Shown here piece by piece: positions 1 through 64,000 of a DNA stretch of 64,000 nt. This DNA is from Clostridia bacterium. GTDB taxonomy: Bacteria > Bacillota > Clostridia > Lachnospirales > Lachnospiraceae. The notes under the pieces are model-generated. The model saw nothing but the letters and a program-made list of their open reading frames with translations. It searched no databases and was not told where the DNA came from. The position numbers and the translations under genes were made by a program. Within the stretch, counting starts at the first letter, position 1. Each line of letters starts with the position of its first letter. Location of the stretch: assembly GCA_910574835.1 (NCBI GenBank), contig CAJTDE010000006.1, forward strand, positions 62,001 through 126,000. Direction: 5' to 3'.

Positions 1-384
1 GCAATGGAGCTGGGCGATGTACCGGCAATTCATGTGATCCTCCTTGGCGGTGAGATCAATACACAGTATGCCTATACGTTTGGCGAAAATGCCAGCGAGC
101 AGCTTTGCCGTTATCAGGCAGATTGGGCGATTTTATCGGTTGACGGAGTTAGCACGCAGGCCGGCGTCACTACCTTTCATGCGGATGAGGCGGCGATAAA
201 CCGCATTATGATGGAGCGGGCTAAGGATACGCTGATTGTTGCGGATTATTCCAAGATTGGCCGGGTGGGGTTTACGCAGCTTCACACGATTGATTCCTCT
301 CTGCAGCTTATCACGGATGATAAATGCGACAGAAGTAAGGCGGCTGAGCTGGAAGCTCTTGGACTGCGCATTATATGTGTTTAG
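1..384 (+). CDS. DeoR/GlpR-family transcriptional regulator, C-terminal part
   Basis: The gene is open at the left edge, so its start and its DNA-binding helix-turn-helix lie outside the window. The visible 127 residues match the sugar-phosphate-sensing DeoRC domain, including the late segment DEAAINRIMMERAKDTLIVA followed by DYSKIGRVGF, which in this family lies near the effector pocket. DeoR-type proteins are usually repressors of sugar or nucleoside catabolic operons, but the regulated operon cannot be seen here. The gene ends 180 bases before alaS, which has its own promoter, so the two are probably not co-transcribed. Confidence 0.85.
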   Translation, partial: AMELGDVPAIHVILLGGEINTQYAYTFGENASEQLCRYQADWAILSVDGVSTQAGVTTFHADEAAINRIMMERAKDTLIVADYSKIGRVGFTQLHTIDSSLQLITDDKCDRSKAAELEALGLRIICV

Positions 385-478
385 TACATCATTCACTGGT
401 ATTTGTGCAATGCTGCCGGCTGTTCACTCTCTGACCGGTACCCTCAGTGGACAAGGTTGTTTTAAAGATTACTGATTA

Positions 479-507
479 TTGACAAGGGATCAAATTCTAT
501 TTATAAT
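479..507 (+). promoter_or_regulatory. Sigma-A promoter of alaS
   Basis: Perfect TTGACA (479-484), a 17-base spacer and perfect TATAAT (502-507), 57 bases before the alaS start. No T-box specifier or antiterminator fold is visible in the short leader, although many Firmicute alaS genes have one. Confidence 0.85.
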
Positions 508-564
508 CTATAGAAGATTATACAGCCCAAGGATTTTCCACAACCGGGCCTCAGGAGGGAACAA

Positions 565-3204
565 ATGAAACCATATGGAGTAAACGAGCTTCGAAAGATG
601 TTTTTGGAGTTTTTTGAAAGTAAGGGCCATCTGGCCATGAAGAGCTTTTCGCTGATTCCGCATAATGACAAGAGCCTGCTGCTGATCAATTCCGGCATGG
701 CTCCGCTGAAACCGTATTTTACAGGGGCGGAGATTCCGCCCAGAAAAAGGGTGACCACCTGCCAGAAGTGCATCCGCACCGGCGATATCGAGAATGTGGG
801 CAAAACTGCCCGCCACGGCACCTTTTTTGAGATGCTAGGCAATTTCTCCTTCGGAGATTATTTTAAGCGGGAGGCCATTTCCTGGACCTGGGAATTTCTC
901 ACCGAAGTGGTGGGGCTTGATCCCAACCGCCTGTATCCGTCCGTTTATCTGGAGGACGACGAGGCATTTGATATCTGGAATAAAGAAATCGGGATTCCGG
1001 CGGAGCGTATTTTCCGCTTTGGCAAGGAGGACAACTTCTGGGAGCACGGCGCAGGACCCTGCGGCCCCTGTTCCGAGGTTTACTATGACCGCGGGGAAAA
1101 ATACGGCTGCGGTAAGCCGGATTGTACCGTAGGCTGCGACTGCGACCGGTATATGGAGATCTGGAACGACGTATTTACCCAGTTTGACAATGACGGCAAC
1201 AATCACTACACAGAGCTGGAGCAGAAGAACATTGACACCGGCATGGGCCTAGAGCGTCTGGCTTCCGTAGTCCAGGACGTGGACTCCATCTTTGATGTGG
1301 ATACGGTTCGCGCCCTTCGGGACAAGGTCTGCGAGTTTGCCCATGCGGAGTATAAGAAGGATGACAATAAGGACGTATCCATCCGCCTTATTACGGACCA
1401 TATCCGTTCCGCTACCTTTATGATCTCCGACGGCATTATGCCCACCAATGAGGGCCGCGGCTATGTGCTGCGCCGTCTGATTCGCCGTGCGGCCCGCCAC
1501 GGACGCCTTCTGGGAATTGAAGGGAAGTTCCTGGCCCGCTTAAGCGAGACGGTGATTGAAGGCTCCAGGGACGGCTATCCGGAGCTGGAGGAGAAAAAGA
1601 ACTTTATTTTCAAGGTGCTGACCCAGGAGGAAGAGAAGTTTAACAAGACCATTGATCAGGGCTTAAGTATTCTTGCGGATCTGGAAGCGCAGATGCAGAA
1701 GGAGGGGACAAAGGTTCTTTCCGGCGAAAATACCTTCAAGCTGTACGATACCTATGGCTTCCCGGTGGATTTGACCAGGGAGATTCTGGAGGAAAAGGGC
1801 TTTTCCATAGACGAGGAGGGCTTCAAGGCGGCTATGGAGGAGCAGAGGGTGAAGGCGAGAAAGGCCCGTGCGGTAACGAATTACATGGGAGCCGACGCCA
1901 CGGTTTACGATGAAATTGATGCAAATGTAACCACGGAATTTGTCGGTTATGATTGTTTGAGCTATGAGTCAAAGATTACGGTTCTTGCCACGGAAAATGA
2001 GCTTGCGGAGGCTTTGACGGAGGGAGAGAACGGGACGATTTTTGTGGAAAAGACGCCGTTCTATGCCACAATGGGCGGTCAGCAGGGAGATACCGGAGTT
2101 ATCCGCACCGCGGACGGGGAATTTGAGGTGTTGGATACCATCAAGCTGCTGGGCGGCAAGGTGGGTCATGTGGGGCATATGACAAAGGGAATGCTGAAGG
2201 TTTCGGATTCGGCAGTTCTGGAGGTATGCGGTAAGGGACGCGGAGCTACCTGTAAGAATCACAGCGCGACCCATTTGCTTCAGAAAGCTCTAAAGACGGT
2301 TCTTGGCAGTCATGTGGAGCAGAAGGGTTCTCTGGTGACACCGGATCGTCTGCGTTTTGATTTTTCGCATTTTGAGGCTATGACAGCGGCGGAGCTTGAA
2401 AAAGTGGAAGCTCTGGTAAATCAGGAGATCCAGGCGTCTCTTCCGGTAGTGACGGAGGTTATGAATCTGGAGGAGGCCAAGAAAACGGGCGCTATGGCGC
2501 TTTTCGGCGAGAAATACGAGGAGGATGTGCGCGTGGTTTCTATGGGCAGCTTCTCCAAGGAGCTTTGCGGCGGTACGCATGTAGACAATACGAGGGCGAT
2601 TACGGCCTTTAAGATTGTGTCCGAGGCAGGAATTGCGGCGGGCGTGCGCCGGGTTGAGGCATTGACCGGGGATGGCGTGTTCGCCTACTACAAAGAGCTG
2701 GAAGAGAAGCTCTCCGAGGCGGCTCGTGCGGCCAAGGCGACGCCGGCCAATCTCATTGAGAAGATTGAGCATCTCCAGGCGGAGATTAAGGAGCTGCGGG
2801 GCGAAAATGATGCCTTAAAGAGTAAGCTTGCCAAAGATGCCCTGGGCGATGTAATGAACCAGGTGAAGGAGATCGGAGGCGTGAAGCTTCTGGCAGCCAA
2901 GCTGGAAAATGTGGATATGAACGGTCTTCGGGAGCTTGGCGATCAGCTGAAGGAGAAGCTTGGAGAGGGAATCGTGGTTCTGGCTTCGGCTATGGACGGC
3001 AAGGTAAGCCTGATGGCAACGGCTACGGACGGAGCCCAGAAGAAGGGCGCTCATGCCGGCAATCTCATCAAGGCCATCGCAGGTCTTGTGGGAGGAGGCG
3101 GCGGCGGCCGGCCGGGTATGGCTCAGGCAGGCGGCAAGAATCCGGCAGGTATGGATGCGGCAATGGAGAAGGCAGCGGAGGTTGTGGCTGAACAGGTGAA
3201 ATAA
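565..3204 (+). CDS. alaS: Alanine--tRNA ligase
   Basis: This class II aminoacyl-tRNA synthetase charges tRNA-Ala and hydrolyses mis-charged Ser- or Gly-tRNA-Ala. At 879 residues it has the usual full length. The N-terminal catalytic domain opens with the family's ELRKMFLEFFESKGH segment. The editing domain carries its metal ligands HSATH (about residue 566) and CGGTH (about residue 668). A coiled-coil linker and a Gly-rich C-Ala segment close the protein. The ATG follows AGGAGG at 553-558. The gene appears monocistronic: it has its own promoter and is followed by a terminator hairpin at 3272-3307. Confidence 0.98.
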   Translation: MKPYGVNELRKMFLEFFESKGHLAMKSFSLIPHNDKSLLLINSGMAPLKPYFTGAEIPPRKRVTTCQKCIRTGDIENVGKTARHGTFFEMLGNFSFGDYFKREAISWTWEFLTEVVGLDPNRLYPSVYLEDDEAFDIWNKEIGIPAERIFRFGKEDNFWEHGAGPCGPCSEVYYDRGEKYGCGKPDCTVGCDCDRYMEIWNDVFTQFDNDGNNHYTELEQKNIDTGMGLERLASVVQDVDSIFDVDTVRALRDKVCEFAHAEYKKDDNKDVSIRLITDHIRSATFMISDGIMPTNEGRGYVLRRLIRRAARHGRLLGIEGKFLARLSETVIEGSRDGYPELEEKKNFIFKVLTQEEEKFNKTIDQGLSILADLEAQMQKEGTKVLSGENTFKLYDTYGFPVDLTREILEEKGFSIDEEGFKAAMEEQRVKARKARAVTNYMGADATVYDEIDANVTTEFVGYDCLSYESKITVLATENELAEALTEGENGTIFVEKTPFYATMGGQQGDTGVIRTADGEFEVLDTIKLLGGKVGHVGHMTKGMLKVSDSAVLEVCGKGRGATCKNHSATHLLQKALKTVLGSHVEQKGSLVTPDRLRFDFSHFEAMTAAELEKVEALVNQEIQASLPVVTEVMNLEEAKKTGAMALFGEKYEEDVRVVSMGSFSKELCGGTHVDNTRAITAFKIVSEAGIAAGVRRVEALTGDGVFAYYKELEEKLSEAARAAKATPANLIEKIEHLQAEIKELRGENDALKSKLAKDALGDVMNQVKEIGGVKLLAAKLENVDMNGLRELGDQLKEKLGEGIVVLASAMDGKVSLMATATDGAQKKGAHAGNLIKAIAGLVGGGGGGRPGMAQAGGKNPAGMDAAMEKAAEVVAEQVK

Positions 3205-3271
3205 TTTGACTTGAATCGAGGATGTGATTAGTCAAAGATATCGAATAGTTCCATATATAGTACGAATGAAA

Positions 3272-3307
3272 CGGGAAAGCGCAGGAGTGTGAGCGCTTTC
3301 CCGTTTT
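3272..3307 (+). terminator. Rho-independent terminator after alaS
   Basis: An 11-bp perfect stem CGGGAAAGCGC (3272-3282) pairs with GCGCTTTCCCG (3293-3303), followed by TTTT. Confidence 0.8.
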
Positions 3308-3351
3308 GCGTAAAAACCGGAAGAGGAACAGTATAGGTGAAAGGGGAGCGG

Positions 3352-3882
3352 ATGGAGAGAAAGGCAGATGTCAGCATCGCTGAGGATTCTTTGGGAAGAA
3401 AGATTGTTGTGATACATGAGATACGATTCAAAGGAAAGAGGAAGATTGACTGGAATAATGTTGAACAATATTTAAAGCAGTACATAGGAAAGAGCAGGGA
3501 AAATGCAGATACAGGTGATTTGATTTATATTGGAAGAGATTTCCCGAATGAGTACAGCGGATCGCAGGATACGGCAAGGCTAAAAGGCGCTCTGGCAAAA
3601 GCAAAGGCGAATGCGGCCCTGGCTGTTGAATGGCTGATTGAAAATGCTGCCGGTAAAAGATACAAGGAAAACCTGGCAGAAAAGCATGCGGTAAATGCAA
3701 GATATGGGTGGTATCGTTTTCATTCAAGATTTGCGCTGCCAGTGTTTATGGAAAATGGAGAAATAGAAAGGTACAATACATTTTGCATAGAGATTTTGAT
3801 TCGCCATGCAGCGGATGGAAAAATGTATCTATATGACATGGTGAATGTAAAAAAAGAAACGAGCACCCCGTTTCAGCCATAG
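3352..3882 (+). CDS. LPD3-like (predicted BECR-fold nuclease-like) protein
   Basis: This is a 176-residue soluble protein. The segments VIHEIRFKGKRKIDWN, TGDLIYIGRDFPNEYSGS and NARYGWYRFHSRFALPV resemble the LPD3 large-polyvalent-protein-associated domain, predicted to be a degenerate relative of the barnase/EndoU/ColicinE5/RelE fold. I place it there from memory of the family, so the fold name is tentative. LPD3 is usually a module of phage or conjugative polyvalent proteins, but here it stands alone between two terminated housekeeping units. The ATG at 3352 is preferred because GGGGAG at 3341-3346 precedes it; a GTG at 3337 would overlap that site. No toxin-antitoxin partner is adjacent. 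Confidence 0.55.
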   Translation: MERKADVSIAEDSLGRKIVVIHEIRFKGKRKIDWNNVEQYLKQYIGKSRENADTGDLIYIGRDFPNEYSGSQDTARLKGALAKAKANAALAVEWLIENAAGKRYKENLAEKHAVNARYGWYRFHSRFALPVFMENGEIERYNTFCIEILIRHAADGKMYLYDMVNVKKETSTPFQP

Positions 3883-3976
3883 CCATACGGTTACAAACCC
3901 ATTTCTTTGTTATTATCTTAATAGATCGAAGCGTTACTGTCAATAAAATTTTGTGTTTTCTTTTTAATTTTACCTC

Positions 3977-4035
3977 TTGACTTATTGGTTTACAAGTTGT
4001 AAACTATAGAAAAGGAAGGTTTACACACTGTAGAC
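3977..4035 (+). promoter_or_regulatory. Promoter and two BlaI/MecI-type operators
   Basis: The promoter is TTGACT (3977-3982), a 17-base spacer and TAAACT (4000-4005). A perfect palindrome GTTTACAAGTTGTAAAC (3988-4004) covers the spacer and the -10. A second, imperfect copy GTTTACACACTGTAGAC lies at 4019-4035. The TACA/TGTA half-sites match BlaI/MecI operators, and the placement fits autorepression of the blaI-blaR-like pair. Confidence 0.85.
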
Positions 4036-4123
4036 TAAAATCGAGAAAATCACACAATGGTACGACGGCAGACAAAATCCTTCTATACACTCCAATACAC
4101 AACCCAGAGAAAGGAGACTAACA

Positions 4124-4495
4124 ATGGAAACCTACGGACTTGGACCAATGGAGCTGCGTTTTGCGGAACTGATATGGGAGAGAGAACCCATTCCTTCCGG
4201 CGAGCTGGTAAAGCTCTGCAAAGAGCAGATGAAATGGCAGAAATCAACCACCTACACTATCCTCCGGCGGCTTTGTGAGAAAGGACTGTTCCAAAATCAG
4301 GGCGGCGCCGTCACCTCCCTTGCGAGCCGGGAGGAATACTACGCCCGCTGCAGCGAACATTTTGTAGAGGAAACCTTTGGAGGCTCTCTGCCCCGGTTTT
4401 TAGCAGCCTTTACACGAAAAAAGAACCTGACCGAAAAGGAAATCCAGGAACTGGAAGAAATGATTGCAAGAAGCAGAAAAGGAGGGAAGCCATGA
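4124..4495 (+). CDS. blaI: BlaI/MecI/CopY-family repressor
   Basis: This 123-residue winged-helix repressor has the family's DNA-binding region around KWQKSTTYTILRRLCEKGLF (about residues 39-58) and a C-terminal dimerisation helix. BlaI-type repressors are inactivated when the partner membrane protease senses a signal, here encoded by the next gene with a 4-base overlap (ATGA). Two operator-like palindromes precede the gene. No beta-lactamase or PBP2a gene lies nearby, so the regulon is probably elsewhere or concerns envelope stress. The start follows AAAGGAG. Confidence 0.92.
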   Translation: METYGLGPMELRFAELIWEREPIPSGELVKLCKEQMKWQKSTTYTILRRLCEKGLFQNQGGAVTSLASREEYYARCSEHFVEETFGGSLPRFLAAFTRKKNLTEKEIQELEEMIARSRKGGKP

Positions 4496-6153
4496 CCGCT
4501 TTATTTCAAAAGATATTGGAAATGAGCCTGAATGCATCCTGGATGATTGCAGCAGTTCTTCTTCTGCGTTTACTCCTGAAACGAACCCCCAGAAAATACA
4601 CAGGCATACTCTGGATAGCCGTTCTGCTCCGGCTGATCTGCCCCATAGCTCTTCCAACACAATTCAGCCTGCTGCCGGAAGCTTATACCGCATGGGTACA
4701 GGAAACAATCTTCAAGGAGACAGGAAGCGGGGAATGGGCAGGCACAGAGGGACCGGCCATTTCCTATGAGCAAATCACCTTCCCCGGCCAGGAACCGAAC
4801 GCAGGATGGACAGAAGACCAGGAACCCTTCGGTGAGGAATACGCTTCAGAATGGAAAGCCGGGGGATTTCCGCTATGGACAGGCTTTCTGTGGCTCGGCG
4901 GTATGGCCGTACTTTTGCTTTGGAACGGAGCCGCCTGTCTGCACTTGACCAGGCATATTTGCAAAAACAGATATCCCCAAGAACCGGGAGTATGGAGCGT
5001 GGCAGGACTTGAGACGCCTTTTGTCATGGGAGTTCTAAGACCGCAGATTTATCTGCCCCAGGATCTGGACAGGAAAGAACAGTCCTTCATTCTCAACCAT
5101 GAGAGAGCACATATTCAAAGGAAAGATCCCCAGTTAAAGCTCCTTGGCTTTTTCGCCTTATGCATCCACTGGTTCAATCCCCTTGTGTGGATCGCATTTT
5201 ATCTCATGTCTTCTGATATGGAAACAGCCTGTGACGAGGCGGTGCTTGGCAAAATGGGTGATGAAATCCGGGAGGATTATTCCGCCGCGCTGCTGCATTT
5301 GTCGGTCAAAGGGCCGCCATTTATCAGAGCAGGCTCCTTCTTTGGAGAATGGAATCCCAAAAAGCGAATCAGGCATATCTTACATTATCAAAAGCAAAAG
5401 AAACACATAACCTTTCTCACGGCAATTCTGACAGCGCTTGCGGCGGGAGCGGTATTCTTCGCCTTCGGTCCCCGAAAAGAAGAGTCAGCAGTTTGGGCGG
5501 CAGAGCAAACGGCCGAAGCGCATCTGGAACTTATGGAAATCCGAGATTATGCGCCTTATTACAAGCTGCGTTTTCAGAAAATAGAAGATAGCACAGGAAA
5601 AAAACTCTCCTTTGAACAAAATGCGGCTCTGTTTGACGAACAGGAAACCGTCCCGGCACATGTGGAGATAAAACCGGAGGAAGAATTGTGGCTAATGGGA
5701 TACGGCTTTGACGGAGTTGAAAATCCGGCAGACTCAATATGGATCGATTTTTGGAATCTGAACGAAGCGGAATCCGCGGAAGTAATCTTAGACGGACTGG
5801 AGTACCGGTTAGAGCTTCCAAAGACAGTGAACAGAGAAGTAAAGATAGAACAAGAGGTAGAGGGAACGGGTATCACCGTCGAAAACCTGCATGTCTTGCC
5901 TAATGCATTATTACTGACCGTTTCAGGAATGAATCTCACCAATTACGGAAATCCGATGCATCTAAGCTACACAAAGCAGGGAGAAGAAAAAAGGCTTGAT
6001 CCCGTTAGAACAGCCTACAGGGGCGATGCGGGAGAGATGTATTTGATATTTGCTTTAGAGGAAGAAGCGCCGGAAAATGGGTACACCTTCCGGGTAGGGG
6101 AGCCTGGAAAATCCCAGGAAGAACACATTTATCATGATTTGCCGTTGGATTGA
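4492..6153 (+). CDS. M56-family (BlaR1/MecR1-like) membrane sensor metalloprotease
   Basis: The protein has 553 residues. Membrane segments lie near residues 15-35 and 120-145, followed by the zinc-protease motif HERAH in NHERAHIQRK (about residue 203) and further helices to about residue 320. The extracellular C-terminal part (about 325-553) is not the penicillin-binding domain of true BlaR1: it lacks a recognisable SxxK-SxN-KTG set and looks like a separate beta-rich sensor. The expected role is cleavage or inactivation of the BlaI repressor after an extracellular signal of unknown nature. It is translationally coupled to blaI. Confidence 0.9.
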   Translation: MTALFQKILEMSLNASWMIAAVLLLRLLLKRTPRKYTGILWIAVLLRLICPIALPTQFSLLPEAYTAWVQETIFKETGSGEWAGTEGPAISYEQITFPGQEPNAGWTEDQEPFGEEYASEWKAGGFPLWTGFLWLGGMAVLLLWNGAACLHLTRHICKNRYPQEPGVWSVAGLETPFVMGVLRPQIYLPQDLDRKEQSFILNHERAHIQRKDPQLKLLGFFALCIHWFNPLVWIAFYLMSSDMETACDEAVLGKMGDEIREDYSAALLHLSVKGPPFIRAGSFFGEWNPKKRIRHILHYQKQKKHITFLTAILTALAAGAVFFAFGPRKEESAVWAAEQTAEAHLELMEIRDYAPYYKLRFQKIEDSTGKKLSFEQNAALFDEQETVPAHVEIKPEEELWLMGYGFDGVENPADSIWIDFWNLNEAESAEVILDGLEYRLELPKTVNREVKIEQEVEGTGITVENLHVLPNALLLTVSGMNLTNYGNPMHLSYTKQGEEKRLDPVRTAYRGDAGEMYLIFALEEEAPENGYTFRVGEPGKSQEEHIYHDLPLD

Positions 6154-6241
6154 ACCGAAAGCAGCAGAGAGCGGCTTTTGCCGCCCCCGTCCGAACTATG
6201 ACAAAATTTGGTTCTTTTTTCGAAGAAAACAAGAAAAAGTG

Positions 6242-6270
6242 TTGACAGAACCCGCGCAAACCCCTATAAT
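6242..6270 (+). promoter_or_regulatory. Sigma-A promoter of rpsU
   Basis: TTGACA (6242-6247), 17-base spacer, TATAAT (6265-6270), 81 bases before rpsU. A perfect consensus suits a highly expressed ribosomal gene. Confidence 0.85.
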
Positions 6271-6350
6271 CTTATTTGTGCAGTAAGAAAAACCCAGACA
6301 GTTGTGTCTAATGCACAATATACAACTGGAGGGAGGTTAGGTGTGATACT

Positions 6351-6527
6351 ATGTCGAATGTAATCGTAAAAGAGAATGAGACTTTAGATAGCGCTTTACG
6401 CCGTTTTAAAAGAAACTGTGCCAAAGCAGGCATTCAGCAGGAAATTCGTAAGAGAGAGCATTACGAGAAGCCGAGCGTAAGACGTAAGAAAAAATCTGAA
6501 GCAGCCAGAAAACGTAAATTTAACTAA
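6351..6527 (+). CDS. rpsU: 30S ribosomal protein S21
   Basis: A 58-residue, strongly basic protein beginning [20 protein letters not shown], which is the S21 signature, and ending in a Lys/Arg-rich tail. S21 binds the small subunit near the anti-Shine-Dalgarno end and aids initiation. GGAGGGAGG (6329-6337) precedes the ATG. The gene has its own consensus promoter and terminator, so it is a monocistronic unit. In many Clostridia rpsU neighbours yqeY; that is not the case here. Confidence 0.97.
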
Positions 6528-6542
6528 TCGTGCAGAGCAATG

Positions 6543-6572
6543 ATTCCCCGGCTTTTGGTCGGGGAATTTTTT
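6543..6572 (+). terminator. Rho-independent terminator after rpsU
   Basis: The stem ATTCCCCG (6543-6550) pairs with CGGGGAAT (6560-6567) and is followed by a T run. Confidence 0.85.
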
Positions 6573-6740
6573 GCCTGGGAAATGGGAATTATTTAAAAAT
6601 TTTATCCAATTATTTTGCGTTTTTTGTCATTTTTACTATAGATTTTTACAAAAAAAAAGTATAGTATATCAATGAATGAAAAAGCTAAAATGATTTCACC
6701 AAACAGACACATGCTCAAGCGGCAGGGAATTGATTTGCCT

Positions 6741-6884
6741 GTGCATGGGAAGGATATTACGGAACTGGAATCAAACAGTAATATTCTGCCAAGACACAAA
6801 TCGATTTACGGACACATGGACCTGTGGCCGGAAATTGATTTCCAGCAAGTGTCTTGGGAGAATATTACGGAACTGGAATGGAGG
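6741..6884 (+). repeat. E-family structured repeat, copy E1 (upstream of V-ATPase operon)
   Basis: Layout: arm A1 (6741-6760), middle arm A' (6778-6797), inner palindrome B (6798-6843) and arm A3 (6849-6868), then the conserved core CGGAACTGGAAT running into GGAGG, the ribosome binding site of the gene at 6892. A' GTAATATTCTGCCAAGACAC is complementary to A3 with one mismatch and, less well, to A1. The A1-to-A3 period is 108 bases. A more degenerate B-like stretch begins near 6690. No convincing -35/-10 pair was found between the rpsU terminator and this element. Confidence 0.75.
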
Positions 6885-6891
6885 CAAAAGC

Positions 6892-7212
6892 ATGGAACAG
6901 ATGGTGACTGTGCTGAACCGGCTTTCCGAGATCGAGGCGGCGGCCGTGAATGTGGAGAAGCAGTCGGCCGATGAAAAGAGACGGATTGCCAAGGAATATG
7001 AGCAGAAAACCCTGGACTTTGATCGGGAGCTGGAAGCCCGGACAGAGGAAAAGCTAAAGGAGATCAATGAGAAGCTGAAGGCGGAAGCCGAGGAAGAGCT
7101 TCTTAAAATGCGCCGTGAGACCGAGCAGGCATTGGAAGCCATGAAGAAGGAATACACCCAGAACCACGAAAAACTGGTAGACGAGCTGTTTCATTATATT
7201 ATAGGAGAGTAA
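6892..7212 (+). CDS. V-type ATPase peripheral-stalk coiled-coil subunit (G/H-like)
   Basis: This 106-residue protein is almost entirely charged coiled coil (EKQSADEKRRIAKEYEQKTL and similar), with a short hydrophobic C-terminus ending FHYIIGE. By position and character it is the small stalk subunit that pairs with subunit E, as NtpF does in Enterococcus hirae. The ATG at 6892 follows GGAGG at 6880-6884; longer upstream reading frames run through repeat E1 and are not credible starts. The next gene begins 1 base after the stop, as expected in a tightly coupled operon. Confidence 0.85.
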   Translation: MEQMVTVLNRLSEIEAAAVNVEKQSADEKRRIAKEYEQKTLDFDRELEARTEEKLKEINEKLKAEAEEELLKMRRETEQALEAMKKEYTQNHEKLVDELFHYIIGE

Positions 7213-7213
7213 T

Positions 7214-8251
7214 ATGAGCGGAGTGATGAGCTACGGTGCTCTTGCCACCAAGATCCGGGGCATGAAAAGCCATCTCCTGAAAGAGAAGGATTTTGAAAAT
7301 CTGGCACAGATGGAAAACGTCTCTCAGGCGATTGCATATCTGGAACAGATTCCCTCCTACCGTATCGTTCTGGAGAAACAGGATGCGGCCAAGCTTCACC
7401 GGAGTGAGTTGGAACGCCTGGTGGTGGGAACACTCTATTACGACTTTACCAAGCTGTACCGGTTCTGTGATAAGAAGCAGAAAAAACTGCTGGAGCTTTA
7501 CTTTGGAAAATTCGAGATTTCCGTGATTAAACGCGCCTTGCGGCGGATTTTCAATCATGGGGACCGGACCGGGGAATCCAGAGAGCTGAGGGGCTTTTTT
7601 CAGAAGCTGTCGAATATCCATATGGAGGAATTGTCCCAGGCCGGGACGATTTCCGAGCTTCTTGAGGCATTGCGGGATACGAGATATAAAAAAGTGCTGC
7701 TGCGCCTGGATTATGGGCGGGAGATTACGCTGTTTGACTATGAGATGACCCTGGACCTTTACTATTTTTCAGAGCTGTGGAAGCAGAAGGATAAGATTCT
7801 GCGGGGAGCGGAGCTTGAAATGCTGACCCGGACCTTCGGAAGCCAGATTGATTTGCTGAATCTGACCTGGATCAGCCGGGCCAAGAGATATTACCAGCTT
7901 CCCACAACTTCCGTATTTGCCCTGGTGATTCCTGTGACCTATCATCTGCGGGATGAGGAAATCCAGGCTATGGCTACGGCTTCGGACGAGAAGGAGCTGG
8001 AGGAAATTCTGGCCCGAACCTACTACGGCAGGCGTTTTGAGGAAGTAGCGGCCGGAGAGCTGGAAAAGCTGAACCGGCAGCTTTTGAATCGGATTTACGG
8101 GGAAGAGCGGCGGAAGAATCCCTATTCACTGGCCGTTGTAACGTCCTACCTCCATGATAAGGAGGAGGAGATTGACAAGCTGACTACCGTATTGGAAGGC
8201 GTCCGGTACGGCCTGGAGCCCCGGGAAACCCTGGCGTATATCAGAGGGTAG
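7214..8251 (+). CDS. ntpC: V-type ATPase subunit C
   Basis: The 345-residue protein matches the AC39/NtpC family, the socket that joins the rotating central stalk to the membrane ring. Recognisable parts are the N-terminal YGALATKIRGMKSHLL and the mid-protein NLTWISRAKRYYQLP segment. It is one of the essential single-copy subunits. Here it precedes ntpI and ntpK rather than following ntpE as in E. hirae. The spacing to the upstream gene is 1 base. Confidence 0.95.
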   Translation: MSGVMSYGALATKIRGMKSHLLKEKDFENLAQMENVSQAIAYLEQIPSYRIVLEKQDAAKLHRSELERLVVGTLYYDFTKLYRFCDKKQKKLLELYFGKFEISVIKRALRRIFNHGDRTGESRELRGFFQKLSNIHMEELSQAGTISELLEALRDTRYKKVLLRLDYGREITLFDYEMTLDLYYFSELWKQKDKILRGAELEMLTRTFGSQIDLLNLTWISRAKRYYQLPTTSVFALVIPVTYHLRDEEIQAMATASDEKELEEILARTYYGRRFEEVAAGELEKLNRQLLNRIYGEERRKNPYSLAVVTSYLHDKEEEIDKLTTVLEGVRYGLEPRETLAYIRG

Positions 8252-8255
8252 GCAA

Positions 8256-8286
8256 GTGCCGTCGCGCAGCGACTTTTAATAGGAGG
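8256..8286 (+). repeat. R-family terminal hairpin (solo) supplying the ntpI ribosome binding site
   Basis: The mini-hairpin GTCGCGCAGCGAC (8261-8273) followed by TTTTAATAGGAGG is identical in plan to the 3' end of the full R elements at 15333, 26175, 26291 and 45615, but the long upstream palindrome is absent. The AGGAGG at 8281-8286 is the ntpI ribosome binding site. Confidence 0.8.
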
Positions 8287-8293
8287 TATAGTA

Positions 8294-10222
8294 GTGGTTG
8301 TTAAAATGAATTTCTTAAGCATCACCGGCCCTAAGGACGATATCGAACGAATAGCCGGGCAGTACCTTTCCAAATATGAGATACAATTGGAAAATGCACT
8401 GACAGAGCTTAAGACCGTACACGATTTAAGGCCATACACGGATAAAAATCCCTATGACGAGGTCTTAAAGAGAGCAAAGGAATACTTGCCGGAGGATTTG
8501 AAAACCAACCGGTCGTTTCCGGAGATGACCCCAGAGGAAGCAATAGAGCTTTTGAAAAAGGCGGAGGAGGATTTGGAGGAGCTTCAGGAAAAGAAAGCGG
8601 AGCTTCTGGCCAGACAGAAGAAGTGTCAGGATTCTATGGATATGATTACTCCTTTTGAGACAATCCCCTACGACATTCATGAGCTTTTGGGCTTCCGCTA
8701 TGTGAAATACCGCTTCGGGCGTATTTCCAGGGAACATTTTGAAAAGTTTGAGCGGTATGTATACGATACCTTAGACACCATTTTTTATAAATGTCAGTGT
8801 GACGATAATTATGTGTGGGGCGTTTATTTTGTGCCGGTGTCCTTTGCGGACAAGATTGACGCGGTATATGCCTCCATGCACTTTGAGCATTACTTTATGC
8901 CCGACGAATACATGGGAACGCCGAAGGATGCCTTGGAAAAGCTGAAGCAGGGACTTGAAGGCATCAATGAAGAGCTTGCGGCTCTGGAACACGAGATGAA
9001 TCGTGTTGTGGCGGACCACGGAGACCAGCTTGCGGCTGCCTGTGCCCTCTTAGAGCGGCGCAGAGAAGTCTTTGAGATACGCAAGTACGCAGCCCTGACG
9101 CGGGAGCGGAACCAGGTGTTCTACATTCTGTGCGGCTGGATGCCGGAGGATCAGGCGGATGCATTCCAGGCGGAGATTGAGGATGACGAGCGGATCTTTG
9201 TGGTGGTGGAGGATGATCACGACAATGTATTCAGCACACCGCCTACCAAACTGAAGAATCCGAAGCTGTTTCGTCCCTTTGAGATGTATATTAAAATGTA
9301 CGGACTTCCGGCCTACAATGAGATGGACCCCACAATTTTTGTGGCGCTGACGTACTCCTTTATCTTCGGAGCCATGTTCGGCGATGTGGGACAGGGGCTG
9401 GTGCTTCTTTTGGGAGGCGCGCTTCTTTATAAGAAGAAGGGCATGAGCCTGGCGGCCATTGTCTCCTGCGCGGGTATCTTTTCCGTTGTGTTCGGATTCC
9501 TGTACGGAAGCTTCTTTGGCTTTGAGGATACGGTGATTCACCATATCTGGCTGAGTCCCAAGGAGGCGATGATGACTCTTCCCATTATCGGTCAGATGAA
9601 TACGGTCTTTGTAGTGGCCGTGGTCTTCGGCATGTTTATGATTTTGACGGCAATGCTGCTTCACATCCGCGTCAGTATCAAAAACAAGGATGCGGAAGGA
9701 TGGTTTGACCCCAACGGAGTGGCCGGATTTATTTTCTACGGCGCACTGGCAATTGTATTGATTCTGGTGATGACCGGTCAGATTCTTCCGGCAGGCATTG
9801 TACTGGGAGTGGTATTCGGGATTCCACTTCTGGCCATGTTCTTCAAAGAGCCTTTGACCGCCCGGCTCGAAAAGAAGGGCAGCGGCATCGAGGGGAGCGT
9901 AGGCATGTACCTGGTCCAGTCCTTCTTTGAATTATTTGAGGTGCTGCTGAGCTTTTTCTCCAACACCCTGTCCTTTGTCCGTGTGGGCGCTTTTGCAGTG
10001 AGCCATGCGGCCATGATGGAAGTGGTGCTGATGCTTGCAGGCTTCGAGGGCGGAAGCGGCAACTGGATAGTCATTATCCTGGGCAATGTGTTTGTCTGCG
10101 CGATGGAGGGATTGATTGTTGGAATCCAGGTGCTGAGACTTCAGTATTACGAGCTGTTCAGCCGTTACTATAAAGGAACGGGGCGCGAATTTGTGCCTTA
10201 TGAAATGAAAAAAGCGAATTAA
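8294..10222 (+). CDS. ntpI: V-type ATPase subunit I (membrane stator, a-subunit homologue)
   Basis: The 642-residue protein has a long cytoplasmic coiled-coil arm (about residues 1-335) and a membrane half with about seven to eight helices. The segment LSFVRVGAFAVSHAAMM (about residues 555-571) contains the Arg of the ion half-channels that works against the ring carboxylate. The start is GTG at 8294, seven bases after AGGAGG; the in-frame ATG at 8306 is too far from that site. The ribosome binding site belongs to an R-family repeat. Confidence 0.94.
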   Translation: MVVKMNFLSITGPKDDIERIAGQYLSKYEIQLENALTELKTVHDLRPYTDKNPYDEVLKRAKEYLPEDLKTNRSFPEMTPEEAIELLKKAEEDLEELQEKKAELLARQKKCQDSMDMITPFETIPYDIHELLGFRYVKYRFGRISREHFEKFERYVYDTLDTIFYKCQCDDNYVWGVYFVPVSFADKIDAVYASMHFEHYFMPDEYMGTPKDALEKLKQGLEGINEELAALEHEMNRVVADHGDQLAAACALLERRREVFEIRKYAALTRERNQVFYILCGWMPEDQADAFQAEIEDDERIFVVVEDDHDNVFSTPPTKLKNPKLFRPFEMYIKMYGLPAYNEMDPTIFVALTYSFIFGAMFGDVGQGLVLLLGGALLYKKKGMSLAAIVSCAGIFSVVFGFLYGSFFGFEDTVIHHIWLSPKEAMMTLPIIGQMNTVFVVAVVFGMFMILTAMLLHIRVSIKNKDAEGWFDPNGVAGFIFYGALAIVLILVMTGQILPAGIVLGVVFGIPLLAMFFKEPLTARLEKKGSGIEGSVGMYLVQSFFELFEVLLSFFSNTLSFVRVGAFAVSHAAMMEVVLMLAGFEGGSGNWIVIILGNVFVCAMEGLIVGIQVLRLQYYELFSRYYKGTGREFVPYEMKKAN

Positions 10223-10465
10223 AATATTACGGAACTCAAAAAACAGCAATATCCGAATCCATGCACAGAAGGATTTACAGACGCAAGCTTCTGTGGCCGG
10301 AAATCTTTCTTAAAAGGTGTATGGATTGGGATATTGCGGAACTCAAAAAAACAGCAATATCCAAATCAATGCACAGAAGGATTTACAGACGCAAGCTTCT
10401 GTGGCCGGAAATCCTTCTTAAAAGGTGTATGGATTGGGATATTGCGGAACTCAAAATAGGAGGAG
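10223..10465 (+). repeat. E-family structured repeat, tandem double copy E2 (upstream of ntpK)
   Basis: Two near-identical 108-base units (10244-10351 and 10352-10459) follow a short partial unit. Each has an A' arm beginning GCAATATCC, an inner palindrome B (AGAAGGATTT pairing with AAATCCTTCT in unit 2) and an A arm GTGTATGGATTGGGATATTG running into CGGAACTCAAA. The last core continues as ATAGGAGGAG, the ntpK ribosome binding site. The reading frames inside the repeat are not genes. Confidence 0.85.
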
Positions 10466-10471
10466 ATTATT

Positions 10472-10909
10472 ATGTCTATGTTGGTAAAGGTAACTTTGGT
10501 AGCAGCACTGTTGTTAAGCATTGTAGTTCCCGTTGGAGCATATTTCCTGGGCGAGAAGAGCCGGAAGCGTTATAAGACCTCCCTGGCATGCAACTGCTTT
10601 TTCTTTTTCAGCACCCTGTGTCTGGCATCAATTCTGGCCTATGGCGGAAATGTTCATGCGGCAGAGACAGCGGGAGCAGCCGCAAACGGCGGACTGGCAA
10701 CCGGTCTTGGCTATATAGCGGCAGCAATGGCAACGGGAATCTCCGGCATCGGCTCCGGTATTGCCGTGGCATCCTCCGCAAGTGCGGCTCTGGGCGCTAT
10801 CAGCGAGGATCAGAGCGTATTCGGTAAGTCCATGATTTTCGTAGCTATGGCAGAGGGTATTGCTCTCTATGGCCTGATTATTTCCTTTATGATCTTAGGT
10901 AAGCTGTAA
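10472..10909 (+). CDS. ntpK: V-type ATPase subunit K (ion-binding rotor ring)
   Basis: The 145-residue proteolipid has two N-terminal membrane segments (about 5-25 and 43-60) without a carboxylate, then the ion-binding hairpin: a Gly/Ala-rich helix GLGYIAAAMATGISGIGSGI and a final helix with the essential Glu in FVAMAEGIALYGLIISFMIL. The Glu is followed by Gly rather than the Thr/Ser of Na+-binding rings, and the equivalent of the E. hirae Gln in the preceding helix is Val, so proton coupling seems likelier than sodium. AGGAGGAG supplied by repeat E2 precedes the ATG. Confidence 0.93.
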   Translation: MSMLVKVTLVAALLLSIVVPVGAYFLGEKSRKRYKTSLACNCFFFFSTLCLASILAYGGNVHAAETAGAAANGGLATGLGYIAAAMATGISGIGSGIAVASSASAALGAISEDQSVFGKSMIFVAMAEGIALYGLIISFMILGKL

Positions 10910-11009
10910 ATTCCGCCAAAAGCGGTTTTACAGAGGCCGAAAGGAAAAAAGCAAGGTAACGGTTCGATGTCCGAATTGTTACATATTAACAGGAAAGGCA
11001 GAAAATCCT

Positions 11010-11318
11010 ATGAAAATGTATTTGATAAGCGACAATATGGACACCTATACAGGTATGCGCCTGGCCGGTGTCGAGGGCACTGTGGCTCATGGAAGAGAGG
11101 AATTGAAGGAAGCTCTTGACCGGGTGCTGACCGATAAGGAGATTGCCATTGTCGTTCTGACGGAGAAGTTCGGAAGGGAGTATCCTGAGCTGATTGATGA
11201 GATACGCTTAAGCCGCAGCCTGCCTTTGCTTATTGAGATTCCTGACCGCCACGGCACACAGCGCGGGGAGAATTTCATTACCTCATATGTAAATGAGGCC
11301 GTAGGACTGAAGGTTTAA
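11010..11318 (+). CDS. ntpG: V-type ATPase subunit F (central stalk)
   Basis: The 102-residue protein matches the F subunit (NtpG in E. hirae nomenclature, Vma7 in yeast). It starts MKMYLISDNMDTYTGMRLAG and has the family's segment IAIVVLTEKFGREY. It binds subunit D in the central rotor shaft and can regulate ATP hydrolysis. It lies 100 bases after ntpK and 17 bases before ntpE. Confidence 0.93.
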   Translation: MKMYLISDNMDTYTGMRLAGVEGTVAHGREELKEALDRVLTDKEIAIVVLTEKFGREYPELIDEIRLSRSLPLLIEIPDRHGTQRGENFITSYVNEAVGLKV

Positions 11319-11335
11319 GAAAGAAGGTGACCCCT

Positions 11336-11923
11336 TTGACAATCGAAGAGAAGCTACAGCATTTGATGCAGTATTCTATGGAGGAGGCGCGGAAAAAGTA
11401 CGACGGCGTGCTCCTTGAATATACAAATACTATGGAGGAGATCTTCCAGGAGTACCAGGAAAACAAAAAACGCCAGGAAAATCTGGAGATTAAGTCAGAG
11501 AGCGAGCATCTGATCCGGGAAAACAACAAGCGTTTTTCCGAGGAGCAGGTGAAGCTCCGCCGGACCCTCAGCAGCATGCAGGAAGAATTGAAGGAAAAAC
11601 TGTTTGTGGAAATGAAGGACCGTCTGGCCCGGTTTGCGGAGAGTTCCGATTATCAGCGTCTTCTGGTGCGGCAATTGAAGGAAGCCATTGCTTTTGCCAG
11701 GGGAGAAGAGGTGATTCTCTACATCGATCCTTCCGATGCGGAGCGGAAGACCAGTCTGGAGGTAGAGGCAGGCGCGCCGATTACGGTAAGCAGCTATTCC
11801 TTTATGGGCGGAACCCGGGCAGTAATTCCGGGAAGAAATATTCTGATAGACAATTCCTTTGAGACAAAGCTTGCGGAAGCCAGAGAAAAGTTCAAGCTTA
11901 GGGGAGGAACGGCATATGAATAA
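11336..11923 (+). CDS. ntpE: V-type ATPase subunit E (peripheral stalk)
   Basis: The 195-residue protein has an N-terminal coiled coil (about 10-95) and a C-terminal globular part, the normal plan for subunit E, which pairs with the small coiled-coil stalk subunit. I prefer the TTG at 11336, because the strong site GAAGGTGA (11323-11330) lies 5 bases upstream; a GTG at 11327 lies within that site. The 3' end overlaps ntpA by 8 bases. Confidence 0.9.
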   Translation: MTIEEKLQHLMQYSMEEARKKYDGVLLEYTNTMEEIFQEYQENKKRQENLEIKSESEHLIRENNKRFSEEQVKLRRTLSSMQEELKEKLFVEMKDRLARFAESSDYQRLLVRQLKEAIAFARGEEVILYIDPSDAERKTSLEVEAGAPITVSSYSFMGGTRAVIPGRNILIDNSFETKLAEAREKFKLRGGTAYE

Positions 11924-13682
11924 GACAGGTGTTATTTATGGAATCAATGGTCCTGTCGTGTATCTGAAAGGCAATACGGAATTTAAGATGGCTGAGATGG
12001 TCTATGTGGGCCGCGAGCGGCTTGTAGGCGAGATTATCGGACTGAACAAGGGCCGCACTACCATCCAGGTATATGAGGAAACCACCGGTATCAAGCCGGG
12101 GGAGCTTGTGGAGGGTACGGGAGCGCCGATTTCCGTAATGCTGGCTCCCGGAATCTTAAACAATATTTACGACGGAATTGAGCGCCCGTTAAGTGAGATT
12201 GCCAAGGACGGCGGTGCTTACATCAACCGGGGAACCGTGGTGGATTCTCTGGATATGGAAAAGCTGTGGAAGGCTCATATGACCGTGAAGCCGGGAACCC
12301 GGGTAAGCGGCGGCACCATTATCTGCGAGGTTCAGGAGACCACAGCCATACTTCACAAGGTTATGGTTCCTCCCGATATGGAGGGAACCATTGTAAAGGT
12401 AATGCCGGACGGAGAATACACTATCCGGGATACCATTGCCGTACTCCAGCACGACGACGGAAGCGAGCAGGAGCTGACCATGCTGCAGAAATGGCCTATC
12501 CGTGTTCCGCGTCCCACCAGAAAGCGCTATCCGGCATCAAAGCCTCTGATCACGGGGCAGCGTATTCTGGATACCCTGTTTCCCATTGCAAAGGGCGGAA
12601 CGGCGGCTGTTCCCGGCGGTTTTGGTACGGGAAAGACCATGACTCAGCATCAGATTGCCAAGTGGTCGGATGCGGATATTATTATTTATATAGGATGCGG
12701 AGAGCGCGGCAATGAGATGACCCAGGTATTGGAGGAGTTCGGTGAGCTTATTGACCCCAAGACGGGAAATCCGCTGATGGATCGGACGGCTCTGATTGCC
12801 AATACTTCCAATATGCCGGTGGCTGCCCGTGAAGCAAGCATTTATACGGGAATTACTCTGGCGGAGTACTACCGGGATATGGGATATGATGTGGCAATTA
12901 TGGCGGACTCTACTTCCCGGTGGGCGGAGGCTTTGCGCGAGCTGTCCGGCCGTCTGGAGGAAATGCCCGCGGAGGAAGGCTTCCCGGCTTATCTGGCGTC
13001 CCGTCTGTCAGCCTTCTATGAGAGAGCGGGGCTGATGCTGAATTTAAACGGAACGGAAGGAAGCGTGTCCATTATCGGCGCCGTGTCGCCTCAGGGCGGC
13101 GATTTCTCCGAGCCTGTAACGCAGAATACCAAGCGGTTTGTCCGCTGCTTCTGGGGGCTTGATAAGTCCCTGGCCTATGCACGCCATTTCCCGGCCATTC
13201 ACTGGCTGACCAGCTACAGCGAGTATACCTCCGATCTGGCGCCCTGGTATAAGGATCATGTGTCCAAGGACTTTATGGACTGCCGGAACCGGATTATGGT
13301 GCTTTTAAACCAGGAGTGCAGCCTGATGGAGATTGTAAAGCTGATCGGAAGCGATGTACTGCCGGATGATCAGAAGCTTGTCCTGGAGATTGCCAGGGTG
13401 ATACGTCTGGGCTTTCTTCAGCAGAACGCCTTCCATCCTGACGATACCTGTGTTCCTATGGAGAAGCAGATGAAAATGATGCAGATTATCCTGTATCTCT
13501 ATGATAAGGCAAGAGCGCTGATTGCTCTTAACATGCCGATGTCCGTACTGAAATCGGAGAATATCTTCGAGCGCGTCATTGCCATCAAGTACGATGTGCC
13601 CAACAATCAGTTGGAGGACTTTGAGGGTTATCGGGAAGAGATAGACGCTTTTTATGAGAGAGTACTGGAAAAGAATGCATAG
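11916..13682 (+). CDS. ntpA: V-type ATPase catalytic subunit A
   Basis: At 588 residues this has the family's normal length. It has the N-terminal barrel, the bulge domain, Walker A GGFGTGKT (about residues 234-241) and the Walker B region [18 protein letters not shown]. Three copies alternate with subunit B in the head and hydrolyse or make ATP. The ATG at 11916 follows GGGGAGGA and overlaps the end of ntpE; an earlier in-frame start lies deep inside ntpE and is rejected. Confidence 0.97.
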
Positions 13683-13694
13683 ATCAGCAGAGCA

Positions 13695-13846
13695 GAGCCG
13701 TGTACTGGCTGGATTCTGCGGAACTGGAATAAAAACAGCAGAATCCGGCCAGTGCACAGAAGGATTTACGGACGGATGCTATTGCGGCCGGAAATACTTC
13801 TAGGAGCCGTGTACTGGCTGGATTCTGCGGAACTGGAATAGGAGAG
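13695..13846 (+). repeat. E-family structured repeat, copy E3 (between ntpA and ntpB)
   Basis: Arm A1 GTGTACTGGCTGGATTCTGC (13700-13719) recurs exactly as A3 (13809-13828). Between them lie A' GCAGAATCCGGCCAGTGCAC (13738-13757), complementary to either, and palindrome B (13758-13801). The core GCGGAACTGGAATAGGAG ends in the ntpB ribosome binding site. The identical A1 and A3 create two mutually exclusive hairpins. Confidence 0.85.
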
Positions 13847-13849
13847 AGT

Positions 13850-15238
13850 ATGTCGATAGAATATTTAGGATTGAGTGAAATTAACGGCCCTCTGATTGCG
13901 CTGGAGGGTGTACAGGATGCCTCCTATGAAGAGATTGTGGAAGTTACCATTGACGGTAAGAAAAAGGAATTGGGCCGTATTATCGAGTGCTATGAGGATA
14001 AGGCAGTAATCCAGGTATTCGGCGGCACGGACAATATGTCCCTTCGGAATACCCATACCAAGCTGACAGGCCATCCGATGGAGATAGCCCTTTCCCCGGA
14101 AATTTTGGGCCGTACCTTCAACGGCATCGGACAGCCCATTGACGGTCTAGGCGAGGTGGAGTCTGACATCCACCGGAATGTAAACGGCCAGCCCTTGAAT
14201 CCCGTTATGCGCGAATACCCCCGAAACTATATTCGGACCGGTTTTTCCGCCATTGACGGACTGACTACCCTGATCCGCGGTCAGAAGCTTCCTATTTTTT
14301 CAGGAAACGGCCTTCCCCACGATCAGCTTGCGGCGCAGCTTGTGCGCCAGGCTTCTTTAGGAGAGGATTCCGACGAAGAGTTTGCGATTGTGTTTGCGGC
14401 TATGGGCGTTAAGCATGATGTGGCTGAGTTTTTCCGCCGTGCTTTTGAGGAGAGCGGCGTGTCCGAGCATGTGACCATGTTTTTGAATCTGGCAAATGAT
14501 CCCGTGGTAGAACGTCTGATTACGCCAAGAGTAGCGCTGACGGCGGCAGAGTATCTTGCCTTTGAGTGCAATATGCACATCCTGGTTATTTTGACGGATA
14601 TGACTTCCTTTGCGGAGGCTATGCGTGAGGTTTCCTCCTCCAAGGGAGAGATTCCCTCCAGAAAGGGTTATCCCGGTTATTTGTACAGCGAATTGGCGAC
14701 TATTTATGAGCGTGCGGGAATTGTGCAGGGCATCAACGGTTCCGTGACACAGATTCCCATTCTGACCATGCCGAACGATGATATTACCCATCCCATTCCG
14801 GACCTGACCGGTTATATTACGGAAGGGCAGATTGTACTGGATCGAGTTCTCAACGGACAGGGCGTTTATCCGCCTATCAATGTACTTCCTTCCCTGTCAC
14901 GTCTTATGAAGGACGGCATCGGAGAGGGGTATACCAGAGGCGATCATCAGGCATTGTCCAATCAGCTCTTTTCTTCTTACGCGAAGGTGGGAGATGCAAG
15001 GGCCTTGGCGTCTGTTATCGGTGAGGATGAGCTTTCTCCGATTGATAAGAAATATCTGCTCTTTGGCAAGGCATTTGAGGAACGCTTCGTAGGACAGGGG
15101 TCGGAGGATAACCGGACGATTCAGACTACGCTGGACATCGGCTGGGAGCTGCTTGGCATGCTGCCGAGGGAAGAACTGGATCGAATTGATACGAAGATAC
15201 TGGATCAGTACTATAAGCCTCAGACAGAGGAAGCATAA
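13850..15238 (+). CDS. ntpB: V-type ATPase regulatory subunit B
   Basis: The 462-residue protein matches the non-catalytic B subunit: the Walker A is replaced ([17 protein letters not shown]), while the conserved [20 protein letters not shown] and [17 protein letters not shown] segments are present. Three copies complete the hexameric head and contribute residues to the ATP site at the A-B interface. The ATG follows AGGAG at 13840-13844, contributed by repeat E3. Confidence 0.96.
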
Positions 15239-15332
15239 GCAGTTGGATTTGCGGAATTGGAAGAGGCAGTACGAAACCGGAATCGTCCGGCTAAGAAATG
15301 TCAAGTGTTTTTGAAAATAATTTCTGCCGACC

Positions 15333-15460
15333 GGTAAAGTCGCAAAGGCGCACGAGAGAAACTTTTATGAGTGCTCTTTCGAATAAAAGTTTCTCTCATT
15401 ACAGGTGCGTCGAAGCGACTTTACCCTTTAGCGCCGTCGCGCAGCGACTTTTATAGGAGG
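15333..15460 (+). repeat. R-family structured repeat, copy R1 (between ntpB and ntpD)
   Basis: The outer arms GGTAAAGTCGC (15333-15343) and GCGACTTTACC (15415-15425) enclose the inner arms GAGAGAAACTTTTAT and ATAAAAGTTTCTCTC. A second small hairpin GTCGCGCAGCGAC (15436-15448) follows, then TTTTATAGGAGG, the ntpD ribosome binding site. The stretch before it (15239-15332) holds a decayed E-type core near 15251-15264 (TTGCGGAATTGGAA). Confidence 0.85.
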
Positions 15461-15464
15461 CAAA

Positions 15465-16082
15465 ATGGATAACCAATCATTTCCTACGAAGGGTAATTTA
15501 ATATTGGCAAAAAATTCTCTGGTACTGGCCCGGCAGGGCTACGAGCTGATGGATAAGAAGCGGAATATCCTCATACGGGAATTGATGGGCTTGGTGGAGC
15601 AGGCGAGGGATATCCAAAAGGAGATCCGAACCACTTTCCAGTCCGCGTATGAGGCGCTCCAGAAGGCCAACATGGAGCTGGGAGTGAATTTCGTGTCGGA
15701 CGTTGCCCGGAATGTGCCTGTAGAGGATACGATTGAGGTAAAGCTTCGAAGCATTATGGGAACTGAGATTCCTTTGGTGCGCTACGACGCGGCAACCCGG
15801 ACCCCGGCGTATGCCTTCTACAGTACAAGGGAATCTCTGGATATTGCCCGTGTGTCCTTTGAAAAGGTGAAGGATCTGACGGTGAAGCTTTCTATGGTGG
15901 AGAACTCGGCCTATCTGTTGGCGGCCAACATCAAAAAGGCTCAGAAGAGGGCTAACGCTTTACAGAATATTACGATTCCCAGGTATGAAACCTTGGTGAA
16001 GGATATTGCGAACGCTTTGGAAGAGAAGGAGCGCGAGGAGTTTACAAGGCTTAAGGTGATTAAGCGGATGCATACGGGGTGA
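15465..16082 (+). CDS. ntpD: V-type ATPase subunit D (central shaft)
   Basis: The 205-residue protein is a long alpha-helical hairpin: N-terminal GNLILAKNSLVLARQGYELMDKKRNILIRE and C-terminal RANALQNITIPRYETLVKDI are the conserved ends of subunit D. It forms the rotor axle inside the A3B3 head together with subunit F. It is the last gene of the operon and is followed by a terminator. Its ribosome binding site comes from R1. Confidence 0.95.
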   Translation: MDNQSFPTKGNLILAKNSLVLARQGYELMDKKRNILIRELMGLVEQARDIQKEIRTTFQSAYEALQKANMELGVNFVSDVARNVPVEDTIEVKLRSIMGTEIPLVRYDAATRTPAYAFYSTRESLDIARVSFEKVKDLTVKLSMVENSAYLLAANIKKAQKRANALQNITIPRYETLVKDIANALEEKEREEFTRLKVIKRMHTG

Positions 16083-16146
16083 GGGCAGGAAGCTTATTTC
16101 TGCGGACAGTAAGTAAAGCGGATATAGTACAGATGTGAATGGATAT

Positions 16147-16178
16147 AAAAGCTTATCATGTAAAATGGTAGGCTTTTT
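16147..16178 (+). terminator. Terminator of the V-ATPase operon
   Basis: The 13-bp stem AAAAGCTTATCAT (16147-16159) pairs with ATGGTAGGCTTTT (16165-16177) through two G-U pairs, followed by T. Confidence 0.65.
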
Positions 16179-16236
16179 AATTGGGCAAAAACACGTCCAA
16201 TTATATCAAATAAAAGTAGTGTAATTTATACATACA

Positions 16237-16245
16237 TGGTATAAT
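16237..16245 (+). promoter_or_regulatory. Extended -10 promoter of the EcsC-like gene
   Basis: TGGTATAAT is a perfect extended -10; no good -35 is seen. The implied transcription start (about 16252) is almost at the upstream ATG (16253), which argues for the ATG at 16289 as the true start. Confidence 0.6.
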
Positions 16246-16288
16246 TGCACCAATGATAAAGCAGCAATTTTTGAAAGGACTTTCGATA

Positions 16289-17008
16289 ATGGACAGTAAA
16301 GCGAAAAAACGGGTAATAACACAAGAAGATATTATGAACCTTTTGGATGCTAGTTATGAGAAATGTTTAAACGGTATACCAAAAGTCAGTCCAAGTGTTG
16401 AAGATATGGCAAATGATTATTTAAAGAAACATAAATCTAAAGAAGATGCGTGTAAAGCAATGTTGCGAAACCAAATTGTTAAATGCACAACATCTGGTGT
16501 GGTAACAGGATTCGGAGGTTTTATTACTATGCCTGTTGCGATTCCTGCAAATGTTGGCAGCGTAATTTATGTTCAAATGCGTATGATAGCGTGTGTTGCA
16601 TATATGGCAGGTTATGAATTGAACAGCGATCAGACACAAACTTTTGTTTATGCATGTTTGGCGGGGGTAGCAGTCAATAGTTTATTGAAACAAGCTGGTA
16701 TAAAATTTGGTGTTAAATTTGGAGAGGGACTTATAAAGAAAATCCCAGGCAAAGTATTAATTAAAATAAACCAAAAGGTGGGATTTAGATTTATTACCAA
16801 ATTTGGCACAAAAGGAATAGTAAATTTGGGAAAGCTTCTTCCGGGAGTAGGAGCTTTAGTAGGCGGCGGACTAGATTTAACAGAAACCAAGGTGATAGCC
16901 GACCGCGCTTATAAATGGTTTTTAAAAAGCGATTTTTCTATAAAAGATGCGGCAGAGGAAGAACCAATAGATTTTGAAAATGTAATAGAAACATATGAAC
17001 ATCAGTAA
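16289..17008 (+). CDS. EcsC-family-like protein
   Basis: The 239-residue protein has an EcsC-like core with Gly-rich, weakly hydrophobic stretches (TSGVVTGFGGFITMPVAIPA near residue 72; VNLGKLLPGVGALVGGGLDL near residue 187). EcsC-domain proteins are widespread but biochemically undefined; the name comes from a gene next to the Bacillus EcsAB transporter, which is absent here. The ATG at 16289 is preferred: AAAGGA lies nine bases upstream, while the earlier ATG at 16253 lacks a site. Base composition is clearly AT-richer than the V-ATPase operon, as for the next gene. Confidence 0.7.
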   Translation: MDSKAKKRVITQEDIMNLLDASYEKCLNGIPKVSPSVEDMANDYLKKHKSKEDACKAMLRNQIVKCTTSGVVTGFGGFITMPVAIPANVGSVIYVQMRMIACVAYMAGYELNSDQTQTFVYACLAGVAVNSLLKQAGIKFGVKFGEGLIKKIPGKVLIKINQKVGFRFITKFGTKGIVNLGKLLPGVGALVGGGLDLTETKVIADRAYKWFLKSDFSIKDAAEEEPIDFENVIETYEHQ

Positions 17009-17096
17009 ACCTAACATAAAATAAATGTTATGTATTTAGGCAGATTGGCTGAATGAAAATCCGTATTAACGAAAAGATATTTTTTGGAGGATAAGT

Positions 17097-18431
17097 ATGG
17101 CAGAAAGTCAAAACATAGAATATAAAGAGTCATGGAGAGATGAATATCTGAAATGGGTATGCGGTTTTGCTAATGCGCAAGGAGGAAGCATTTATATCGG
17201 ACTTGATGACAACGGGGAGATTGTTGGTGTGGCTGACTGCCAAAAACTTCTTGAGGATATTCCCAATAAAATTAAGGATACAATGGGGATTATAGCCGAC
17301 GTAAATTGCCTGGATGAGAACGGAAAACAATATATTCAGATTATTGTAAATCCAAGCTCTTATCCGGTTAATTATCGTGGCGAGTATCATTATAGGAGTG
17401 GAAGTACAAAACAACAACTTCGTGGTTCGGCACTGACAGAATTTCTAGTCAGAAAGACAGGATATCGTTGGGATGCAGTTCCAATCGATAATGTTTCTGT
17501 TGCAGACTTAGATATAGAGAGTTTTGAAATTTTTCGTCGGGAAGCAGTTCGTACAGAACGAATGACACGTAAAGATTTGGAATGTACAAATGAGGAATTG
17601 CTCAATAAATTGGGACTGATTGCTGATGGAAAATTGAAACGAGCAGCAGTTTTGCTTTTTTATCGTAATCCACAACGTTTTTTTACAGGCTGTTATGTGA
17701 AAATTGGAAAGTTTGGTGTAGGTTCAGATCTTCAATATCAGGATGTGGTTGAAGGATCGCTTATTCTGATAGCAGACAGGGTAGTTGAACTGATTTATTT
17801 GAAATATTTAAAAGCATCTATTTCTTATGATAAAGAGATACGAGTGGAGACGTATCCTTATGCGAGGGAAGCAGTACGAGAGGCTGTATACAATGCATTG
17901 ATACATTGTAAATGGGAAGACGGTATCCCGATTCAAATTCGAATAGAAGAAGAGTCTATGTATATTAGCAATGCATGTGTATTTCCAAGTGACTGGACAA
18001 CAGAAAATCTTATGAAAACTCATAATTCCAGACCATATAATCCGGATTTAGCGAATACCTTTTTCAGAGCTGGGTATATAGAAGCATGGGGACGAGGCAT
18101 ACAGAAGATTTGTGAGGAATGCGATTTGATGGGTGCTAAGATTCCGGAATATAGTATTCTTGGAAACGACATTATGGTTAAGTTTATTGCGGTTGTGACT
18201 AGCAAAGCGTTTAAAAGGACAAATGATGTCCGAAAAGAAAAACGCATGAATACAAGGGTTTTAGAGATTATAACAGCGCAAACGGACATTTCACTGTCCG
18301 AAATAGCTGACCGTTTAGGAGTGTCATACAAAACGGTGCAAAGGGCCGTGGCAGACTTAAAAAAGATTGGTGTTATCGAAAGAGTTGGAGGAAGAAGAAA
18401 AGGGTATTGGAGAGTAAAGGAGAACGATTGA
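17097..18431 (+). CDS. AlbA_2 (Schlafen-like) domain transcriptional regulator
   Basis: In this 444-residue protein the N-terminal AlbA_2/divergent AAA-4 domain shows the family pattern E-x-K-E (IEYKES, residues 7-12) and GFANAQGGSIYIGLDDNGEIVG. The middle resembles the RecG-like C-terminal segment, with EAVYNALIHCKWEDGIPIQIRIE and NPDLANTFFRAGYIEAWGRG. A C-terminal winged helix-turn-helix (about 383-440) contains SLSEIADRLGVSYKTVQRAV. Such proteins are common in accessory islands, sometimes linked to stress or phage responses, with targets unknown. GGAGG precedes the ATG. The gene is AT-rich relative to its neighbours. Confidence 0.88.
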   Translation: MAESQNIEYKESWRDEYLKWVCGFANAQGGSIYIGLDDNGEIVGVADCQKLLEDIPNKIKDTMGIIADVNCLDENGKQYIQIIVNPSSYPVNYRGEYHYRSGSTKQQLRGSALTEFLVRKTGYRWDAVPIDNVSVADLDIESFEIFRREAVRTERMTRKDLECTNEELLNKLGLIADGKLKRAAVLLFYRNPQRFFTGCYVKIGKFGVGSDLQYQDVVEGSLILIADRVVELIYLKYLKASISYDKEIRVETYPYAREAVREAVYNALIHCKWEDGIPIQIRIEEESMYISNACVFPSDWTTENLMKTHNSRPYNPDLANTFFRAGYIEAWGRGIQKICEECDLMGAKIPEYSILGNDIMVKFIAVVTSKAFKRTNDVRKEKRMNTRVLEIITAQTDISLSEIADRLGVSYKTVQRAVADLKKIGVIERVGGRRKGYWRVKEND

Positions 18432-18569
18432 TAATTATGGTAATATCTATTCCATGATGATATATTTGAATTTGTGTAGAATGATGGAAAAATAAGCATA
18501 TTTAGTGAAACTGTCTGTTATTGTAGCCGCAGCTTTTCATAGATTTCCGCAGGGATTATTTACCTGTGC

Positions 18570-18598
18570 TTGCCAGAAGGAAAAAGATCCGCTATAAT
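18570..18598 (+). promoter_or_regulatory. Sigma-A promoter of the DUF212 gene
   Basis: TTGCCA (18570-18575), 17-base spacer, TATAAT (18593-18598), 40 bases before the start codon. Confidence 0.75.
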
Positions 18599-18638
18599 GG
18601 ACAAAGATGTTTTTCAGACAGGAAGGAATACATAACAG

Positions 18639-19088
18639 ATGAGCGGTTTTGAAGCACTGACAGGAAATACACTATTAATAAGCGCAGTCACAGGCTGGTT
18701 TGTGGCACAGGTGTTAAAGACCCTGATCCATGCCTGGGTAAATAAGGGATTTGATCCGGAGCGGCTCATAGGCTCCGGCGGTATGCCAAGCTCCCACGCC
18801 TCTACGGTCTGCGCCCTGGCCGTTTCCGCGGGAAAAGAATACGGCGTCGGCTCCTCAATCTTCGCAGTAACGGCGATACTTGCGATCATCGTTATGCACG
18901 ACGCGATGGGCGTGCGCCTGGAGACAGGAAAGCAGGCAAAGCTGCTCAATCAGATTTTAGACAGCTTTAAAACTTTGGAGGGAAAGAAGCTGACAGAGGA
19001 GAAATTGAAGGAATTTGTGGGACATACCCCTCTGCAGGTACTTATGGGAGCAATCCTTGGAATATGGATCGGCTGGCTTATGGGATAG
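18639..19088 (+). CDS. Divergent PAP2-family (DUF212) membrane protein
   Basis: The 149-residue membrane protein has about four hydrophobic segments and the family's conserved segments GGMPSSHASTVCALAVSAG and VMHDAMGVRLETGKQA. The SSH motif and HDA/R resemble acid phosphatase/PAP2 phosphatase motifs, so a lipid-phosphate phosphatase role is plausible but unproven. It has its own promoter and lies 73 bases upstream of citrate synthase, with which it may be co-transcribed. Confidence 0.88.
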   Translation: MSGFEALTGNTLLISAVTGWFVAQVLKTLIHAWVNKGFDPERLIGSGGMPSSHASTVCALAVSAGKEYGVGSSIFAVTAILAIIVMHDAMGVRLETGKQAKLLNQILDSFKTLEGKKLTEEKLKEFVGHTPLQVLMGAILGIWIGWLMG

Positions 19089-19161
19089 AGCAGGCTTGCG
19101 GCTGAACATTCATTTCACATAGGTGAAGAGTAAGATTTCGAAACCGGAATAGGAGAACATT

Positions 19162-20538
19162 ATGAAAAAAGAAGTACATGTAGATGAAAGACTGGAAAAG
19201 CTGGTAGAATACAGTATGCGTTCCGGTCAGATTGACGGCAAGCTTTATGAAGAGTACGATGTAAAAAGGGGCCTTCGTGATTCCTCGGGAAAAGGCGTTC
19301 TCACCGGCCTTACGGAGATTTCGGACGTGGTTTCCTTCGGCTATGTGGAGGGAGAAAAAGTCCCCATTGACGGCGAGCTTTATTTCCAGGGCGTAAATGT
19401 CCGGGATTTGGTAAAGGGCTTCGCCAACCGCCGCTTTGCCTTTGAGGAATCCACCTACCTTTTGCTGTTCGGCAAGCTGCCTACGGAGGAGCAGCTCAAA
19501 GAGTTTATTGAAATCCTGGGAGAATTTCGCAGCCTGCCGGATACCTTTGTCCGGGATGTGGTGATGAAGGCTCCCAGCTCCAATATGATGAATACCCTGC
19601 AAAAATGCGTGCTGACCCTCTATTCCTACGACGAGAATCCGGAGGACATTTCCATTGCAAATGTATTGCAGCAGTCCTTAAGGCTGATTGCCCAGTTCCC
19701 CCTGTTCTGCGTATACGGTTATCATGCCTACCGCCATTATCATCTGGACAAGAGCCTGATTATCCGCAACCCCAAGCCGGAGCTTTCCACGGCGGAAAAT
19801 ATCCTGCGCCTTCTTCGCAAGGACGGCACTTATACGGAGCTTGAGGCAAAAGTACTGGATGTGGCCCTGGTGCTTCACGCAGAACACGGCGGCGGCAACA
19901 ACTCTACTTTTACCACCCATGTGGTTTCCTCCACCGGAACGGATACCTATTCCGCAGTAGCGGCGTCCTTAGGGTCCCTAAAGGGTCCCAAGCACGGCGG
20001 CGCCAACCTGAAGGTTCAGGAAATGTTCCGTGACATCAAGGACCATGTGTCAAACTGGAAGGATGAGGAGGCTCTCCGTGCTTATCTGGTGCGGATTCTT
20101 AAAAAAGAAGCCTTTGACAAGGCCGGACTGATCTATGGAATCGGCCATGCCGTTTATACGGAATCCGATCCCAGGGCCGTGATTTTAAAGGAGTATGCGA
20201 GAAAGCTTTCCGAGGAAAAGGGCCTGACCCGGGAATTTGAGCTGTACGAGCGCGTGGAGCGCCTTGGCGGAGAGTGCTTAATGTCGGGACGGAAGCTCTT
20301 AAAGCCCGTTTGCGCCAATGTGGACTTCTACAGCGGCTTTGTCTACAGTATGCTTGGACTTCCGGCGGAGCTGTTTACGCCTATTTTTGCCATTTCCCGT
20401 ATCTCCGGCTGGAGCGCCCACCGTATCGAAGAGCTGGCAAATGCGGGCAAGATTGTCCGTCCGGCTTACAAGTATGTGGGGCATCATGTGGATTATGAGG
20501 AATTGGAGGAGCGGAAGCTTTCTTCCATTCAAAAATGA
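19162..20538 (+). CDS. Citrate synthase
   Basis: The 458-residue enzyme condenses acetyl-CoA and oxaloacetate. The catalytic regions are visible as ALVLHAEHGGGNNSTFTTHV, GSLKGPKHGGANLKVQEM and GIGHAVYTESDPRAVIL. In anaerobic Clostridia it usually feeds the oxidative branch toward 2-oxoglutarate and glutamate; no aconitase or isocitrate dehydrogenase follows here. The start follows ATAGGAG within a short E-like leader (19135-19155). Confidence 0.95.
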   Translation: MKKEVHVDERLEKLVEYSMRSGQIDGKLYEEYDVKRGLRDSSGKGVLTGLTEISDVVSFGYVEGEKVPIDGELYFQGVNVRDLVKGFANRRFAFEESTYLLLFGKLPTEEQLKEFIEILGEFRSLPDTFVRDVVMKAPSSNMMNTLQKCVLTLYSYDENPEDISIANVLQQSLRLIAQFPLFCVYGYHAYRHYHLDKSLIIRNPKPELSTAENILRLLRKDGTYTELEAKVLDVALVLHAEHGGGNNSTFTTHVVSSTGTDTYSAVAASLGSLKGPKHGGANLKVQEMFRDIKDHVSNWKDEEALRAYLVRILKKEAFDKAGLIYGIGHAVYTESDPRAVILKEYARKLSEEKGLTREFELYERVERLGGECLMSGRKLLKPVCANVDFYSGFVYSMLGLPAELFTPIFAISRISGWSAHRIEELANAGKIVRPAYKYVGHHVDYEELEERKLSSIQK

Positions 20539-20579
20539 GATTCGGGATCTGAATCCCTTGTCCGCTGAGGGGAACTTCA

Positions 20580-20778
20580 ATGGAAGCTCTGGTGCGGACG
20601 GTATTTGAAAGAGAAAATCCGGCGGAATTGGAAAAATTATGCATATACCCCGCGGATGACAGTGGTTTACTATCTGCCCATTCGAAATCTTGCGGATAAG
20701 CTTGACGGCCTGTCAGACGAAGCATATGACGCCATGAGGGAGCACGGCTCGCTGATTTGGAGCGGGATGTCGGTTTGA
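20580..20778 (+). pseudogene. Possible decayed small gene between citrate synthase and dac
   Basis: A 39-codon frame begins ATG at 20580 (MEALVRTVFERENPAELEKL), and an overlapping 40-codon frame in another phase (20656-20778, MTVVYYLPIRNLADKLDGLS) continues with coding-like composition. Joined by a frameshift near 20655 they would give one short protein that I do not recognise. The 356-base gap holds only this and the hairpin at 20841-20890. Confidence 0.25.
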
Positions 20779-20840
20779 GCGCCGGGCGGAAAAGGAAATG
20801 AAATCGATACGCGGAAGTGTTTCCACAAAAATGACATATT

Positions 20841-20890
20841 TTCCCCTTCTATTACATTACTAATAGTAATGGCAATAAATAGAAGGGGAA
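20841..20890 (+). promoter_or_regulatory. Nested palindrome burying the dac ribosome binding site
   Basis: TTCCCCTTCTATT (20841-20853) and AATAGAAGGGGAA (20878-20890) form a perfect 13-bp stem; inside it lies a second palindrome CATTACTAATAGTAATG (20855-20871). The 3' outer arm contains the AAGGGG ribosome binding site, with the start ATG at 20895. It could act as a translational switch in RNA or as an operator in DNA. Confidence 0.7.
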
Positions 20891-20894
20891 TTTT

Positions 20895-22400
20895 ATGAAG
20901 AAGGTTTGTATTTTCCTGCTTGTTTTCTGCCTTGGCTTCCGGTCGCCGGCGCTTCTTGTGCAGGCATCGGGAGGGGAGACGGAGGAGGGAAGCCAGGCTC
21001 AGAACCATATGCCGCCGGCCGAAGTTCAGGAACAAAATGAGAACTCAAATCCGTCTGAAGCGCAGGAACAAAGCGGCGGAAGCGCACCCGCGGCGGAAAC
21101 AAAAGACCAGGAACGCAAGACAGAGGAAATAGCCGCGGAGGGACGGAGCACAGATCAGGAGCTTCCCGAGAAGGCGGCTCCGGGGGAAAAGCTGCCGGGG
21201 AAGGAAGTAGAGGAATCCATATTGGGTAAAATCGCTCAGTCCGGGCAGGCCGCCGGAGAATCGGCCGCGGAGACGGCCGGTGAAGATCCGGGGGATGAGG
21301 CAGCGCCGGCCGCCGGGGACAGCATTGGAATCAGTGCGCCCTCTGCGGTTCTTATGGAGGCTTCTACGGGAACCGTGGTTTTGGAGAAAAATTCCCATGA
21401 GAAGCTTCCGCCGGCCAGTGTGACGAAGATAATGACACTTCTGTTGATCTTCGATGCCATTTCTCAGGGGAAGATTAAGCTGGAGGATACGGTGACAACC
21501 TCCACTTATGCGGCTTCTATGGGAGGTTCTCAGGTCTTTTTGGAGGAGGGGGAGACTCAGAGTGTGGATACGATGATCAAGTGCATTTCCGTAGCCTCTG
21601 CGAATGACGCTTCCGTAGCAATGGCGGAGTACATCGCCGGAACGGAAGAGCTTTTTGTGGAAATGATGAACAATCGGGCGAAAGAGCTTGGCATGAAGGA
21701 CACTCACTTTGTCAACTGCTGCGGTCTGGACGTGGACGGCCATGTGACTACGGCCTACGATATTGCCCTGATGTCCCGGGAATTGATTACCAAATATCCC
21801 CAGATACATAATTACTCCACAATCTGGATGGAAAATATCACCCATACGACCAAACGCGGAACGGAGGAGTTCGGCCTTGCCAATACCAACAAGCTGATCC
21901 GCCAGTATCCCTATGCCACAGGCTTAAAGACCGGCTCTACCAGCCTTGCAAAATACTGCGTGTCGGCAACGGCGGAGAAGGACGGTATTGAAATGATTGC
22001 CGTGATCATGGCGGCTCCCGACCCCAAAGGGCGCTTTGCGGATGCAACGGCGCTTCTGAATTACGGCTATGCCAAATGCAGTCTCTACCAGGATCTGGAG
22101 GAGCAGCCCGATGTGGTGGTTCCCATTCGCTTCGGTGTGAAAGAGGAGGTAAAGGGAACCTATGACGGGACATTTGCCTATCTCAGCACGACAGGAGAGG
22201 ATTTGACCGCCATTGAAAAGAAATGGCTCTGTGTCAAGGAGCTGACCGCCCCCGTACAGGAAGGGCAGGAGATCGGGAAGCTTACCTATATGCTTGGGGA
22301 TAAGGAATTGGGGAGTATTTCCATTGTGGCTTCGGAGGCTGTGGAGAAGGCGGGGTACAATGAGTATTTGAAGCGGACCTTTGATTATATGCTTCTGTAA
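20895..22400 (+). CDS. D-alanyl-D-alanine carboxypeptidase (PBP5/DacF type)
   Basis: The 501-residue protein is exported by a signal peptide (residues 1-25). A long low-complexity Glu/Ala/Gln-rich spacer (about 27-145) is unusual for the family and may span the wall. The peptidase domain has SxxK in PASVTKIM (about 175), SAN in SVASANDASVAMAEY and KTGS in YATGLKTGSTSLAKYC. It trims the fifth residue of peptidoglycan stem peptides. A C-terminal PBP5-like domain follows. Translation may be controlled by the hairpin just upstream. A second dac gene lies at 41574. Confidence 0.94.
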   Translation: MKKVCIFLLVFCLGFRSPALLVQASGGETEEGSQAQNHMPPAEVQEQNENSNPSEAQEQSGGSAPAAETKDQERKTEEIAAEGRSTDQELPEKAAPGEKLPGKEVEESILGKIAQSGQAAGESAAETAGEDPGDEAAPAAGDSIGISAPSAVLMEASTGTVVLEKNSHEKLPPASVTKIMTLLLIFDAISQGKIKLEDTVTTSTYAASMGGSQVFLEEGETQSVDTMIKCISVASANDASVAMAEYIAGTEELFVEMMNNRAKELGMKDTHFVNCCGLDVDGHVTTAYDIALMSRELITKYPQIHNYSTIWMENITHTTKRGTEEFGLANTNKLIRQYPYATGLKTGSTSLAKYCVSATAEKDGIEMIAVIMAAPDPKGRFADATALLNYGYAKCSLYQDLEEQPDVVVPIRFGVKEEVKGTYDGTFAYLSTTGEDLTAIEKKWLCVKELTAPVQEGQEIGKLTYMLGDKELGSISIVASEAVEKAGYNEYLKRTFDYMLL

Positions 22401-22422
22401 AAAAGATAAATTAAGATAAAAT

Positions 22423-22460
22423 GGGGACTGCTGCAAGAAATAAGTCAACAGTCCCCTTTT
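22423..22460 (+). terminator. Terminator after the first dac gene
   Basis: GGGGACTG (22423-22430) pairs with CAGTCCCC (22449-22456), followed by TTTT. Confidence 0.75.
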
Positions 22461-22506
22461 CGGCATAATTAAGATTTTTAAATAAGATTCCAACAAGTTT
22501 TAAGGC

Positions 22507-23139
22507 TTAGATCCGAAAGACTCCAAGAATCTTTTTGGCCAACTCATTATGCGGTTTCTCCGGATTTCCCTGAAATATATTCACATGATTCAGATCGCCG
22601 CTGCGATCCGTAAATGCAGGAAACAGGAATCCGCAGGCAGGTTCTCCCGGTTCGTATCGACCGGCAAGGGGACAAATTACACAGATGAGATATTCAAAGA
22701 CCTCCTCAGATTCCCACAGACGTTCTTTATCGGAAGTTTTTGACGGAATGTCGTATCTGTCGTGAAACATTATAATGGCATATTCCGAATCACTTTGGTA
22801 GTGCTCCATAACGATATCGTAAAATGAATCCATAAGCGCGTCATTTTTCAGACCGCAGTCTTTTATTGCCATAAGAAGCTGCCATATGCTTCCTGGTTTT
22901 AGATGCTCCGGTTTAAATTCGTATTTATTCAGATTCCTATTTGTATCGGAAAAAGGAACCGTCTTTGCCAGAGTCAGATTCTTTGCTTTTTCGGACTCGG
23001 AAAGCTTCAGAAAATTGGTATTAAAGCTCCCGTCAAAATCCCCGTTCCGATCTACGTAACATCCGGCAATTCTTGTGATGGAGGTACGCTTGGGTGTCAT
23101 TCTTCTGGTTAATTCCAGCATATCGTCTCTGTTAATCAT
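22507..23139 (-). CDS. Short DUF4317-family protein
   Basis: The 210-residue protein begins MINRDDMLELTRRMTPKRTS and carries the family's ITRIAGCYVD, AIIMFHDRYDIPSKTSD and FEYLICVICPL segments, ending after FLFPAFTDRSGDLNHV. DUF4317 proteins I know of are nearly twice as long, so this copy seems to lack its C-terminal half. It has a normal stop and a ribosome binding site (AAAGGA), so it may be a stable short form. The function is unknown. It is read leftward, 133 bases after a zinc-ribbon gene with which it may share a promoter. Confidence 0.82.
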   Translation of the reverse strand: MINRDDMLELTRRMTPKRTSITRIAGCYVDRNGDFDGSFNTNFLKLSESEKAKNLTLAKTVPFSDTNRNLNKYEFKPEHLKPGSIWQLLMAIKDCGLKNDALMDSFYDIVMEHYQSDSEYAIIMFHDRYDIPSKTSDKERLWESEEVFEYLICVICPLAGRYEPGEPACGFLFPAFTDRSGDLNHVNIFQGNPEKPHNELAKKILGVFRI

Positions 23140-23272
23140 ATTATTATTAATCCTTTAAAATTTTCTTTTAAATTTGCTTAGCTTACCTTTGTACGCTGAG
23201 GAAATTGTTTGTTCCTGCGAGCGGAGAGCCGGACGGATAATCTGCATTTACCTTTAAGAACCTCAACCGCTT

Positions 23273-23668
23273 TCAACCCTTGCGATGCCGATAGGCGGCT
23301 GTCAAGCGATTTCCGGATACGGTTTGTACTGTTTTAAGCTGTGAGGCACTCGAATTACTTGCTCCGGGATTTCCGGAAATAAAGATCGGCACGATGCAGA
23401 TAGGGCAGGAACCGTCTTCTTTGATTCTGGAACCGCACATAGAGCAGTATTTATCCTCAAGCTCTGTCTCGGATAACGATCCGGCTTCATCTAACGAGCC
23501 GATCCGAGGCTGAGATTTTGCCGGGGAAGAAGCTTCCGCAGACAAATCGCTTTTTCTGACAGAATCACGGAGGAAAGATGTAAAAGAACCGGAAGCCTTT
23601 GGGACGGAACCGGAAGAAGTTTTCATCGGACTGTAGGATAATAGATTTAAGGCAGCGATTTCAGTCAT
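23273..23668 (-). CDS. Zinc-ribbon protein of unknown function
   Basis: The 131-residue protein is not recognised as a whole. A Ser-rich N-terminal half (residues 1-65) precedes a zinc-ribbon pair C-x2-CG and C-x2-C (YCSMCGSRIKEDGSCPIC, about residues 74-91) and a Ser/Asn-rich tail. AAAGGAG precedes the ATG and a consensus promoter lies just upstream. It is probably co-transcribed with the short DUF4317 gene; a role as partner or sensor of that protein is a guess from position only. Confidence 0.65.
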   Translation of the reverse strand: MTEIAALNLLSYSPMKTSSGSVPKASGSFTSFLRDSVRKSDLSAEASSPAKSQPRIGSLDEAGSLSETELEDKYCSMCGSRIKEDGSCPICIVPIFISGNPGASNSSASQLKTVQTVSGNRLTAAYRHRKG

Positions 23669-23715
23669 ATCTTTAAAATCTCCTTTATCTTATGTTTACT
23701 TTAAAATATGAATTT

Positions 23716-23744
23716 AGTATAGGACACATTTTTTTTACTGTCAA
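23716..23744 (-). promoter_or_regulatory. Sigma-A promoter for the zinc-ribbon/DUF4317 pair
   Basis: On the minus strand: TTGACA (23744-23739), 17-base spacer, TATACT (23721-23716). Confidence 0.8.
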
Positions 23745-23758
23745 TGAAGAATACCCCA

Positions 23759-24772
23759 TCACTCCACACAAGAATAAAACAATTCATGCTGCCGCTTTAC
23801 CCTCCGGCGAACTTCATTCAGAAACTTCTCCGGTCCCAGAATCCGGATCACCGGCCCGAAGGAAAGAAGATCAATAAGAAGCTCCGTTTCATCCGCCGGA
23901 TCGTAGTAGATAGAACACAGCCAGGTATCACTCTCCGGTTCATAGACCGTCTGCTTTTCATAATTGGCAAACCGCAGCATGCACCGCTCCAGGGCATTGC
24001 GCTCATTGCGGATGCGGATCCGCACCGGCTCCCCGGCTTGCCGCTGAAAACGGCTGATATCCCAGTCAAAGTCCCTGGGAACAGGATTTTTGGAAATATG
24101 GCAGGCAAGCATACGGGCCACATTCATAACATGAAACTGCTTGGGCCGGCAATGGGACAGGGATACGCAGAGTAGACGGAACTTATCATCCTTTGGGGAA
24201 TACTGAAAACGGCAGGGCAGGACTTCGAGGGTCAGAGGATTCCCCTTGCGGCTTTCATAAGCGACAAACAGAGGACGGCGCTCCGTCATAGCCTTCAATA
24301 TGGTGCGGAAAATATTCTGATAAATGGGATCTTCATAAGGATCCCCATCCCCATAGCGGTCAAAATAGTGAAAATCCGCCGGATCATACAAGGCCGGAAC
24401 ATCCTCCAAAGCCTTCTCAAGCTCCCCCAAAGCCTCTTCCGGAAAAAAGAGCCGGAATCTTTGGTCCAAGAGCAGAGCCTTTATCCAGGACTTTTGAAGC
24501 TTTGTCAAAGGAAGCTTTAAAAAATCCTCCGTTTTTTCCGTCTGATCCTGTCCAAGCGCACAGGAAAAACACCCGTCCGCCTCCCTGTGAAGAAGAGGAC
24601 TCCAGGCCCCGTCTAGGAGCTTGGGAAGAATATTGAGAGCGCTTTCCGCAGAAGAGACGCTTAAAATATCCGCTTCCATGTCCTTCCAGGTCAGAGGCTT
24701 TGTCTCTGCATCCAATAAAATTTTCCGTACGGCCTGAAAATAAGAGCCGTAGATTTCTTCAAATAGTTCCAT
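23759..24772 (-). CDS. WYL-domain protein (second of a pair)
   Basis: The 337-residue protein has a helical N-terminal part and a C-terminal WYL-type region: YESRKGNPLTLEVLPCRFQY, the segment FRLLCVSLSHCRPKQFHVMNVARML and the C-terminal SFGPVIRILGPEKFLNEVRR. WYL domains sense ligands, possibly nucleotides or nucleic acid ends, and regulate transcription. It starts two bases after the stop of a second WYL gene, so both are translated from one mRNA and may form a heteromer. No obvious DNA-binding helix-turn-helix is seen in this partner. No CRISPR or defence genes are adjacent. Confidence 0.85.
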   Translation of the reverse strand: MELFEEIYGSYFQAVRKILLDAETKPLTWKDMEADILSVSSAESALNILPKLLDGAWSPLLHREADGCFSCALGQDQTEKTEDFLKLPLTKLQKSWIKALLLDQRFRLFFPEEALGELEKALEDVPALYDPADFHYFDRYGDGDPYEDPIYQNIFRTILKAMTERRPLFVAYESRKGNPLTLEVLPCRFQYSPKDDKFRLLCVSLSHCRPKQFHVMNVARMLACHISKNPVPRDFDWDISRFQRQAGEPVRIRIRNERNALERCMLRFANYEKQTVYEPESDTWLCSIYYDPADETELLIDLLSFGPVIRILGPEKFLNEVRRRVKRQHELFYSCVE

Positions 24773-24774
24773 TT

Positions 24775-26010
24775 TTAACCTACTTCCGAGTACATCTCAT
24801 ACATTTCCTCCAAATCCCGCGTCACCTTCCGAAGCGCCGCATCATTGGAGCACTGCAGATCCAGGATTCTTCCGGTAAATGATTTTACCCAGGAAAGCAT
24901 TTCATTTGCATCAAAAAATACGCCAGTATACAAAAATACATGTTCCCGAACCTTCAGAACTTCGCCGCCCCGCCCTTCCCGGCGGAGCCGGTTAATGATG
25001 TGTCCCTCCCGTTTTTCATCAATATACAGCTTCATACACAGAGTTTCCATGCGGCTGTGCCCTCCGAAGGAAACACCCCAGCAGAAGGCCAGATTTTTCT
25101 CTAATTTCTCCCGCAAAAGCTCATATTCCGAACAAAGCTCCAAAGGCTTTACCTTGGAAATACAGTCCAGGCGCAGACAGTTAAAACGCCGCTTTGGGAA
25201 AAAGTAAAGGCATACATAACGCCGCCCGGTCTGGGTACTGACAAAGATCCTCAGCGGAAGCCCCGTTATCTGCGTCCGGTTTCCCGAACGGACACTATGG
25301 TTTTCAAACGTAATGGTGCGATGCTCCTTCATGGCATCCAAAATCTTTAAAAGCGCCTGATCCTCCAAGGTATGTACCAGAAAATAGTGCTTCCAGCAGA
25401 AGAGATCGTTGTGAAGAAACTTCCGATCCAGAAGGGTGCTGCCCACAATGCCGAAGGGCATGGCTTCGGAGCAGAATTTTACCGCCTGCATCAAGTCCTT
25501 ATAGAGCGGAGTGTTTTCCAGGGCCATAGGGGGAGTGAGGCGGTAGGCAAAGGCTTTCCCGTTCTTTTGCGCTTCAAGAATCCCAAGGCGTTCGTATTCC
25601 CGGCATTTGTTCCGCACGGTCTGGAGATCCGGGACAGTCTCAAGACGCTCCGCCAGAAGATCACAGAGAGCGGAAGCAGTGAGCGCGTTCTTATTTCCCA
25701 GAAGATCCAGAAGGAAAAAATGAAGCAGCAGATCATTGTCCGTAAAGCTTTTGGACTTCCAGGCGGCGTAGAGGGGATTGGTGGAAAGCTGCTTGCTGTC
25801 CATATGGACGGACACCTGTTTTCCCCGGGAGGTGTAATCCGCGTGGATATATCCGGCCAGGTAGCTCTCGATCCGGCGGCGTTCATTGTCGTAGGTGCGG
25901 CCGCTTTTTTCTCCGAACTCGCTGCGGACCTTAAAGCCGTAGAGGAAAAATTGCCGCATATAATCCCGGATGCGTTCAAAATTTTTGATAAGCTCTTGAT
26001 AGTCGGACAT
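24775..26010 (-). CDS. WYL-domain transcriptional regulator (first of a pair)
   Basis: The 411-residue protein carries a winged-helix-like region (about 60-150, with TASALCDLLAERLETVPDLQ followed by TVRNKCREYERLGILEAQ), then a WYL core (TITFENHSVRSGNRTQITGL and LPLRIFVSTQTGRRYVCLYF) and a C-terminal WCX-like extension. Because only this partner has a credible DNA-binding part, it probably directs the pair to DNA. It is transcribed leftward from its own promoter (26060-26088). Confidence 0.87.
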   Translation of the reverse strand: MSDYQELIKNFERIRDYMRQFFLYGFKVRSEFGEKSGRTYDNERRRIESYLAGYIHADYTSRGKQVSVHMDSKQLSTNPLYAAWKSKSFTDNDLLLHFFLLDLLGNKNALTASALCDLLAERLETVPDLQTVRNKCREYERLGILEAQKNGKAFAYRLTPPMALENTPLYKDLMQAVKFCSEAMPFGIVGSTLLDRKFLHNDLFCWKHYFLVHTLEDQALLKILDAMKEHRTITFENHSVRSGNRTQITGLPLRIFVSTQTGRRYVCLYFFPKRRFNCLRLDCISKVKPLELCSEYELLREKLEKNLAFCWGVSFGGHSRMETLCMKLYIDEKREGHIINRLRREGRGGEVLKVREHVFLYTGVFFDANEMLSWVKSFTGRILDLQCSNDAALRKVTRDLEEMYEMYSEVG

Positions 26011-26059
26011 GGTACGGCCTTTCTGGTAATCTCTAAAAGTAAATGTGATAACTAAGTCA

Positions 26060-26088
26060 ATTATACTATTACATCAAAACAGGGGCAA
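26060..26088 (-). promoter_or_regulatory. Promoter of the WYL gene pair
   Basis: On the minus strand: TTGCCC (26088-26083), 17-base spacer, TATAAT (26065-26060). The 416-base gap to the TlpA-like gene holds this promoter and the two R repeats. Confidence 0.7.
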
Positions 26089-26174
26089 TCAAAAAACAAA
26101 AAAAGAATATCAAAAATCAGAAACATGAGTTATAATAGAACTGGTTTCACAGAAAAAGATACTTTCTGCTGGCC

Positions 26175-26290
26175 GGTAAAGCCGTAAAGGCGCACGAGAG
26201 AAACTTTTATGAGTGTCCTTTCGAATAAAAGTTTCTCTCATTGCAGGTGCGCCGAAGTGACTTTACCCTTTAGTGCCGTCGCGCAGCGAC
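26175..26290 (+). repeat. R-family structured repeat, copy R2
   Basis: Full-length R unit with inner arms GAGAGAAACTTTTAT and ATAAAAGTTTCTCTC and the end hairpin GTCGCGCAGCGAC (26278-26290). It is immediately followed by a second unit, so it does not itself supply a ribosome binding site. Confidence 0.85.
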
Positions 26291-26420
26291 TAAGTAAAGT
26301 CGCAAAGGCGCACGAGAGAAACTTTTATGAGTGTCCTTTCGAATAAAAATTTCTCTCATTGCAGGTGCGCCGAAGTGACTTTACCCTTTAGTGCCGTCGC
26401 GCAGCGACTTTAATAGGAGG
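26291..26420 (+). repeat. R-family structured repeat, copy R3
   Basis: Second unit in direct tandem with R2, with few differences (one arm reads ATAAAAATTTCTCTC). It ends GTCGCGCAGCGAC, then TTTAATAGGAGG, which is the ribosome binding site of the TlpA-like gene at 26427. Confidence 0.85.
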
Positions 26421-26426
26421 AATACC

Positions 26427-27026
26427 ATGTATAAAATGAAAAAACAATACCTTTTACCAGGCATTTTAGCGGCAATGCTTTTATGCGGCTGTACCGGAAA
26501 GGACGCTGCAAAGAATCCAGAGCCGGAAGCAAAGACAGAAGAAAGCGTTGCTCCCGAAAATGAGGAGAATACAGCATCGGAAGCCGTGGCCTTTGAGGGG
26601 CAGGATCTGGATGGAAACACCATTTCTCAGGACATATGCGCCGAGTCAAAGCTAACCATGATCAATGTCTGGGCCACCTACTGCAACCCCTGTTTGAAGG
26701 AGATGCCGGAGCTGGGAGAACTGGCACAGGAATACGAAAAGGCGGATTTTCAGCTGATTGGCATTGTAAGCGATGTTGTGGAGGGTCAGGATGAGGATGC
26801 TGAGGAAGCCGCCGCATATGCGGCTGAATTGGTGGAGAAGACAGGGGCGTCTTATCCCCACATGCTTTTGAACGAATCGCTGTACCTTGGGCTGCTTGCG
26901 GATGTTTCCGCCGTACCCACCACATTTTTCCTCAATGAAAAGGGCGAGATTTTGGATGTGGTTGTAGGCGCTATGGACAAAACCCATTGGAAGGAGAAAA
27001 TAGATGGGCTTCTTAAAGATCTGTAA
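26427..27026 (+). CDS. TlpA/ResA-like thioredoxin-fold lipoprotein
   Basis: The 199-residue lipoprotein has the lipobox LCGC at Cys22, an acidic linker, and a thioredoxin fold whose redox motif WATYCNPC puts cysteines at about 86 and 89. It likely exchanges disulfides outside the membrane. It begins a three-gene set (lipoprotein, CXXC peptide, membrane ferredoxin) seen in many Clostridia, suggesting that electrons pass from the ferredoxin-like membrane protein to extracytoplasmic thiols. The start is fixed by AGGAGG at 26415-26420, part of repeat R3. Confidence 0.9.
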   Translation: MYKMKKQYLLPGILAAMLLCGCTGKDAAKNPEPEAKTEESVAPENEENTASEAVAFEGQDLDGNTISQDICAESKLTMINVWATYCNPCLKEMPELGELAQEYEKADFQLIGIVSDVVEGQDEDAEEAAAYAAELVEKTGASYPHMLLNESLYLGLLADVSAVPTTFFLNEKGEILDVVVGAMDKTHWKEKIDGLLKDL

Positions 27027-27156
27027 ACAAAAAGCCTGGCTTCTGGGAACGGCTCTTGGAATCGTATTTCTGGGACTGGGAGCGGCCGGGGGACAGTTGG
27101 AAATTGTCTGGAAAAAGGCGGTTATGATCTGTCTGGAATGTATTGGAATCGGGTGA
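27004..27156 (+). CDS. CD1871A-family CXXC-motif membrane peptide
   Basis: A 50-residue peptide begins MGFLKICKQKAWLLGTALGI, has one membrane helix and ends with the CXXC motif ICLECIGIG. The start overlaps the end of the TlpA-like gene by 23 bases and the stop lies 1 base before the next gene. CD1871A-type peptides occur between a redoxin lipoprotein and a 4Fe-4S membrane protein in Clostridia, and the CXXC could relay electrons or thiols between them. Confidence 0.85.
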   Translation: MGFLKICKQKAWLLGTALGIVFLGLGAAGGQLEIVWKKAVMICLECIGIG

Positions 27157-27157
27157 C

Positions 27158-28018
27158 ATGATGAGAAAAAATTTGCGGCTTAAGGTACAGATTTTATTTA
27201 CCATCCTTACTAACGGGTACGCCTATGGCTTCCTGAACGGAAAGATTTACCAGGGAACGCTTAAATACGCCTGTGTTCCCGGCTTAAACTGCTATTCCTG
27301 TCCGGGAGCCATTGGGTCCTGTCCTATAGGGGCGCTCCAGGCGGTGCTGAATCAGCGGAATCTTCAGATTCCCTTCGGCGTTCTGGGATTTCTTTTCGTG
27401 TTCGGAAGTATTCTGGGACGCTTTGTCTGCGGCTGGCTCTGTCCCTTTGGACTGGTACAGGATGTGCTTCACCGGATTCAGCTGTTCAGGAAAAGGAAGC
27501 GCCTGCCCTACCATTCCGTACTCAAATACGGAAAATATGCGACCCTTATTTTCCTGGTATGCATCGGCTCATTATTTCTCTTCGGCGGCTTTGCAAAGGT
27601 TCCGGCCTTCTGCAAATATCTGTGCCCTTCGGGAACGCTGTTCGGAGCCTTGCCTCTGCTTAGCGGAAATCAGCTTCTCCGCAGTCAGGCAGGAGGGCTG
27701 TTTTTCTGGAAGCTTGGGATTCTGCTGGCGCTTTTGATTCTTTCCGTGAAGATTTACCGGCCTTTTTGCCAGTATCTTTGTCCTCTGGGGGCCATATACG
27801 GATGGTTCAACCGGTTCAGCCTGGTGCGGATTCACTGGGAAGAGGAGCGGTGTATTTCCTGCCATGCCTGTGAGGGAGCCTGTCCGGTGGGGCTTTCCCT
27901 TAAGGAAATATCACGTTCCCCGGAGTGTATCCGCTGCGGCAGGTGCGTCCGGGCATGCTCTGTGGAGTGTCTCCATTTTGGGAACCGGAAGCCCGTACTG
28001 GAAAAAGAGAAAAAATGA
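27158..28018 (+). CDS. NapH/NosR-like membrane 4Fe-4S protein
   Basis: The 286-residue membrane protein has about five helices, two membrane-side C-x3-CP motifs (CGWLCPFG and CQYLCPLG, with CKYLCPSG between them) and a C-terminal two-cluster ferredoxin segment CISCHACEGACPVG and CIRCGRCVRACSVEC. The plan is that of NapH-type quinol or electron-transfer proteins. With the redoxin and the CXXC peptide it probably forms a membrane path delivering reducing power to the cell surface. The start is one of two adjacent ATG codons (27158 or 27161); the upstream TTG at 27143 is unlikely. Confidence 0.88.
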   Translation: MMRKNLRLKVQILFTILTNGYAYGFLNGKIYQGTLKYACVPGLNCYSCPGAIGSCPIGALQAVLNQRNLQIPFGVLGFLFVFGSILGRFVCGWLCPFGLVQDVLHRIQLFRKRKRLPYHSVLKYGKYATLIFLVCIGSLFLFGGFAKVPAFCKYLCPSGTLFGALPLLSGNQLLRSQAGGLFFWKLGILLALLILSVKIYRPFCQYLCPLGAIYGWFNRFSLVRIHWEEERCISCHACEGACPVGLSLKEISRSPECIRCGRCVRACSVECLHFGNRKPVLEKEKK

Positions 28019-28074
28019 CGGGCAATTTTTGAAAGCTTGGAAAATACAATTTGCTGAAAAAAAGAGGTCTTATT

Positions 28075-29187
28075 ATGACATGGGATTATTGGATGGATTT
28101 ACAGGTCTGGAAGGAGCGCAGTACGGCCCTGCGGAAAATAAAGGGGACGCAGGCCAGGAAAATTGATTTGTTTCAGAAGTTTTTTATATTCGGGTTCTTT
28201 TGCCTTGCTGTTTTTATTGTCTCTTTCCATGAAGGAAAATTTGATCTGTTATATGGTCTCTTTCTTTTTGTAATATGTGTTCCGGTGCTCCTATTGGCCA
28301 TCTATTTGAACCGTTTGGGAAAGAGAAAAGCCGTCAAAGCCCAGCTTCCGGCGTATCACTGCGTTACAGTCAAGAATGGGATACTGACAGAAGAGCTTAC
28401 GACCCGGGAGGGAACCATAACCAGGGGTGAGAAACCTCTGACAGAGCTGATTGAGGCAGTTCCTTTTCGCGGCGGTCTGTATCTTCGCTTTAACGGGCCG
28501 GCTTTTCTGTTTTTTCCTCAGGCGGCCTTCCGGCAGACGACGCCTCAGCAGAGTGCTGCTTTTATCCGGGCTTCGGCCGCTTCCGCCAGGAACATGATAC
28601 CGGAACCGGCTGCTCCGTTTCCGGAGGATGCGCAGGATCATCCTGCTTATGGCACGCTGTATTTTGAGCTTCCAAAATCCCATGTATATGATTTGTACCG
28701 AAGCTGCAACCTGCATATATTGCGGCATCCAAAGCAGCTTTTTTACAGCCTTTATTCAAGAACAGGGGGACTGCTGCTTTTATTGGGGGTTCTGGTTTTG
28801 CTGCTTATTGTCCTTAATCCGGGATACATATTCTCCGTATTTTTGGGTATTTGCCTGTTCTCTGCGGTTTACTATGCGCTCTTGATTCTTGTATTTCTGA
28901 TAGGGTGCGGGCAGTTGGAGAAAAAAGATAGGCTTTCTGCTTTGTGCGGCCCTCAGCAGATTTCATTTTACGAGGATCGCCTGCATTTAAAAAGACAGCA
29001 AAACTCGCAGCAGATCTTTTACCGGGAGCTTAGAAATCTCTATGAGGCCAGGGATGCCTATTATCTGCTGTATAAGAAAACGTCTCAGATTCTGATGATT
29101 CCCAAATGGGCTTTTACAACGCCGGAGGAGGAAACTATGTTTGTAAGAACACTTCAGAAGAATATTTTGCATGCAAGTAAAAGATGA
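28075..29187 (+). CDS. Membrane protein with two YcxB-like repeats
   Basis: The 370-residue protein has two hydrophobic hairpins (about residues 35-80 and 225-275). Each is followed by a YcxB-like soluble segment: the first contains LYLRFNGPAFLFFPQAAF, the second YYLLYKKTSQILMIPKWAF followed by a Thr-Pro-Glu-Glu helix. YcxB proteins normally have one such unit of about 170 residues, so this is an internal duplication. Function unknown. The ATG at 28075 follows AAGAGGT. Confidence 0.72.
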   Translation: MTWDYWMDLQVWKERSTALRKIKGTQARKIDLFQKFFIFGFFCLAVFIVSFHEGKFDLLYGLFLFVICVPVLLLAIYLNRLGKRKAVKAQLPAYHCVTVKNGILTEELTTREGTITRGEKPLTELIEAVPFRGGLYLRFNGPAFLFFPQAAFRQTTPQQSAAFIRASAASARNMIPEPAAPFPEDAQDHPAYGTLYFELPKSHVYDLYRSCNLHILRHPKQLFYSLYSRTGGLLLLLGVLVLLLIVLNPGYIFSVFLGICLFSAVYYALLILVFLIGCGQLEKKDRLSALCGPQQISFYEDRLHLKRQQNSQQIFYRELRNLYEARDAYYLLYKKTSQILMIPKWAFTTPEEETMFVRTLQKNILHASKR

Positions 29188-29227
29188 TGAACGGTTGTGC
29201 GCATTGATTACATTACATGCTGAAATC

Positions 29228-29256
29228 TTGTATTTCGGTTTGAAATTCGTTATACT
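29228..29256 (+). promoter_or_regulatory. Promoter of the phosphatase/ogt pair
   Basis: TTGTAT (29228-29233), 17-base spacer, TATACT (29251-29256). Confidence 0.55.
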
Positions 29257-29309
29257 GGGAAATGGTTAGATTAGGTATATGGAAATACGGCTATGAGGAG
29301 TGAAGTGTG

Positions 29310-29951
29310 ATGGTGATTTATTTGATTCGTCATGGAGAGACGGATTGGAATACAAAGCGGCTTTTGCAGGGAGCTACGGATATTCCTTTGAATCAGAACG
29401 GAATTGAGGTGGCGCAGCTTACGGCGGAAGGACTGCGGGAGGTAGCGTTTGATTTGATTTTTACCAGTCCTTTGAAACGGGCCAGAGAGACGGCAGAGAT
29501 TATCAGAGGGGAACGCAAGATTCCGATTATTCCCGACGAGCGTCTGCGGGAAATTTCTTTTGGGCCTTATGAGGGCCTTTGCTGCCAAAAGGACGGATGG
29601 AATATCCCCGATCCGGATTTTGGAAATTTTTTTATGAATCCGGGAGAATATGTGCCGCCGGAAGGGGGCGAATCTATCCGGCATCTTTGTGAGCGGACGA
29701 CGGAATTTCTGCAGGAATTGATTCATCATCCGGACTATCAGGATAAAACGATTCTGCTGTCCGGGCACGGAGCTGTGGTGAAGGGGCTTTTGAGCAGTGT
29801 CACCATTACGGATCTGAAGGATTTTTGGAGCGGGGGCGTACATAAGAACTGCGGCGTTTCGATTCTGGATGTGGATGCGGGGAAGATTACTTTGAGGCAG
29901 GAGAATGTGATTTATTATGATGAAGCGAGAAGCAGCAACTATTTTGAATAA
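29310..29951 (+). CDS. Histidine phosphatase family protein
   Basis: The 213-residue protein has the phosphohistidine motif LIRHGETDWN at the N-terminus, the catalytic Glu region RLREISFGPYEGL and the second His in LLSGHGAVVKG. The branch includes cofactor-dependent phosphoglycerate mutases, alpha-ribazole phosphatases and broad phosphatases, and the substrate cannot be decided here. GAGGAG (29295-29300) serves the ATG at 29310 or a GTG one codon earlier. The 3' end overlaps the next gene by 35 bases. Confidence 0.92.
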   Translation: MVIYLIRHGETDWNTKRLLQGATDIPLNQNGIEVAQLTAEGLREVAFDLIFTSPLKRARETAEIIRGERKIPIIPDERLREISFGPYEGLCCQKDGWNIPDPDFGNFFMNPGEYVPPEGGESIRHLCERTTEFLQELIHHPDYQDKTILLSGHGAVVKGLLSSVTITDLKDFWSGGVHKNCGVSILDVDAGKITLRQENVIYYDEARSSNYFE

Positions 29952-30438
29952 GAGAAAATGTATGGTCGCGACGCCTGTAGGGGAGCTGGAGCTTGTGGAG
30001 GACGGGCAGGGAATCTGCGGTCTTTCCTTTGGGGCCTCTTCAGAGAATGAGGATGTTTTGGAGGAGGAGACAGCGCTTTTATCGGAGGCGAAGTGGCAGC
30101 TTCTGGAATATTTTGCAGGGGAGCGCAAAAAGTTTGAGCTTCCTCTTTCTATGCATGGTACAAAGTTTCAGATGCGTGACTGGGAGGAGCTTCTTGCGAT
30201 TCCTTACGGAGAGACCAGGAGCTATGGGGAAATTGCAAGGGCCATTGGCTGCCCGAAGGGGAGCAGGGCCGTGGGGATGGCGAACAGAAATAATCCCATC
30301 GCAATTATTGTGCCCTGCCACCGGGTGATTGGATCGAACGGAAGCCTTACCGGATATGCAGGGAAGAATAAGGCGCTGGATATTAAGGAGTATTTGCTGA
30401 AGCTGGAAGGCGTGAAATTGGAAGGCGCGAAGCTGTAA
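29917..30438 (+). CDS. ogt: Methylated-DNA--protein-cysteine methyltransferase
   Basis: The 173-residue protein removes alkyl groups from O6-alkylguanine by transfer to its own cysteine, in the conserved active site PCHRVIGSNGSLTGYAGG-like segment (here PCHRVI, then LTGYAGKNKALDIKEYLLKLEG). A Lys/Leu-rich repeat (LEGVKLEGAKL) ends the protein. The start could also be ATG 29962. An AlkD-like DNA alkylation repair gene follows within 100 bases, so this is a small alkylation-damage cluster. Confidence 0.94.
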   Translation: MMKREAATILNKRKCMVATPVGELELVEDGQGICGLSFGASSENEDVLEEETALLSEAKWQLLEYFAGERKKFELPLSMHGTKFQMRDWEELLAIPYGETRSYGEIARAIGCPKGSRAVGMANRNNPIAIIVPCHRVIGSNGSLTGYAGKNKALDIKEYLLKLEGVKLEGAKL

Positions 30439-30529
30439 TAACGGCGGCAGAGCTTTTGCGTGACCGGCAATTGATTTTATATGGATATACAAAGAGAGAT
30501 ATTACGGAACCGGAACAGGAGTGAATCGA

Positions 30530-31231
30530 ATGAGTGTGACAATGGATAATGAAGCGGTGCGCAGGCGCCTGCTGGAGCTTGCGGACAGCAAATATCAGAG
30601 CTTCCAGAGCGGACTTGTTCCGGGAGTTGACAATCTTTTGGGAGTGCGGGTGCCGGATCTCCGCAAACTGGCAAAGGAGATTGCAAAGGGAGACTGGGAA
30701 GCATTTCTTGGGAAAAATGATCGGGAATGGTATGAAAATGATATGCTGCAGGGGCTTGTCATTGCCTGTGCGAAAATGGACTTTAAACGCCGTTTGGATT
30801 TGACACGTGAATTTATTCCCCGCATCAGCAATTGGGCGGTATGTGACGTGTTCTGCGGTTCCTTAAAGGAGGCAAAGAAGCACAGGGACGAAGTCTGGGA
30901 GTTCCTCCAGCCGTTTCTTAAGTCCAAGGAGGAATATGAGATCCGCTTCGGCGTTGTGATGCTTTTAAGCCATTTTGTGGAGGAAGCTTATCTTGAGAGG
31001 GCTTTTGCGGCCTTTGATGCCGTTGTCAGTGATGCTTATTATGTGCGGATGGCCGTGGCATGGGCCGTATCCGTCTATTTTGTGCATTTTCCGGATGAGG
31101 GAATGGCTTATCTGAAGCATAATCAGCTGGACGACCGGACGCACAATAAGGCCATTCAGAAGATTACGGAATCTTATCGGGTGGAAAAGGAGATGAAGGA
31201 TGTGCTGCGGGGGATGAAGCGGAAGGTCTGA
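30530..31231 (+). CDS. DNA alkylation repair protein (AlkD-like HEAT-repeat glycosylase)
   Basis: The 233-residue all-helical protein has the AlkC/AlkD-family pattern VPGVDNLLGVRVPDLRKLAK, SNWAVCDVFCGSL and RMAVAWAVSVYFVHFPD (Trp and Asp positions are typical of AlkD). AlkD removes bulky or cationic alkylated bases such as N3- and N7-alkyl purines. It follows ogt and probably acts in the same process. The ATG at 30530 is chosen since AGGAG at 30517-30521 precedes it; the upstream GTG lies in that site. The leader contains an E-like core at 30499-30521. Confidence 0.92.
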   Translation: MSVTMDNEAVRRRLLELADSKYQSFQSGLVPGVDNLLGVRVPDLRKLAKEIAKGDWEAFLGKNDREWYENDMLQGLVIACAKMDFKRRLDLTREFIPRISNWAVCDVFCGSLKEAKKHRDEVWEFLQPFLKSKEEYEIRFGVVMLLSHFVEEAYLERAFAAFDAVVSDAYYVRMAVAWAVSVYFVHFPDEGMAYLKHNQLDDRTHNKAIQKITESYRVEKEMKDVLRGMKRKV

Positions 31232-31239
31232 GGACTTCT

Positions 31240-31281
31240 TTTTTAAGAAGCTTGGCGGTAATCTGACAAGCTTCTTAAAAA
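31240..31281. terminator. Bidirectional terminator between convergent genes
   Basis: TTTTTAAGAAGCTTG (31240-31254) and CAAGCTTCTTAAAAA (31267-31281) form a 15-bp stem with T runs on both strands, between the AlkD-like and DUF3169 genes. Confidence 0.8.
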
Positions 31282-31304
31282 GATAAGAACAAGCCTTTCA
31301 CGGA

Positions 31305-32069
31305 CTATTGTGCAGATTTTTCCTTGCAAACGGTCAGCAGATAAACTCCATAGGGAATCAGCCACATACACCCCACACACAGAAAGGGCAGGAAGCCTAT
31401 GCTAAAAAACGGAACCAGCAGAATCATCAGTATATACAGAACAAAAAAGACAATGTTCAAACTGGAAAATGCCTTATAGGAGGCGGCATAAGTGGCAAGC
31501 CGTTCCTGCTCATCCAGGCTCTCCATCCATTTTTTCCGAAAATGCAGCTCCAGGGCATCGCCTTTCTTTTCCGGATTCAGGATACGAAGCTGCTCCACGG
31601 CTTTCCGCTGCAAAAAGGCCAGAAAAATCATGCAGAACAGGAAACACAGCATACACACAAAAAACAAGTACACGCTCATATGTTTCCCATAGGTGGCAAT
31701 GGTCAGCAGCGCAATGGCCATAAAGAGAACCATGCTTCCCAATATGGAAATTCTAAGGGAAACGTTTAAAAGCCGTTCCGTCTGCCGGTAAAAGGTATCA
31801 TCCGTATCATCATTCCAGCCGTTCCAGTCAGCGATACGTTTCTTTGCCTTTGCCAGAGGTACATAAGAGAAAAGTATGGCCGCCAGACCGATAGGCATGG
31901 TGATCCAGGGGGCATACGCGAGCAGTCCGGTATAAAAATCGGTAACCAGCTTCGTAAAGGGTGTTTCCACATAAAGAATCCCAAAGCATAAGCATGCGCC
32001 GAGGGCGGCTCCTCCCAGAATATACAGGAAAAATCGGATTGTTATTTTTTTCTTATTTGTGCTGTTCAT
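31305..32069 (-). CDS. DUF3169-family membrane protein
   Basis: The 254-residue protein has about six membrane helices in pairs, separated by a charged cytoplasmic segment (about 70-100). DUF3169 proteins are typically encoded directly after a small Cro/CI-type regulator, as here with a 4-base overlap, and are of unknown function. Co-expression with the regulator suggests that the membrane protein is the regulated output. Confidence 0.8.
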   Translation of the reverse strand: MNSTNKKKITIRFFLYILGGAALGACLCFGILYVETPFTKLVTDFYTGLLAYAPWITMPIGLAAILFSYVPLAKAKKRIADWNGWNDDTDDTFYRQTERLLNVSLRISILGSMVLFMAIALLTIATYGKHMSVYLFFVCMLCFLFCMIFLAFLQRKAVEQLRILNPEKKGDALELHFRKKWMESLDEQERLATYAASYKAFSSLNIVFFVLYILMILLVPFFSIGFLPFLCVGCMWLIPYGVYLLTVCKEKSAQ

Positions 32070-32275
32070 TTTTCTCCCTCTTCATATTCAAATAATGTTT
32101 CTACGGATACCTTACAAACTTTGGCAATTTTCAGAGCCAAAGTAACGGAAGGAGAGTAGTCTCCCCGTTCAATCAGACTGATGGTCTGCCTGGAGGCTCC
32201 TACCAGAGCGCCAAGCTGTTGTTGGTTTAAACCAAGCCTGGCCCGATGTTCTTTGAGATGATTGTAAAGCGGCAT
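32066..32275 (-). CDS. XRE-family helix-turn-helix regulator
   Basis: The 69-residue protein is nearly all helix-turn-helix: LNQQQLGALVGASRQTISLI and GDYSPSVTLALKIAKVCKVS. Two identical-class inverted repeats in front of the gene and its promoter fit autorepression. It is coupled to the DUF3169 gene. Confidence 0.92.
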   Translation of the reverse strand: MPLYNHLKEHRARLGLNQQQLGALVGASRQTISLIERGDYSPSVTLALKIAKVCKVSVETLFEYEEGEK

Positions 32276-32327
32276 AGGTATGAGCGTCCTTTCTTTCTGA
32301 GACGAATGACATGAAAGATAGTCAAAA

Positions 32328-32380
32328 TGACAAATATCATTGTCAAATCATAGTATACAGATGACAAAGAAAGTTGTCAA
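32328..32380 (-). promoter_or_regulatory. Promoter and two operators of the XRE/DUF3169 pair
   Basis: The minus-strand promoter is TTGACA (32380-32375), 17-base spacer, TATACT (32357-32352). Inverted repeats TGACAA-N6-TTGTCA lie at 32328-32345 and 32362-32379; the latter overlaps the -35 and spacer. Their centres are 34 bases apart. Confidence 0.82.
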
Positions 32381-32389
32381 TAGTAAAAT

Positions 32390-32420
32390 AGAAATAAGAA
32401 TAAGAATAAGAATAAGAATA
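32390..32420. repeat. Short AATAAG tandem repeat
   Basis: About four and a half copies of AATAAG run into the terminator stem at 32412-32470. Confidence 0.7.
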
Positions 32421-32470
32421 CCCTCCGAGTACAAAGAAAGTATCGCTTTATACACGGAAGGTATTCTTAT
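32412..32470 (-). terminator. Terminator of the sigma/anti-sigma operon
   Basis: ATAAGAATACC and GGTATTCTTAT arms with inner TCCG and CGGA form a long stem after the anti-sigma gene, read leftward. Confidence 0.7.
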
Positions 32471-32498
32471 AAAAAATGCAATAAATTTTTGTTAAATC

Positions 32499-33335
32499 TT
32501 ATTTCATGGTATCCACAAGCTCCTTCATGGTATCAAAAGAAACCTGACCTGTTAAGGTATAACGAATACCATCCGCAACAAAAACAGCAATTTTTTTCGA
32601 TACATAGTCTGCCGGAGGTTCTTCTCCAATGGTATCCTCCACAAGATTCACCAGATATCCCTGTGCAGATTCATATTGTTCCACAAAATGATACATTCCA
32701 AGATAATCCGTATCCCATCCATGTGCCAGCTGTTCCTTGCCTAAGATCAAATCAATCTTTAAGGAAACAGGTGAATAGTATACCTCGCCGTGATCGTAGG
32801 AATAGCGGTCCATGTCTTTAAGCAGTTGGTAATTGTCAGTGTCACCCAAGATAAAATTATTTACCGTAATCATTGCATAGCTTTTCGGATCTGTCCGGAT
32901 ATGGCACTGCATATAGGGATGATCCCGGGAAAGCGCATGGTCCAGCAGAGTTATTCCCAATTCATTTCTTAACTCCGAATAGCTGCCGTAGTCCTTTTCA
33001 ATGAAACCAAATTCATTGGCGGCAGCTTCCGGTGCATTTATCCTGACAAGCTCCATAGAATCCAGCTTCGGCAGTACTTCATCATTTACCTGGATCTGAT
33101 TCAGCAAATGATACCCGGCAGAAACGGTAGCGCCTCCTAAGACAAGAACTGCCGCAAGGGCCGCGGCGGTTTTCCAAATCCGATTCGGTTTCCGGAAGGA
33201 AGTTCTGCTTCGTATTTTGTCCTTAAGAGCATCGCTCATCCTTATATCCTTAAGCTCCTGATCAATGGTATGCTTCATTTCGGATATTTCCATATGATTC
33301 GGGTCAATCGCGTTTTCTATATTAGTTCTCTTCAT
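32499..33335 (-). CDS. Anti-sigma factor-like single-pass membrane protein
   Basis: The 278-residue protein has a cytoplasmic N-terminal segment (1-60), one membrane helix (about 58-78, WKTAAALAAVLVLGGATVSA) and a long external part ending in a DUF4367-like segment (VADGIRYTLTGQVSFDTMKE). Its gene overlaps the upstream ECF sigma gene by 14 bases, the normal arrangement for a cognate membrane anti-sigma factor. The ATG at 33335 is preferred, as AAAGGAGG lies seven bases before it; an ATG at 33341 overlaps that site. Confidence 0.8.
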   Translation of the reverse strand: MKRTNIENAIDPNHMEISEMKHTIDQELKDIRMSDALKDKIRSRTSFRKPNRIWKTAAALAAVLVLGGATVSAGYHLLNQIQVNDEVLPKLDSMELVRINAPEAAANEFGFIEKDYGSYSELRNELGITLLDHALSRDHPYMQCHIRTDPKSYAMITVNNFILGDTDNYQLLKDMDRYSYDHGEVYYSPVSLKIDLILGKEQLAHGWDTDYLGMYHFVEQYESAQGYLVNLVEDTIGEEPPADYVSKKIAVFVADGIRYTLTGQVSFDTMKELVDTMK

Positions 33336-33825
33336 ACCCATCCTCCTTTAAAATTTTTTTCAATCTGTTCCTTGCACGGTTTAAACGCTGCGCTGTGGCA
33401 TTTTCTGTCTTTCCAAGGATCTTGGCAATCTCTTTTACGGGCAATTCCTGGTAGTAGTGCAGCACAAGAACCTGTCTGTCATTTACATTCAGCTTCATAA
33501 CGGCGGTTGAGACAAAGTCCTTTTCCGGAAATGAGTCCGCCGGGTCCGCGCCAATCTGCTCCGGCGGCTCCGGAAGGTTATTTTTGCTGATGCCAAACCA
33601 GCGGGTCCGCATCATATTTTTGCAGCAATTAATTGCAATACGTATCAGCCAGGTTCGTTCACTGGACTTGTGCTCAAAGGAGCCGTAAGCCTTCATAGCC
33701 TTTAAAAATGTCTCCTGTACGGCGTCCTCCGCAAGATGATAGTCCTTCAGATACATATAGCACATACGCAGAATCGTATCGCCGTATTCATTCATAATTC
33801 TTTCTAAAAATTGGTCTGCCGGCAT
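33322..33825 (-). CDS. ECF-type RNA polymerase sigma factor
   Basis: The 167-residue protein contains sigma region 2 (DTILRMCYMYLKDYHLAEDA then VQETFLKAMKAYGSFEH) and region 4 with its helix-turn-helix (HYYQELPVKEIAKILGKTEN). It directs transcription in response to an envelope signal sensed by the downstream membrane protein. The ATG at 33825 follows AAAGGAGG; 14 extra upstream codons to another ATG lack such a site. I could not identify an ECF-type autoregulatory promoter with confidence. Confidence 0.93.
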   Translation of the reverse strand: MPADQFLERIMNEYGDTILRMCYMYLKDYHLAEDAVQETFLKAMKAYGSFEHKSSERTWLIRIAINCCKNMMRTRWFGISKNNLPEPPEQIGADPADSFPEKDFVSTAVMKLNVNDRQVLVLHYYQELPVKEIAKILGKTENATAQRLNRARNRLKKILKEDGYEEN

Positions 33826-33960
33826 TTGGGACCTCCTTTCACTGATTTGCACATGGCCTTTGTGCATAAAGGTATACCTGTAAGGTGTTTCACTTATTAG
33901 ACACAGTCTTATAATAAAATATTACTCGATATGGAAAATAAATTTAATATTTTTTTATTC

Positions 33961-33989
33961 TTGACAAATCTATCATACTTCCGTATAAT
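33961..33989 (+). promoter_or_regulatory. Sigma-A promoter of the ADP-ribose operon
   Basis: TTGACA (33961-33966), 17-base spacer, TATAAT (33984-33989). It is a perfect consensus, 85 bases before the NADAR gene. Confidence 0.8.
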
Positions 33990-34073
33990 ATAACAAAAAT
34001 GATAATATCTGATTGATAATATCAAATAAAAAATATAATTGCGGCTTCTGCCCGGAATAGGAGAGATAGAACA

Positions 34074-34640
34074 ATGATTTACAACGTGGAAGATTTGAAA
34101 AAAGCTTACAACGCAGGACAAAAGATGAAATTTCTGTTTTTCTGGAAGCCCACGCCGGCAGCGGACGGACATATCTGCGAGTCCTGCCTGGGCCAGTGGT
34201 GGGAGAGCCGGTTTGAGGCGGACGGCGTGGAGTATACGTATGCGGAGCAGTATATGATGGCGGAAAAAGCCAGAATGTTCGGTGATAAGGAAATGCTTGC
34301 AAAGATTATGGAAGCATCCCACCCAAAGGAGATGAAAGCCTATGGCCGGGCCGTAAGAGGCTTTGACAAGGCAGCCTGGGACAATGCCTGCTATGAGATT
34401 GTGAAAAAGGGCAATCTGGCCAAATTTACCCAGAATCCGGAGCTGCTTGCGTTTCTCTTTACAACCGGAAACCGCATCTTGGTGGAAGCAAGCCCTATGG
34501 ATCGGATATGGGGAATCGGTATGGGAAAAAATAATCCGGATGCTGAAAACCCTTTGAAATGGAGGGGAAGAAATCTGCTGGGCTTTGCACTGACAGAGGT
34601 GCGGACGCAGCTTCTTAAGGAAAGGGGAGAGGCAAAATGA
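34074..34640 (+). CDS. NADAR-family N-glycosidase
   Basis: The 188-residue protein matches the NADAR (YbiA-like) family: FLFFWKP near the N-terminus, GQWWESRFEADGVEYTYAEQ then YMMAEKARMFGD, and the end LKWRGRNLLGFALTEVR. NADAR enzymes cleave N-glycosidic bonds next to ribose-5-phosphate or ADP-ribose; some remove ADP-ribose from guanine in DNA or nucleotides, others process riboflavin-pathway intermediates. Overlap of 4 bases with a Nudix gene and a PARG-like gene further on favour the ADP-ribose role. The leader has an E-like core (34041-34063). Confidence 0.9.
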   Translation: MIYNVEDLKKAYNAGQKMKFLFFWKPTPAADGHICESCLGQWWESRFEADGVEYTYAEQYMMAEKARMFGDKEMLAKIMEASHPKEMKAYGRAVRGFDKAAWDNACYEIVKKGNLAKFTQNPELLAFLFTTGNRILVEASPMDRIWGIGMGKNNPDAENPLKWRGRNLLGFALTEVRTQLLKERGEAK

Positions 34641-35497
34641 GAACGGAACAGGTGAAAAACAAAGATCACAACGGTCTGACCGAGGAAGAATTTTTGGCGG
34701 CCTATGAGCCGGGAGATTATGAAAGGCCCTCCGTGGCAACGGATATGGTGATTTTTACCGTGACTGACGCGGAGGAAGAGAACTACCGCAAGCTGGCCAG
34801 GAAGGAACTTCGTATTCTGCTTATCAAACGGGGCGCTCACCCGTATCTTGATTCCTGGGCCTTACCCGGCGGCTTTGTGCGTCCCACGGAGACAACCGAG
34901 GAGGCGGCCGCCCGGGAGCTGCGGGAAGAGACGGGCGTGGATAAGGTTTATTTGGAGCAGCTTTACACGTTCAGCGAGCCGGGGAGAGATCCCAGGACGT
35001 GGGTTATGAGCTGTTCCTACATGGCTCTTATTGACAGCAGCAGAGTTCATATAGAGGCCGGGGACGATGCGGCTTGGGCAGCCTGGTTTCAGGCATCCTT
35101 TTGCATGGTGGAGCAGGCGGAGCAAAAGGAGGTGTGGGAGCTGACGCTTTCCCATGAGGAAGCTGTCCTTAGGGCGGTTTTGGAGAAAGAGAAGGGCCGC
35201 TCCTTTACGGAGAGTAAGATTTTGGATTCCGGCGGCCTGGCATTTGACCATGCGCGCATACTAGCCTGCGGATACGAGAGGCTTCGGGGAAAGTTAAGCT
35301 ATACGGATCTGGCCCTTCATCTGATGCCGGAGTATTTTACCCTTACGCAGCTGCAGCAGGTGTATGAGGTAGTTCTGGACAGAGAATTTCCGGCAGCGGC
35401 ATTTCGCAGAAAGGCGGCGCCTATGGTGAAGGAGACGGAAAGCTATACGGAAAATGAGGGACACCGGCCCTCCAGACTGTATCGGAAGAATCTATAA
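34637..35497 (+). CDS. NrtR-like Nudix protein with C-terminal winged helix
   Basis: The 286-residue protein has a complete Nudix box, GGFVRPTETTEEAAARELRE then ETGV (Gx5Ex7REUxEExGU satisfied), so hydrolase activity on an ADP-ribose-like substrate is possible. The C-terminal winged-helix part (LRGKLSYTDLALHLMPEYFT then LTQLQQVYEVVLD) is typical of NrtR, a regulator of NAD synthesis genes that binds ADP-ribose. It may be a regulator, an enzyme or both. It overlaps the NADAR gene by 4 bases and lies 32 bases before the PARG-like gene. Confidence 0.9.
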   Translation: MRTEQVKNKDHNGLTEEEFLAAYEPGDYERPSVATDMVIFTVTDAEEENYRKLARKELRILLIKRGAHPYLDSWALPGGFVRPTETTEEAAARELREETGVDKVYLEQLYTFSEPGRDPRTWVMSCSYMALIDSSRVHIEAGDDAAWAAWFQASFCMVEQAEQKEVWELTLSHEEAVLRAVLEKEKGRSFTESKILDSGGLAFDHARILACGYERLRGKLSYTDLALHLMPEYFTLTQLQQVYEVVLDREFPAAAFRRKAAPMVKETESYTENEGHRPSRLYRKNL

Positions 35498-35529
35498 AAA
35501 ACAGTGGAAATGGAACAGAGGAATTATAA

Positions 35530-36405
35530 ATGGATCGAAAAGCAATAGCAAGAGAAACAATGAAGATTATGGAGCAGGGATATTATGTACTTCCGGCAGA
35601 GCAGGGGAGAGGAAAAGCCAAGAGGGCAGGAGAAAATCAGAAGCCGGAAGCGGAGCGGATTTCTGTAAAGGAAGCAATGGAGCGGTCCGTTCGCCGCAGT
35701 ATCCTGCTTTCCCCGGATCAGGGAACGGAGATCCTTGAAAAATACAAAACCTCCAATCCCTGCAATCAGCCCGAAACAAGAGTTGAAAACATATCTACCG
35801 TAGAAGCCATTCACATTCTAAGCAGGGAGAGAAAGACGGACATAGGCGTTCTGAACTTTGCCAGTGCCAAAAATCCGGGCGGGGGATTTTTAAACGGAGC
35901 TATGGCCCAGGAGGAAAGCCTGGCGGCCTCCGGCGTCCTTTATCCCACGCTGACCGCCCATGAAACCTACTACCGGGAGAACCGGGCCAACCCTTCTATG
36001 ATGTACCTGGATTATGGAATCTATTCTCCTGACGTGCTTTTTTTCCGGGACGGAGGCTTTCGCCTGACCGGCGCGCCGGTTAAGGCGTCCGTTCTGACCC
36101 TGCCTGCGGTCAACATGGGGCAGGTGCTTTTAAAGGGAGAAAATGCGGAGGAGGCCGGACGCATTATGCGCCGGAGAATGAAGCTTGCTTTGGGGATATT
36201 TGCCGAACAGGGGGCGAAGCATCTTATTTTGGGAGCCTACGGCTGCGGCGTGTTCCGAAATAATCCAAGGGAGATTGCCGTTTGGTGGAAGGAGCTTATG
36301 GAGGAAGGAATGGGAGTAAATTTTGCCTCCGTATTCCATGCGGTTTTGGACCGCTCCAGGGGGCAGGAGTGCATTAAGGCGTTCGAAGCGGTATTTCCCG
36401 GTTAA
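35530..36405 (+). CDS. Bacterial-type poly(ADP-ribose) glycohydrolase (TIGR02452, macrodomain fold)
   Basis: The 291-residue protein shows the PARG signature: NPGGGFLNGAMAQEESLAAS (GGG followed by QEE) and the macrodomain end HLILGAYGCGVFRNNP. Bacterial-type PARGs remove ADP-ribose from proteins or free polymers. In this operon it would release or recycle ADP-ribose that the Nudix and NADAR proteins also act on. AGAGGAATTATAA precedes the ATG. No ADP-ribosyltransferase is visible in the window. Confidence 0.92.
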   Translation: MDRKAIARETMKIMEQGYYVLPAEQGRGKAKRAGENQKPEAERISVKEAMERSVRRSILLSPDQGTEILEKYKTSNPCNQPETRVENISTVEAIHILSRERKTDIGVLNFASAKNPGGGFLNGAMAQEESLAASGVLYPTLTAHETYYRENRANPSMMYLDYGIYSPDVLFFRDGGFRLTGAPVKASVLTLPAVNMGQVLLKGENAEEAGRIMRRRMKLALGIFAEQGAKHLILGAYGCGVFRNNPREIAVWWKELMEEGMGVNFASVFHAVLDRSRGQECIKAFEAVFPG

Positions 36406-36481
36406 ATTGACAGTACTATTGTTCGCTCCGTGATCAGAGACTTGACAGTAACAATTGTGGTGAACAATTGTATAGTTAGTA

Positions 36482-36510
36482 TTGAACTCTTTCGTGAAAA
36501 GTGGTATATT
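36482..36510 (+). promoter_or_regulatory. Promoter of the DUF4234/DUF2752 pair
   Basis: TTGAAC (36482-36487), 17-base spacer, TATATT (36505-36510). Two copies of the palindrome ACAATTGT (36451-36458 and 36464-36471) lie upstream, 13 bases apart, and could bind a regulator. Confidence 0.55.
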
Positions 36511-36557
36511 TAATTGGCCAGAAAAATTTACTGTTTAAACACGAAGGAGGAATTGTT

Positions 36558-36902
36558 ATGAGGACAGTACAGGAGAGAAACATTGCCGTATGCATCATTC
36601 TGTCACTGGTTACCTGTGGTCTCTACAGCCTATATTGGTTTGTATGCATGACAGATGACACCAATGCGGCAGCAGGGGAGGCCGGAACATCCGGCGTGAT
36701 GTCCCTGGTGCTTACCCTTATTACCTGTGGAATTTATGGTTTTTACTGGGCATATAAGCGCGGCGAGCTGCTGGATAAGGCAAAGATGAACAGAGGACTT
36801 CCGGCTTCCAACGGAGGCGTACTCTATCTGATTCTCTATATCTTTGGCGGAATCATTGCCTATGCATTGATTCAGAACGAGCTGAATAAGCTGGCTAACT
36901 AA
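36558..36902 (+). CDS. DUF4234-family membrane protein
   Basis: The 114-residue protein has three membrane segments and a repeated motif: SLVTCGLYSLYWFVCMTDD and LTLITCGIYGFYWAYKRGE, the DUF4234 hallmark. Function unknown. AAGGAGG precedes the ATG at 36558. It lies 1 base before a DUF2752 gene, and both are probably made together. Confidence 0.88.
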   Translation: MRTVQERNIAVCIILSLVTCGLYSLYWFVCMTDDTNAAAGEAGTSGVMSLVLTLITCGIYGFYWAYKRGELLDKAKMNRGLPASNGGVLYLILYIFGGIIAYALIQNELNKLAN

Positions 36903-36903
36903 G

Positions 36904-37269
36904 ATGATAGATCACAGACGGCTTGGAAAAGTGGGACTGGCAGCTTTTATTCTGGTCGGCTACTATGGATTTGTCAGATATACCGGAACGGGCATTCCCT
37001 GCCTGTTCCGGTTTGCTTTTCATCTGAAATGCCCGGGATGCGGCATTACCCATATGCTTCTGGCTTTAGGGAGAGGAGATTTTCGGGGAGCCTTTTACAG
37101 CCATCCGGTTCTTTTTTGTTTTTTGCCCTTTCTGGGATGGATTTTGGCAAAATATCTGGCAAACTATTTACTTTCCAGGAAAACGGTTTTGAAAAAATGG
37201 GAATCTGCCGGGCTGGCAGCGCTTTTGGCAGCCTTGGTTCTTTTTGGAATCCTTCGCAACATTTTGTAA
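36904..37269 (+). CDS. DUF2752-family membrane protein
   Basis: The 121-residue protein has the DUF2752 signature CPGCGITHM (about 41-49) and three to four helices. Function unknown; DUF2752 and DUF4234 genes are often adjacent. The Cys pair CPGC could bind metal or be redox-active. Confidence 0.88.
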   Translation: MIDHRRLGKVGLAAFILVGYYGFVRYTGTGIPCLFRFAFHLKCPGCGITHMLLALGRGDFRGAFYSHPVLFCFLPFLGWILAKYLANYLLSRKTVLKKWESAGLAALLAALVLFGILRNIL

Positions 37270-37393
37270 GGCGAAGATGCGGTATCCTTTTTGCGCCATT
37301 ACCGTATCGGCTCCGCGCCAGTCAGCAGAATAATTGGCGTGGATATGAAAAATACCCGTATACCATAAAATTTCATGATTCAGAAAAAAGTGC

Positions 37394-37422
37394 TTGCAAA
37401 CAAATGAAAAATGTGGTAAATT
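37394..37422 (+). promoter_or_regulatory. Promoter of the feo operon
   Basis: TTGCAA (37394-37399), 17-base spacer, TAAATT (37417-37422) with a TGG extension. Transcription would start near 37429, directly in front of the palindrome at 37432. Confidence 0.6.
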
Positions 37423-37431
37423 ACAGAATGT

Positions 37432-37480
37432 AGTTAGCGAAAGCTAACTTTTATAAAAAACGTTAGTTAGTATATGCTAA
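37432..37480 (+). promoter_or_regulatory. DtxR/IdeR-like iron operators of the feo operon
   Basis: AGTTAGC-GAAA-GCTAACT (37432-37449) is a perfect inverted repeat, followed by TTAG-TATATG-CTAA (37467-37480). The TTAG/CTAA half-sites resemble DtxR-family iron-repressor boxes more than Fur boxes. Confidence 0.6.
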
Positions 37481-37500
37481 TTTAAGAGAGGAGAGATTAT

Positions 37501-37779
37501 ATGAGTGTCGTAATTATCGGAGGTCATGATCGGATGGTTCGCCAATATCAGGATATCTGCAAGTCCTACCGCTGTAAAGCAAAGATATTTACTCAAATGT
37601 CAGGAGATTTAAAAAAGCAAATCGGCCAGCCGGATCTCTGCGTTCTCTTTACCAACACAGTTTCCCATAAAATGGCAAAATGTGCCGTAGAGGAAGCAAA
37701 AAGAAACAATACCCCGGTAGTGAGATGTCACACAAGCAGTAAGGCGGCTCTGGAAGAAATTCTTGCAGGCTGCTGCTGA
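37501..37779 (+). CDS. DUF2325-domain protein
   Basis: The 92-residue Rossmann-like protein starts MSVVIIGGHDRMVRQYQDIC and has the DUF2325 segment CVLFTNTVSHKMAKCAVEEA with a Cys-Cys end. DUF2325 proteins are found beside Feo genes and other metal-related loci and may sense metal or redox state. It is first in the feo operon, 26 bases before the first feoA. Confidence 0.88.
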   Translation: MSVVIIGGHDRMVRQYQDICKSYRCKAKIFTQMSGDLKKQIGQPDLCVLFTNTVSHKMAKCAVEEAKRNNTPVVRCHTSSKAALEEILAGCC

Positions 37780-37805
37780 GAAATAAATGAACGGGGAAAG
37801 GAGCG

Positions 37806-38024
37806 ATGAAAATGGCATTGGCAATGATGGAGATTGGAGAAACAAGAGAGATCAAATCGTTTCACGGAAAAGAGGAAGTGAAGCGCCGCCTGCAGGATCT
37901 TGGATTTGTAAAGGGCGAATATGTTCAGGTTATAGGCGAGAACCCCAGCGGTCTTATCTTACTGGTCAAGGGTGTCCGCATAGCGTTGAACCGCGGTCTG
38001 GCTTCTCAGATTATAGTTGCATAG
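37806..38024 (+). CDS. feoA: Ferrous iron transport protein FeoA (first copy)
   Basis: The 72-residue SH3-like protein has the FeoA segment VKRRLQDLGFVKGEYVQVIG. FeoA supports FeoB-dependent Fe(II) uptake. Two non-identical FeoA proteins in one operon are common in Clostridia. Confidence 0.93.
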   Translation: MKMALAMMEIGETREIKSFHGKEEVKRRLQDLGFVKGEYVQVIGENPSGLILLVKGVRIALNRGLASQIIVA

Positions 38025-38063
38025 GGCGGTAAAATGAATAAAATCAGAGAGTGAGGAAAACAC

Positions 38064-38285
38064 ATGACATTAAAAGAAATGAAACCCGGTCAGTCCGGTC
38101 AGGTATTATCTATCGGGGAGAGCGGCCCCTTAAAGCGCAGGATCATGGATATGGGGATAACCCCGGGAGTAGCCGTAAAGGTTATTAAAATGGCTCCTTT
38201 GGGCGATCCCATAGAAATCAATGTGCGCGGCTACGAGCTGAGCCTGCGGAAAGAGGAAGCTGCCCGGATAGAAGTTCAGGTATAA
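38064..38285 (+). CDS. feoA: Ferrous iron transport protein FeoA (second copy)
   Basis: The 73-residue SH3-like protein has LKRRIMDMGITPGVAVKVIK and a C-terminal ELSLRKEEAARIEV. It is diverged from the first FeoA, so the two may take different places in the complex. It lies 117 bases before feoB, and the gap contains a further palindrome. Confidence 0.93.
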   Translation: MTLKEMKPGQSGQVLSIGESGPLKRRIMDMGITPGVAVKVIKMAPLGDPIEINVRGYELSLRKEEAARIEVQV

Positions 38286-38335
38286 TCAAAGGGATATGCA
38301 TGAATGATACTTGAAAAGGATATTTTTTTAAAACG

Positions 38336-38355
38336 GAGTTAGTTAATTATAACTC
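38336..38355 (+). promoter_or_regulatory. Palindrome upstream of feoB
   Basis: GAGTTA-N8-TAACTC, a second candidate operator (or internal promoter control) 48 bases before the feoB start. Confidence 0.5.
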
Positions 38356-38402
38356 AAAAAATCAGAGTATAAAATCATCAAAATCCAGTGGAGGAGTAAA
38401 AA

Positions 38403-40595
38403 ATGTCATACACCATAGCGCTTGCCGGCAATCCAAACTGCGGCAAAACCACCTTATTCAACGAATTAACCGGCTCCCGGCAAAGGGTAGGAAACTGGCC
38501 GGGCGTAACCGTAGACAAGAAAGAGGGCATATGCAAAAAGGATAAAGAGCTTCACATCACGGACCTTCCCGGCACTTATTCCCTGTCTCCTTATTCTGCG
38601 GAGGAGATTATCGCCAGGGACTATCTTGTAAAGGAAAAGCCTGATGCGGTTATCGACATTGTGGACGGAACCAGCATCGAGCGAAATCTGTACTTGACCC
38701 TGCAGATCCTGGAAACGGGCGTTCCCACCGTCATTGCTCTTAATATGATGGACGAGGTTGAAGCAAGGGGGGACGAGATCAAGGCGGAAAAGCTCTCCCG
38801 GATATTAGATGTTCCGGTTGTTCCCATTACAGCGCGCAGCGGTAAAGGCATAGGAGAGCTGCTCGCTCAGGCAGCAGAGACGGCCAGAGGAAAGAAGACG
38901 CCTCAAAAGCTGCTTGTTTTCGATGAGAAGCTCCAAAGAGTTATAGACGAAGTAGAAAAGGAGCTGGAGTCTTCCGGAGAATCCGACAGTGCGTGGAAGG
39001 CGGTCAAGCTTTTGGAAAATGATGAAAACATAGCCGCAGGTATTTCGGAGGAATTGAAAAACCGGATACGGAAAATCATAGGAAAGGCATACGGCTCCAA
39101 TGAAGATCCGGAAGCAATCATAGCCGATCAGCGTTACCGGTACATAGCAAAGGTGGTAAAGGATACCGTTAAAAAATCTGCCGCCGGCCACATAGAAACG
39201 AAATCAGATAAACTGGATAAAATTCTAACCAACCGAATCCTGGCTCTGCCTGTTTTTGCGTGTATTATGTATCTTTTGTTTGCCTGCACCAACAGTGAGA
39301 ATTTTCTTTTTCTGGGAATACCAAGTCCCGGCATCTGGCTTGCGGGCCTGGTAGAATCCGTATGGGGCGGTTTGACCGGAGTGATCGAAGGTCTGCTTGG
39401 CAATGCGTCCCCCTGGGTATATTCTCTGGTGATTGACGGCATTATGGCGGGACTTGGTTCAATCCTCGGCTTTATTCCGCTGGTACTGGTGCTGTATCTT
39501 TTGATTTCTTTTCTGGAGGACTGCGGCTACATGGCGCGGATTGCCTTTGTGCTGGACCGCATTTTTCGCCGCTTCGGGTTGTCTGGGCGCTCCTTTATTC
39601 CTCTGCTTCAGGGCTTTGGATGCAGCGTTCCGGCGGTGATGGCCACCCGGACGCTGGAATCTGAGAAGGATCGGAAGATTACTGCGATTCTGGCGGGCTT
39701 TATGCCCTGCGGTGCAAAGCTGCCTATTTTTGCGCTGTTTGTTTCAACGCTGTTTGCGGACAGTAATCAGACTCTGGTGACCTATTCCGTTTATATTTTC
39801 AGTATTGTGACGGCAATCCTGGTGTCTCTGCTCCTGAATAAGTTTGTCTACAAGGACGGGGCATCCAACTTTATTATGGAGCTTCCCCAGTACCGTGTTC
39901 CCACATTAAAGAGCGTGTTCATTCATGGCTGGGAAAAAGTAAAGGGGTTTGCGGTGAAGGCCGGAACGGTGATTTTTGTTTCTACGGTTCTTATCTGGTT
40001 TTTGTCGGGATTTAATCTTGATTCTTTTAACGGGAAAAATGCGGCTGAAAATGAAGACGGCAGTATTATGTGTGAGATGAATGACAGCTTTATGGCCTCT
40101 GTCGGAAATGTGATTGCTCCTGTTTTTAAGCCGCTGGGCTTTGGAGAGTGGCGTCCGGCCGTGGGTGTGGTAACAGGATGGATTGCCAAGGAAAATGTGG
40201 TTGTTACTTTTGCGCAGCTCTATGAGGAGGATGTGACGGAGGAATATCTGGAGGAATATTTTTCACGGTTTACTTCGGAGGAGCTGGAGGAGCTTGGCTT
40301 CGAGGGCGGCGCGTATGATTCTGAGGCGGCCGGAGATATTTATTCGGAGAGCGTACTCTTTGAGGGCGGCGATGAAAATGCGCTTCCTCATATGAAGGAT
40401 GATATTAAGACAAAGGCTGCAGCCTATGCTTATATGGTGTTTAACCTGCTGTGTATGCCCTGCTTTGCGGCAGTGGGCGCTATGAAGCGGGAGCTTAAGA
40501 CCTGGAAGGAAACGGGGAAGGCCGTGGGGATTCAGATGGCGACGGCTTATGCGGCGGCCCTTTTGGTAAATGTTGTGGGCGGATTGTTTTTGTAG
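38403..40595 (+). CDS. feoB: Ferrous iron transporter FeoB
   Basis: The 730-residue protein has an N-terminal G domain with G1 GNPNCGKTT (residues 9-17), G3 DLPGTYSLSPYS and G4 NMMD, a helical middle domain, and a membrane domain with the two gate motifs RSFIPLLQGFGCSVPAVMAT and GFMPCGAKLPIFALF. GTP binding drives Fe(II) uptake. It belongs to the operon started by DUF2325 and FeoA, presumably induced by iron limitation. GGAGG precedes the ATG. Confidence 0.97.
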   Translation: MSYTIALAGNPNCGKTTLFNELTGSRQRVGNWPGVTVDKKEGICKKDKELHITDLPGTYSLSPYSAEEIIARDYLVKEKPDAVIDIVDGTSIERNLYLTLQILETGVPTVIALNMMDEVEARGDEIKAEKLSRILDVPVVPITARSGKGIGELLAQAAETARGKKTPQKLLVFDEKLQRVIDEVEKELESSGESDSAWKAVKLLENDENIAAGISEELKNRIRKIIGKAYGSNEDPEAIIADQRYRYIAKVVKDTVKKSAAGHIETKSDKLDKILTNRILALPVFACIMYLLFACTNSENFLFLGIPSPGIWLAGLVESVWGGLTGVIEGLLGNASPWVYSLVIDGIMAGLGSILGFIPLVLVLYLLISFLEDCGYMARIAFVLDRIFRRFGLSGRSFIPLLQGFGCSVPAVMATRTLESEKDRKITAILAGFMPCGAKLPIFALFVSTLFADSNQTLVTYSVYIFSIVTAILVSLLLNKFVYKDGASNFIMELPQYRVPTLKSVFIHGWEKVKGFAVKAGTVIFVSTVLIWFLSGFNLDSFNGKNAAENEDGSIMCEMNDSFMASVGNVIAPVFKPLGFGEWRPAVGVVTGWIAKENVVVTFAQLYEEDVTEEYLEEYFSRFTSEELEELGFEGGAYDSEAAGDIYSESVLFEGGDENALPHMKDDIKTKAAAYAYMVFNLLCMPCFAAVGAMKRELKTWKETGKAVGIQMATAYAAALLVNVVGGLFL

Positions 40596-40643
40596 GAATT
40601 GTATTGTAAAATGAGAGGAAAGAGGAAAGGAGGGTGATGCTGA

Positions 40644-40802
40644 ATGGCGGATGCGATTGTGATTCTGATTATCGGCGTTTGCCTTTTGGGGAGTGTCGGA
40701 TATATGGTTTGGAATAAGAAGAGAGGAGGGAGCTCCTGCGGCTGCGGGTGCTCCGGGTGCGGCTGCAGTTCTTCCTGCCGTGGGAAAAAAGAGGATGGCT
40801 GA
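40644..40802 (+). CDS. FeoB-associated Cys-rich membrane peptide
   Basis: The 52-residue peptide begins MADAIVILIIGVCLLGSVGY, a single membrane helix, then a basic stretch and a Cys-rich tail (SSCGCGCSGCGCSSSC). It matches the FeoB-associated Cys-rich family that often follows feoB and may dock or gate iron at the transporter exit. AAGGAGGGTGA precedes the ATG. Confidence 0.9.
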   Translation: MADAIVILIIGVCLLGSVGYMVWNKKRGGSSCGCGCSGCGCSSSCRGKKEDG

Positions 40803-40933
40803 GTTCTTTTAGAGACTATTTCCAGATTCGTTCGGTATAATCGTATCTTGTTGGGCAAAGTCCAACATCGCCAAGGGGCATTGCCATACCTATAGCAGTA
40901 TAGAAATTATACGACGAAAATGGAGGAAGTTAT

Positions 40934-41395
40934 ATGAAAAACAATAAGAAAAACCCAATTGAAAGAATGATCCTTCTATTCAGCGCTGTTTGTATCCTAA
41001 GTCTGGCCGTAGCCGGATGCGGAGGGAAGCCGGCCTGGACGGTTTTAGATCCGGATGCGGCTGAGGCTATTGACGCAGATTTTAGGGGAAAGGTGCGGAA
41101 GCTGGAGGAAGGAGAGCTTTATGTGGCCAAATGCGAGGTGAAGGTCCGGGAGGACGGCTCGATTGAAAGCAACAGTCCTTCCTCTAAGGTGCCTCTTAAG
41201 GATTCGGATCTGATACCCGTTATTTATACGGAGGATACAAAGTTCTATGTGCGGAATATATCCGACGACGGAGGGGAGGGGCAGGATACGGAAGGGAGCT
41301 TTGACAATCTGGAGCTGCATATGATCGTGGATATGAAGGGAGAATTTGGAAACGACGGGTTTCATCCGTCAGAAATTCGGATGCTGAAGTTTTAA
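40934..41395 (+). CDS. Small lipoprotein of unknown function
   Basis: The 153-residue protein begins with a signal peptide and lipobox LAVAGC (Cys29), followed by an acidic domain (WTVLDPDAAEAIDADFRGKV and a mixed beta pattern up to EIRMLKF). No family recognised. TGGAGGAAG precedes the ATG. It is probably an independent gene, although the feo operon ends only 131 bases upstream. Confidence 0.75.
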   Translation: MKNNKKNPIERMILLFSAVCILSLAVAGCGGKPAWTVLDPDAAEAIDADFRGKVRKLEEGELYVAKCEVKVREDGSIESNSPSSKVPLKDSDLIPVIYTEDTKFYVRNISDDGGEGQDTEGSFDNLELHMIVDMKGEFGNDGFHPSEIRMLKF

Positions 41396-41490
41396 AAGTT
41401 ATTAAATGCGGCTAAGCTTCATTGCATTTTTGCCAAAATTGCAGCAGAGAGGTATCAATCAATCTGCGGAAGAGGCAGTTTGCAATATCA

Positions 41491-41519
41491 TTGGGTAATC
41501 GACTGTGACCTGTTATAAA
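41491..41519 (+). promoter_or_regulatory. Promoter of the second dac gene
   Basis: TTGGGT (41491-41496), 17-base spacer, TATAAA (41514-41519) with TG one base before it. Confidence 0.5.
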
Positions 41520-41573
41520 TACCGCCCTGGAAGAATACAATAAAAGGAAACAAAGTACAGGTTGGGTTTGCCC

Positions 41574-42806
41574 GTGAAGAAATTATATTCCATTCTGCTG
41601 TTCCTTGGATTCATTCTCTGCCTTTCCATAAATGTCTATGGACAGGATACCGAAAAGCCGGAAGGACAAACAGAGATTCCCTCCGAACTAAGACAACTAT
41701 ACGCCCAGTCGGCCGTATTGATGGATGCCGACTCCGGGCGTGTTTTATTTGAAAAAAACGGTTATGAGCAAAAGCCTATGGCAAGCACTACCAAGATTAT
41801 GACGCTTATCGTTACTCTGGAAAATGCTAACCTGGACGAGATTGTTACCGTATCTCAGTATGCGGCAGGTATGCCTGATGTTCAATTGGGCATCCGAAAG
41901 GATGAGCAGTACCGCCTGGGAGATCTCCTGTATTCTCTTATGCTGGAATCCCACAATGATTCTGCCGTTGCCATTGCGGAGCATGTGGGCGGCTCCGTAG
42001 AGGGCTTTGCCGAAATGATGAACGCCAAAGCCCGTGATATCGGCTGTTTCAATACTTATTACATAACGCCGAACGGCCTTGACGCTACGGATGAAGATGG
42101 AACTCATTCCACCACGGCAGCCGACCTGGCCCGGACGATGCGCTACTGCATCACCCAGTCCCCCAAACGGGAGGAATTTCTCACAATTACCCGAACGTCA
42201 TCCTACAGCTTTGGAGATACGGAAGGTTTAAGAAGCTTTACCGTAGGCAATAAAAATGCCTTTCTTACGATGATGGAGGGCGCCCTCTCAGGAAAAACCG
42301 GTTTCACGAACAATGCCGGCTACTGTTATGTCGGAGCCTTAAAGAGGGAGGAACGCACTTTTATTGTAGCCCTTCTGGGCTGCGGCTGGCCCAATAACCG
42401 CAGCTATAAGTGGAGCGATACGAGAAAGCTTATGAGTTACGGTCTGGAACATTACGAGTACCGGGATATCTGGGAGGAACCGAGCTTGGGAGTTCTCCCC
42501 GTAAAAGGCGGAATCCCTGAGAGCGGAAATCTGGAAGAGCAATCTTATACCCATATCGCCCTGGCTCCCGGTTCCGAAGCCAGCCACCGAAAGCTTCTTC
42601 TTTCCGAACAGGAACAGATTACGATAGAATCCAATCTTCCGGATGCTCTGACAGCTCCGGTAGAGCCAGGAACTATCATAGGCAGTATCCGTTATTATTT
42701 AAATCATGAGATTGTAGAGATCTATCCTATTATAGCAGAAGAACGCGTGGATGCGGTGTCACTGCCTTGGTGCATAAGGCGAATAACAACTGGCTACTTG
42801 TTATAA
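41574..42806 (+). CDS. D-alanyl-D-alanine carboxypeptidase (second copy)
   Basis: The 410-residue protein has a signal peptide starting VKKLYSILLFLGF, SxxK in PMASTTKIM (about 69), SHN in LMLESHNDSAVAIAEHVG and KTG in GALSGKTGFTNNAGYC. It is shorter than the dac product at 20895 and lacks its acidic spacer, so the two are not recent duplicates. The start is uncertain: GTG at 41574 is taken since it begins the usual basic signal-peptide head; TTG at 41562 is the alternative. Neither has a strong ribosome binding site. Confidence 0.9.
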   Translation: MKKLYSILLFLGFILCLSINVYGQDTEKPEGQTEIPSELRQLYAQSAVLMDADSGRVLFEKNGYEQKPMASTTKIMTLIVTLENANLDEIVTVSQYAAGMPDVQLGIRKDEQYRLGDLLYSLMLESHNDSAVAIAEHVGGSVEGFAEMMNAKARDIGCFNTYYITPNGLDATDEDGTHSTTAADLARTMRYCITQSPKREEFLTITRTSSYSFGDTEGLRSFTVGNKNAFLTMMEGALSGKTGFTNNAGYCYVGALKREERTFIVALLGCGWPNNRSYKWSDTRKLMSYGLEHYEYRDIWEEPSLGVLPVKGGIPESGNLEEQSYTHIALAPGSEASHRKLLLSEQEQITIESNLPDALTAPVEPGTIIGSIRYYLNHEIVEIYPIIAEERVDAVSLPWCIRRITTGYLL

Positions 42807-42925
42807 CTTTACGTCTGCCTGTTCATGGGACGCCCAAAGAGTATGTTTTTTTAGAAATGTGGCATCACTAAAAGAAAAGGGATATTCTGAAACGAATATT
42901 ATTAACAAATCGAGGAAAAAGATAC

Positions 42926-42985
42926 TTGACAAATATACCCCCTTAAGGTATATTGAGACTATAGGATACCTTAAGGGGGTATATA
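42926..42985 (+). promoter_or_regulatory. copA promoter with two mirrored CsoR operators
   Basis: The promoter is TTGACA (42926-42931), 17-base spacer, TATATT (42949-42954). Operator 1 TATACCCCCTTAAGGTATA (42934-42952) fills the spacer and -10. Operator 2 (42966-42985) is its reverse complement downstream of the start of transcription. Half-sites fit the CsoR consensus TACCCC/GGGGTA. The 309-base gap before copA holds nothing else. Confidence 0.85.
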
Positions 42986-43115
42986 GTGCAAAAAATGGAA
43001 GAGGCTTGGTGTGTAAAACCTCTAATTTTGCCGTGAACCGGGAATAAAAGAGGCATACCTTCCATAAAAAGGAGCGTCAGTAAATTACAGCACATAGGAG
43101 AGGAGTGAGCTGCAC

Positions 43116-45578
43116 ATGAACAAGGAAGTAACATTAATCATAGAAGGAATGACCTGCGCCTCCTGCAGCGCAGCGGTGGAGCGTGTTACCAAGAAGGTGC
43201 CCGGTGTGGAGAGCAGTCAGGTGAATCTTGCCACCAACCGGGCGCGGATTGTATACGATCCGGAGCAGGTAACCATTGAAATGCTCTGCGAGCGGATTGA
43301 ACGCGCAGGCTTTGGGGCCAGAGAGGAGCAGAAAGCTACGGCAAAGAACCAGGAGATCACCCTGAATATTGAGGGAATGACCTGTGCCTCCTGCAGCGCG
43401 GCGGTAGAGCGCGTTACCAGAAAAATGCCCGGCGTTATTAGCAGTGAGGTAAATCTGACCACCAACAAGGCCCATATTGTCTACGACCCGGCTCAGGTAA
43501 AGCTCGCGGACATTAAACTTAAGATTGAGAAGGCGGGCTTTGTGCCGAAGGATGTGGAAAAAGAGGACCGAGGCGCGGAGCAGAACGAGCAGATGGAAAA
43601 GCTGAGCAGACAGAAGCGAAATCTCATTGTCACTATTTGCCTTGCGGTCCCTTTGCTGTATATTTCGATGGGACATATGATTCCCATTACGCTGCCTCTG
43701 CCGGATTTTCTGCATATGCACAGCCATCCGCTGAATTTTGCCCTGGCACAGCTTATTTTAACCATGCTGATCCTTTTGTCCGGACGGAAGTTCTATGTTG
43801 TGGGATTTAAGACACTGTTCCGTGGACATCCCAATATGGATTCCCTGGTAGCAATCGGAACAGGAAGCGCCTTTTTTTATAGTCTTGTTATGACTATCCG
43901 TATTCCCTACGATCCGGCTTGTGTGGAAAGTCTCTACTACGAGTCAGCGGCTGTGGTGGTAACCCTTATTATGCTTGGAAAATATCTGGAAGCAAGAAGC
44001 AAGGGGAAGACTTCCGAGGCCATCCGTAAACTGATGGAGCTTGCGCCGGATACGGCCATTCTCTTAAGGGACGGGCAGGAAGTAGAGGTCCGGGTGGAAG
44101 AGGTGGTTCCCGGAGATATTCTTCTGGTAAAGCCGGGCAGTAAGGTGCCTTTGGACGGAACGGTGACCGGAGGTTCCAGCAGTGTCGATGAATCCATGCT
44201 AACGGGTGAGAGTATTCCTGTGGAGAAGGAGGCAGGCGATACGGTAATAGGGGGCAGTATGAATTTCAACGGAGCTATGGAGATTCAAGTGACCCATGTG
44301 GGAGCGGACACCACCCTTTCGCGTATCATTCAGATGATGGAGGATGCTCAGGGGAAGAAGGCCCCCATCTCCAAGCTGGCGGATACGGTGGCAGGATATT
44401 TTGTACCGACGGTTATGGGAATCGCGGTAGCAGCGGCTCTTATCTGGGCTGTTCTGGGACACGATGCGGCTTTTGTACTGACTATTTTCGTATCTGTTCT
44501 TGTAATAGCCTGCCCCTGTGCCTTGGGACTGGCGACGCCCACAGCGATTATGGTGGGAACGGGCCTGGGAGCCAGTCACGGTATTCTGATTAAGAGCGGC
44601 GAGGCTTTGGAGACGACCCACAAGATTCAGGTAGTAGTTTTGGATAAGACAGGAACCATCACAGAGGGAAGGCCGAAAGTGGTGGATGTGATTTCCAATG
44701 AAACGGAGCCGGATGAGCTGCTTCGGCTGGCCGCCAGCTGCGAGCGTTCTTCCGAGCATCCTCTGGGAGCGGCCATTGTGGCAGGAGCACAGGAAAAAGG
44801 GCTTGCTCTTGAGCAGACGGAGGGCTTTCAGAGTGTGACCGGCAAAGGCATTGAGGCGGTTTTAGGGGGACATTATTTCCATATCGGAAACCGCCGGATG
44901 CTGGAGGAAAATAAGGTAGCGCTGGGAGAATATGAGAAGGCTGCAAGGGCAGCCGCAGGCAAGGGACAGACTCCCATGTTTGTAGTAATGGACGGAAAGC
45001 TTGCGGGAATGATCTGCGTGGCAGATACGATTAAGGAAACGAGTAAGGAAGCCATTGCCCAGATGCGAAGCCTTGGAATCAAGGTGGTGATGCTGACAGG
45101 CGATAACCAGCTTACGGCAGATTACATCGGAAGCCAGGTTCAGGTGGACGAAGTAATTGCGGAGGTGCTTCCCGGAGATAAATCCCAGGTGGTGGCTCGT
45201 TACCAGAAAGAAGGCTTCCATGTGATGATGGTGGGAGACGGCATCAACGACGCACCGGCTCTGGTTCAGGCCGATGTGGGAGCAGCCATCGGAAGCGGAA
45301 GCGATATTGCCCTGGAGTCCAGTGATATCGTGCTGATGAAGTCGGACTTAAAAGATGTATACAAGGCTATTCATTTAAGCCGGGCCACTATCCGCAATAT
45401 CAAGCAGAATCTTTTCTGGGCATTCTTTTATAACACTTTGGGGCTTCCCATTGCGGCCGGATTGTTGTATGCTTTAGGTGGGCCATTGCTGAATCCGATT
45501 TTTGCCGGACTTGCCATGTCCTTTAGTTCTGTGTCCGTAGTCAGCAATGCACTGCGGCTTAAGAGGCTAAAACTGTAG
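43116..45578 (+). CDS. copA: Copper-exporting P1B-type ATPase with two N-terminal HMA domains
   Basis: The 820-residue protein has two HMA domains, each with [14 protein letters not shown] (near residues 10 and 87), the membrane CPC motif IACPCALG (about 467-474), the phosphorylation site DKTGTITEG (about 510), TGES in the actuator and GDGINDAP (about 708). It pumps Cu(I) out of the cytoplasm. The promoter carries CsoR-type boxes and csoR and a CopZ-like chaperone follow, so the operon should be induced by copper. A His-rich stretch (MHSHP, about 206) may help bind metal. Confidence 0.95.
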
Positions 45579-45614
45579 GGAACAGAACATATCATTACGC
45601 AGGGACTGTAAACT

Positions 45615-45741
45615 GGTAAAGCCGCAAAGATGCACGAGAGGAACTTTCATGAGCGTCCTTTCGAATGAAAGTTCCTCTCATAACAGGTGCATCGAAGCGG
45701 CTTTGCCCTTTAGCGCCATCGCGCAGCGATTTAAATAGGAG
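45615..45741 (+). repeat. R-family structured repeat, copy R4 (between copA and csoR)
   Basis: Same architecture as R1 but with paired differences: outer arms AAGCCGC and GCGGCTT (R1 has AAGTCGC and GCGACTT), inner arms GAGAGGAACTTTCAT and ATGAAAGTTCCTCTC, and end hairpin ATCGCGCAGCGAT instead of GTCGCGCAGCGAC. It ends AATAGGAG, the csoR ribosome binding site. Confidence 0.85.
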
Positions 45742-45750
45742 AACTTGCTT

Positions 45751-46080
45751 ATGGAACAGGAAAAACGCAAAGAAAGCTGCAGCTGCCAGGAGGGCTGCTG
45801 TGTAAAAACGAAGCATCGGGAAAGTGAGGAGTATAAGGGACTCATTCATCGTCTGAACCGTATTGAGGGACAGGTTCGGGGCGTTCGCAGTATGCTGGAG
45901 GAGGAACGCTACTGCGTGGACATTCTCACACAGGTTTCCGCTATCCAGTCCGCCTTAAATGCGTTCAACAAGGAACTATTATCCAACCACATCAAAACCT
46001 GTGTGGTAAAAGACATCAAAAGCGGCGATGAGACTGTCGTAGACGAGCTGTGCGACACCATTCGAAAGCTGATGAAATAA
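45751..46080 (+). CDS. csoR: CsoR-family metal-sensing repressor
   Basis: The 109-residue four-helix-type protein has the Cu(I) ligands of CsoR: Cys55 (YCVDIL), His80 and Cys84 (NHIKTC), with the family segment GLIHRLNRIEGQVRGVRSML. An unusual Cys-rich N-terminus (CSCQEGCC, residues 10-17) precedes the core. It should repress the copA promoter in the absence of copper. The ATG at 45751 lies nine bases after AGGAG; a TTG two codons earlier is too close. Repeat R4 separates it from copA. Confidence 0.92.
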   Translation: MEQEKRKESCSCQEGCCVKTKHRESEEYKGLIHRLNRIEGQVRGVRSMLEEERYCVDILTQVSAIQSALNAFNKELLSNHIKTCVVKDIKSGDETVVDELCDTIRKLMK

Positions 46081-46106
46081 TATAAAAATCAAGGAGGAAC
46101 AAGAAC

Positions 46107-46301
46107 ATGACAGTATTAAAAGCAGAGGATATGCATTGTGAGAAATGCGTGGAGCGAATCACCAAGGCCCTTACGGGAGCCGGACTGGACTTTAAGGTAA
46201 GCCTTGCGGACAAGACCGTCGCTATCGACGGCTGCGAGAACTGCGTGGCAAAGGCTAAAGAGCTTATGGATGATCTGGGCTTTGAGACAGTGGAGGTTTA
46301 A
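46107..46301 (+). CDS. copZ: CopZ-like heavy-metal-binding chaperone
   Basis: The 64-residue protein is HMA-like with the metal pair CEKC (residues 12-15) and a second pair CENC (about 43-46), an unusual addition. It probably passes Cu(I) to CopA. The next gene begins directly after the stop, indicating coupling. Confidence 0.85.
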   Translation: MTVLKAEDMHCEKCVERITKALTGAGLDFKVSLADKTVAIDGCENCVAKAKELMDDLGFETVEV

Positions 46302-48839
46302 ATGGAAGCAAAAGCATATAAGCTGAGAGATAATTTTTACTGGGCCGGAATCCTGGACGATACCCTGCGTGTATTTGACATCATTATGTATACGGAGTTC
46401 GGCACCACCTATAATTCCTATGTATACAAAGCAGGAGACAAAACCATTCTGTTCGAGACGGCGAAGGCCAAATATTTTGACGAATATCTGAAGGAACTGG
46501 AAGAGCTCACAGATGTAAGGAAAATTGACTATCTGGTTGTCAGCCACACGGAGCCGGACCATGCAGGAAGCGTGGAGCGCCTTTTGGAGCTGAATCCGGG
46601 CCTTAAGGTGATTGCGACGCCTACGGCTGTTTCATTTCTGAAAAATATCGTAAACCGGGATTTTTGCAGCATAGCGGTGAAGGACGGGCAGGAAATGAAA
46701 ATCGGAACCCTTACCTTACGTTTCCTCCATGTGCCCAACCTGCACTGGCCGGATACCATGTATACCTATCTGGAGGAGGAACAGATTCTGGTGACCTGTG
46801 ATTCTTTTGGATCACACTATGCATTTCCGGAAATCGTATCCGGTAAGGTAACGAATGAGGCGGATTACTGGAAAGCCACACGCTACTATTTTGACTGTAT
46901 TATCGGACCTTTTAAGCCTTTTATGTTAAAAGCTCTGGATCGAATCCGGGATCTGGATATTTCCATGATCTGTACGGGACACGGGCCGGTTTTGGACAGC
47001 GGCATTGACCGTATGCTGAATACTTACCGGGAGTGGTGTACCGTAGTCAATCCCAATCCCAGGAAAACCGTAGTGATTCCCTATGTGAGCGCTTACGGCT
47101 ACACAGAGCAGCTTGCGGAGCAGATTGGGAAAGGTATTGCGGACAGCGGCGATATCGAAGTGCGCAGCTACGATCTGGTGACCGCAGATCAGGGGAAGGT
47201 ACTGGAAGAGCTTGGTTTTGCGGACGGCATTTTGTTTGGAACTCCAACTATTGTAGGAGAGGCATTAAAACCCATCTGGGATCTGACAACCTCCATTTTT
47301 GCAGGAACTCACGGCGGGAAGCTTGCCAGTGCTTTTGGAAGCTATGGCTGGAGCGGTGAGGGCGTGCCCCATATTATTGAGCGTCTAAAGCAGCTCAACA
47401 TGCGTGTGGCGGAAGGCTTCCGTGTGCGCTTTAAGCCAAGCGAGGTAGATCTTCTCAATGCCTACGAGTACGGTTATAATTTCGGCTGCATGCTTCTGGA
47501 TAAAGAGAACCCCAAGAAAGCAAAGGGCAAGACCAGCCTTGTAAAATGCCTGGTATGCGGAGAGATTTTTGATTCCTCCCTGGAGATCTGCCCGGTCTGC
47601 GGCGTGGGAAAAGAAAACTTTGTGCCTGTGGAGAGTGAAAAGACAGAGTATCGGAAGGATACCAAGAATCTTTACGCCGTCCTTGGAAACGGAGCCGCAG
47701 GCTTCAACGCGGCTAAGGCCATCCGGGAACGTGATAAGACCGGCGGCGTGTATATCATTTCCAATGAGGAATATCCGGCTTACAACCGGCCTATGCTGAC
47801 GAAGGCCCTGGTAACGGGACTGGATGCGGAGCAGATAGCCATAGAGGACGCTTCCTGGTACGAGGAGAATAACATTGTTCAGATATTAGGAAAACAGGTA
47901 AAGACCATTGATACAAAGGAAAAGGAGATTCTCACTGAGGATGGAGCAAAGTTCAAGTATACGAAGCTTATCTATGCTATGGGTTCCGAGTGCTTTATTC
48001 CGCCTATTCCGGGATGGGAGAAGCCGGAAGTTACGGCCATCCGGCGGCTGTCCGATACTCGGAAGGTGACCGAGCTTCTGGAGCGGACGAAGGAGGCTGT
48101 GGTGATCGGCGGAGGCGTTCTTGGACTTGAAGCCGCTTGGGAGCTTAAGAAGGCTCACTGTAAAGTGACAGTTCTGGAGCTTGCGCCCCGTCTTATGGGA
48201 CGTCAGCTTGACGCGGGAGCAGGAGACATGCTGAAAAGCATCAGCGAGGCTCAGGGAATTTCCATTCTTACCGGAGTACAGATTTCCGGAATCGAGGGAG
48301 ACGGCCATGTGACAGGCGTCCTTCTGGGCGACGGAACTGTGATTCCGGCCCAGCTTGTGATTGTATCCTGCGGCGTGCGGGCAAATATTCAGATTGCAAA
48401 GGAGGCAGGCATTGACACTGATCGGGCGGTAATTGTGGACGAACATATGGCCACCAACGTTCCGGATATTTATGCCTGCGGCGACTGTGCGCAGTATGAG
48501 GGAATCAATTATGCCATCTGGCCCCAGGCAGTGGAGCAGGGCAAGACAGCCGGAGCTAATGCGGCAGGTGAGGAGCTTACTTACAGCACTGTCCCGGCGG
48601 CGTTGACCTTCCACGGCATGAATACGGCTCTGTTCTCCATCGGGGATAATGGCAGTAATCCGGATCTGGTTTACCGGACCGTGGAATTTAAAGATTTATC
48701 CCGGAAGCAGTACGAGAAATATTACTTCCGCAACAACCGCCTCTGCGGTGTGATTCTCATTGGAGATGTGTCCAGGATGGGAGAGATGACCGAGGCTGTG
48801 GAGCGTAAGGCAGCTTTTGGGGAACTGTTTGGGCGGTAA
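46302..48839 (+). CDS. FprA-type flavodiiron protein fused to rubredoxin and a rubredoxin reductase
   Basis: The 845-residue protein has four parts. A beta-lactamase-like diiron domain (1-250) has ligands in SHTEPDHAG, LHWPD, CDSFGSH and TGHG. A flavodoxin domain starts at about 255 (VSAYGYTEQLAEQIG). A short rubredoxin-like domain with C-x2-CG-x9-CP-x-CG begins near 416. An FAD/NAD(P) oxidoreductase (from about 456) has LGNGAAG, GGGVLGLEAAW and YACGDCAQ. It would reduce O2 or NO with NADH in one chain. It is the last gene of the copper operon, which suggests protection of the cell while copper and oxygen stress coincide. Confidence 0.93.
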   Translation: MEAKAYKLRDNFYWAGILDDTLRVFDIIMYTEFGTTYNSYVYKAGDKTILFETAKAKYFDEYLKELEELTDVRKIDYLVVSHTEPDHAGSVERLLELNPGLKVIATPTAVSFLKNIVNRDFCSIAVKDGQEMKIGTLTLRFLHVPNLHWPDTMYTYLEEEQILVTCDSFGSHYAFPEIVSGKVTNEADYWKATRYYFDCIIGPFKPFMLKALDRIRDLDISMICTGHGPVLDSGIDRMLNTYREWCTVVNPNPRKTVVIPYVSAYGYTEQLAEQIGKGIADSGDIEVRSYDLVTADQGKVLEELGFADGILFGTPTIVGEALKPIWDLTTSIFAGTHGGKLASAFGSYGWSGEGVPHIIERLKQLNMRVAEGFRVRFKPSEVDLLNAYEYGYNFGCMLLDKENPKKAKGKTSLVKCLVCGEIFDSSLEICPVCGVGKENFVPVESEKTEYRKDTKNLYAVLGNGAAGFNAAKAIRERDKTGGVYIISNEEYPAYNRPMLTKALVTGLDAEQIAIEDASWYEENNIVQILGKQVKTIDTKEKEILTEDGAKFKYTKLIYAMGSECFIPPIPGWEKPEVTAIRRLSDTRKVTELLERTKEAVVIGGGVLGLEAAWELKKAHCKVTVLELAPRLMGRQLDAGAGDMLKSISEAQGISILTGVQISGIEGDGHVTGVLLGDGTVIPAQLVIVSCGVRANIQIAKEAGIDTDRAVIVDEHMATNVPDIYACGDCAQYEGINYAIWPQAVEQGKTAGANAAGEELTYSTVPAALTFHGMNTALFSIGDNGSNPDLVYRTVEFKDLSRKQYEKYYFRNNRLCGVILIGDVSRMGEMTEAVERKAAFGELFGR

Positions 48840-48902
48840 AGTGATTTTACCAGCTTAATAAAAAGCTTGGATTCTTGCAAATAATATAAACCAACCGTGT
48901 TC

Positions 48903-48944
48903 AAAAAATTTCCGGGCATATGAAATTGTGCCTGGAAATTTTTT
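48903..48944. terminator. Terminator of the copper/flavodiiron operon
   Basis: AAAAAATTTCCGGGCA (48903-48918) pairs with TGCCTGGAAATTTTTT (48929-48944) with one G-U pair; it is T-flanked on both strands. Confidence 0.82.
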
Positions 48945-49166
48945 TGATTTTGGAATTGAGGGTATGAGATACATTATTATAAAACCGTAATATGGGATTT
49001 TTTATATGAAGATTTGGTATAACGTTTTCTATAAGGGAAGATTTAAATAAAAAGCTGGTTAAAATAAGATTTGATCTAAAAATATATGAATTATTGAGAG
49101 AAATATAAAGGAAATTGGGCCTAAAAACGGATTCGTAAAAAAAATTAAAATTTTTAAAAAAAAAGC

Positions 49167-49195
49167 TTGCAAAATGAAGAATTATGTTATATACT
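49167..49195 (+). promoter_or_regulatory. Promoter of tRNA-Glu
   Basis: TTGCAA (49167-49172), 17-base spacer, TATACT (49190-49195), about 28 bases before the mature 5' end. Confidence 0.75.
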
Positions 49196-49222
49196 AATCA
49201 AGTCGGCAGGGAAAGCCGGTAT

Positions 49223-49294
49223 GGTTCCTTGGTCAAGCGGTTAAGACGCCGCCCTCTCACGGCGGAAACAGGGGTTCGATTCCCCTAGGGACTG
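49223..49294 (+). tRNA. tRNA-Glu (CTC)
   Basis: The 72-nt cloverleaf has acceptor arms GGTTCCT and AGGGACT, the T-arm GGGGTTCGATTCCCC and the anticodon loop CTCTCAC, giving anticodon CTC (GAG codons). CCA is not encoded. It is flanked by its own promoter and terminator and stands alone. Confidence 0.95.
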
Positions 49295-49298
49295 TTAA

Positions 49299-49347
49299 AA
49301 AACCTTTAGAAAGCTTGTAATTTGTACAGCTTTTAAAGGTTTTTTCT
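49299..49347 (+). terminator. Terminator after tRNA-Glu
   Basis: AAAACCTTTAGAAAGCTTGTA pairs with TACAGCTTTTAAAGGTTTT; a T run follows. Confidence 0.8.
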
Positions 49348-49512
49348 TTTTGTAAAATAATAATGTAAATCAAACTTTCTCATTCATATTTCGGGCAGTA
49401 GAGAGGAAAGCTTTTAACCCTCGCTTCTGCCCATATCTGTAAGTATGTAGCTTTGTCTTACTTCTATATAGAGAGTACATAAAACAAGCCCCCATACCAG
49501 GCAGACACTATG

Positions 49513-50637
49513 CTAACGATAACAGGAATATCTACGCTGCTCTAAAGCAACGCTTTGAAGATCACGAATAGCAAAATCCAAAAATGACTGATACCCGCAA
49601 AAAGAGTCATCTCCCTGCAAGCATACCTGGGGGCGCATTCTCTTACATCCGCCGCCGCATATTTTCCAATAAGAACATTCTTTACAATGCGCCGGAATCT
49701 CTACCTTTCTGTAGCGAAAATCAGTCATTACCGAGGAGGTATAAATAGATTCCAAAGATTCCTCACAAAGATTTCCTGCTTTATGAGCGTCCAGAGTATA
49801 AAAGTCACAGGGATAAACGCTGCCGTCAGCTTCCACAATAATTTGCGGAGAGCACTTGCCGGTCAGTCCGCAGGAATTGATCATACCATAAGACAGCAGA
49901 TGAACGAGATCATCAATTAACTTAATACTGGTATAGGAGCCGGCCTTCCAGTCTGCAAACCAGAGCGAAAAGATTTCCGTATAAAACTGGCTGAACCGCC
50001 GGGGAGTCAATGCATAAACGGCATCAGTATTCCGTGAATCCAACGGTGCGAGACAGGGCGTAAACTGAACAAACGACAAGTTGTTCTTTTTTATAAAATT
50101 CCAAACCTGTCTGGGATGGCGTGCCAGGGAGTTTGTCAGAGTCATCAGAACATTATAGGGAATCTCATACTTGTCCAGCAGTTTTTTTGCCTCCATCACG
50201 CGCTTGAAGGTTCCGTGCCCATCCCGATCTACCCGATATGTGTCGTGCTGTTCGGCTGTGCCATCCAGGGATATACCGACTAAAAAGTTATATTTTTTCA
50301 AAAAAGAACACCATGCTTCGTTCAATAAGGTTGCATTTGTCTGAAGCGCATATGCAACGGAAGTCTGTTTTTTTCGTTTTTCCGTTTCCGCGACAAAGTC
50401 CTCAAAGAAAGAAAGCCCTGCCAGCATAGGCTCCCCACCCTGAAAAGCAAAAGTAACGTGATCACCGGCATCCGTATCAGAAAAAATATGATCAAGAACG
50501 AGATGAGCCGCTTTTTCCGACATAATTCCAAAAGATGAGATCTCACGCTGGCTGGCGACATCTGCGTAAAAACAATATTTGCAGCAGAGATTGCAGAGGG
50601 AAGAGGCAGGTTTTAGCATGATGGATAGATTTTTCAT
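49513..50637 (-). CDS. Radical SAM/SPASM protein (anaerobic sulfatase-maturase type)
   Basis: The 374-residue protein has the C-x3-C-x2-C motif at Cys15, Cys19 and Cys22 (LCNLCCKYCFY), the radical SAM GGEP in FAFQGGEPML, and a C-terminal SPASM region with CSPQIIVEADGSVYPCDFYT and CKECSYWKICGGGCKR for auxiliary clusters. The nearest class matures sulfatases by converting Cys or Ser to formylglycine. No sulfatase or small peptide substrate is encoded close by, so another substrate is possible. The ATG at 50637 follows AAAGGA; an ATG six codons upstream overlaps this site. Confidence 0.92.
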   Translation of the reverse strand: MKNLSIMLKPASSLCNLCCKYCFYADVASQREISSFGIMSEKAAHLVLDHIFSDTDAGDHVTFAFQGGEPMLAGLSFFEDFVAETEKRKKQTSVAYALQTNATLLNEAWCSFLKKYNFLVGISLDGTAEQHDTYRVDRDGHGTFKRVMEAKKLLDKYEIPYNVLMTLTNSLARHPRQVWNFIKKNNLSFVQFTPCLAPLDSRNTDAVYALTPRRFSQFYTEIFSLWFADWKAGSYTSIKLIDDLVHLLSYGMINSCGLTGKCSPQIIVEADGSVYPCDFYTLDAHKAGNLCEESLESIYTSSVMTDFRYRKVEIPAHCKECSYWKICGGGCKRMRPQVCLQGDDSFCGYQSFLDFAIRDLQSVALEQRRYSCYR

Positions 50638-50952
50638 AATGGTAGGTCCTTTCATTTGAGATATTGCCGTCTTATATGTAAAACAACTGTTGGTGTACTG
50701 ACTGTATGGTAATTAGATGATGTACTGACGCAGCAGCATTATTTGCTATTTTATCTATTATAATACGTTATCATTTGTTTGTCCCCATAAAACATGAAAA
50801 AATACTTTTTCTGTAATGTTGGTTTCAAAATCTCCATAACTCTTCCAAAACTTGTCCCGTGTGGAATCAGAGATGCTTCATATAATAGAAAGGAAGCTGC
50901 TTTCATTTGCAGCAGCGCTTCTATATAAAGTTAGATGTGAATAAGGAGTTTT
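50638..50952. other. Divergent intergenic region
   Basis: It separates the radical SAM gene from a rightward membrane-protein gene. TATAAT at 50881-50886 (plus) and 50762-50757 (minus) are candidate -10 boxes without convincing -35 partners. No other feature seen. Confidence 0.5.
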
Positions 50953-51555
50953 ATGATGCATAAGCGATACGGATTCTATTCTCTGTTCCTGGTTCCATTT
51001 TTAACGTTTCTTATGGCCTCCGGCTTCTCCTGGACCAGCACCAACTTTTCCGCCATCGGAAACCGGGGCGGGCGGCGTCTGGTCTTTTTGCTTTGGGGAG
51101 CCTTCACAGGGAATTATTTTTATCTCTATACAAAAGAACTGATGGAACTTAGCAATTGCAGGGATAGGGCGGTGCAGGGATTTCTTTTTGGTGCATTGGT
51201 ATTCTTTATCACTGCAGTTGGGATACCCTATCTGCCGGAGCAGGCGCCGGGGCTTTCCCGTTTGCATGTGGAGATATCATTTACGGCTCCTCTGCTTTTG
51301 GCGGCTGCCCAGGTGCGCTTTTTACTGCTGCAGAGAAAGGGCGGTTTGAAGCTTCATATCCAATGGATTCTTTTGGGAAGCCTGGGCCTTGGGTCAGCCG
51401 CTTTGCTTTTATCCATAGGCATTGTGTCCAGTCTTTTAGAAATTTATCTCACAGTTGGCATATGCCTTTATCTCTGGCTGTTCCATCGAAAATTATTGCA
51501 GAATCAAAATACGGCATTTACGGAAATATTCAAAAGCTCTGAGGACCGGATATAA
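50953..51555 (+). CDS. Membrane protein of unknown family
   Basis: The 200-residue protein has about six predicted membrane helices (near residues 9-25, 43-58, 75-92, 108-122, 135-152 and 156-178) and short polar loops. No domain recognised. TAAGGAG is the probable ribosome binding site before ATG 50953 (or an ATG one codon on). It has no operon partner. Confidence 0.65.
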   Translation: MMHKRYGFYSLFLVPFLTFLMASGFSWTSTNFSAIGNRGGRRLVFLLWGAFTGNYFYLYTKELMELSNCRDRAVQGFLFGALVFFITAVGIPYLPEQAPGLSRLHVEISFTAPLLLAAAQVRFLLLQRKGGLKLHIQWILLGSLGLGSAALLLSIGIVSSLLEIYLTVGICLYLWLFHRKLLQNQNTAFTEIFKSSEDRI

Positions 51556-51589
51556 GGCTCTCGGAGTTTTTTGAACATTTATTCGAAAA

Positions 51590-51634
51590 TTGTAAAAGAA
51601 ACATTTTACAAAACACAACCTCTTGTGCTATACT
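51590..51634 (+). promoter_or_regulatory. Promoter and palindrome upstream of parE
   Basis: TTACAA (51606-51611), 17-base spacer, TATACT (51629-51634) with TG extension. The inverted repeat TTGTAAAA-N6-TTTTACAA (51590-51611) covers the -35. Confidence 0.65.
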
Positions 51635-51700
51635 AGCTAAGACTGAAAAAAACAGAACATCTATTCGGATATATAATCATTAGGAATGAGGAAGATAGAT

Positions 51701-53623
51701 ATGGCAAAGAAAAACACCTACGGTGCAGACAGCATAGCCGTCTTGGAGGGCCTGGAGGCAGTGCGCAAGCGCCCGGGCATGTACATCGGCAGCGTATCCC
51801 GAAAGGGATTAAACCATTTGATTTATGAGATCGTAGACAATTCCGTTGATGAGCATTTGGCCGGTTTCTGTTCCCGGATCCGGGTAACCCTGGAGCGCGA
51901 CGGCTCCTGTACCGTCAGCGACGACGGCAGGGGGATTCCGGTAGATCTTCACGCCAAAGGCGTATCCGCGGAACGTCTGGTATTCACAACCCTTCATGCA
52001 GGCGGAAAGTTCGACGATTCCGTCTACAAGACAAGCGGCGGCCTTCACGGAGTCGGCTCCTCCGTGGTCAATGCCCTGTCAACTTATCTGGACATAGAGG
52101 TAAGCCGCGACGGGTTCGTACACCACGATCACTACGAGCGCGGCATCCCCACCATCGAATTAAAGGACGGCCTGCTTCCTATTCTGCGGAAAAGCAAAGA
52201 GACGGGAACACGGATCAACTTCCTCCCGGACCCGGAGATCTTTGAGAAAACAAGATTCCAGGCAGAAGAGGTGAAAAGCCGTCTCCATGAGACAGCCTAC
52301 CTCAATCCGGCGCTTACCATCTATTTCGCAGATCGAAGGATAGAGCCGGCGGAGGAAGTAATTTTCCATGAGGAAAACGGAATCATCGGCTTTGTGGAGG
52401 ATCTGAATAAGAAAAAAGAACAGGTTCACGACGTCATTTACTTCAAGGGCGAAGCAGAGGGCATCGTGGTAGAGGGAGCCTTCCAATATGTAAACGAGTT
52501 TCATGAAAATGTCCTGGGCTTCTGTAACAACATCTATAACGCAGAGGGAGGCACCCATCTGACCGGCTTTAAGACCGTATTCACCACCGTAATCAACAAT
52601 TACGCCAGAGAGCTTGGCATCCTGAAGGAAAAGGACGCCAACTTCACCGGGGCCGATGTGCGCAACGGTATGACAGCCGTGATCTCCATCAAGCATCCGG
52701 CTCCCCGATTCGAAGGCCAGACCAAGACAAAGCTTGACAATCAGGACGCCTCCAAAGCCACGGCAAAGGTAGCAGGAGACGAGATAGTCCGCCACTTTGA
52801 CCGAAACCTGGAAACCTTAAAAAGTGTCATTGGCTGTGCAGAAAAAGCGGCTAAAATACGAAAGACTGAGGAACGAGCCAAAACCAACCTTTTAACCAAG
52901 CAGAAATACTCCTTCGATTCCAACGGAAAGCTTGCCAACTGCGAGAGCCGGGACGCTTCCAAGTGTGAGATTTTCATTGTAGAGGGAGATTCCGCCGGCG
53001 GCTCCGCCAAGACAGCCAGAGATCGGAACTACCAGGCCATCCTTCCCATCCGCGGAAAGATCCTGAATGTGGAAAAGGCCAGCATCGACAAGGTACTGGC
53101 AAATGCGGAGATTAAGACGATGATCAATGCCTTTGGCTGCGGCTTTTCCGAGGGCTACGGCAATGACTTTGACATCAGCAGACTGCGCTATGACAAAATC
53201 ATTATTATGGCAGATGCGGATGTGGACGGCGCACATATTTCCACCCTGCTGTTGACCCTGTTTTATCGCTTTATGCCGGATCTTATCTATGAGGGACATG
53301 TCTATATCGCCATGCCGCCCCTCTATAAAGCCATGCCCCAAAGGGGTGAGGAGGAATATCTCTACGATGACAAGGCCCTGGAACGCTACCGGAAGCGCCA
53401 CAAGGGAAGCTTTACCCTCCAACGCTACAAGGGCCTGGGCGAGATGGACGCCGATCAGCTCTGGGAAACTACCCTGAACCCGGCTACCCGGATCTTAAAG
53501 CGTGTGGAGATTGAGGACGCCCGCATGGCTTCTAATGTAACAGAGATGCTTATGGGAACCGAAGTGCCCCCCAGGCGTGCCTTTATCTATGAACATGCCT
53601 GCGATGCGGAGCTGGATGTATAA
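51701..53623 (+). CDS. parE: DNA topoisomerase IV subunit B (ParE/GyrB type)
   Basis: The 640-residue protein has the GHKL ATPase domain (VDNSVDEHLAGF, DDGRGIPVD, KTSGGLHGVGSSVVNALS), the transducer, and the TOPRIM motifs EGDSAGGSAK and DADVDGAH. The KTSGG form and the pairing with a ParC-like subunit 80 bases on favour topoisomerase IV over gyrase, but the two are not always separable in Clostridia. The ATG at 51701 follows GAGGAAG; the ATG at 51686 is poorly placed. Confidence 0.88.
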   Translation: MAKKNTYGADSIAVLEGLEAVRKRPGMYIGSVSRKGLNHLIYEIVDNSVDEHLAGFCSRIRVTLERDGSCTVSDDGRGIPVDLHAKGVSAERLVFTTLHAGGKFDDSVYKTSGGLHGVGSSVVNALSTYLDIEVSRDGFVHHDHYERGIPTIELKDGLLPILRKSKETGTRINFLPDPEIFEKTRFQAEEVKSRLHETAYLNPALTIYFADRRIEPAEEVIFHEENGIIGFVEDLNKKKEQVHDVIYFKGEAEGIVVEGAFQYVNEFHENVLGFCNNIYNAEGGTHLTGFKTVFTTVINNYARELGILKEKDANFTGADVRNGMTAVISIKHPAPRFEGQTKTKLDNQDASKATAKVAGDEIVRHFDRNLETLKSVIGCAEKAAKIRKTEERAKTNLLTKQKYSFDSNGKLANCESRDASKCEIFIVEGDSAGGSAKTARDRNYQAILPIRGKILNVEKASIDKVLANAEIKTMINAFGCGFSEGYGNDFDISRLRYDKIIIMADADVDGAHISTLLLTLFYRFMPDLIYEGHVYIAMPPLYKAMPQRGEEEYLYDDKALERYRKRHKGSFTLQRYKGLGEMDADQLWETTLNPATRILKRVEIEDARMASNVTEMLMGTEVPPRRAFIYEHACDAELDV

Positions 53624-53703
53624 GTAATCTGCGATATGGAGCCGGAAACCGGCCTCAAACAGTAGTATCAAAACATTTATTATAAAATAGCCAGGAGAAA
53701 ATC

Positions 53704-55953
53704 ATGGAAAAGCAAATAGAAGAGCAAATCATCCGCACCGAATATTCGGATGTCATGCAGAAATCCTACATTGATTACGCCATGAGCGTAATCATCGCCC
53801 GGGCGCTTCCGGATGTCCGCGACGGCCTCAAACCCGTACAGAGAAGAACGCTCTACGACATGTACGAGCTGGGCATCCGTTTTGACCGCCCTTACCGGAA
53901 GTGTGCCCGTATCGTAGGCGACACAATGGGTAAATACCATCCCCACGGCGACAGCTCCATCTACGAGGCGCTGGTCGTCATGTCCCAGGATTTCAAAAAG
54001 GGGCTTCCCTTAGTGGACGGCCACGGCAACTTCGGCTCCATCGAGGGAGACGGAGCCGCCGCAATGCGTTACACCGAGGCCCGCTTGGAAAAGGTAACCC
54101 AGGAAGCCTTCCTGGCCGACTTGGATAAAAACGTAGTAGATTTTACGCCGAATTTCGATGAAACCGAAAAAGAGCCATCCGTACTTCCGGCCCGGCTTCC
54201 AAACCTGCTGGTCAACGGCTCCGACGGAATCGCCGTAGGAATGGCCACAAGCATCCCTCCCCACAACCTGGGAGAGGTCATAGACGCTGCAAAAGCCTAT
54301 TTAAAGGACCCGGAAATCACCACGGAAAGCCTGTTAAAGCTTATGCCGGGCCCGGATTTCCCAACAGGCGGCATTGTAGTAAACAAAGACGAGCTTCCCG
54401 CCATCTACGAAACCGGCATGGGCAAAATCAAGGTCCGGGGCCGCGTAGAAGTAGAAAAGCTGAAAGGCGGCAAGGAGCAGCTTGTCATCACCGAGATTCC
54501 TTATCCCATGATAGGCGCCAATATCGGAAAGTTTTTAAACGACATTGCAGCCCTGATAGAGTCCAAAAAGGCCCCGGAGATCACCGATATCTCCAACCAG
54601 TCCTCCAAGGAAGGCATCCGTATCGTCCTGGAGCTTCGAAAGGGAGCCGATACTGAGAATCTCAAAAACATGCTCTACAAAAAAACACGCTTAGAGGACA
54701 CCTTCGGCGTCAACATGCTCGCAGTTGCGGACGGAAGGCCGGAAACTCTGGGCTTAAAGCAGATCCTGGAGCATTACATTGAATTTCAGTATGAGCTTGC
54801 AACTCGAAAATACCGCACCCTCCTTACAAAAGAGCAGGAAAAGCGGGAGATTCAGGAGGGCTTGATCCGGGCATGCGACGTGATCGATCTTATCATCGAG
54901 ATTCTTAGGGGGAGCAAAAACATCAAAGATGCCAAAGCCTGCCTGATAGAAGGGAAAACCGACAGCATCCGCTTCAAGTCCGAAGCCTCAAGAAAGCGGG
55001 CCTCCAAGCTTCGTTTCACCGAGCGCCAGGCCACGGCCATACTGGAGATGCGCCTGTACCGCTTAATCGGCCTGGAAATCGAAGCCTTGATGGCGGAAAA
55101 CGCCCAGACCTTAAAAAACATTGCTGCTTATGAAGATATCCTGGAAAACCATGCAAGTATGACCAAGGTAATCTTAAAGGATATGGAAGCCATTAAAAAA
55201 GCATATGCAAGACCGAGACGAACCTCCATCGAAAATGCGACGGAAATCATTTTCGAGGAAAAGAAGATTGAAGAAATGCCTGTCATGTTCCTGATGGACC
55301 GCTTCGGTTACGCCAAAACCATTGATATGCCTACCTACGAGCGCAACAAAGAGGCCGCGGACAGCGAGAACAAATACGTATTCCCCTGCATCAATACCGG
55401 CCGCATCTGCGTATTTACCGACACCGGGCGTATGCACGCCATCAAGGTCTTGGATCTGCCCTTCGGACGATTCCGGGACAAGGGCGTACCCATTGACAAC
55501 TTCAGCAACTACAACAGCACCGAAGAGCAGGTGGTGGGAATCGGAAGCATGGAAGAGCTGAAAGAAAGAAAACTTATCTTTGCCACCAAAGACAGTATGT
55601 TAAAGGTTGTGGACGGAAGCGAATTTGAGACCAGCAAGCGAACCGTAGCGGCCACCAAGCTGGGTGTGGAAGACAAGGTTCTTTTAGCAGAACCCATAGA
55701 AGGCAGTGAACAGCTTGTCCTCCAAAGTCAGGAGGGATACTTCCTGCGCTTCCCCATATCCGAAGTCCCCGAGAAAAAGAAGGGAGCCGTCGGCGTCCGC
55801 GGTATGCGCCTGGGAGCAGATGACTGCCTGGAGTCCGCTTATCTTTACCGGACAGGCACGGAGCAGACTATCACTTACAAAGAAAAGCAGATCACACTAA
55901 ATAAGCTAAAGTCCGGCAGCCGGGATACAAAAGGTGTGAAGGTGAGAGTGTAG
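53704..55953 (+). CDS. parC: DNA topoisomerase IV subunit A (ParC/GyrA type)
   Basis: The 749-residue protein has the winged-helix catalytic region with active-site Tyr in [13 protein letters not shown] (about residue 123), the quinolone-site region [18 protein letters not shown] with a Ser at the usual resistance position, the coiled coil, and a C-terminal beta-pinwheel. The C-terminal part is short and lacks an evident GyrA box (QRRGGKG type), favouring ParC. It forms one operon with parE. Confidence 0.88.
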
Positions 55954-55991
55954 ATACAAAATCGGAATTGCGAAATACAACTCAATTTCTA

Positions 55992-56020
55992 TTGCCACCC
56001 CCATCCATTTGTGGTATGAT
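55992..56020 (+). promoter_or_regulatory. Promoter of glnS
   Basis: TTGCCA (55992-55997), 17-base spacer, TATGAT (56015-56020) with TG one base upstream of the -10. Confidence 0.7.
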
Positions 56021-56090
56021 TTTCACAGTCAAAATCAATGATAAAAGCAATGCTTGCGGAAATAAAGCAGTTAAATACGAGGAGGGCGTT

Positions 56091-57758
56091 ATGGAAAACG
56101 AAGTAATCAGCAAAAATTTTATAGAGCAGATGATAGACAAGGACTTAGCCGAAGGCGTATACGATACCGTACACACCCGGTTTCCGCCGGAGCCTAACGG
56201 CTATCTCCACATCGGCCATGCCAAATCCATACTCTTAAACTACGGTCTGGCCTGCAAATATAACGGAAAATTCAACATGCGCTTTGACGACACCAACCCC
56301 ACCAAGGAGAAGGTCGAGTTCGTCGAATCCATCAAAGCCGATATCGAGTGGTTAGGAGCTGACTGGGAGGACCGTCTCTTCTTTGCCTCCGATTACTTTG
56401 AAGCCATGTACGAGGCCGCCGTTAAGCTCATCAAAAAAGGAAAAGCCTTCGTCTGCGATCTCACGGCAGAAGAGATCCGCGCCTACCGCGGAACTCTGAC
56501 CGAGCCAGGGAAAGAAAGCCCCTACCGTGACAGAAGCATTGAAGAAAACCTGGAGCTGTTCGAAGCCATGCGCGCCGGAAAATACGCCGACGGCGAGAAG
56601 GTCCTCCGGGCCAAGATTGACATGGCTTCCCCCAATATCAACATGCGCGATCCCGTCATCTATCGGGTAGCCCACATATCCCACCACAACACGGGAGACA
56701 AGTGGTGCATCTATCCCATGTACGACTTCGCACACCCCATCGAGGATGCCATCGAGGGTATCACCCACTCTATCTGCACCTTGGAGTTTGAAGATCACCG
56801 TCCATTATACGATTGGGTCGTAAAAGAACTGGAATATGCCGTGCCGCCGCGTCAGATTGAGTTTGCAAAGCTCTACCTCACCAACGTGGTAACCGGAAAG
56901 CGCTATATCAAAAAATTGGTAGAAGAGGGCATCGTAGACGGTTGGGATGATCCCCGTCTTGTCTCCATCGCAGCCCTCAGAAGAAGAGGCTTCACTCCGG
57001 AATCCATCCGCATGTTCGTAGACCTCTGCGGCATATCCAAGAGCCAGTCCTCCGTAGACTACGCCATGTTAGAGTACTGTATCCGCGAGGATCTAAAGCT
57101 CAAACGCCCAAGGCTGATGGCCGTTTTAGATCCCATCAAGCTTATTATCGACAACTATCCGGAGGGCCAGGTAGAATACCTGGATGCGGCAAACAACCTG
57201 GAAAACGAAGAACTCGGAAGCCGCAAGATCCCCTTCTGCCGTGAGCTGTATATCGAGCGTGAGGACTTTATGGAAGAGCCGCCGAAAAAATACTTCCGTC
57301 TCTTCCCAGGCAACGAGGTGCGCTTAATGCACGCCTACTTTGTAAAATGCGAAAGCTTCGTCAAAGACGAAAACGGCCGCATCACCGAAATACACTGCAC
57401 CTACGATCCCGAAACAAAAGCAGGAAGCGGCTTCACCGGCCGCAAAGTGAAGGGAACCATTCACTGGGTGCCGGTACCTTATGCCATGACCGCCGAAGTG
57501 CGCCTGTACGAAAACATCATAGACGAGGAAAAGGGCGTCTACAACGAGGACGGAAGCCTCAATCTGAACCCCAATTCCTTAACCGTAGTAGAGAAAGCCT
57601 ACTTAGAGCCAGGCTTTGAAGGCGCCAAACCCTACGACAGCTACCAGTTTGTCCGCAACGGCTTCTTCTGCGTAGACGCAAGAGACACCACCGAAGAAAA
57701 ACTGGTATTTAACAGGATAGTCTCCCTAAAGAGTTCCTTCAAGCTGCCAAAGGCATAA
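56091..57758 (+). CDS. glnS: Glutamine--tRNA ligase
   Basis: The 555-residue class I synthetase has HIGH in [15 protein letters not shown], the KMSKS-like GISKSQSSV segment, and the two C-terminal beta-barrels of GlnRS. It attaches Gln directly to tRNA-Gln; most Firmicutes use the GatCAB amidation route instead, but GlnRS is widespread in Lachnospiraceae, presumably by old transfer. GAGGAGGG precedes the ATG at 56091; the longer upstream frame covers the promoter. Confidence 0.96.
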
Positions 57759-57772
57759 ACACAAGAGACAGA

Positions 57773-57814
57773 GGATAAGGCATTTCCGTAAAAAGGACTG
57801 CTTTATCCTTTTTT
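57773..57814 (+). terminator. Terminator of glnS
   Basis: GGATAAGGCA (57773-57782) pairs with TGCTTTATCC (57799-57808), followed by six T. Confidence 0.8.
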
Positions 57815-57871
57815 ATGAAAATAAATAATATTCCAAGAAACTTATCACATTACACCCTAAGGTAAAAGCAG

Positions 57872-59311
57872 ATGCAAGAACTAACCATCCCCCTGACCCC
57901 AAAAAGCAAAATCCCCTTATATGAGCAAATCTACACCTACATCAAGCAGGACATCCAAACCGGCCGCATCAAAGCAAAAGAAAAGCTTCCCTCCGGCCGC
58001 GCCCTGTCCGCCTGCCTGGAAGTAAGCCGCAGCACCGTAGATCTGGCCTACGAACAGCTGTTGTCGGAAGGCTACATCGAATCCTTCCCCTGCAAAGGCT
58101 ACTACGTCTGTCAGATAGAAGAACTCTGCCAATTCCCAAAAGAAGCAGAAGCACAATCCCCGCCTTCCCCCAGACAAAAGCATGCCTGTGACTACGACTT
58201 TACCCCAAACGGCATCGACCTGGACAGCTTTCCCTACGGAATCTGGCGCAAAATCACCCGCAGCATTCTTTTGGACGACAACAAGGACCTGTTTCAACTG
58301 GGAGATCCGAAAGGAGAGTGGGAATTAAGAGAAGTAATCACCGATTATCTCTACCAGGCCCGGGGCGTTAACTGCCGCCCGGAGCAGGTAGTCATAGGAG
58401 CAGGCAACGACTACCTCCTTCTTCTCCTGTCCGCAATTCTGGGAACAGATTTCCGGATAGCTATGGAAACCCCCACCTATAAGCACGCCTATAAAATCTT
58501 TGCTCAGCTTGGCTTTGACTTGTGTACGGTCCCTATGGACGCCTTCGGGATGCAGGTGTCCCGTCTGGAGCGGTCGGGAGCAGAGATAGCCTATGTGATG
58601 CCTTCACATCAATATCCTTTGGGAATTGTAATGCCCATCAAGCGCCGCCTGGAGCTGCTTTCCTGGGCGGCCAAACAAGAAGGACGCTACATCATAGAGG
58701 ATGATTATGACAGCGAATTTCGTTACAAGGGAAAGCCAATCCCGGCCCTTCGGGGAACAGATCAGCAAGAAAAAGTCATCTACCTGGGAACCTTCTCCAA
58801 GTCCATTGCTCCGGCTATCCGAATCAGCTACCTGGTGCTTCCGGAAGGACTTATGCAGGAATGTGAAAAGAGGCTTTTAAAATTTTCATCCACCGTATCC
58901 CGGATCGATCAGATGACTTTGTACCGGTTTTTAAAAGAAGGCCACTATGAACGTCATCTCAACCGGATGCGGACGATCTATGGAAGAAAGCACGATCTTC
59001 TTTTGGGAGAGCTGAAAAAAATGTCCGGTTTCTGCCGTGTTGCCGGCGAACATGCCGGCGTTCATTTATTGGTGGAATTTAAGAACGGCATGACCGAAAA
59101 GGAGGGAATTAAGAGAGCGGAGGCAGAGGGGGTGAAGGTCTATCCCCTGTCAGAGTATGAGATAGGGAACCCACAGGAAAGCAGGGAGCATCAGGAACAG
59201 AAGAGCCAAAGTCACACCGTGCTCCTTGGCTATGCCACACTTTCCGAGAAAGAGCTTGCGGAAGCGGCCAAAAGACTTCGAAAAGCCTGGAGCATAAAAA
59301 AGTCCGGATAA
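57872..59311 (+). CDS. MocR/PdxR-family regulator (GntR helix-turn-helix + aminotransferase domain)
   Basis: In this 479-residue protein a GntR-type winged helix (IYTYIKQDIQTGRIKAKEKL then PSGRALSACLEVSRSTVDLA) is followed by a fold-type I aminotransferase domain with the PLP lysine in GTFSKSIAPAIR (about residue 310) and DDYDSEFRY. MocR proteins bind PLP as effector; PdxR members control vitamin B6 synthesis or uptake, others GABA or taurine use. No pdx gene lies nearby, so the target is unknown. The ribosome binding site (AAGGT) is weak. Confidence 0.92.
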   Translation: MQELTIPLTPKSKIPLYEQIYTYIKQDIQTGRIKAKEKLPSGRALSACLEVSRSTVDLAYEQLLSEGYIESFPCKGYYVCQIEELCQFPKEAEAQSPPSPRQKHACDYDFTPNGIDLDSFPYGIWRKITRSILLDDNKDLFQLGDPKGEWELREVITDYLYQARGVNCRPEQVVIGAGNDYLLLLLSAILGTDFRIAMETPTYKHAYKIFAQLGFDLCTVPMDAFGMQVSRLERSGAEIAYVMPSHQYPLGIVMPIKRRLELLSWAAKQEGRYIIEDDYDSEFRYKGKPIPALRGTDQQEKVIYLGTFSKSIAPAIRISYLVLPEGLMQECEKRLLKFSSTVSRIDQMTLYRFLKEGHYERHLNRMRTIYGRKHDLLLGELKKMSGFCRVAGEHAGVHLLVEFKNGMTEKEGIKRAEAEGVKVYPLSEYEIGNPQESREHQEQKSQSHTVLLGYATLSEKELAEAAKRLRKAWSIKKSG

Positions 59312-59438
59312 ATGACGATATCGTACAACAGCGGTTAGCGTGAAAATCCAGGTCAAATGGACATGCCGGCACAAAAACTTTGCAAAGCAGCAGAAAGAAA
59401 TTTTCGGAAAAAGCAAAAGACATAAAAAAACAAGCATT

Positions 59439-59484
59439 GGGTCTGTTTTTGTGTGATTTACACAAAAACAAGGCCCTCTTTTTT
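59439..59484 (+). terminator. Terminator downstream of the MocR-type gene
   Basis: A long stem is made of GGGTCT plus GTTTTTGTGT pairing with ACACAAAAAC and AGGCCC (one bulged A), followed by TCTTTTTT. Confidence 0.78.
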
Positions 59485-59552
59485 GCGCCTGAATCGAGTT
59501 GCACAAAACAAGCGGAGAAATATGAAATTAATTTCAAAAAAATTCGGGATGA

Positions 59553-59581
59553 TTGACGAAGTTTCATTTGTATTTTATGAT
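59553..59581 (+). promoter_or_regulatory. Promoter of the PTS operon
   Basis: TTGACG (59553-59558), 17-base spacer, TATGAT (59576-59581). The 420-base gap holds this, the terminator before it and the leader palindrome after it. Confidence 0.65.
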
Positions 59582-59653
59582 GAACCTAACGCGCGCGAAG
59601 GTAATAGTAACCAAAGAAATACTGAACTTAAAAGAAAGGAATGTTACAAAAGC

Positions 59654-59707
59654 ACTCTTAAAAGCTTCATTACATGATAAATTCGAACATAAAAGCTTTT
59701 GAGAGTA
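59654..59707 (+). promoter_or_regulatory. Leader palindrome in front of the PTS operon
   Basis: ACTCTTAAAAGCTT (59654-59667) and AAGCTTTTGAGAGT (59694-59707) form a 14-bp stem with one G-U pair and a 26-base loop, shortly before the PTS IIC start. No T run follows, so it is not a simple terminator. Confidence 0.5.
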
Positions 59708-59731
59708 TTCACAAAAGAAAGTAGGGAAGAA

Positions 59732-61162
59732 ATGAGTATTATCACAAATATCTGGAACGTATTGTTCAATAACATCCTGTCCCAGCCGGCTATTTTCATC
59801 GGTCTTATCGTGGTCATAGGATATATCCTCTTAAAAAGAAAGTGGTACGAGGTTGCGGCCGGATTTATCAAAGCTGTGGTCGGATATCAGATCCTGCAGC
59901 TGGGCGCCGCATCGCTGAAAAGTACGGTGGACCCGCTTTTAAATGGCATACAGCAGAAATGGTCCGTAGATGCCGCAGTCATTGACCCAAACTTTGGGCT
60001 GACAGCGGCCAACAGCGCATTGGAGAGCATAGGGGTTACCACTTCCTTTGCCATGATTACACTGCTGATTGCATTTATCTGGAACATCGTACTGGTATTT
60101 TTTCGGAAATACACCAAGGTTCGGACGCTCTTTACTACGGGGCACATTATGGTAAAGCAGTCAACTGTGGCAACTTGGATTATCTTCTTCCTGATTCCGG
60201 AGCTTCGAAACATGGGCGGAATCGTACTGATTGGCCTTCTCTGCGGCACCTATTGGTCCGTATTTTCGAACCTGACCGTAGAGGCTACTCAGGATCTGAC
60301 GGAAGGATCGGGATTTGCCATTGGCCATCAGCAGATGCTCGGCGTATGGTTTGCCTACCGCTTTGGCGGTCTGTTTAAGGGAAAGAACAAGAAGTTCGAA
60401 GAGAAGGAACTAAAATTAGGCGGCGCCTTAAAGGTTCTGGATGATTATGTCGTTTCTACCACTTTTATTATGCTTTTGTTCTTCGGAGTCATTATGGTAA
60501 TACTGGGACCGGAGCTGATGCAAGAAGTAGACGGGGCTAATTTTGGAAACCTCGCCTTTCCCGTATACATTTTCCAGAGATGTACCTCCTTTGCCGTCTC
60601 ACTGGTAGTATTGAAGACAGGCATCCGTATGTTTGTAGGAGAAATGGTAGAATCCTTCGAGGGAATCTCCGGCTCCATCTTAAAGGGTTCCCTTCCCGCT
60701 GTGGACTGTGCCACAACCTATTCCTTCGGAGATCCCAATGCAGTAACCTTAGGCTTCCTCTTTGGCGCCTTGGGACAGATGATTGCCATAGCAGGGCTGT
60801 TGGTATTCAAATCACCGCTGATGATTATTCCGGGTTTTGTGCCCTTATTCTATGACAATGCCACCATCGGACTTTACGCCAATAAGAAGGGCGGCTTTAA
60901 AGCGCTTCTTGTATGCTGTCTTGGATCGGGATTTTTGCAGGTACTGGGAAGCGCCGTGGCTATTATGATGTTCCGGATGGGATCTTTTGGCGGTTACGTA
61001 GGCAATCTGGACTGGGCTACACTGTGGCCGGCTATGGGAGCTGTGATTAAGTATTTCACCGTACCAGGCGCGGCACTGTGCATCATCGGAATGCTCATTA
61101 TCCCGCAGCTTCAATATCGGAGAAACAAAAAGGATTACTTTACCCTTGGCATGGAGGATTAA
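59732..61162 (+). CDS. ulaA: PTS ascorbate-family (SgaT/UlaA) IIC permease
   Basis: The 476-residue membrane protein has about eleven helices. Segments AAGFIKAVVGYQILQLGAAS, FAIGHQQMLGVWFAYRFGG and ILKGSLPAVDCATTYSFGDP are typical of the ascorbate/galactitol-like IIC group. It imports and phosphorylates its substrate with IIB and IIA; no IIA gene is in the window. The true substrate need not be ascorbate. AGGGAAG precedes the ATG at 59732. Confidence 0.9.
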   Translation: MSIITNIWNVLFNNILSQPAIFIGLIVVIGYILLKRKWYEVAAGFIKAVVGYQILQLGAASLKSTVDPLLNGIQQKWSVDAAVIDPNFGLTAANSALESIGVTTSFAMITLLIAFIWNIVLVFFRKYTKVRTLFTTGHIMVKQSTVATWIIFFLIPELRNMGGIVLIGLLCGTYWSVFSNLTVEATQDLTEGSGFAIGHQQMLGVWFAYRFGGLFKGKNKKFEEKELKLGGALKVLDDYVVSTTFIMLLFFGVIMVILGPELMQEVDGANFGNLAFPVYIFQRCTSFAVSLVVLKTGIRMFVGEMVESFEGISGSILKGSLPAVDCATTYSFGDPNAVTLGFLFGALGQMIAIAGLLVFKSPLMIIPGFVPLFYDNATIGLYANKKGGFKALLVCCLGSGFLQVLGSAVAIMMFRMGSFGGYVGNLDWATLWPAMGAVIKYFTVPGAALCIIGMLIIPQLQYRRNKKDYFTLGMED

Positions 61163-61245
61163 GTAACAAGCCATCCATCTATAACAAGTTGTATGAATCA
61201 AGTATTAAAGAACTGAAAGAAGAAACAATACAAAGGAGAAAAATG

Positions 61246-61527
61246 ATGTTAAGAGTTTTAGTCGCATGCGGATGCGGAATGGGAAGTTCACAATTATTGA
61301 AGAAAAACTGTTCAACGGTATTAAAGAATCTCGGTGTAGAACATACCGTTCATCACACCAGCATAGATGAGGCGAAGTCCACGGCTCATGATTACGGCCT
61401 GATTGTCGTAGGCGAGAACTTTGTAAGCCGCTTGAAGGTAAAAGAGGGCACCATTGTAATCGGCCTTAAAAACCTGATGAACAAAAAAGAACTGGAGACA
61501 AAACTAAAAGAAAGCGGAATCGTTTAG
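61246..61527 (+). CDS. ulaB: PTS ascorbate-family IIB phosphotransfer protein
   Basis: The 93-residue protein has the phosphocysteine loop VACGCGMGSSQ at its N-terminus. It accepts phosphate from IIA and passes it to the substrate in IIC. AAAGGAG lies upstream; ATG at 61243 or 61246 is possible. Confidence 0.9.
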   Translation: MLRVLVACGCGMGSSQLLKKNCSTVLKNLGVEHTVHHTSIDEAKSTAHDYGLIVVGENFVSRLKVKEGTIVIGLKNLMNKKELETKLKESGIV

Positions 61528-61560
61528 AAATTCGTATTAAGTAGATTGGAGTTATGCATT

Positions 61561-62532
61561 ATGAGGCAGATGGACGAAGAGGAGCTGGCGGTCATTGCCG
61601 AAGTGGCAAGAATGTATTACATAGAAGGAATGTCACAATTAGAAATTGCCAATATCCTCTACTTTTCCAAAGCCAAAGTATCCCGTGCCCTTCGGATTGC
61701 ACGGGAAGAGCACATTGTAGAGTTTCAGATCAATTATCCCTTAAAGCGTTCTATTAAACTAGAGACAGAGCTAAAACGCAGATTCGGACTAAAGGAGACA
61801 TTGGTAGTCGCAGATCTGTACGACAACCGGAACACGGACATTTCCATCAAGCGTATTGGGGAAATGGCTGCAAACTATCTGGATGAGACCTTAAAGGACG
61901 GAGATTCCATCGGAATTGCATGGGGCAGAACGATGTATCAGACCGTTCGTCAGCTAAAGCCATCCTTCCCAAGAAGAATCCAGGTATTGCAGCTCATGGG
62001 AAATTCAATGGATGATTACCAGATGGACATTGATGTGACCACCCTGGCGGAGCGGATGGCCCGGACTTTTCAGGGAACCGCCACGAGACTGTACGCACCC
62101 ATGTACGTGAACAGCGATATTGTAAGAAAAGAGCTTTTAAAAGAGCCGATCATCCGAAAAACCATAGAGAAGATTCGAACTGTGGACTATGCGCTGACCG
62201 GAATTGCCGACGTATCCTTAGAGCAGCCCAAAAGCACCTGGGCAGGCTATCTGACAGAGCGAAAAAAACGAGAGCTGGAGCGAAAGGGCGCCGTCGGTTA
62301 TCTCTGCGGCTATTTTCTGGACAAGGACGGAAATAAGCTGCCCGATCCCATCAACGATAAAATCATCGGCATTTCCTTTGAGGACTTAAAAAGAGTGCCC
62401 CATATTATTGCGGCGGCCGGAGGACTGGATAAAACCAACGCCATCCGGGCGGCTTTAAAGGGAAAATTGATTCATTGCTTAATCACAGACAGCCGGATAG
62501 CGGAAAAGCTTCTGGCTATGAGGGACAGCTAA
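61561..62532 (+). CDS. SorC/DeoR-type sugar-binding transcriptional regulator
   Basis: In this 323-residue protein an N-terminal helix-turn-helix (YIEGMSQLEIANILYFSKAK then VSRALRIAREEHIVEF) is followed by the SorC sugar-phosphate-binding domain (GDSIGIAWGRTMYQTVRQL, AAAGGLDKTNAIRAALKG). It probably regulates the PTS genes just upstream and perhaps the following sulfotransferase gene in response to the phosphorylated substrate. The ATG at 61561 is nine bases after TTGGAG. Confidence 0.92.
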   Translation: MRQMDEEELAVIAEVARMYYIEGMSQLEIANILYFSKAKVSRALRIAREEHIVEFQINYPLKRSIKLETELKRRFGLKETLVVADLYDNRNTDISIKRIGEMAANYLDETLKDGDSIGIAWGRTMYQTVRQLKPSFPRRIQVLQLMGNSMDDYQMDIDVTTLAERMARTFQGTATRLYAPMYVNSDIVRKELLKEPIIRKTIEKIRTVDYALTGIADVSLEQPKSTWAGYLTERKKRELERKGAVGYLCGYFLDKDGNKLPDPINDKIIGISFEDLKRVPHIIAAAGGLDKTNAIRAALKGKLIHCLITDSRIAEKLLAMRDS

Positions 62533-62556
62533 ATGACTGTCCGGAGAGGAGCATCT

Positions 62557-64000
62557 ATGACAGAAGGGGTTTCCTACAGTTTTTGTGAAAGTCTGCGCTC
62601 ACGGCAGGCAGAGGCGGAGCGCTCCATGCTGAAGGAATTTGCGCAGGGCGTTTATACGCCGGAAAAGCCGTATATCAAGCTGAATCCTTATTTGATCAAC
62701 CCGCTGTCGGCCGTAGTTGCATTTTGCACCAAGGAAGAAACGGCAGTGACAGTTACTATATTCGGAAAAGAAAACAAAGGAAACATTGTACACACATTTC
62801 CCAGGAAAAAAGAGCATATTCTTCCCATTCTGGGACTTTACGGAGGGTACGACAATCAGGTGGAGCTGCGCCTTTACGGGGGACGTTCCCACACCATAAC
62901 CATTCGGACGGAAGAGTTAAGCGAACGGGTTCCAAAGCTTTTGTCCTTAAATACGGAGCCGGAATACATTTCGGAGGACCTCATCTTTGTCACTCCGTCC
63001 TTAAGCGCACTGGCCACAGCCTTTGATCGTTTCGGGGAAGTCCGCTGGCATCTGACCGTACCTGTGATTTTTGAAATGGCCCGTCTTAAGAACGGAAACT
63101 TCCTCATCGGAACCGAGCGCGTGATGCAGATGCCGTACTACATGTCCGGTCTTTATGAGATGACTATGATGGGAAAAATTGTAAAGGAATATTCCATTCC
63201 CGGCGGCTATCACCATGATCAGTGTGAGATGGAGGACGGAAATATCCTGGTTCTCACGGAAGGAGAGAGCTACGAGACAGTAGAGGATGTGATTGTCCTT
63301 CTTGACAGGGAAACGGGAGAAATCCGCAAAACCTGGGATTTGAAAGACTGCCTGATACCGGGAGAGGGACCCTCCGGCGGTTATACCCCCAGAGACTGGT
63401 TTCACAACAACGCCCTCTGGTACGATAAGCATACACATTCCATCACCCTTTCAGGCCGTCATGTAGATGCTATTATTAACATCGACTACGAGACAGGGGC
63501 ATTAAACTGGATCATCGGCGATCCGGAGACCTGGCCTGCGGATAAGCAGAAATATTTCTTTCAAATCAAGGGCGGCAAAGATTTTGACTGGCCCTATGAG
63601 CAGCACGGCTGCCTGGTAACGCCGAACGGCGGAATCATGTGCTTTGACAACGGTCATTATCGTTCCAAAATCCCTGAAAAATTTCTCCTGAACCGGGACA
63701 GCTTTTCCAGGGGCGTATTATATCAGATTGATCGGGAAACAATGACCATTGAGCAGCTCTGGCAGTACGGCAAGGAACGCGGCGAGGAATTTTTCTCCTC
63801 CTACATTGGAAATGTGGAATGGTATAAGGAAGATCATTACCTGGTGCACTCCGGCGGCATCCAGTATTACGGAGAGCACGCTTCGGAGAAGCCGGCGGCT
63901 CTCCTACAGGGAGATCCCAATGTGCGCTCCGAGAGCATTACGGTGGAAATCCTTCACGGAAAAGTGATTTTTGAGATGAAGATCGAGGGGAATTTCTACC
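62557..64000 (+). CDS. Aryl-sulfate sulfotransferase, incomplete at the window end
   Basis: The open frame runs from ATG 62557 (after GAGGAG) to the last base without a stop, about 481 codons. The segment RDWFHNNALWYDKHTHSITL then SGRHVDAIINID is the catalytic His/Arg region of the ASST family. Further His occur in YHHDQ (about 218-222) and EQHGCLVTPNGG (about 348). These enzymes move sulfate from one phenolic ester to another phenol. No signal peptide is visible, whereas the well-studied Gram-negative enzymes are periplasmic. It lies 24 bases after the SorC gene, so it probably belongs to the PTS operon. Confidence 0.9.
   Translation, partial: MTEGVSYSFCESLRSRQAEAERSMLKEFAQGVYTPEKPYIKLNPYLINPLSAVVAFCTKEETAVTVTIFGKENKGNIVHTFPRKKEHILPILGLYGGYDNQVELRLYGGRSHTITIRTEELSERVPKLLSLNTEPEYISEDLIFVTPSLSALATAFDRFGEVRWHLTVPVIFEMARLKNGNFLIGTERVMQMPYYMSGLYEMTMMGKIVKEYSIPGGYHHDQCEMEDGNILVLTEGESYETVEDVIVLLDRETGEIRKTWDLKDCLIPGEGPSGGYTPRDWFHNNALWYDKHTHSITLSGRHVDAIINIDYETGALNWIIGDPETWPADKQKYFFQIKGGKDFDWPYEQHGCLVTPNGGIMCFDNGHYRSKIPEKFLLNRDSFSRGVLYQIDRETMTIEQLWQYGKERGEEFFSSYIGNVEWYKEDHYLVHSGGIQYYGEHASEKPAALLQGDPNVRSESITVEILHGKVIFEMKIEGNFY

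Follow-up and report, generated by a model that had tools for sequence, protein, structure and literature searches.

The window, a 64,000-nucleotide stretch of a 5.0-Mb Lachnospiraceae genome in 133 contigs (hereafter G000), carries a V-type ATPase operon, a gene for a redoxin-like protein, and a gene for a metal-sensitive transcriptional repressor that stands behind a heavy-metal P-type ATPase gene. Copies of a repeat, element R, stand directly in front of genes at all of these places, and a second repeat, element S, fills three further gaps at the same kind of site (Table 1). A 155-nt direct repeat (76% alike, window 43118-43500) at the start of a P-type ATPase gene is likely a domain duplication, since the encoded protein has two HMA stretches.

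Complete R measures ~175 nt and consists of a left hairpin (H0), a long hairpin of 33 pairs interrupted by an internal loop and a bulge, a mini-hairpin GTCGC-GCA-GCGAC, and a short tail that ends in AATA or near it. The Shine-Dalgarno (SD) sequence AGGAGG abuts the tail on its 3' side. The sequence-only reading, made without database searches, had listed four full copies and one 3' fragment in the window. All five are there, and the repeat stands as described except for its start, which lies ~48 nt further left. H0, a hairpin of that length and of the form GTCCRGCTAAGAAATGTCAAGT...GCYGGAC, abuts the long hairpin at many of 59 R starts whose flanks were read.

R occurs singly or as tandem arrays with a period of ~118–122 nt. 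The copy at 26175 is the distal unit of such a tandem and so ends at the next copy rather than at an SD; the earlier statement that every copy ends in the ribosome-binding site of the next gene holds for the sense abutment but not for this unit. A TATAAT-like box (window 26100-26170), common to the related genome G002, precedes the pair at 26175 and 26294 and thereby places it in a 5' leader. In several arrays (L040:1710, L042:2097, L044:2223, L053:2120, L058:2590), the long hairpin of the gene-distal unit is missing its apex, an arrangement that resembles palindrome slippage. Fragments such as the one at 8255 can be explained by recombinational deletion between mini-hairpins. Its site has two mini-hairpins in the relative G007, and at locus L317 the G007 sequence equals the product expected from such a deletion in G000, save for a few letters behind the SD.

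S units and tails recur through the V-type ATPase operon (window 6736-6890, 10229-10470, and 13695-13850), with tandem units of ~108 bp, and an S-like tail at window 30504-30530 precedes one more gene. One search of G000 gave at least 35 S matches, with 40 of 76 candidates scored. R and S have no obvious sequence kinship, yet the S model scores some R copies at ~26–31 bits in sense.

Table 1. Positions of R and S in the window, with the genes that follow them.
Feature	Position	Strand	Basis
S copy ending at a GGAGG SD	6775..6886	+	106.9 bits
R 3' fragment: mini-hairpin, tail, AGGAGG; ATPase subunit I gene next at 8294	8255..8286	+	reading; family search
Two tandem S units (10243-10349, 10351-10463), ending AATAGGAGG; ATP synthase subunit C gene at 10472	10243..10463	+	model; family search
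S copy ending AATAGGAG; V/A-type ATP synthase subunit gene at 13850 (alpha/beta family, read as B)	13735..13846	+	model; family search
H0, left hairpin of complete R (GTCCGGCTAAGAAATGTCAAG...GCCGACC)	15285..15332	+	reading; pattern search
R copy 1: long hairpin, mini-hairpin, tail; AGGAGG at 15455-15460	15333..15460	+	reading; 155.3 bits
Gene behind R copy 1: V/A-type ATP synthase subunit D	15465..16082	+	PF01813
R copy 2, distal unit of tandem pair, in 5' leader	26175..26291	+	reading
R copy 3, gene-proximal unit; AGGAGG at 26415-26420; redoxin-like protein gene next at 26427	26294..26420	+	reading; family search
R copy 4; metal-sensitive transcriptional repressor gene (PF02583) next at 45751	45615..45741	+	reading; family search

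Copy number and carriers

R is abundant in G000. A pattern search (≤2 mismatches) found 194 R 3' ends, 93 and 101 by strand, against none for a reversed control pattern, and BLAST returned at least 67 matches with 40 of 167 candidates scored. The H0 pattern (≤2 mismatches) matches 57 times in G000, 44 in G002, 37 in G007, 19 in G005, and 17 in G012. When H0 was used as the bait for a parent transposon, a search by H0 ends only in draft genomes, 33 of 34 matches (≤3 substitutions, loci L292-L331) led into R, either intact or internally deleted (the latter in at least L308, L313, L318, and L319); the remaining match (L323) looks like chance.

Carriers appear restricted by lineage. Across 299 sampled genomes of the family, own genome included, R is present in 4 and S in 8 under strict filters with 11–12 candidates scored per genome. 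Relatives have further copies, as the sequence-only reading requires: R occurs in 8 of 41 near genomes, all of one genus, with G006 having 3 weak matches only. Among the matches listed (at least 82 stretches), carriers include Acetatifactor muris DSM 23669, bacterium 1XD21-13, MGBC isolates, and several Lachnospiraceae MAGs; many R-carrying genomes presumably come from mouse gut. R is strong in genomes of 4.1–5.0 Mb, and genus-mates of 2.6–3.7 Mb have none, or the 3 weak matches of G006, a split that may reflect two clades.

Copies may also be spread unevenly within G000. The mean spacing is one R end per 26 kb, against none in an unselected sample of eight 20-kb stretches (L324-L331, 160 kb), where the covariance models found neither R nor S and a regular expression found six short tail-like matches, all without an SD. 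Mobile islands or foreign contigs might equally account for this, and we draw no density figure from the sample. A 178-base query had no match in phages and plasmids. Viral contigs gave no match to the R tail and 39 short matches to the S tail pattern, none with S structure.

Junctions with Shine-Dalgarno sequences

We counted positions at 67 loci found by a search for R and by the H0 pattern, a choice that under-samples copies without a 5' part. These loci contain 89 distinct R 3' ends, of which 16 are array-internal and were set aside before counting. At 67 of the remaining 73 gene-facing ends, R is followed by an SD (AGGAG at 66, AGGA at 1) and then, 3–12 nt on, by a start codon that opens a sense frame. 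The six ends without this arrangement are in L033, L035, L052, L299, and L312 (two), and of these L312:3916 is a unit of an array that the locus end truncates. AGGAG precedes 52 of the 66 genes that follow an R or S tail and 75 of 216 genes without one (≥200 codons); for ATAGGAG the figures are 42 of 66 and 7 of 216, and since starts were chosen by best SD, the 216-gene background is an upper bound.

The orientation is similarly one-sided. By naive ORF calls, the next gene lies in sense in 65 of 69 non-edge cases and in antisense in 4, and a further 4 cases are arrays within called ORFs, so that antisense and mid-gene copies are rare rather than equally common. By the same calls, where a sense gene follows in a non-edge case, the gene on the upstream side runs in the same direction 51 times and divergently 14 times, which puts R in likely operons as well as in 5' leaders. 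The downstream genes identified here (ATP synthase subunits, a redoxin-like protein, a metal-sensitive repressor) are unrelated. Partial copies comprise 31 tails without a 5' arm and 5 arms without a tail, four of the five in arrays, in a set where some loci were chosen by tail.

S ends in the same way. Among 25 copies inspected by eye in other genomes, 5 ends are array-internal and an SD follows directly at 16 of the other 20; it comes after a further short stretch in L246 and L260, and no SD is next in L236 and L243.

Several observations separate the element from the SD. Where R is stacked on R or on S, the joint is AATA or close to it, the tail of the older copy, with no GGAGG between, which argues that tail and SD are not one mobile unit. 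We looked up 33 R sites in G007 and G002 and found comparable relative sequence at 22. At L041 (a gene that reads to us like elongation factor P) and L049, element-free G002 has the identical AGGAGG and the identical spacer to the start codon, so the SD predates the element there. By eye, AGGAG is present in 7 of nine element-free orthologues at eight sites, a set in which the G007 match of L320 has a different upstream gene and that of L059 is only 76% alike. Together with the SD-free joints, this indicates that the element ends near AATA and that the SD is generally part of the target. The sequence-only reading had R deliver ribosome-binding sites; the adjacency is real, and the delivery does not fit the stacks or the identical AGGAGG in G002. 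Element-free G012 has no intergenic SD at the gap between the ATPase B and D genes, so the elements may have brought a new SD there, and R may upgrade the SD at some genes.

The same B-D gap illustrates the turnover of these leaders. It contains R in G000 and G007, a bare mini-hairpin with paired changes of its own in G002, and S in G005 and G006; neither R nor S was recognised there in G012, G013, or G004. Similar turnover is seen elsewhere, including the sites of L040.

Folding predictions suggest that R leaves the SD accessible. The predicted unpaired probability of the SD is 0.545 with R and 0.389 with shuffled R, and R is higher at 52 of 60 sites. Against the native upstream flank the predicted values are 0.545 and 0.519, with R higher at 29 of 60 (p 0.65). 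Since the SD is no more open than with its native flank, the modelled fold of R appears well-behaved rather than enhancing.

Paired changes and the folded form

R is predicted to fold far more stably than expected from its composition (MFE -58.3 kcal/mol; 200 shuffles, -33.3, sd 3.7; z -6.8). Copies 15333 and 45615 differ at paired positions as first described: AAGTCGC/GCGACTT against AAGCCGC/GCGGCTT, GGCGCAC/GTGCGTC against GATGCAC/GTGCATC, GAGAGAAAC/GTTTCTCTC against GAGAGGAAC/GTTCCTCTC, and GTCGC/GCGAC against ATCGC/GCGAT. Pairing is kept in 98.9% of cells among 55 own-genome copies, where 7 of 38 pairs have both-sided changes, compared with 3.0 (sd 1.1) in shuffled and 0–3 in slid controls.

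A broader set of 89 copies (85 distinct) from 79 hand-picked sources, including the distant genera of G044 and G302, has both-sided changes at 18 of 38 pairs, compared with 7.0 (sd 1.2) shuffled and 2–7 slid; none of 500 shuffles reached 18. The alignment was fitted to the R model and is therefore biased towards it. The covariation described by the sequence-only reading thus exceeds both kinds of control, which ignore kinship. By eye, the long stem of a G302 copy (L203) is almost wholly different and still pairs. The S alignment (35 units found by regular expression) has both-sided changes at 19 of 32 pairs. These alignments establish, at the level of sequence, that the folded form is kept through paired changes in both R and S.

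If sense RNA is the functional form, G-U wobbles should outlive A-C. Wobble cells follow this expectation, with 207 G-U and 44 A-C in the 89 R copies, 115 and 11 in R set A1, and 48 and 9 in S, all counts inflated by the common ancestry of copies. Distinct wobble types number 20 G-U and 9 A-C in A1, 19 and 6 in S, and 23 and 18 in the 89 R copies. Rare types favour G-U in S (16 against 5) and are even in the 89 R copies (12 against 12), for which reason we grade the strand test as suggestive only. The skew suggests sense RNA as the selected form. The earlier proposal of selection on a folded RNA accordingly keeps its compensatory changes, while RNA over DNA folding is favoured rather than proven.

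Proposed leader hairpins, rival readings and known repeats

R and S are dispersed, turn over between relatives, mostly abut an SD in sense, stack with the SD last, and conserve their fold. We think it probable that they are mobile SD-adjacent repeats working as self-contained leader hairpins in RNA, possibly shielding the mRNA downstream. Acetatifactor-like Lachnospiraceae would have at least two such families, R being the younger, made up of short, non-coding mobile repeats that seem to be non-autonomous. An enzyme would place R or S at or near (A)ATA^GGAGG, with other placements or the reverse orientation rarely made or rarely kept. Because stacked copies have no SD between them and the gene-proximal copy has one behind it, arrays read as growing towards the gene. 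In RNA, each element would fold by itself into a leader hairpin and keep the SD accessible to the ribosome. By analogy with Gram-positive 5' stabilisers, such a hairpin, backed immediately by a strong SD, may protect the downstream cistron against 5' exonuclease or else mark a site of processing between cistrons.

R and S, for all their lack of obvious kinship, sit in one orientation at one address, immediately 5' of an SD, and do so in housekeeping operons too, the V-type ATPase among them. If this reflects targeting, the ribosome-binding site is read by some mechanism of recombination or copying; if it reflects selection, nature has run an unusually clean experiment on the leader RNAs that a Gram-positive cell tolerates. 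Either way, orthologous genes differ in leader RNA between relatives, which makes leader function directly testable. In a bolder version, a single insertion pathway addressed to an SD read in sense would serve both R and S, possibly via an RNA copy that brings its 3' flank (AGGAGG) to the SD of a different gene; the target would be rebuilt each time, so that leaders lengthen stepwise. We consider this version decidedly improbable, although it would give the cell a genome-wide, exchangeable set of structured mRNA leaders.

The placement could instead come from an ordinary MITE-like repeat that inserts anywhere between genes, with selection alone producing orientation and SD abutment and with neither targeting nor an RNA role. 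The 194 3' ends, the restriction to a lineage (R in 4 of 299 genomes, S in 8), the turnover, and the retention of the gene-facing end in partial copies (31 tails against 5 arms) all agree with this. It fits poorly with two unrelated-looking families ending at one place, with stacked copies meeting at the same joint, and with both-sided changes above controls, and we regard it as unlikely, with an appreciable chance of being right. The fold itself might serve DNA, as a single-strand hairpin for an HUH/Y1 transposase of the REP or IS200/IS605 kind, with paired changes arising by palindrome correction in replication. Such a role would suit long palindromes, some of which lack the apex in the way DNA slippage would leave them, as well as the even rare wobble types in R and the CGTC that the most frequent mini-hairpin has at its foot. 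The presence of Y1_Tnp does not follow R in the draft genomes compared, and G-U is in excess in the common cells of both families (R 207 against 44; S 48 against 9) and in the rare types of S, which makes this reading doubtful.

A cis-regulatory RNA class, riboswitch-like or protein-binding and governing a regulon, would account for the location in leaders before SDs and for the conserved unpaired motifs of both families (the internal loop and bulge, the GCA loop, and A-G mismatches). It is very unlikely given that the downstream genes identified are unrelated, that copies differ at one gene between relatives, and that Rfam has no match. We give hardly any credence to a small leader peptide of ~27 codons, starting at an ATG behind GAGAGGAAC in the loop. 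That ATG is present in 54 of 55 copies, but off-consensus letters number 63, 84, and 66 by codon position, five copies contain a stop, five differ in length, and the G302 copy L203, with another apex, lacks this frame; we rejected the small ORF on these grounds. The leader-hairpin reading remains the one we prefer.

Two mobilisers were also considered and rejected on their distribution in draft genomes. R occurs without a Y1_Tnp match in G004, G007, and G044, and Y1 without an R match in G001, G008, and G015. For reverse transcriptase, R occurs without an RVT_1 match in G012 and G044, and RVT_1 without an R match in G001, G010, G014, and G015.

No named family matches R, as first reported: among 4227 Rfam families nothing exceeded the gathering threshold, the R search giving four weak microRNA matches below threshold and the window only a tRNA. 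We found no account of repeats of this kind in Lachnospiraceae in the open-access literature searched. R is a MITE in the broad sense, being short, high-copy, dispersed, non-coding, and present or absent between relatives. It departs from the strict sense in having, by reading, no terminal inverted repeats (its ends are GTCCRGC... and ...AATA, and each hairpin is self-contained) and no target site duplication of constant length, the left flank and tail sharing 0–4 letters by site as judged by eye.

CGTC is a tag named for one class of REP elements. In R, the most frequent form of the mini-hairpin has it at its foot (GCCGTCGC; e.g. window 15434-15449), inside the element rather than at its end, and other copies read TGTC or CATC there; no GTAG was seen. 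Like the REP palindromes described in PMC3733652, R consists of many short palindromic repeats between genes. It differs in being longer, in having three hairpins, in apparently lacking a conserved GTAG/CGTC tag, and in that Y1 transposase does not track it, carriers G004, G007, and G044 (incomplete drafts) having no Y1_Tnp match.

Parts of PMC3049150 describe BOX of Streptococcus pneumoniae as modular interspersed repeats with tandem inner units that are transcribed and have orientation-dependent effects on downstream genes. R shares the modular, interspersed, tandem organisation and, unlike BOX as described there, lies in sense against the SD and forms stacks; the main text there never uses the word 'ribosome'. 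ERIC and Correia/NEMIS appear in parts of PMC2229807 and PMC10969869 as small MITE-like repeats that form mRNA hairpins and affect transcripts via RNase E or RNase III. PMC2229807 lists both with terminal inverted repeats and target duplications, neither of which R shows. 'Shine' is absent from both papers, and 'ribosome binding' from PMC10969869. The bcr repeats of the Bacillus cereus group are intergenic families, often in UTRs or operons, of which bcr10 and bcr18 have conserved secondary structures according to portions of PMC3446304; R differs in taxon and in its SD link, of which those portions make no mention for bcr.

By these partial descriptions, R would work much like BOX, ERIC, NEMIS, and bcr, while it lacks the strict MITE features that were tested, as well as the association of REP with Y1. 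The compared repeats are described there as intergenic, with effects that depend on where they land, and the same sections make no mention of an SD lock, a single orientation, or a site common to two families for BOX, ERIC, NEMIS, or bcr. A functional analogue may be the Gram-positive 5' stabilisers and STAB-SD, in which, as sections of PMC3997798 put it, an occluded 5' end and/or a strong SD stabilises the mRNA behind. R likewise joins a hairpin and a strong SD, and could by analogy have a similar effect; the stabilisers named in those sections are single-gene leaders, whereas R is a dispersed repeat.

Further families of this kind may exist. Two genus-mates without R hold long unrelated stretches in the ATPase B-D gap, 577 bp in G015 (L192) and 424 bp in G011 (L193). 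By eye these stretches are hairpin-like and, in G015, partly repeated, and they are perhaps a candidate third family.
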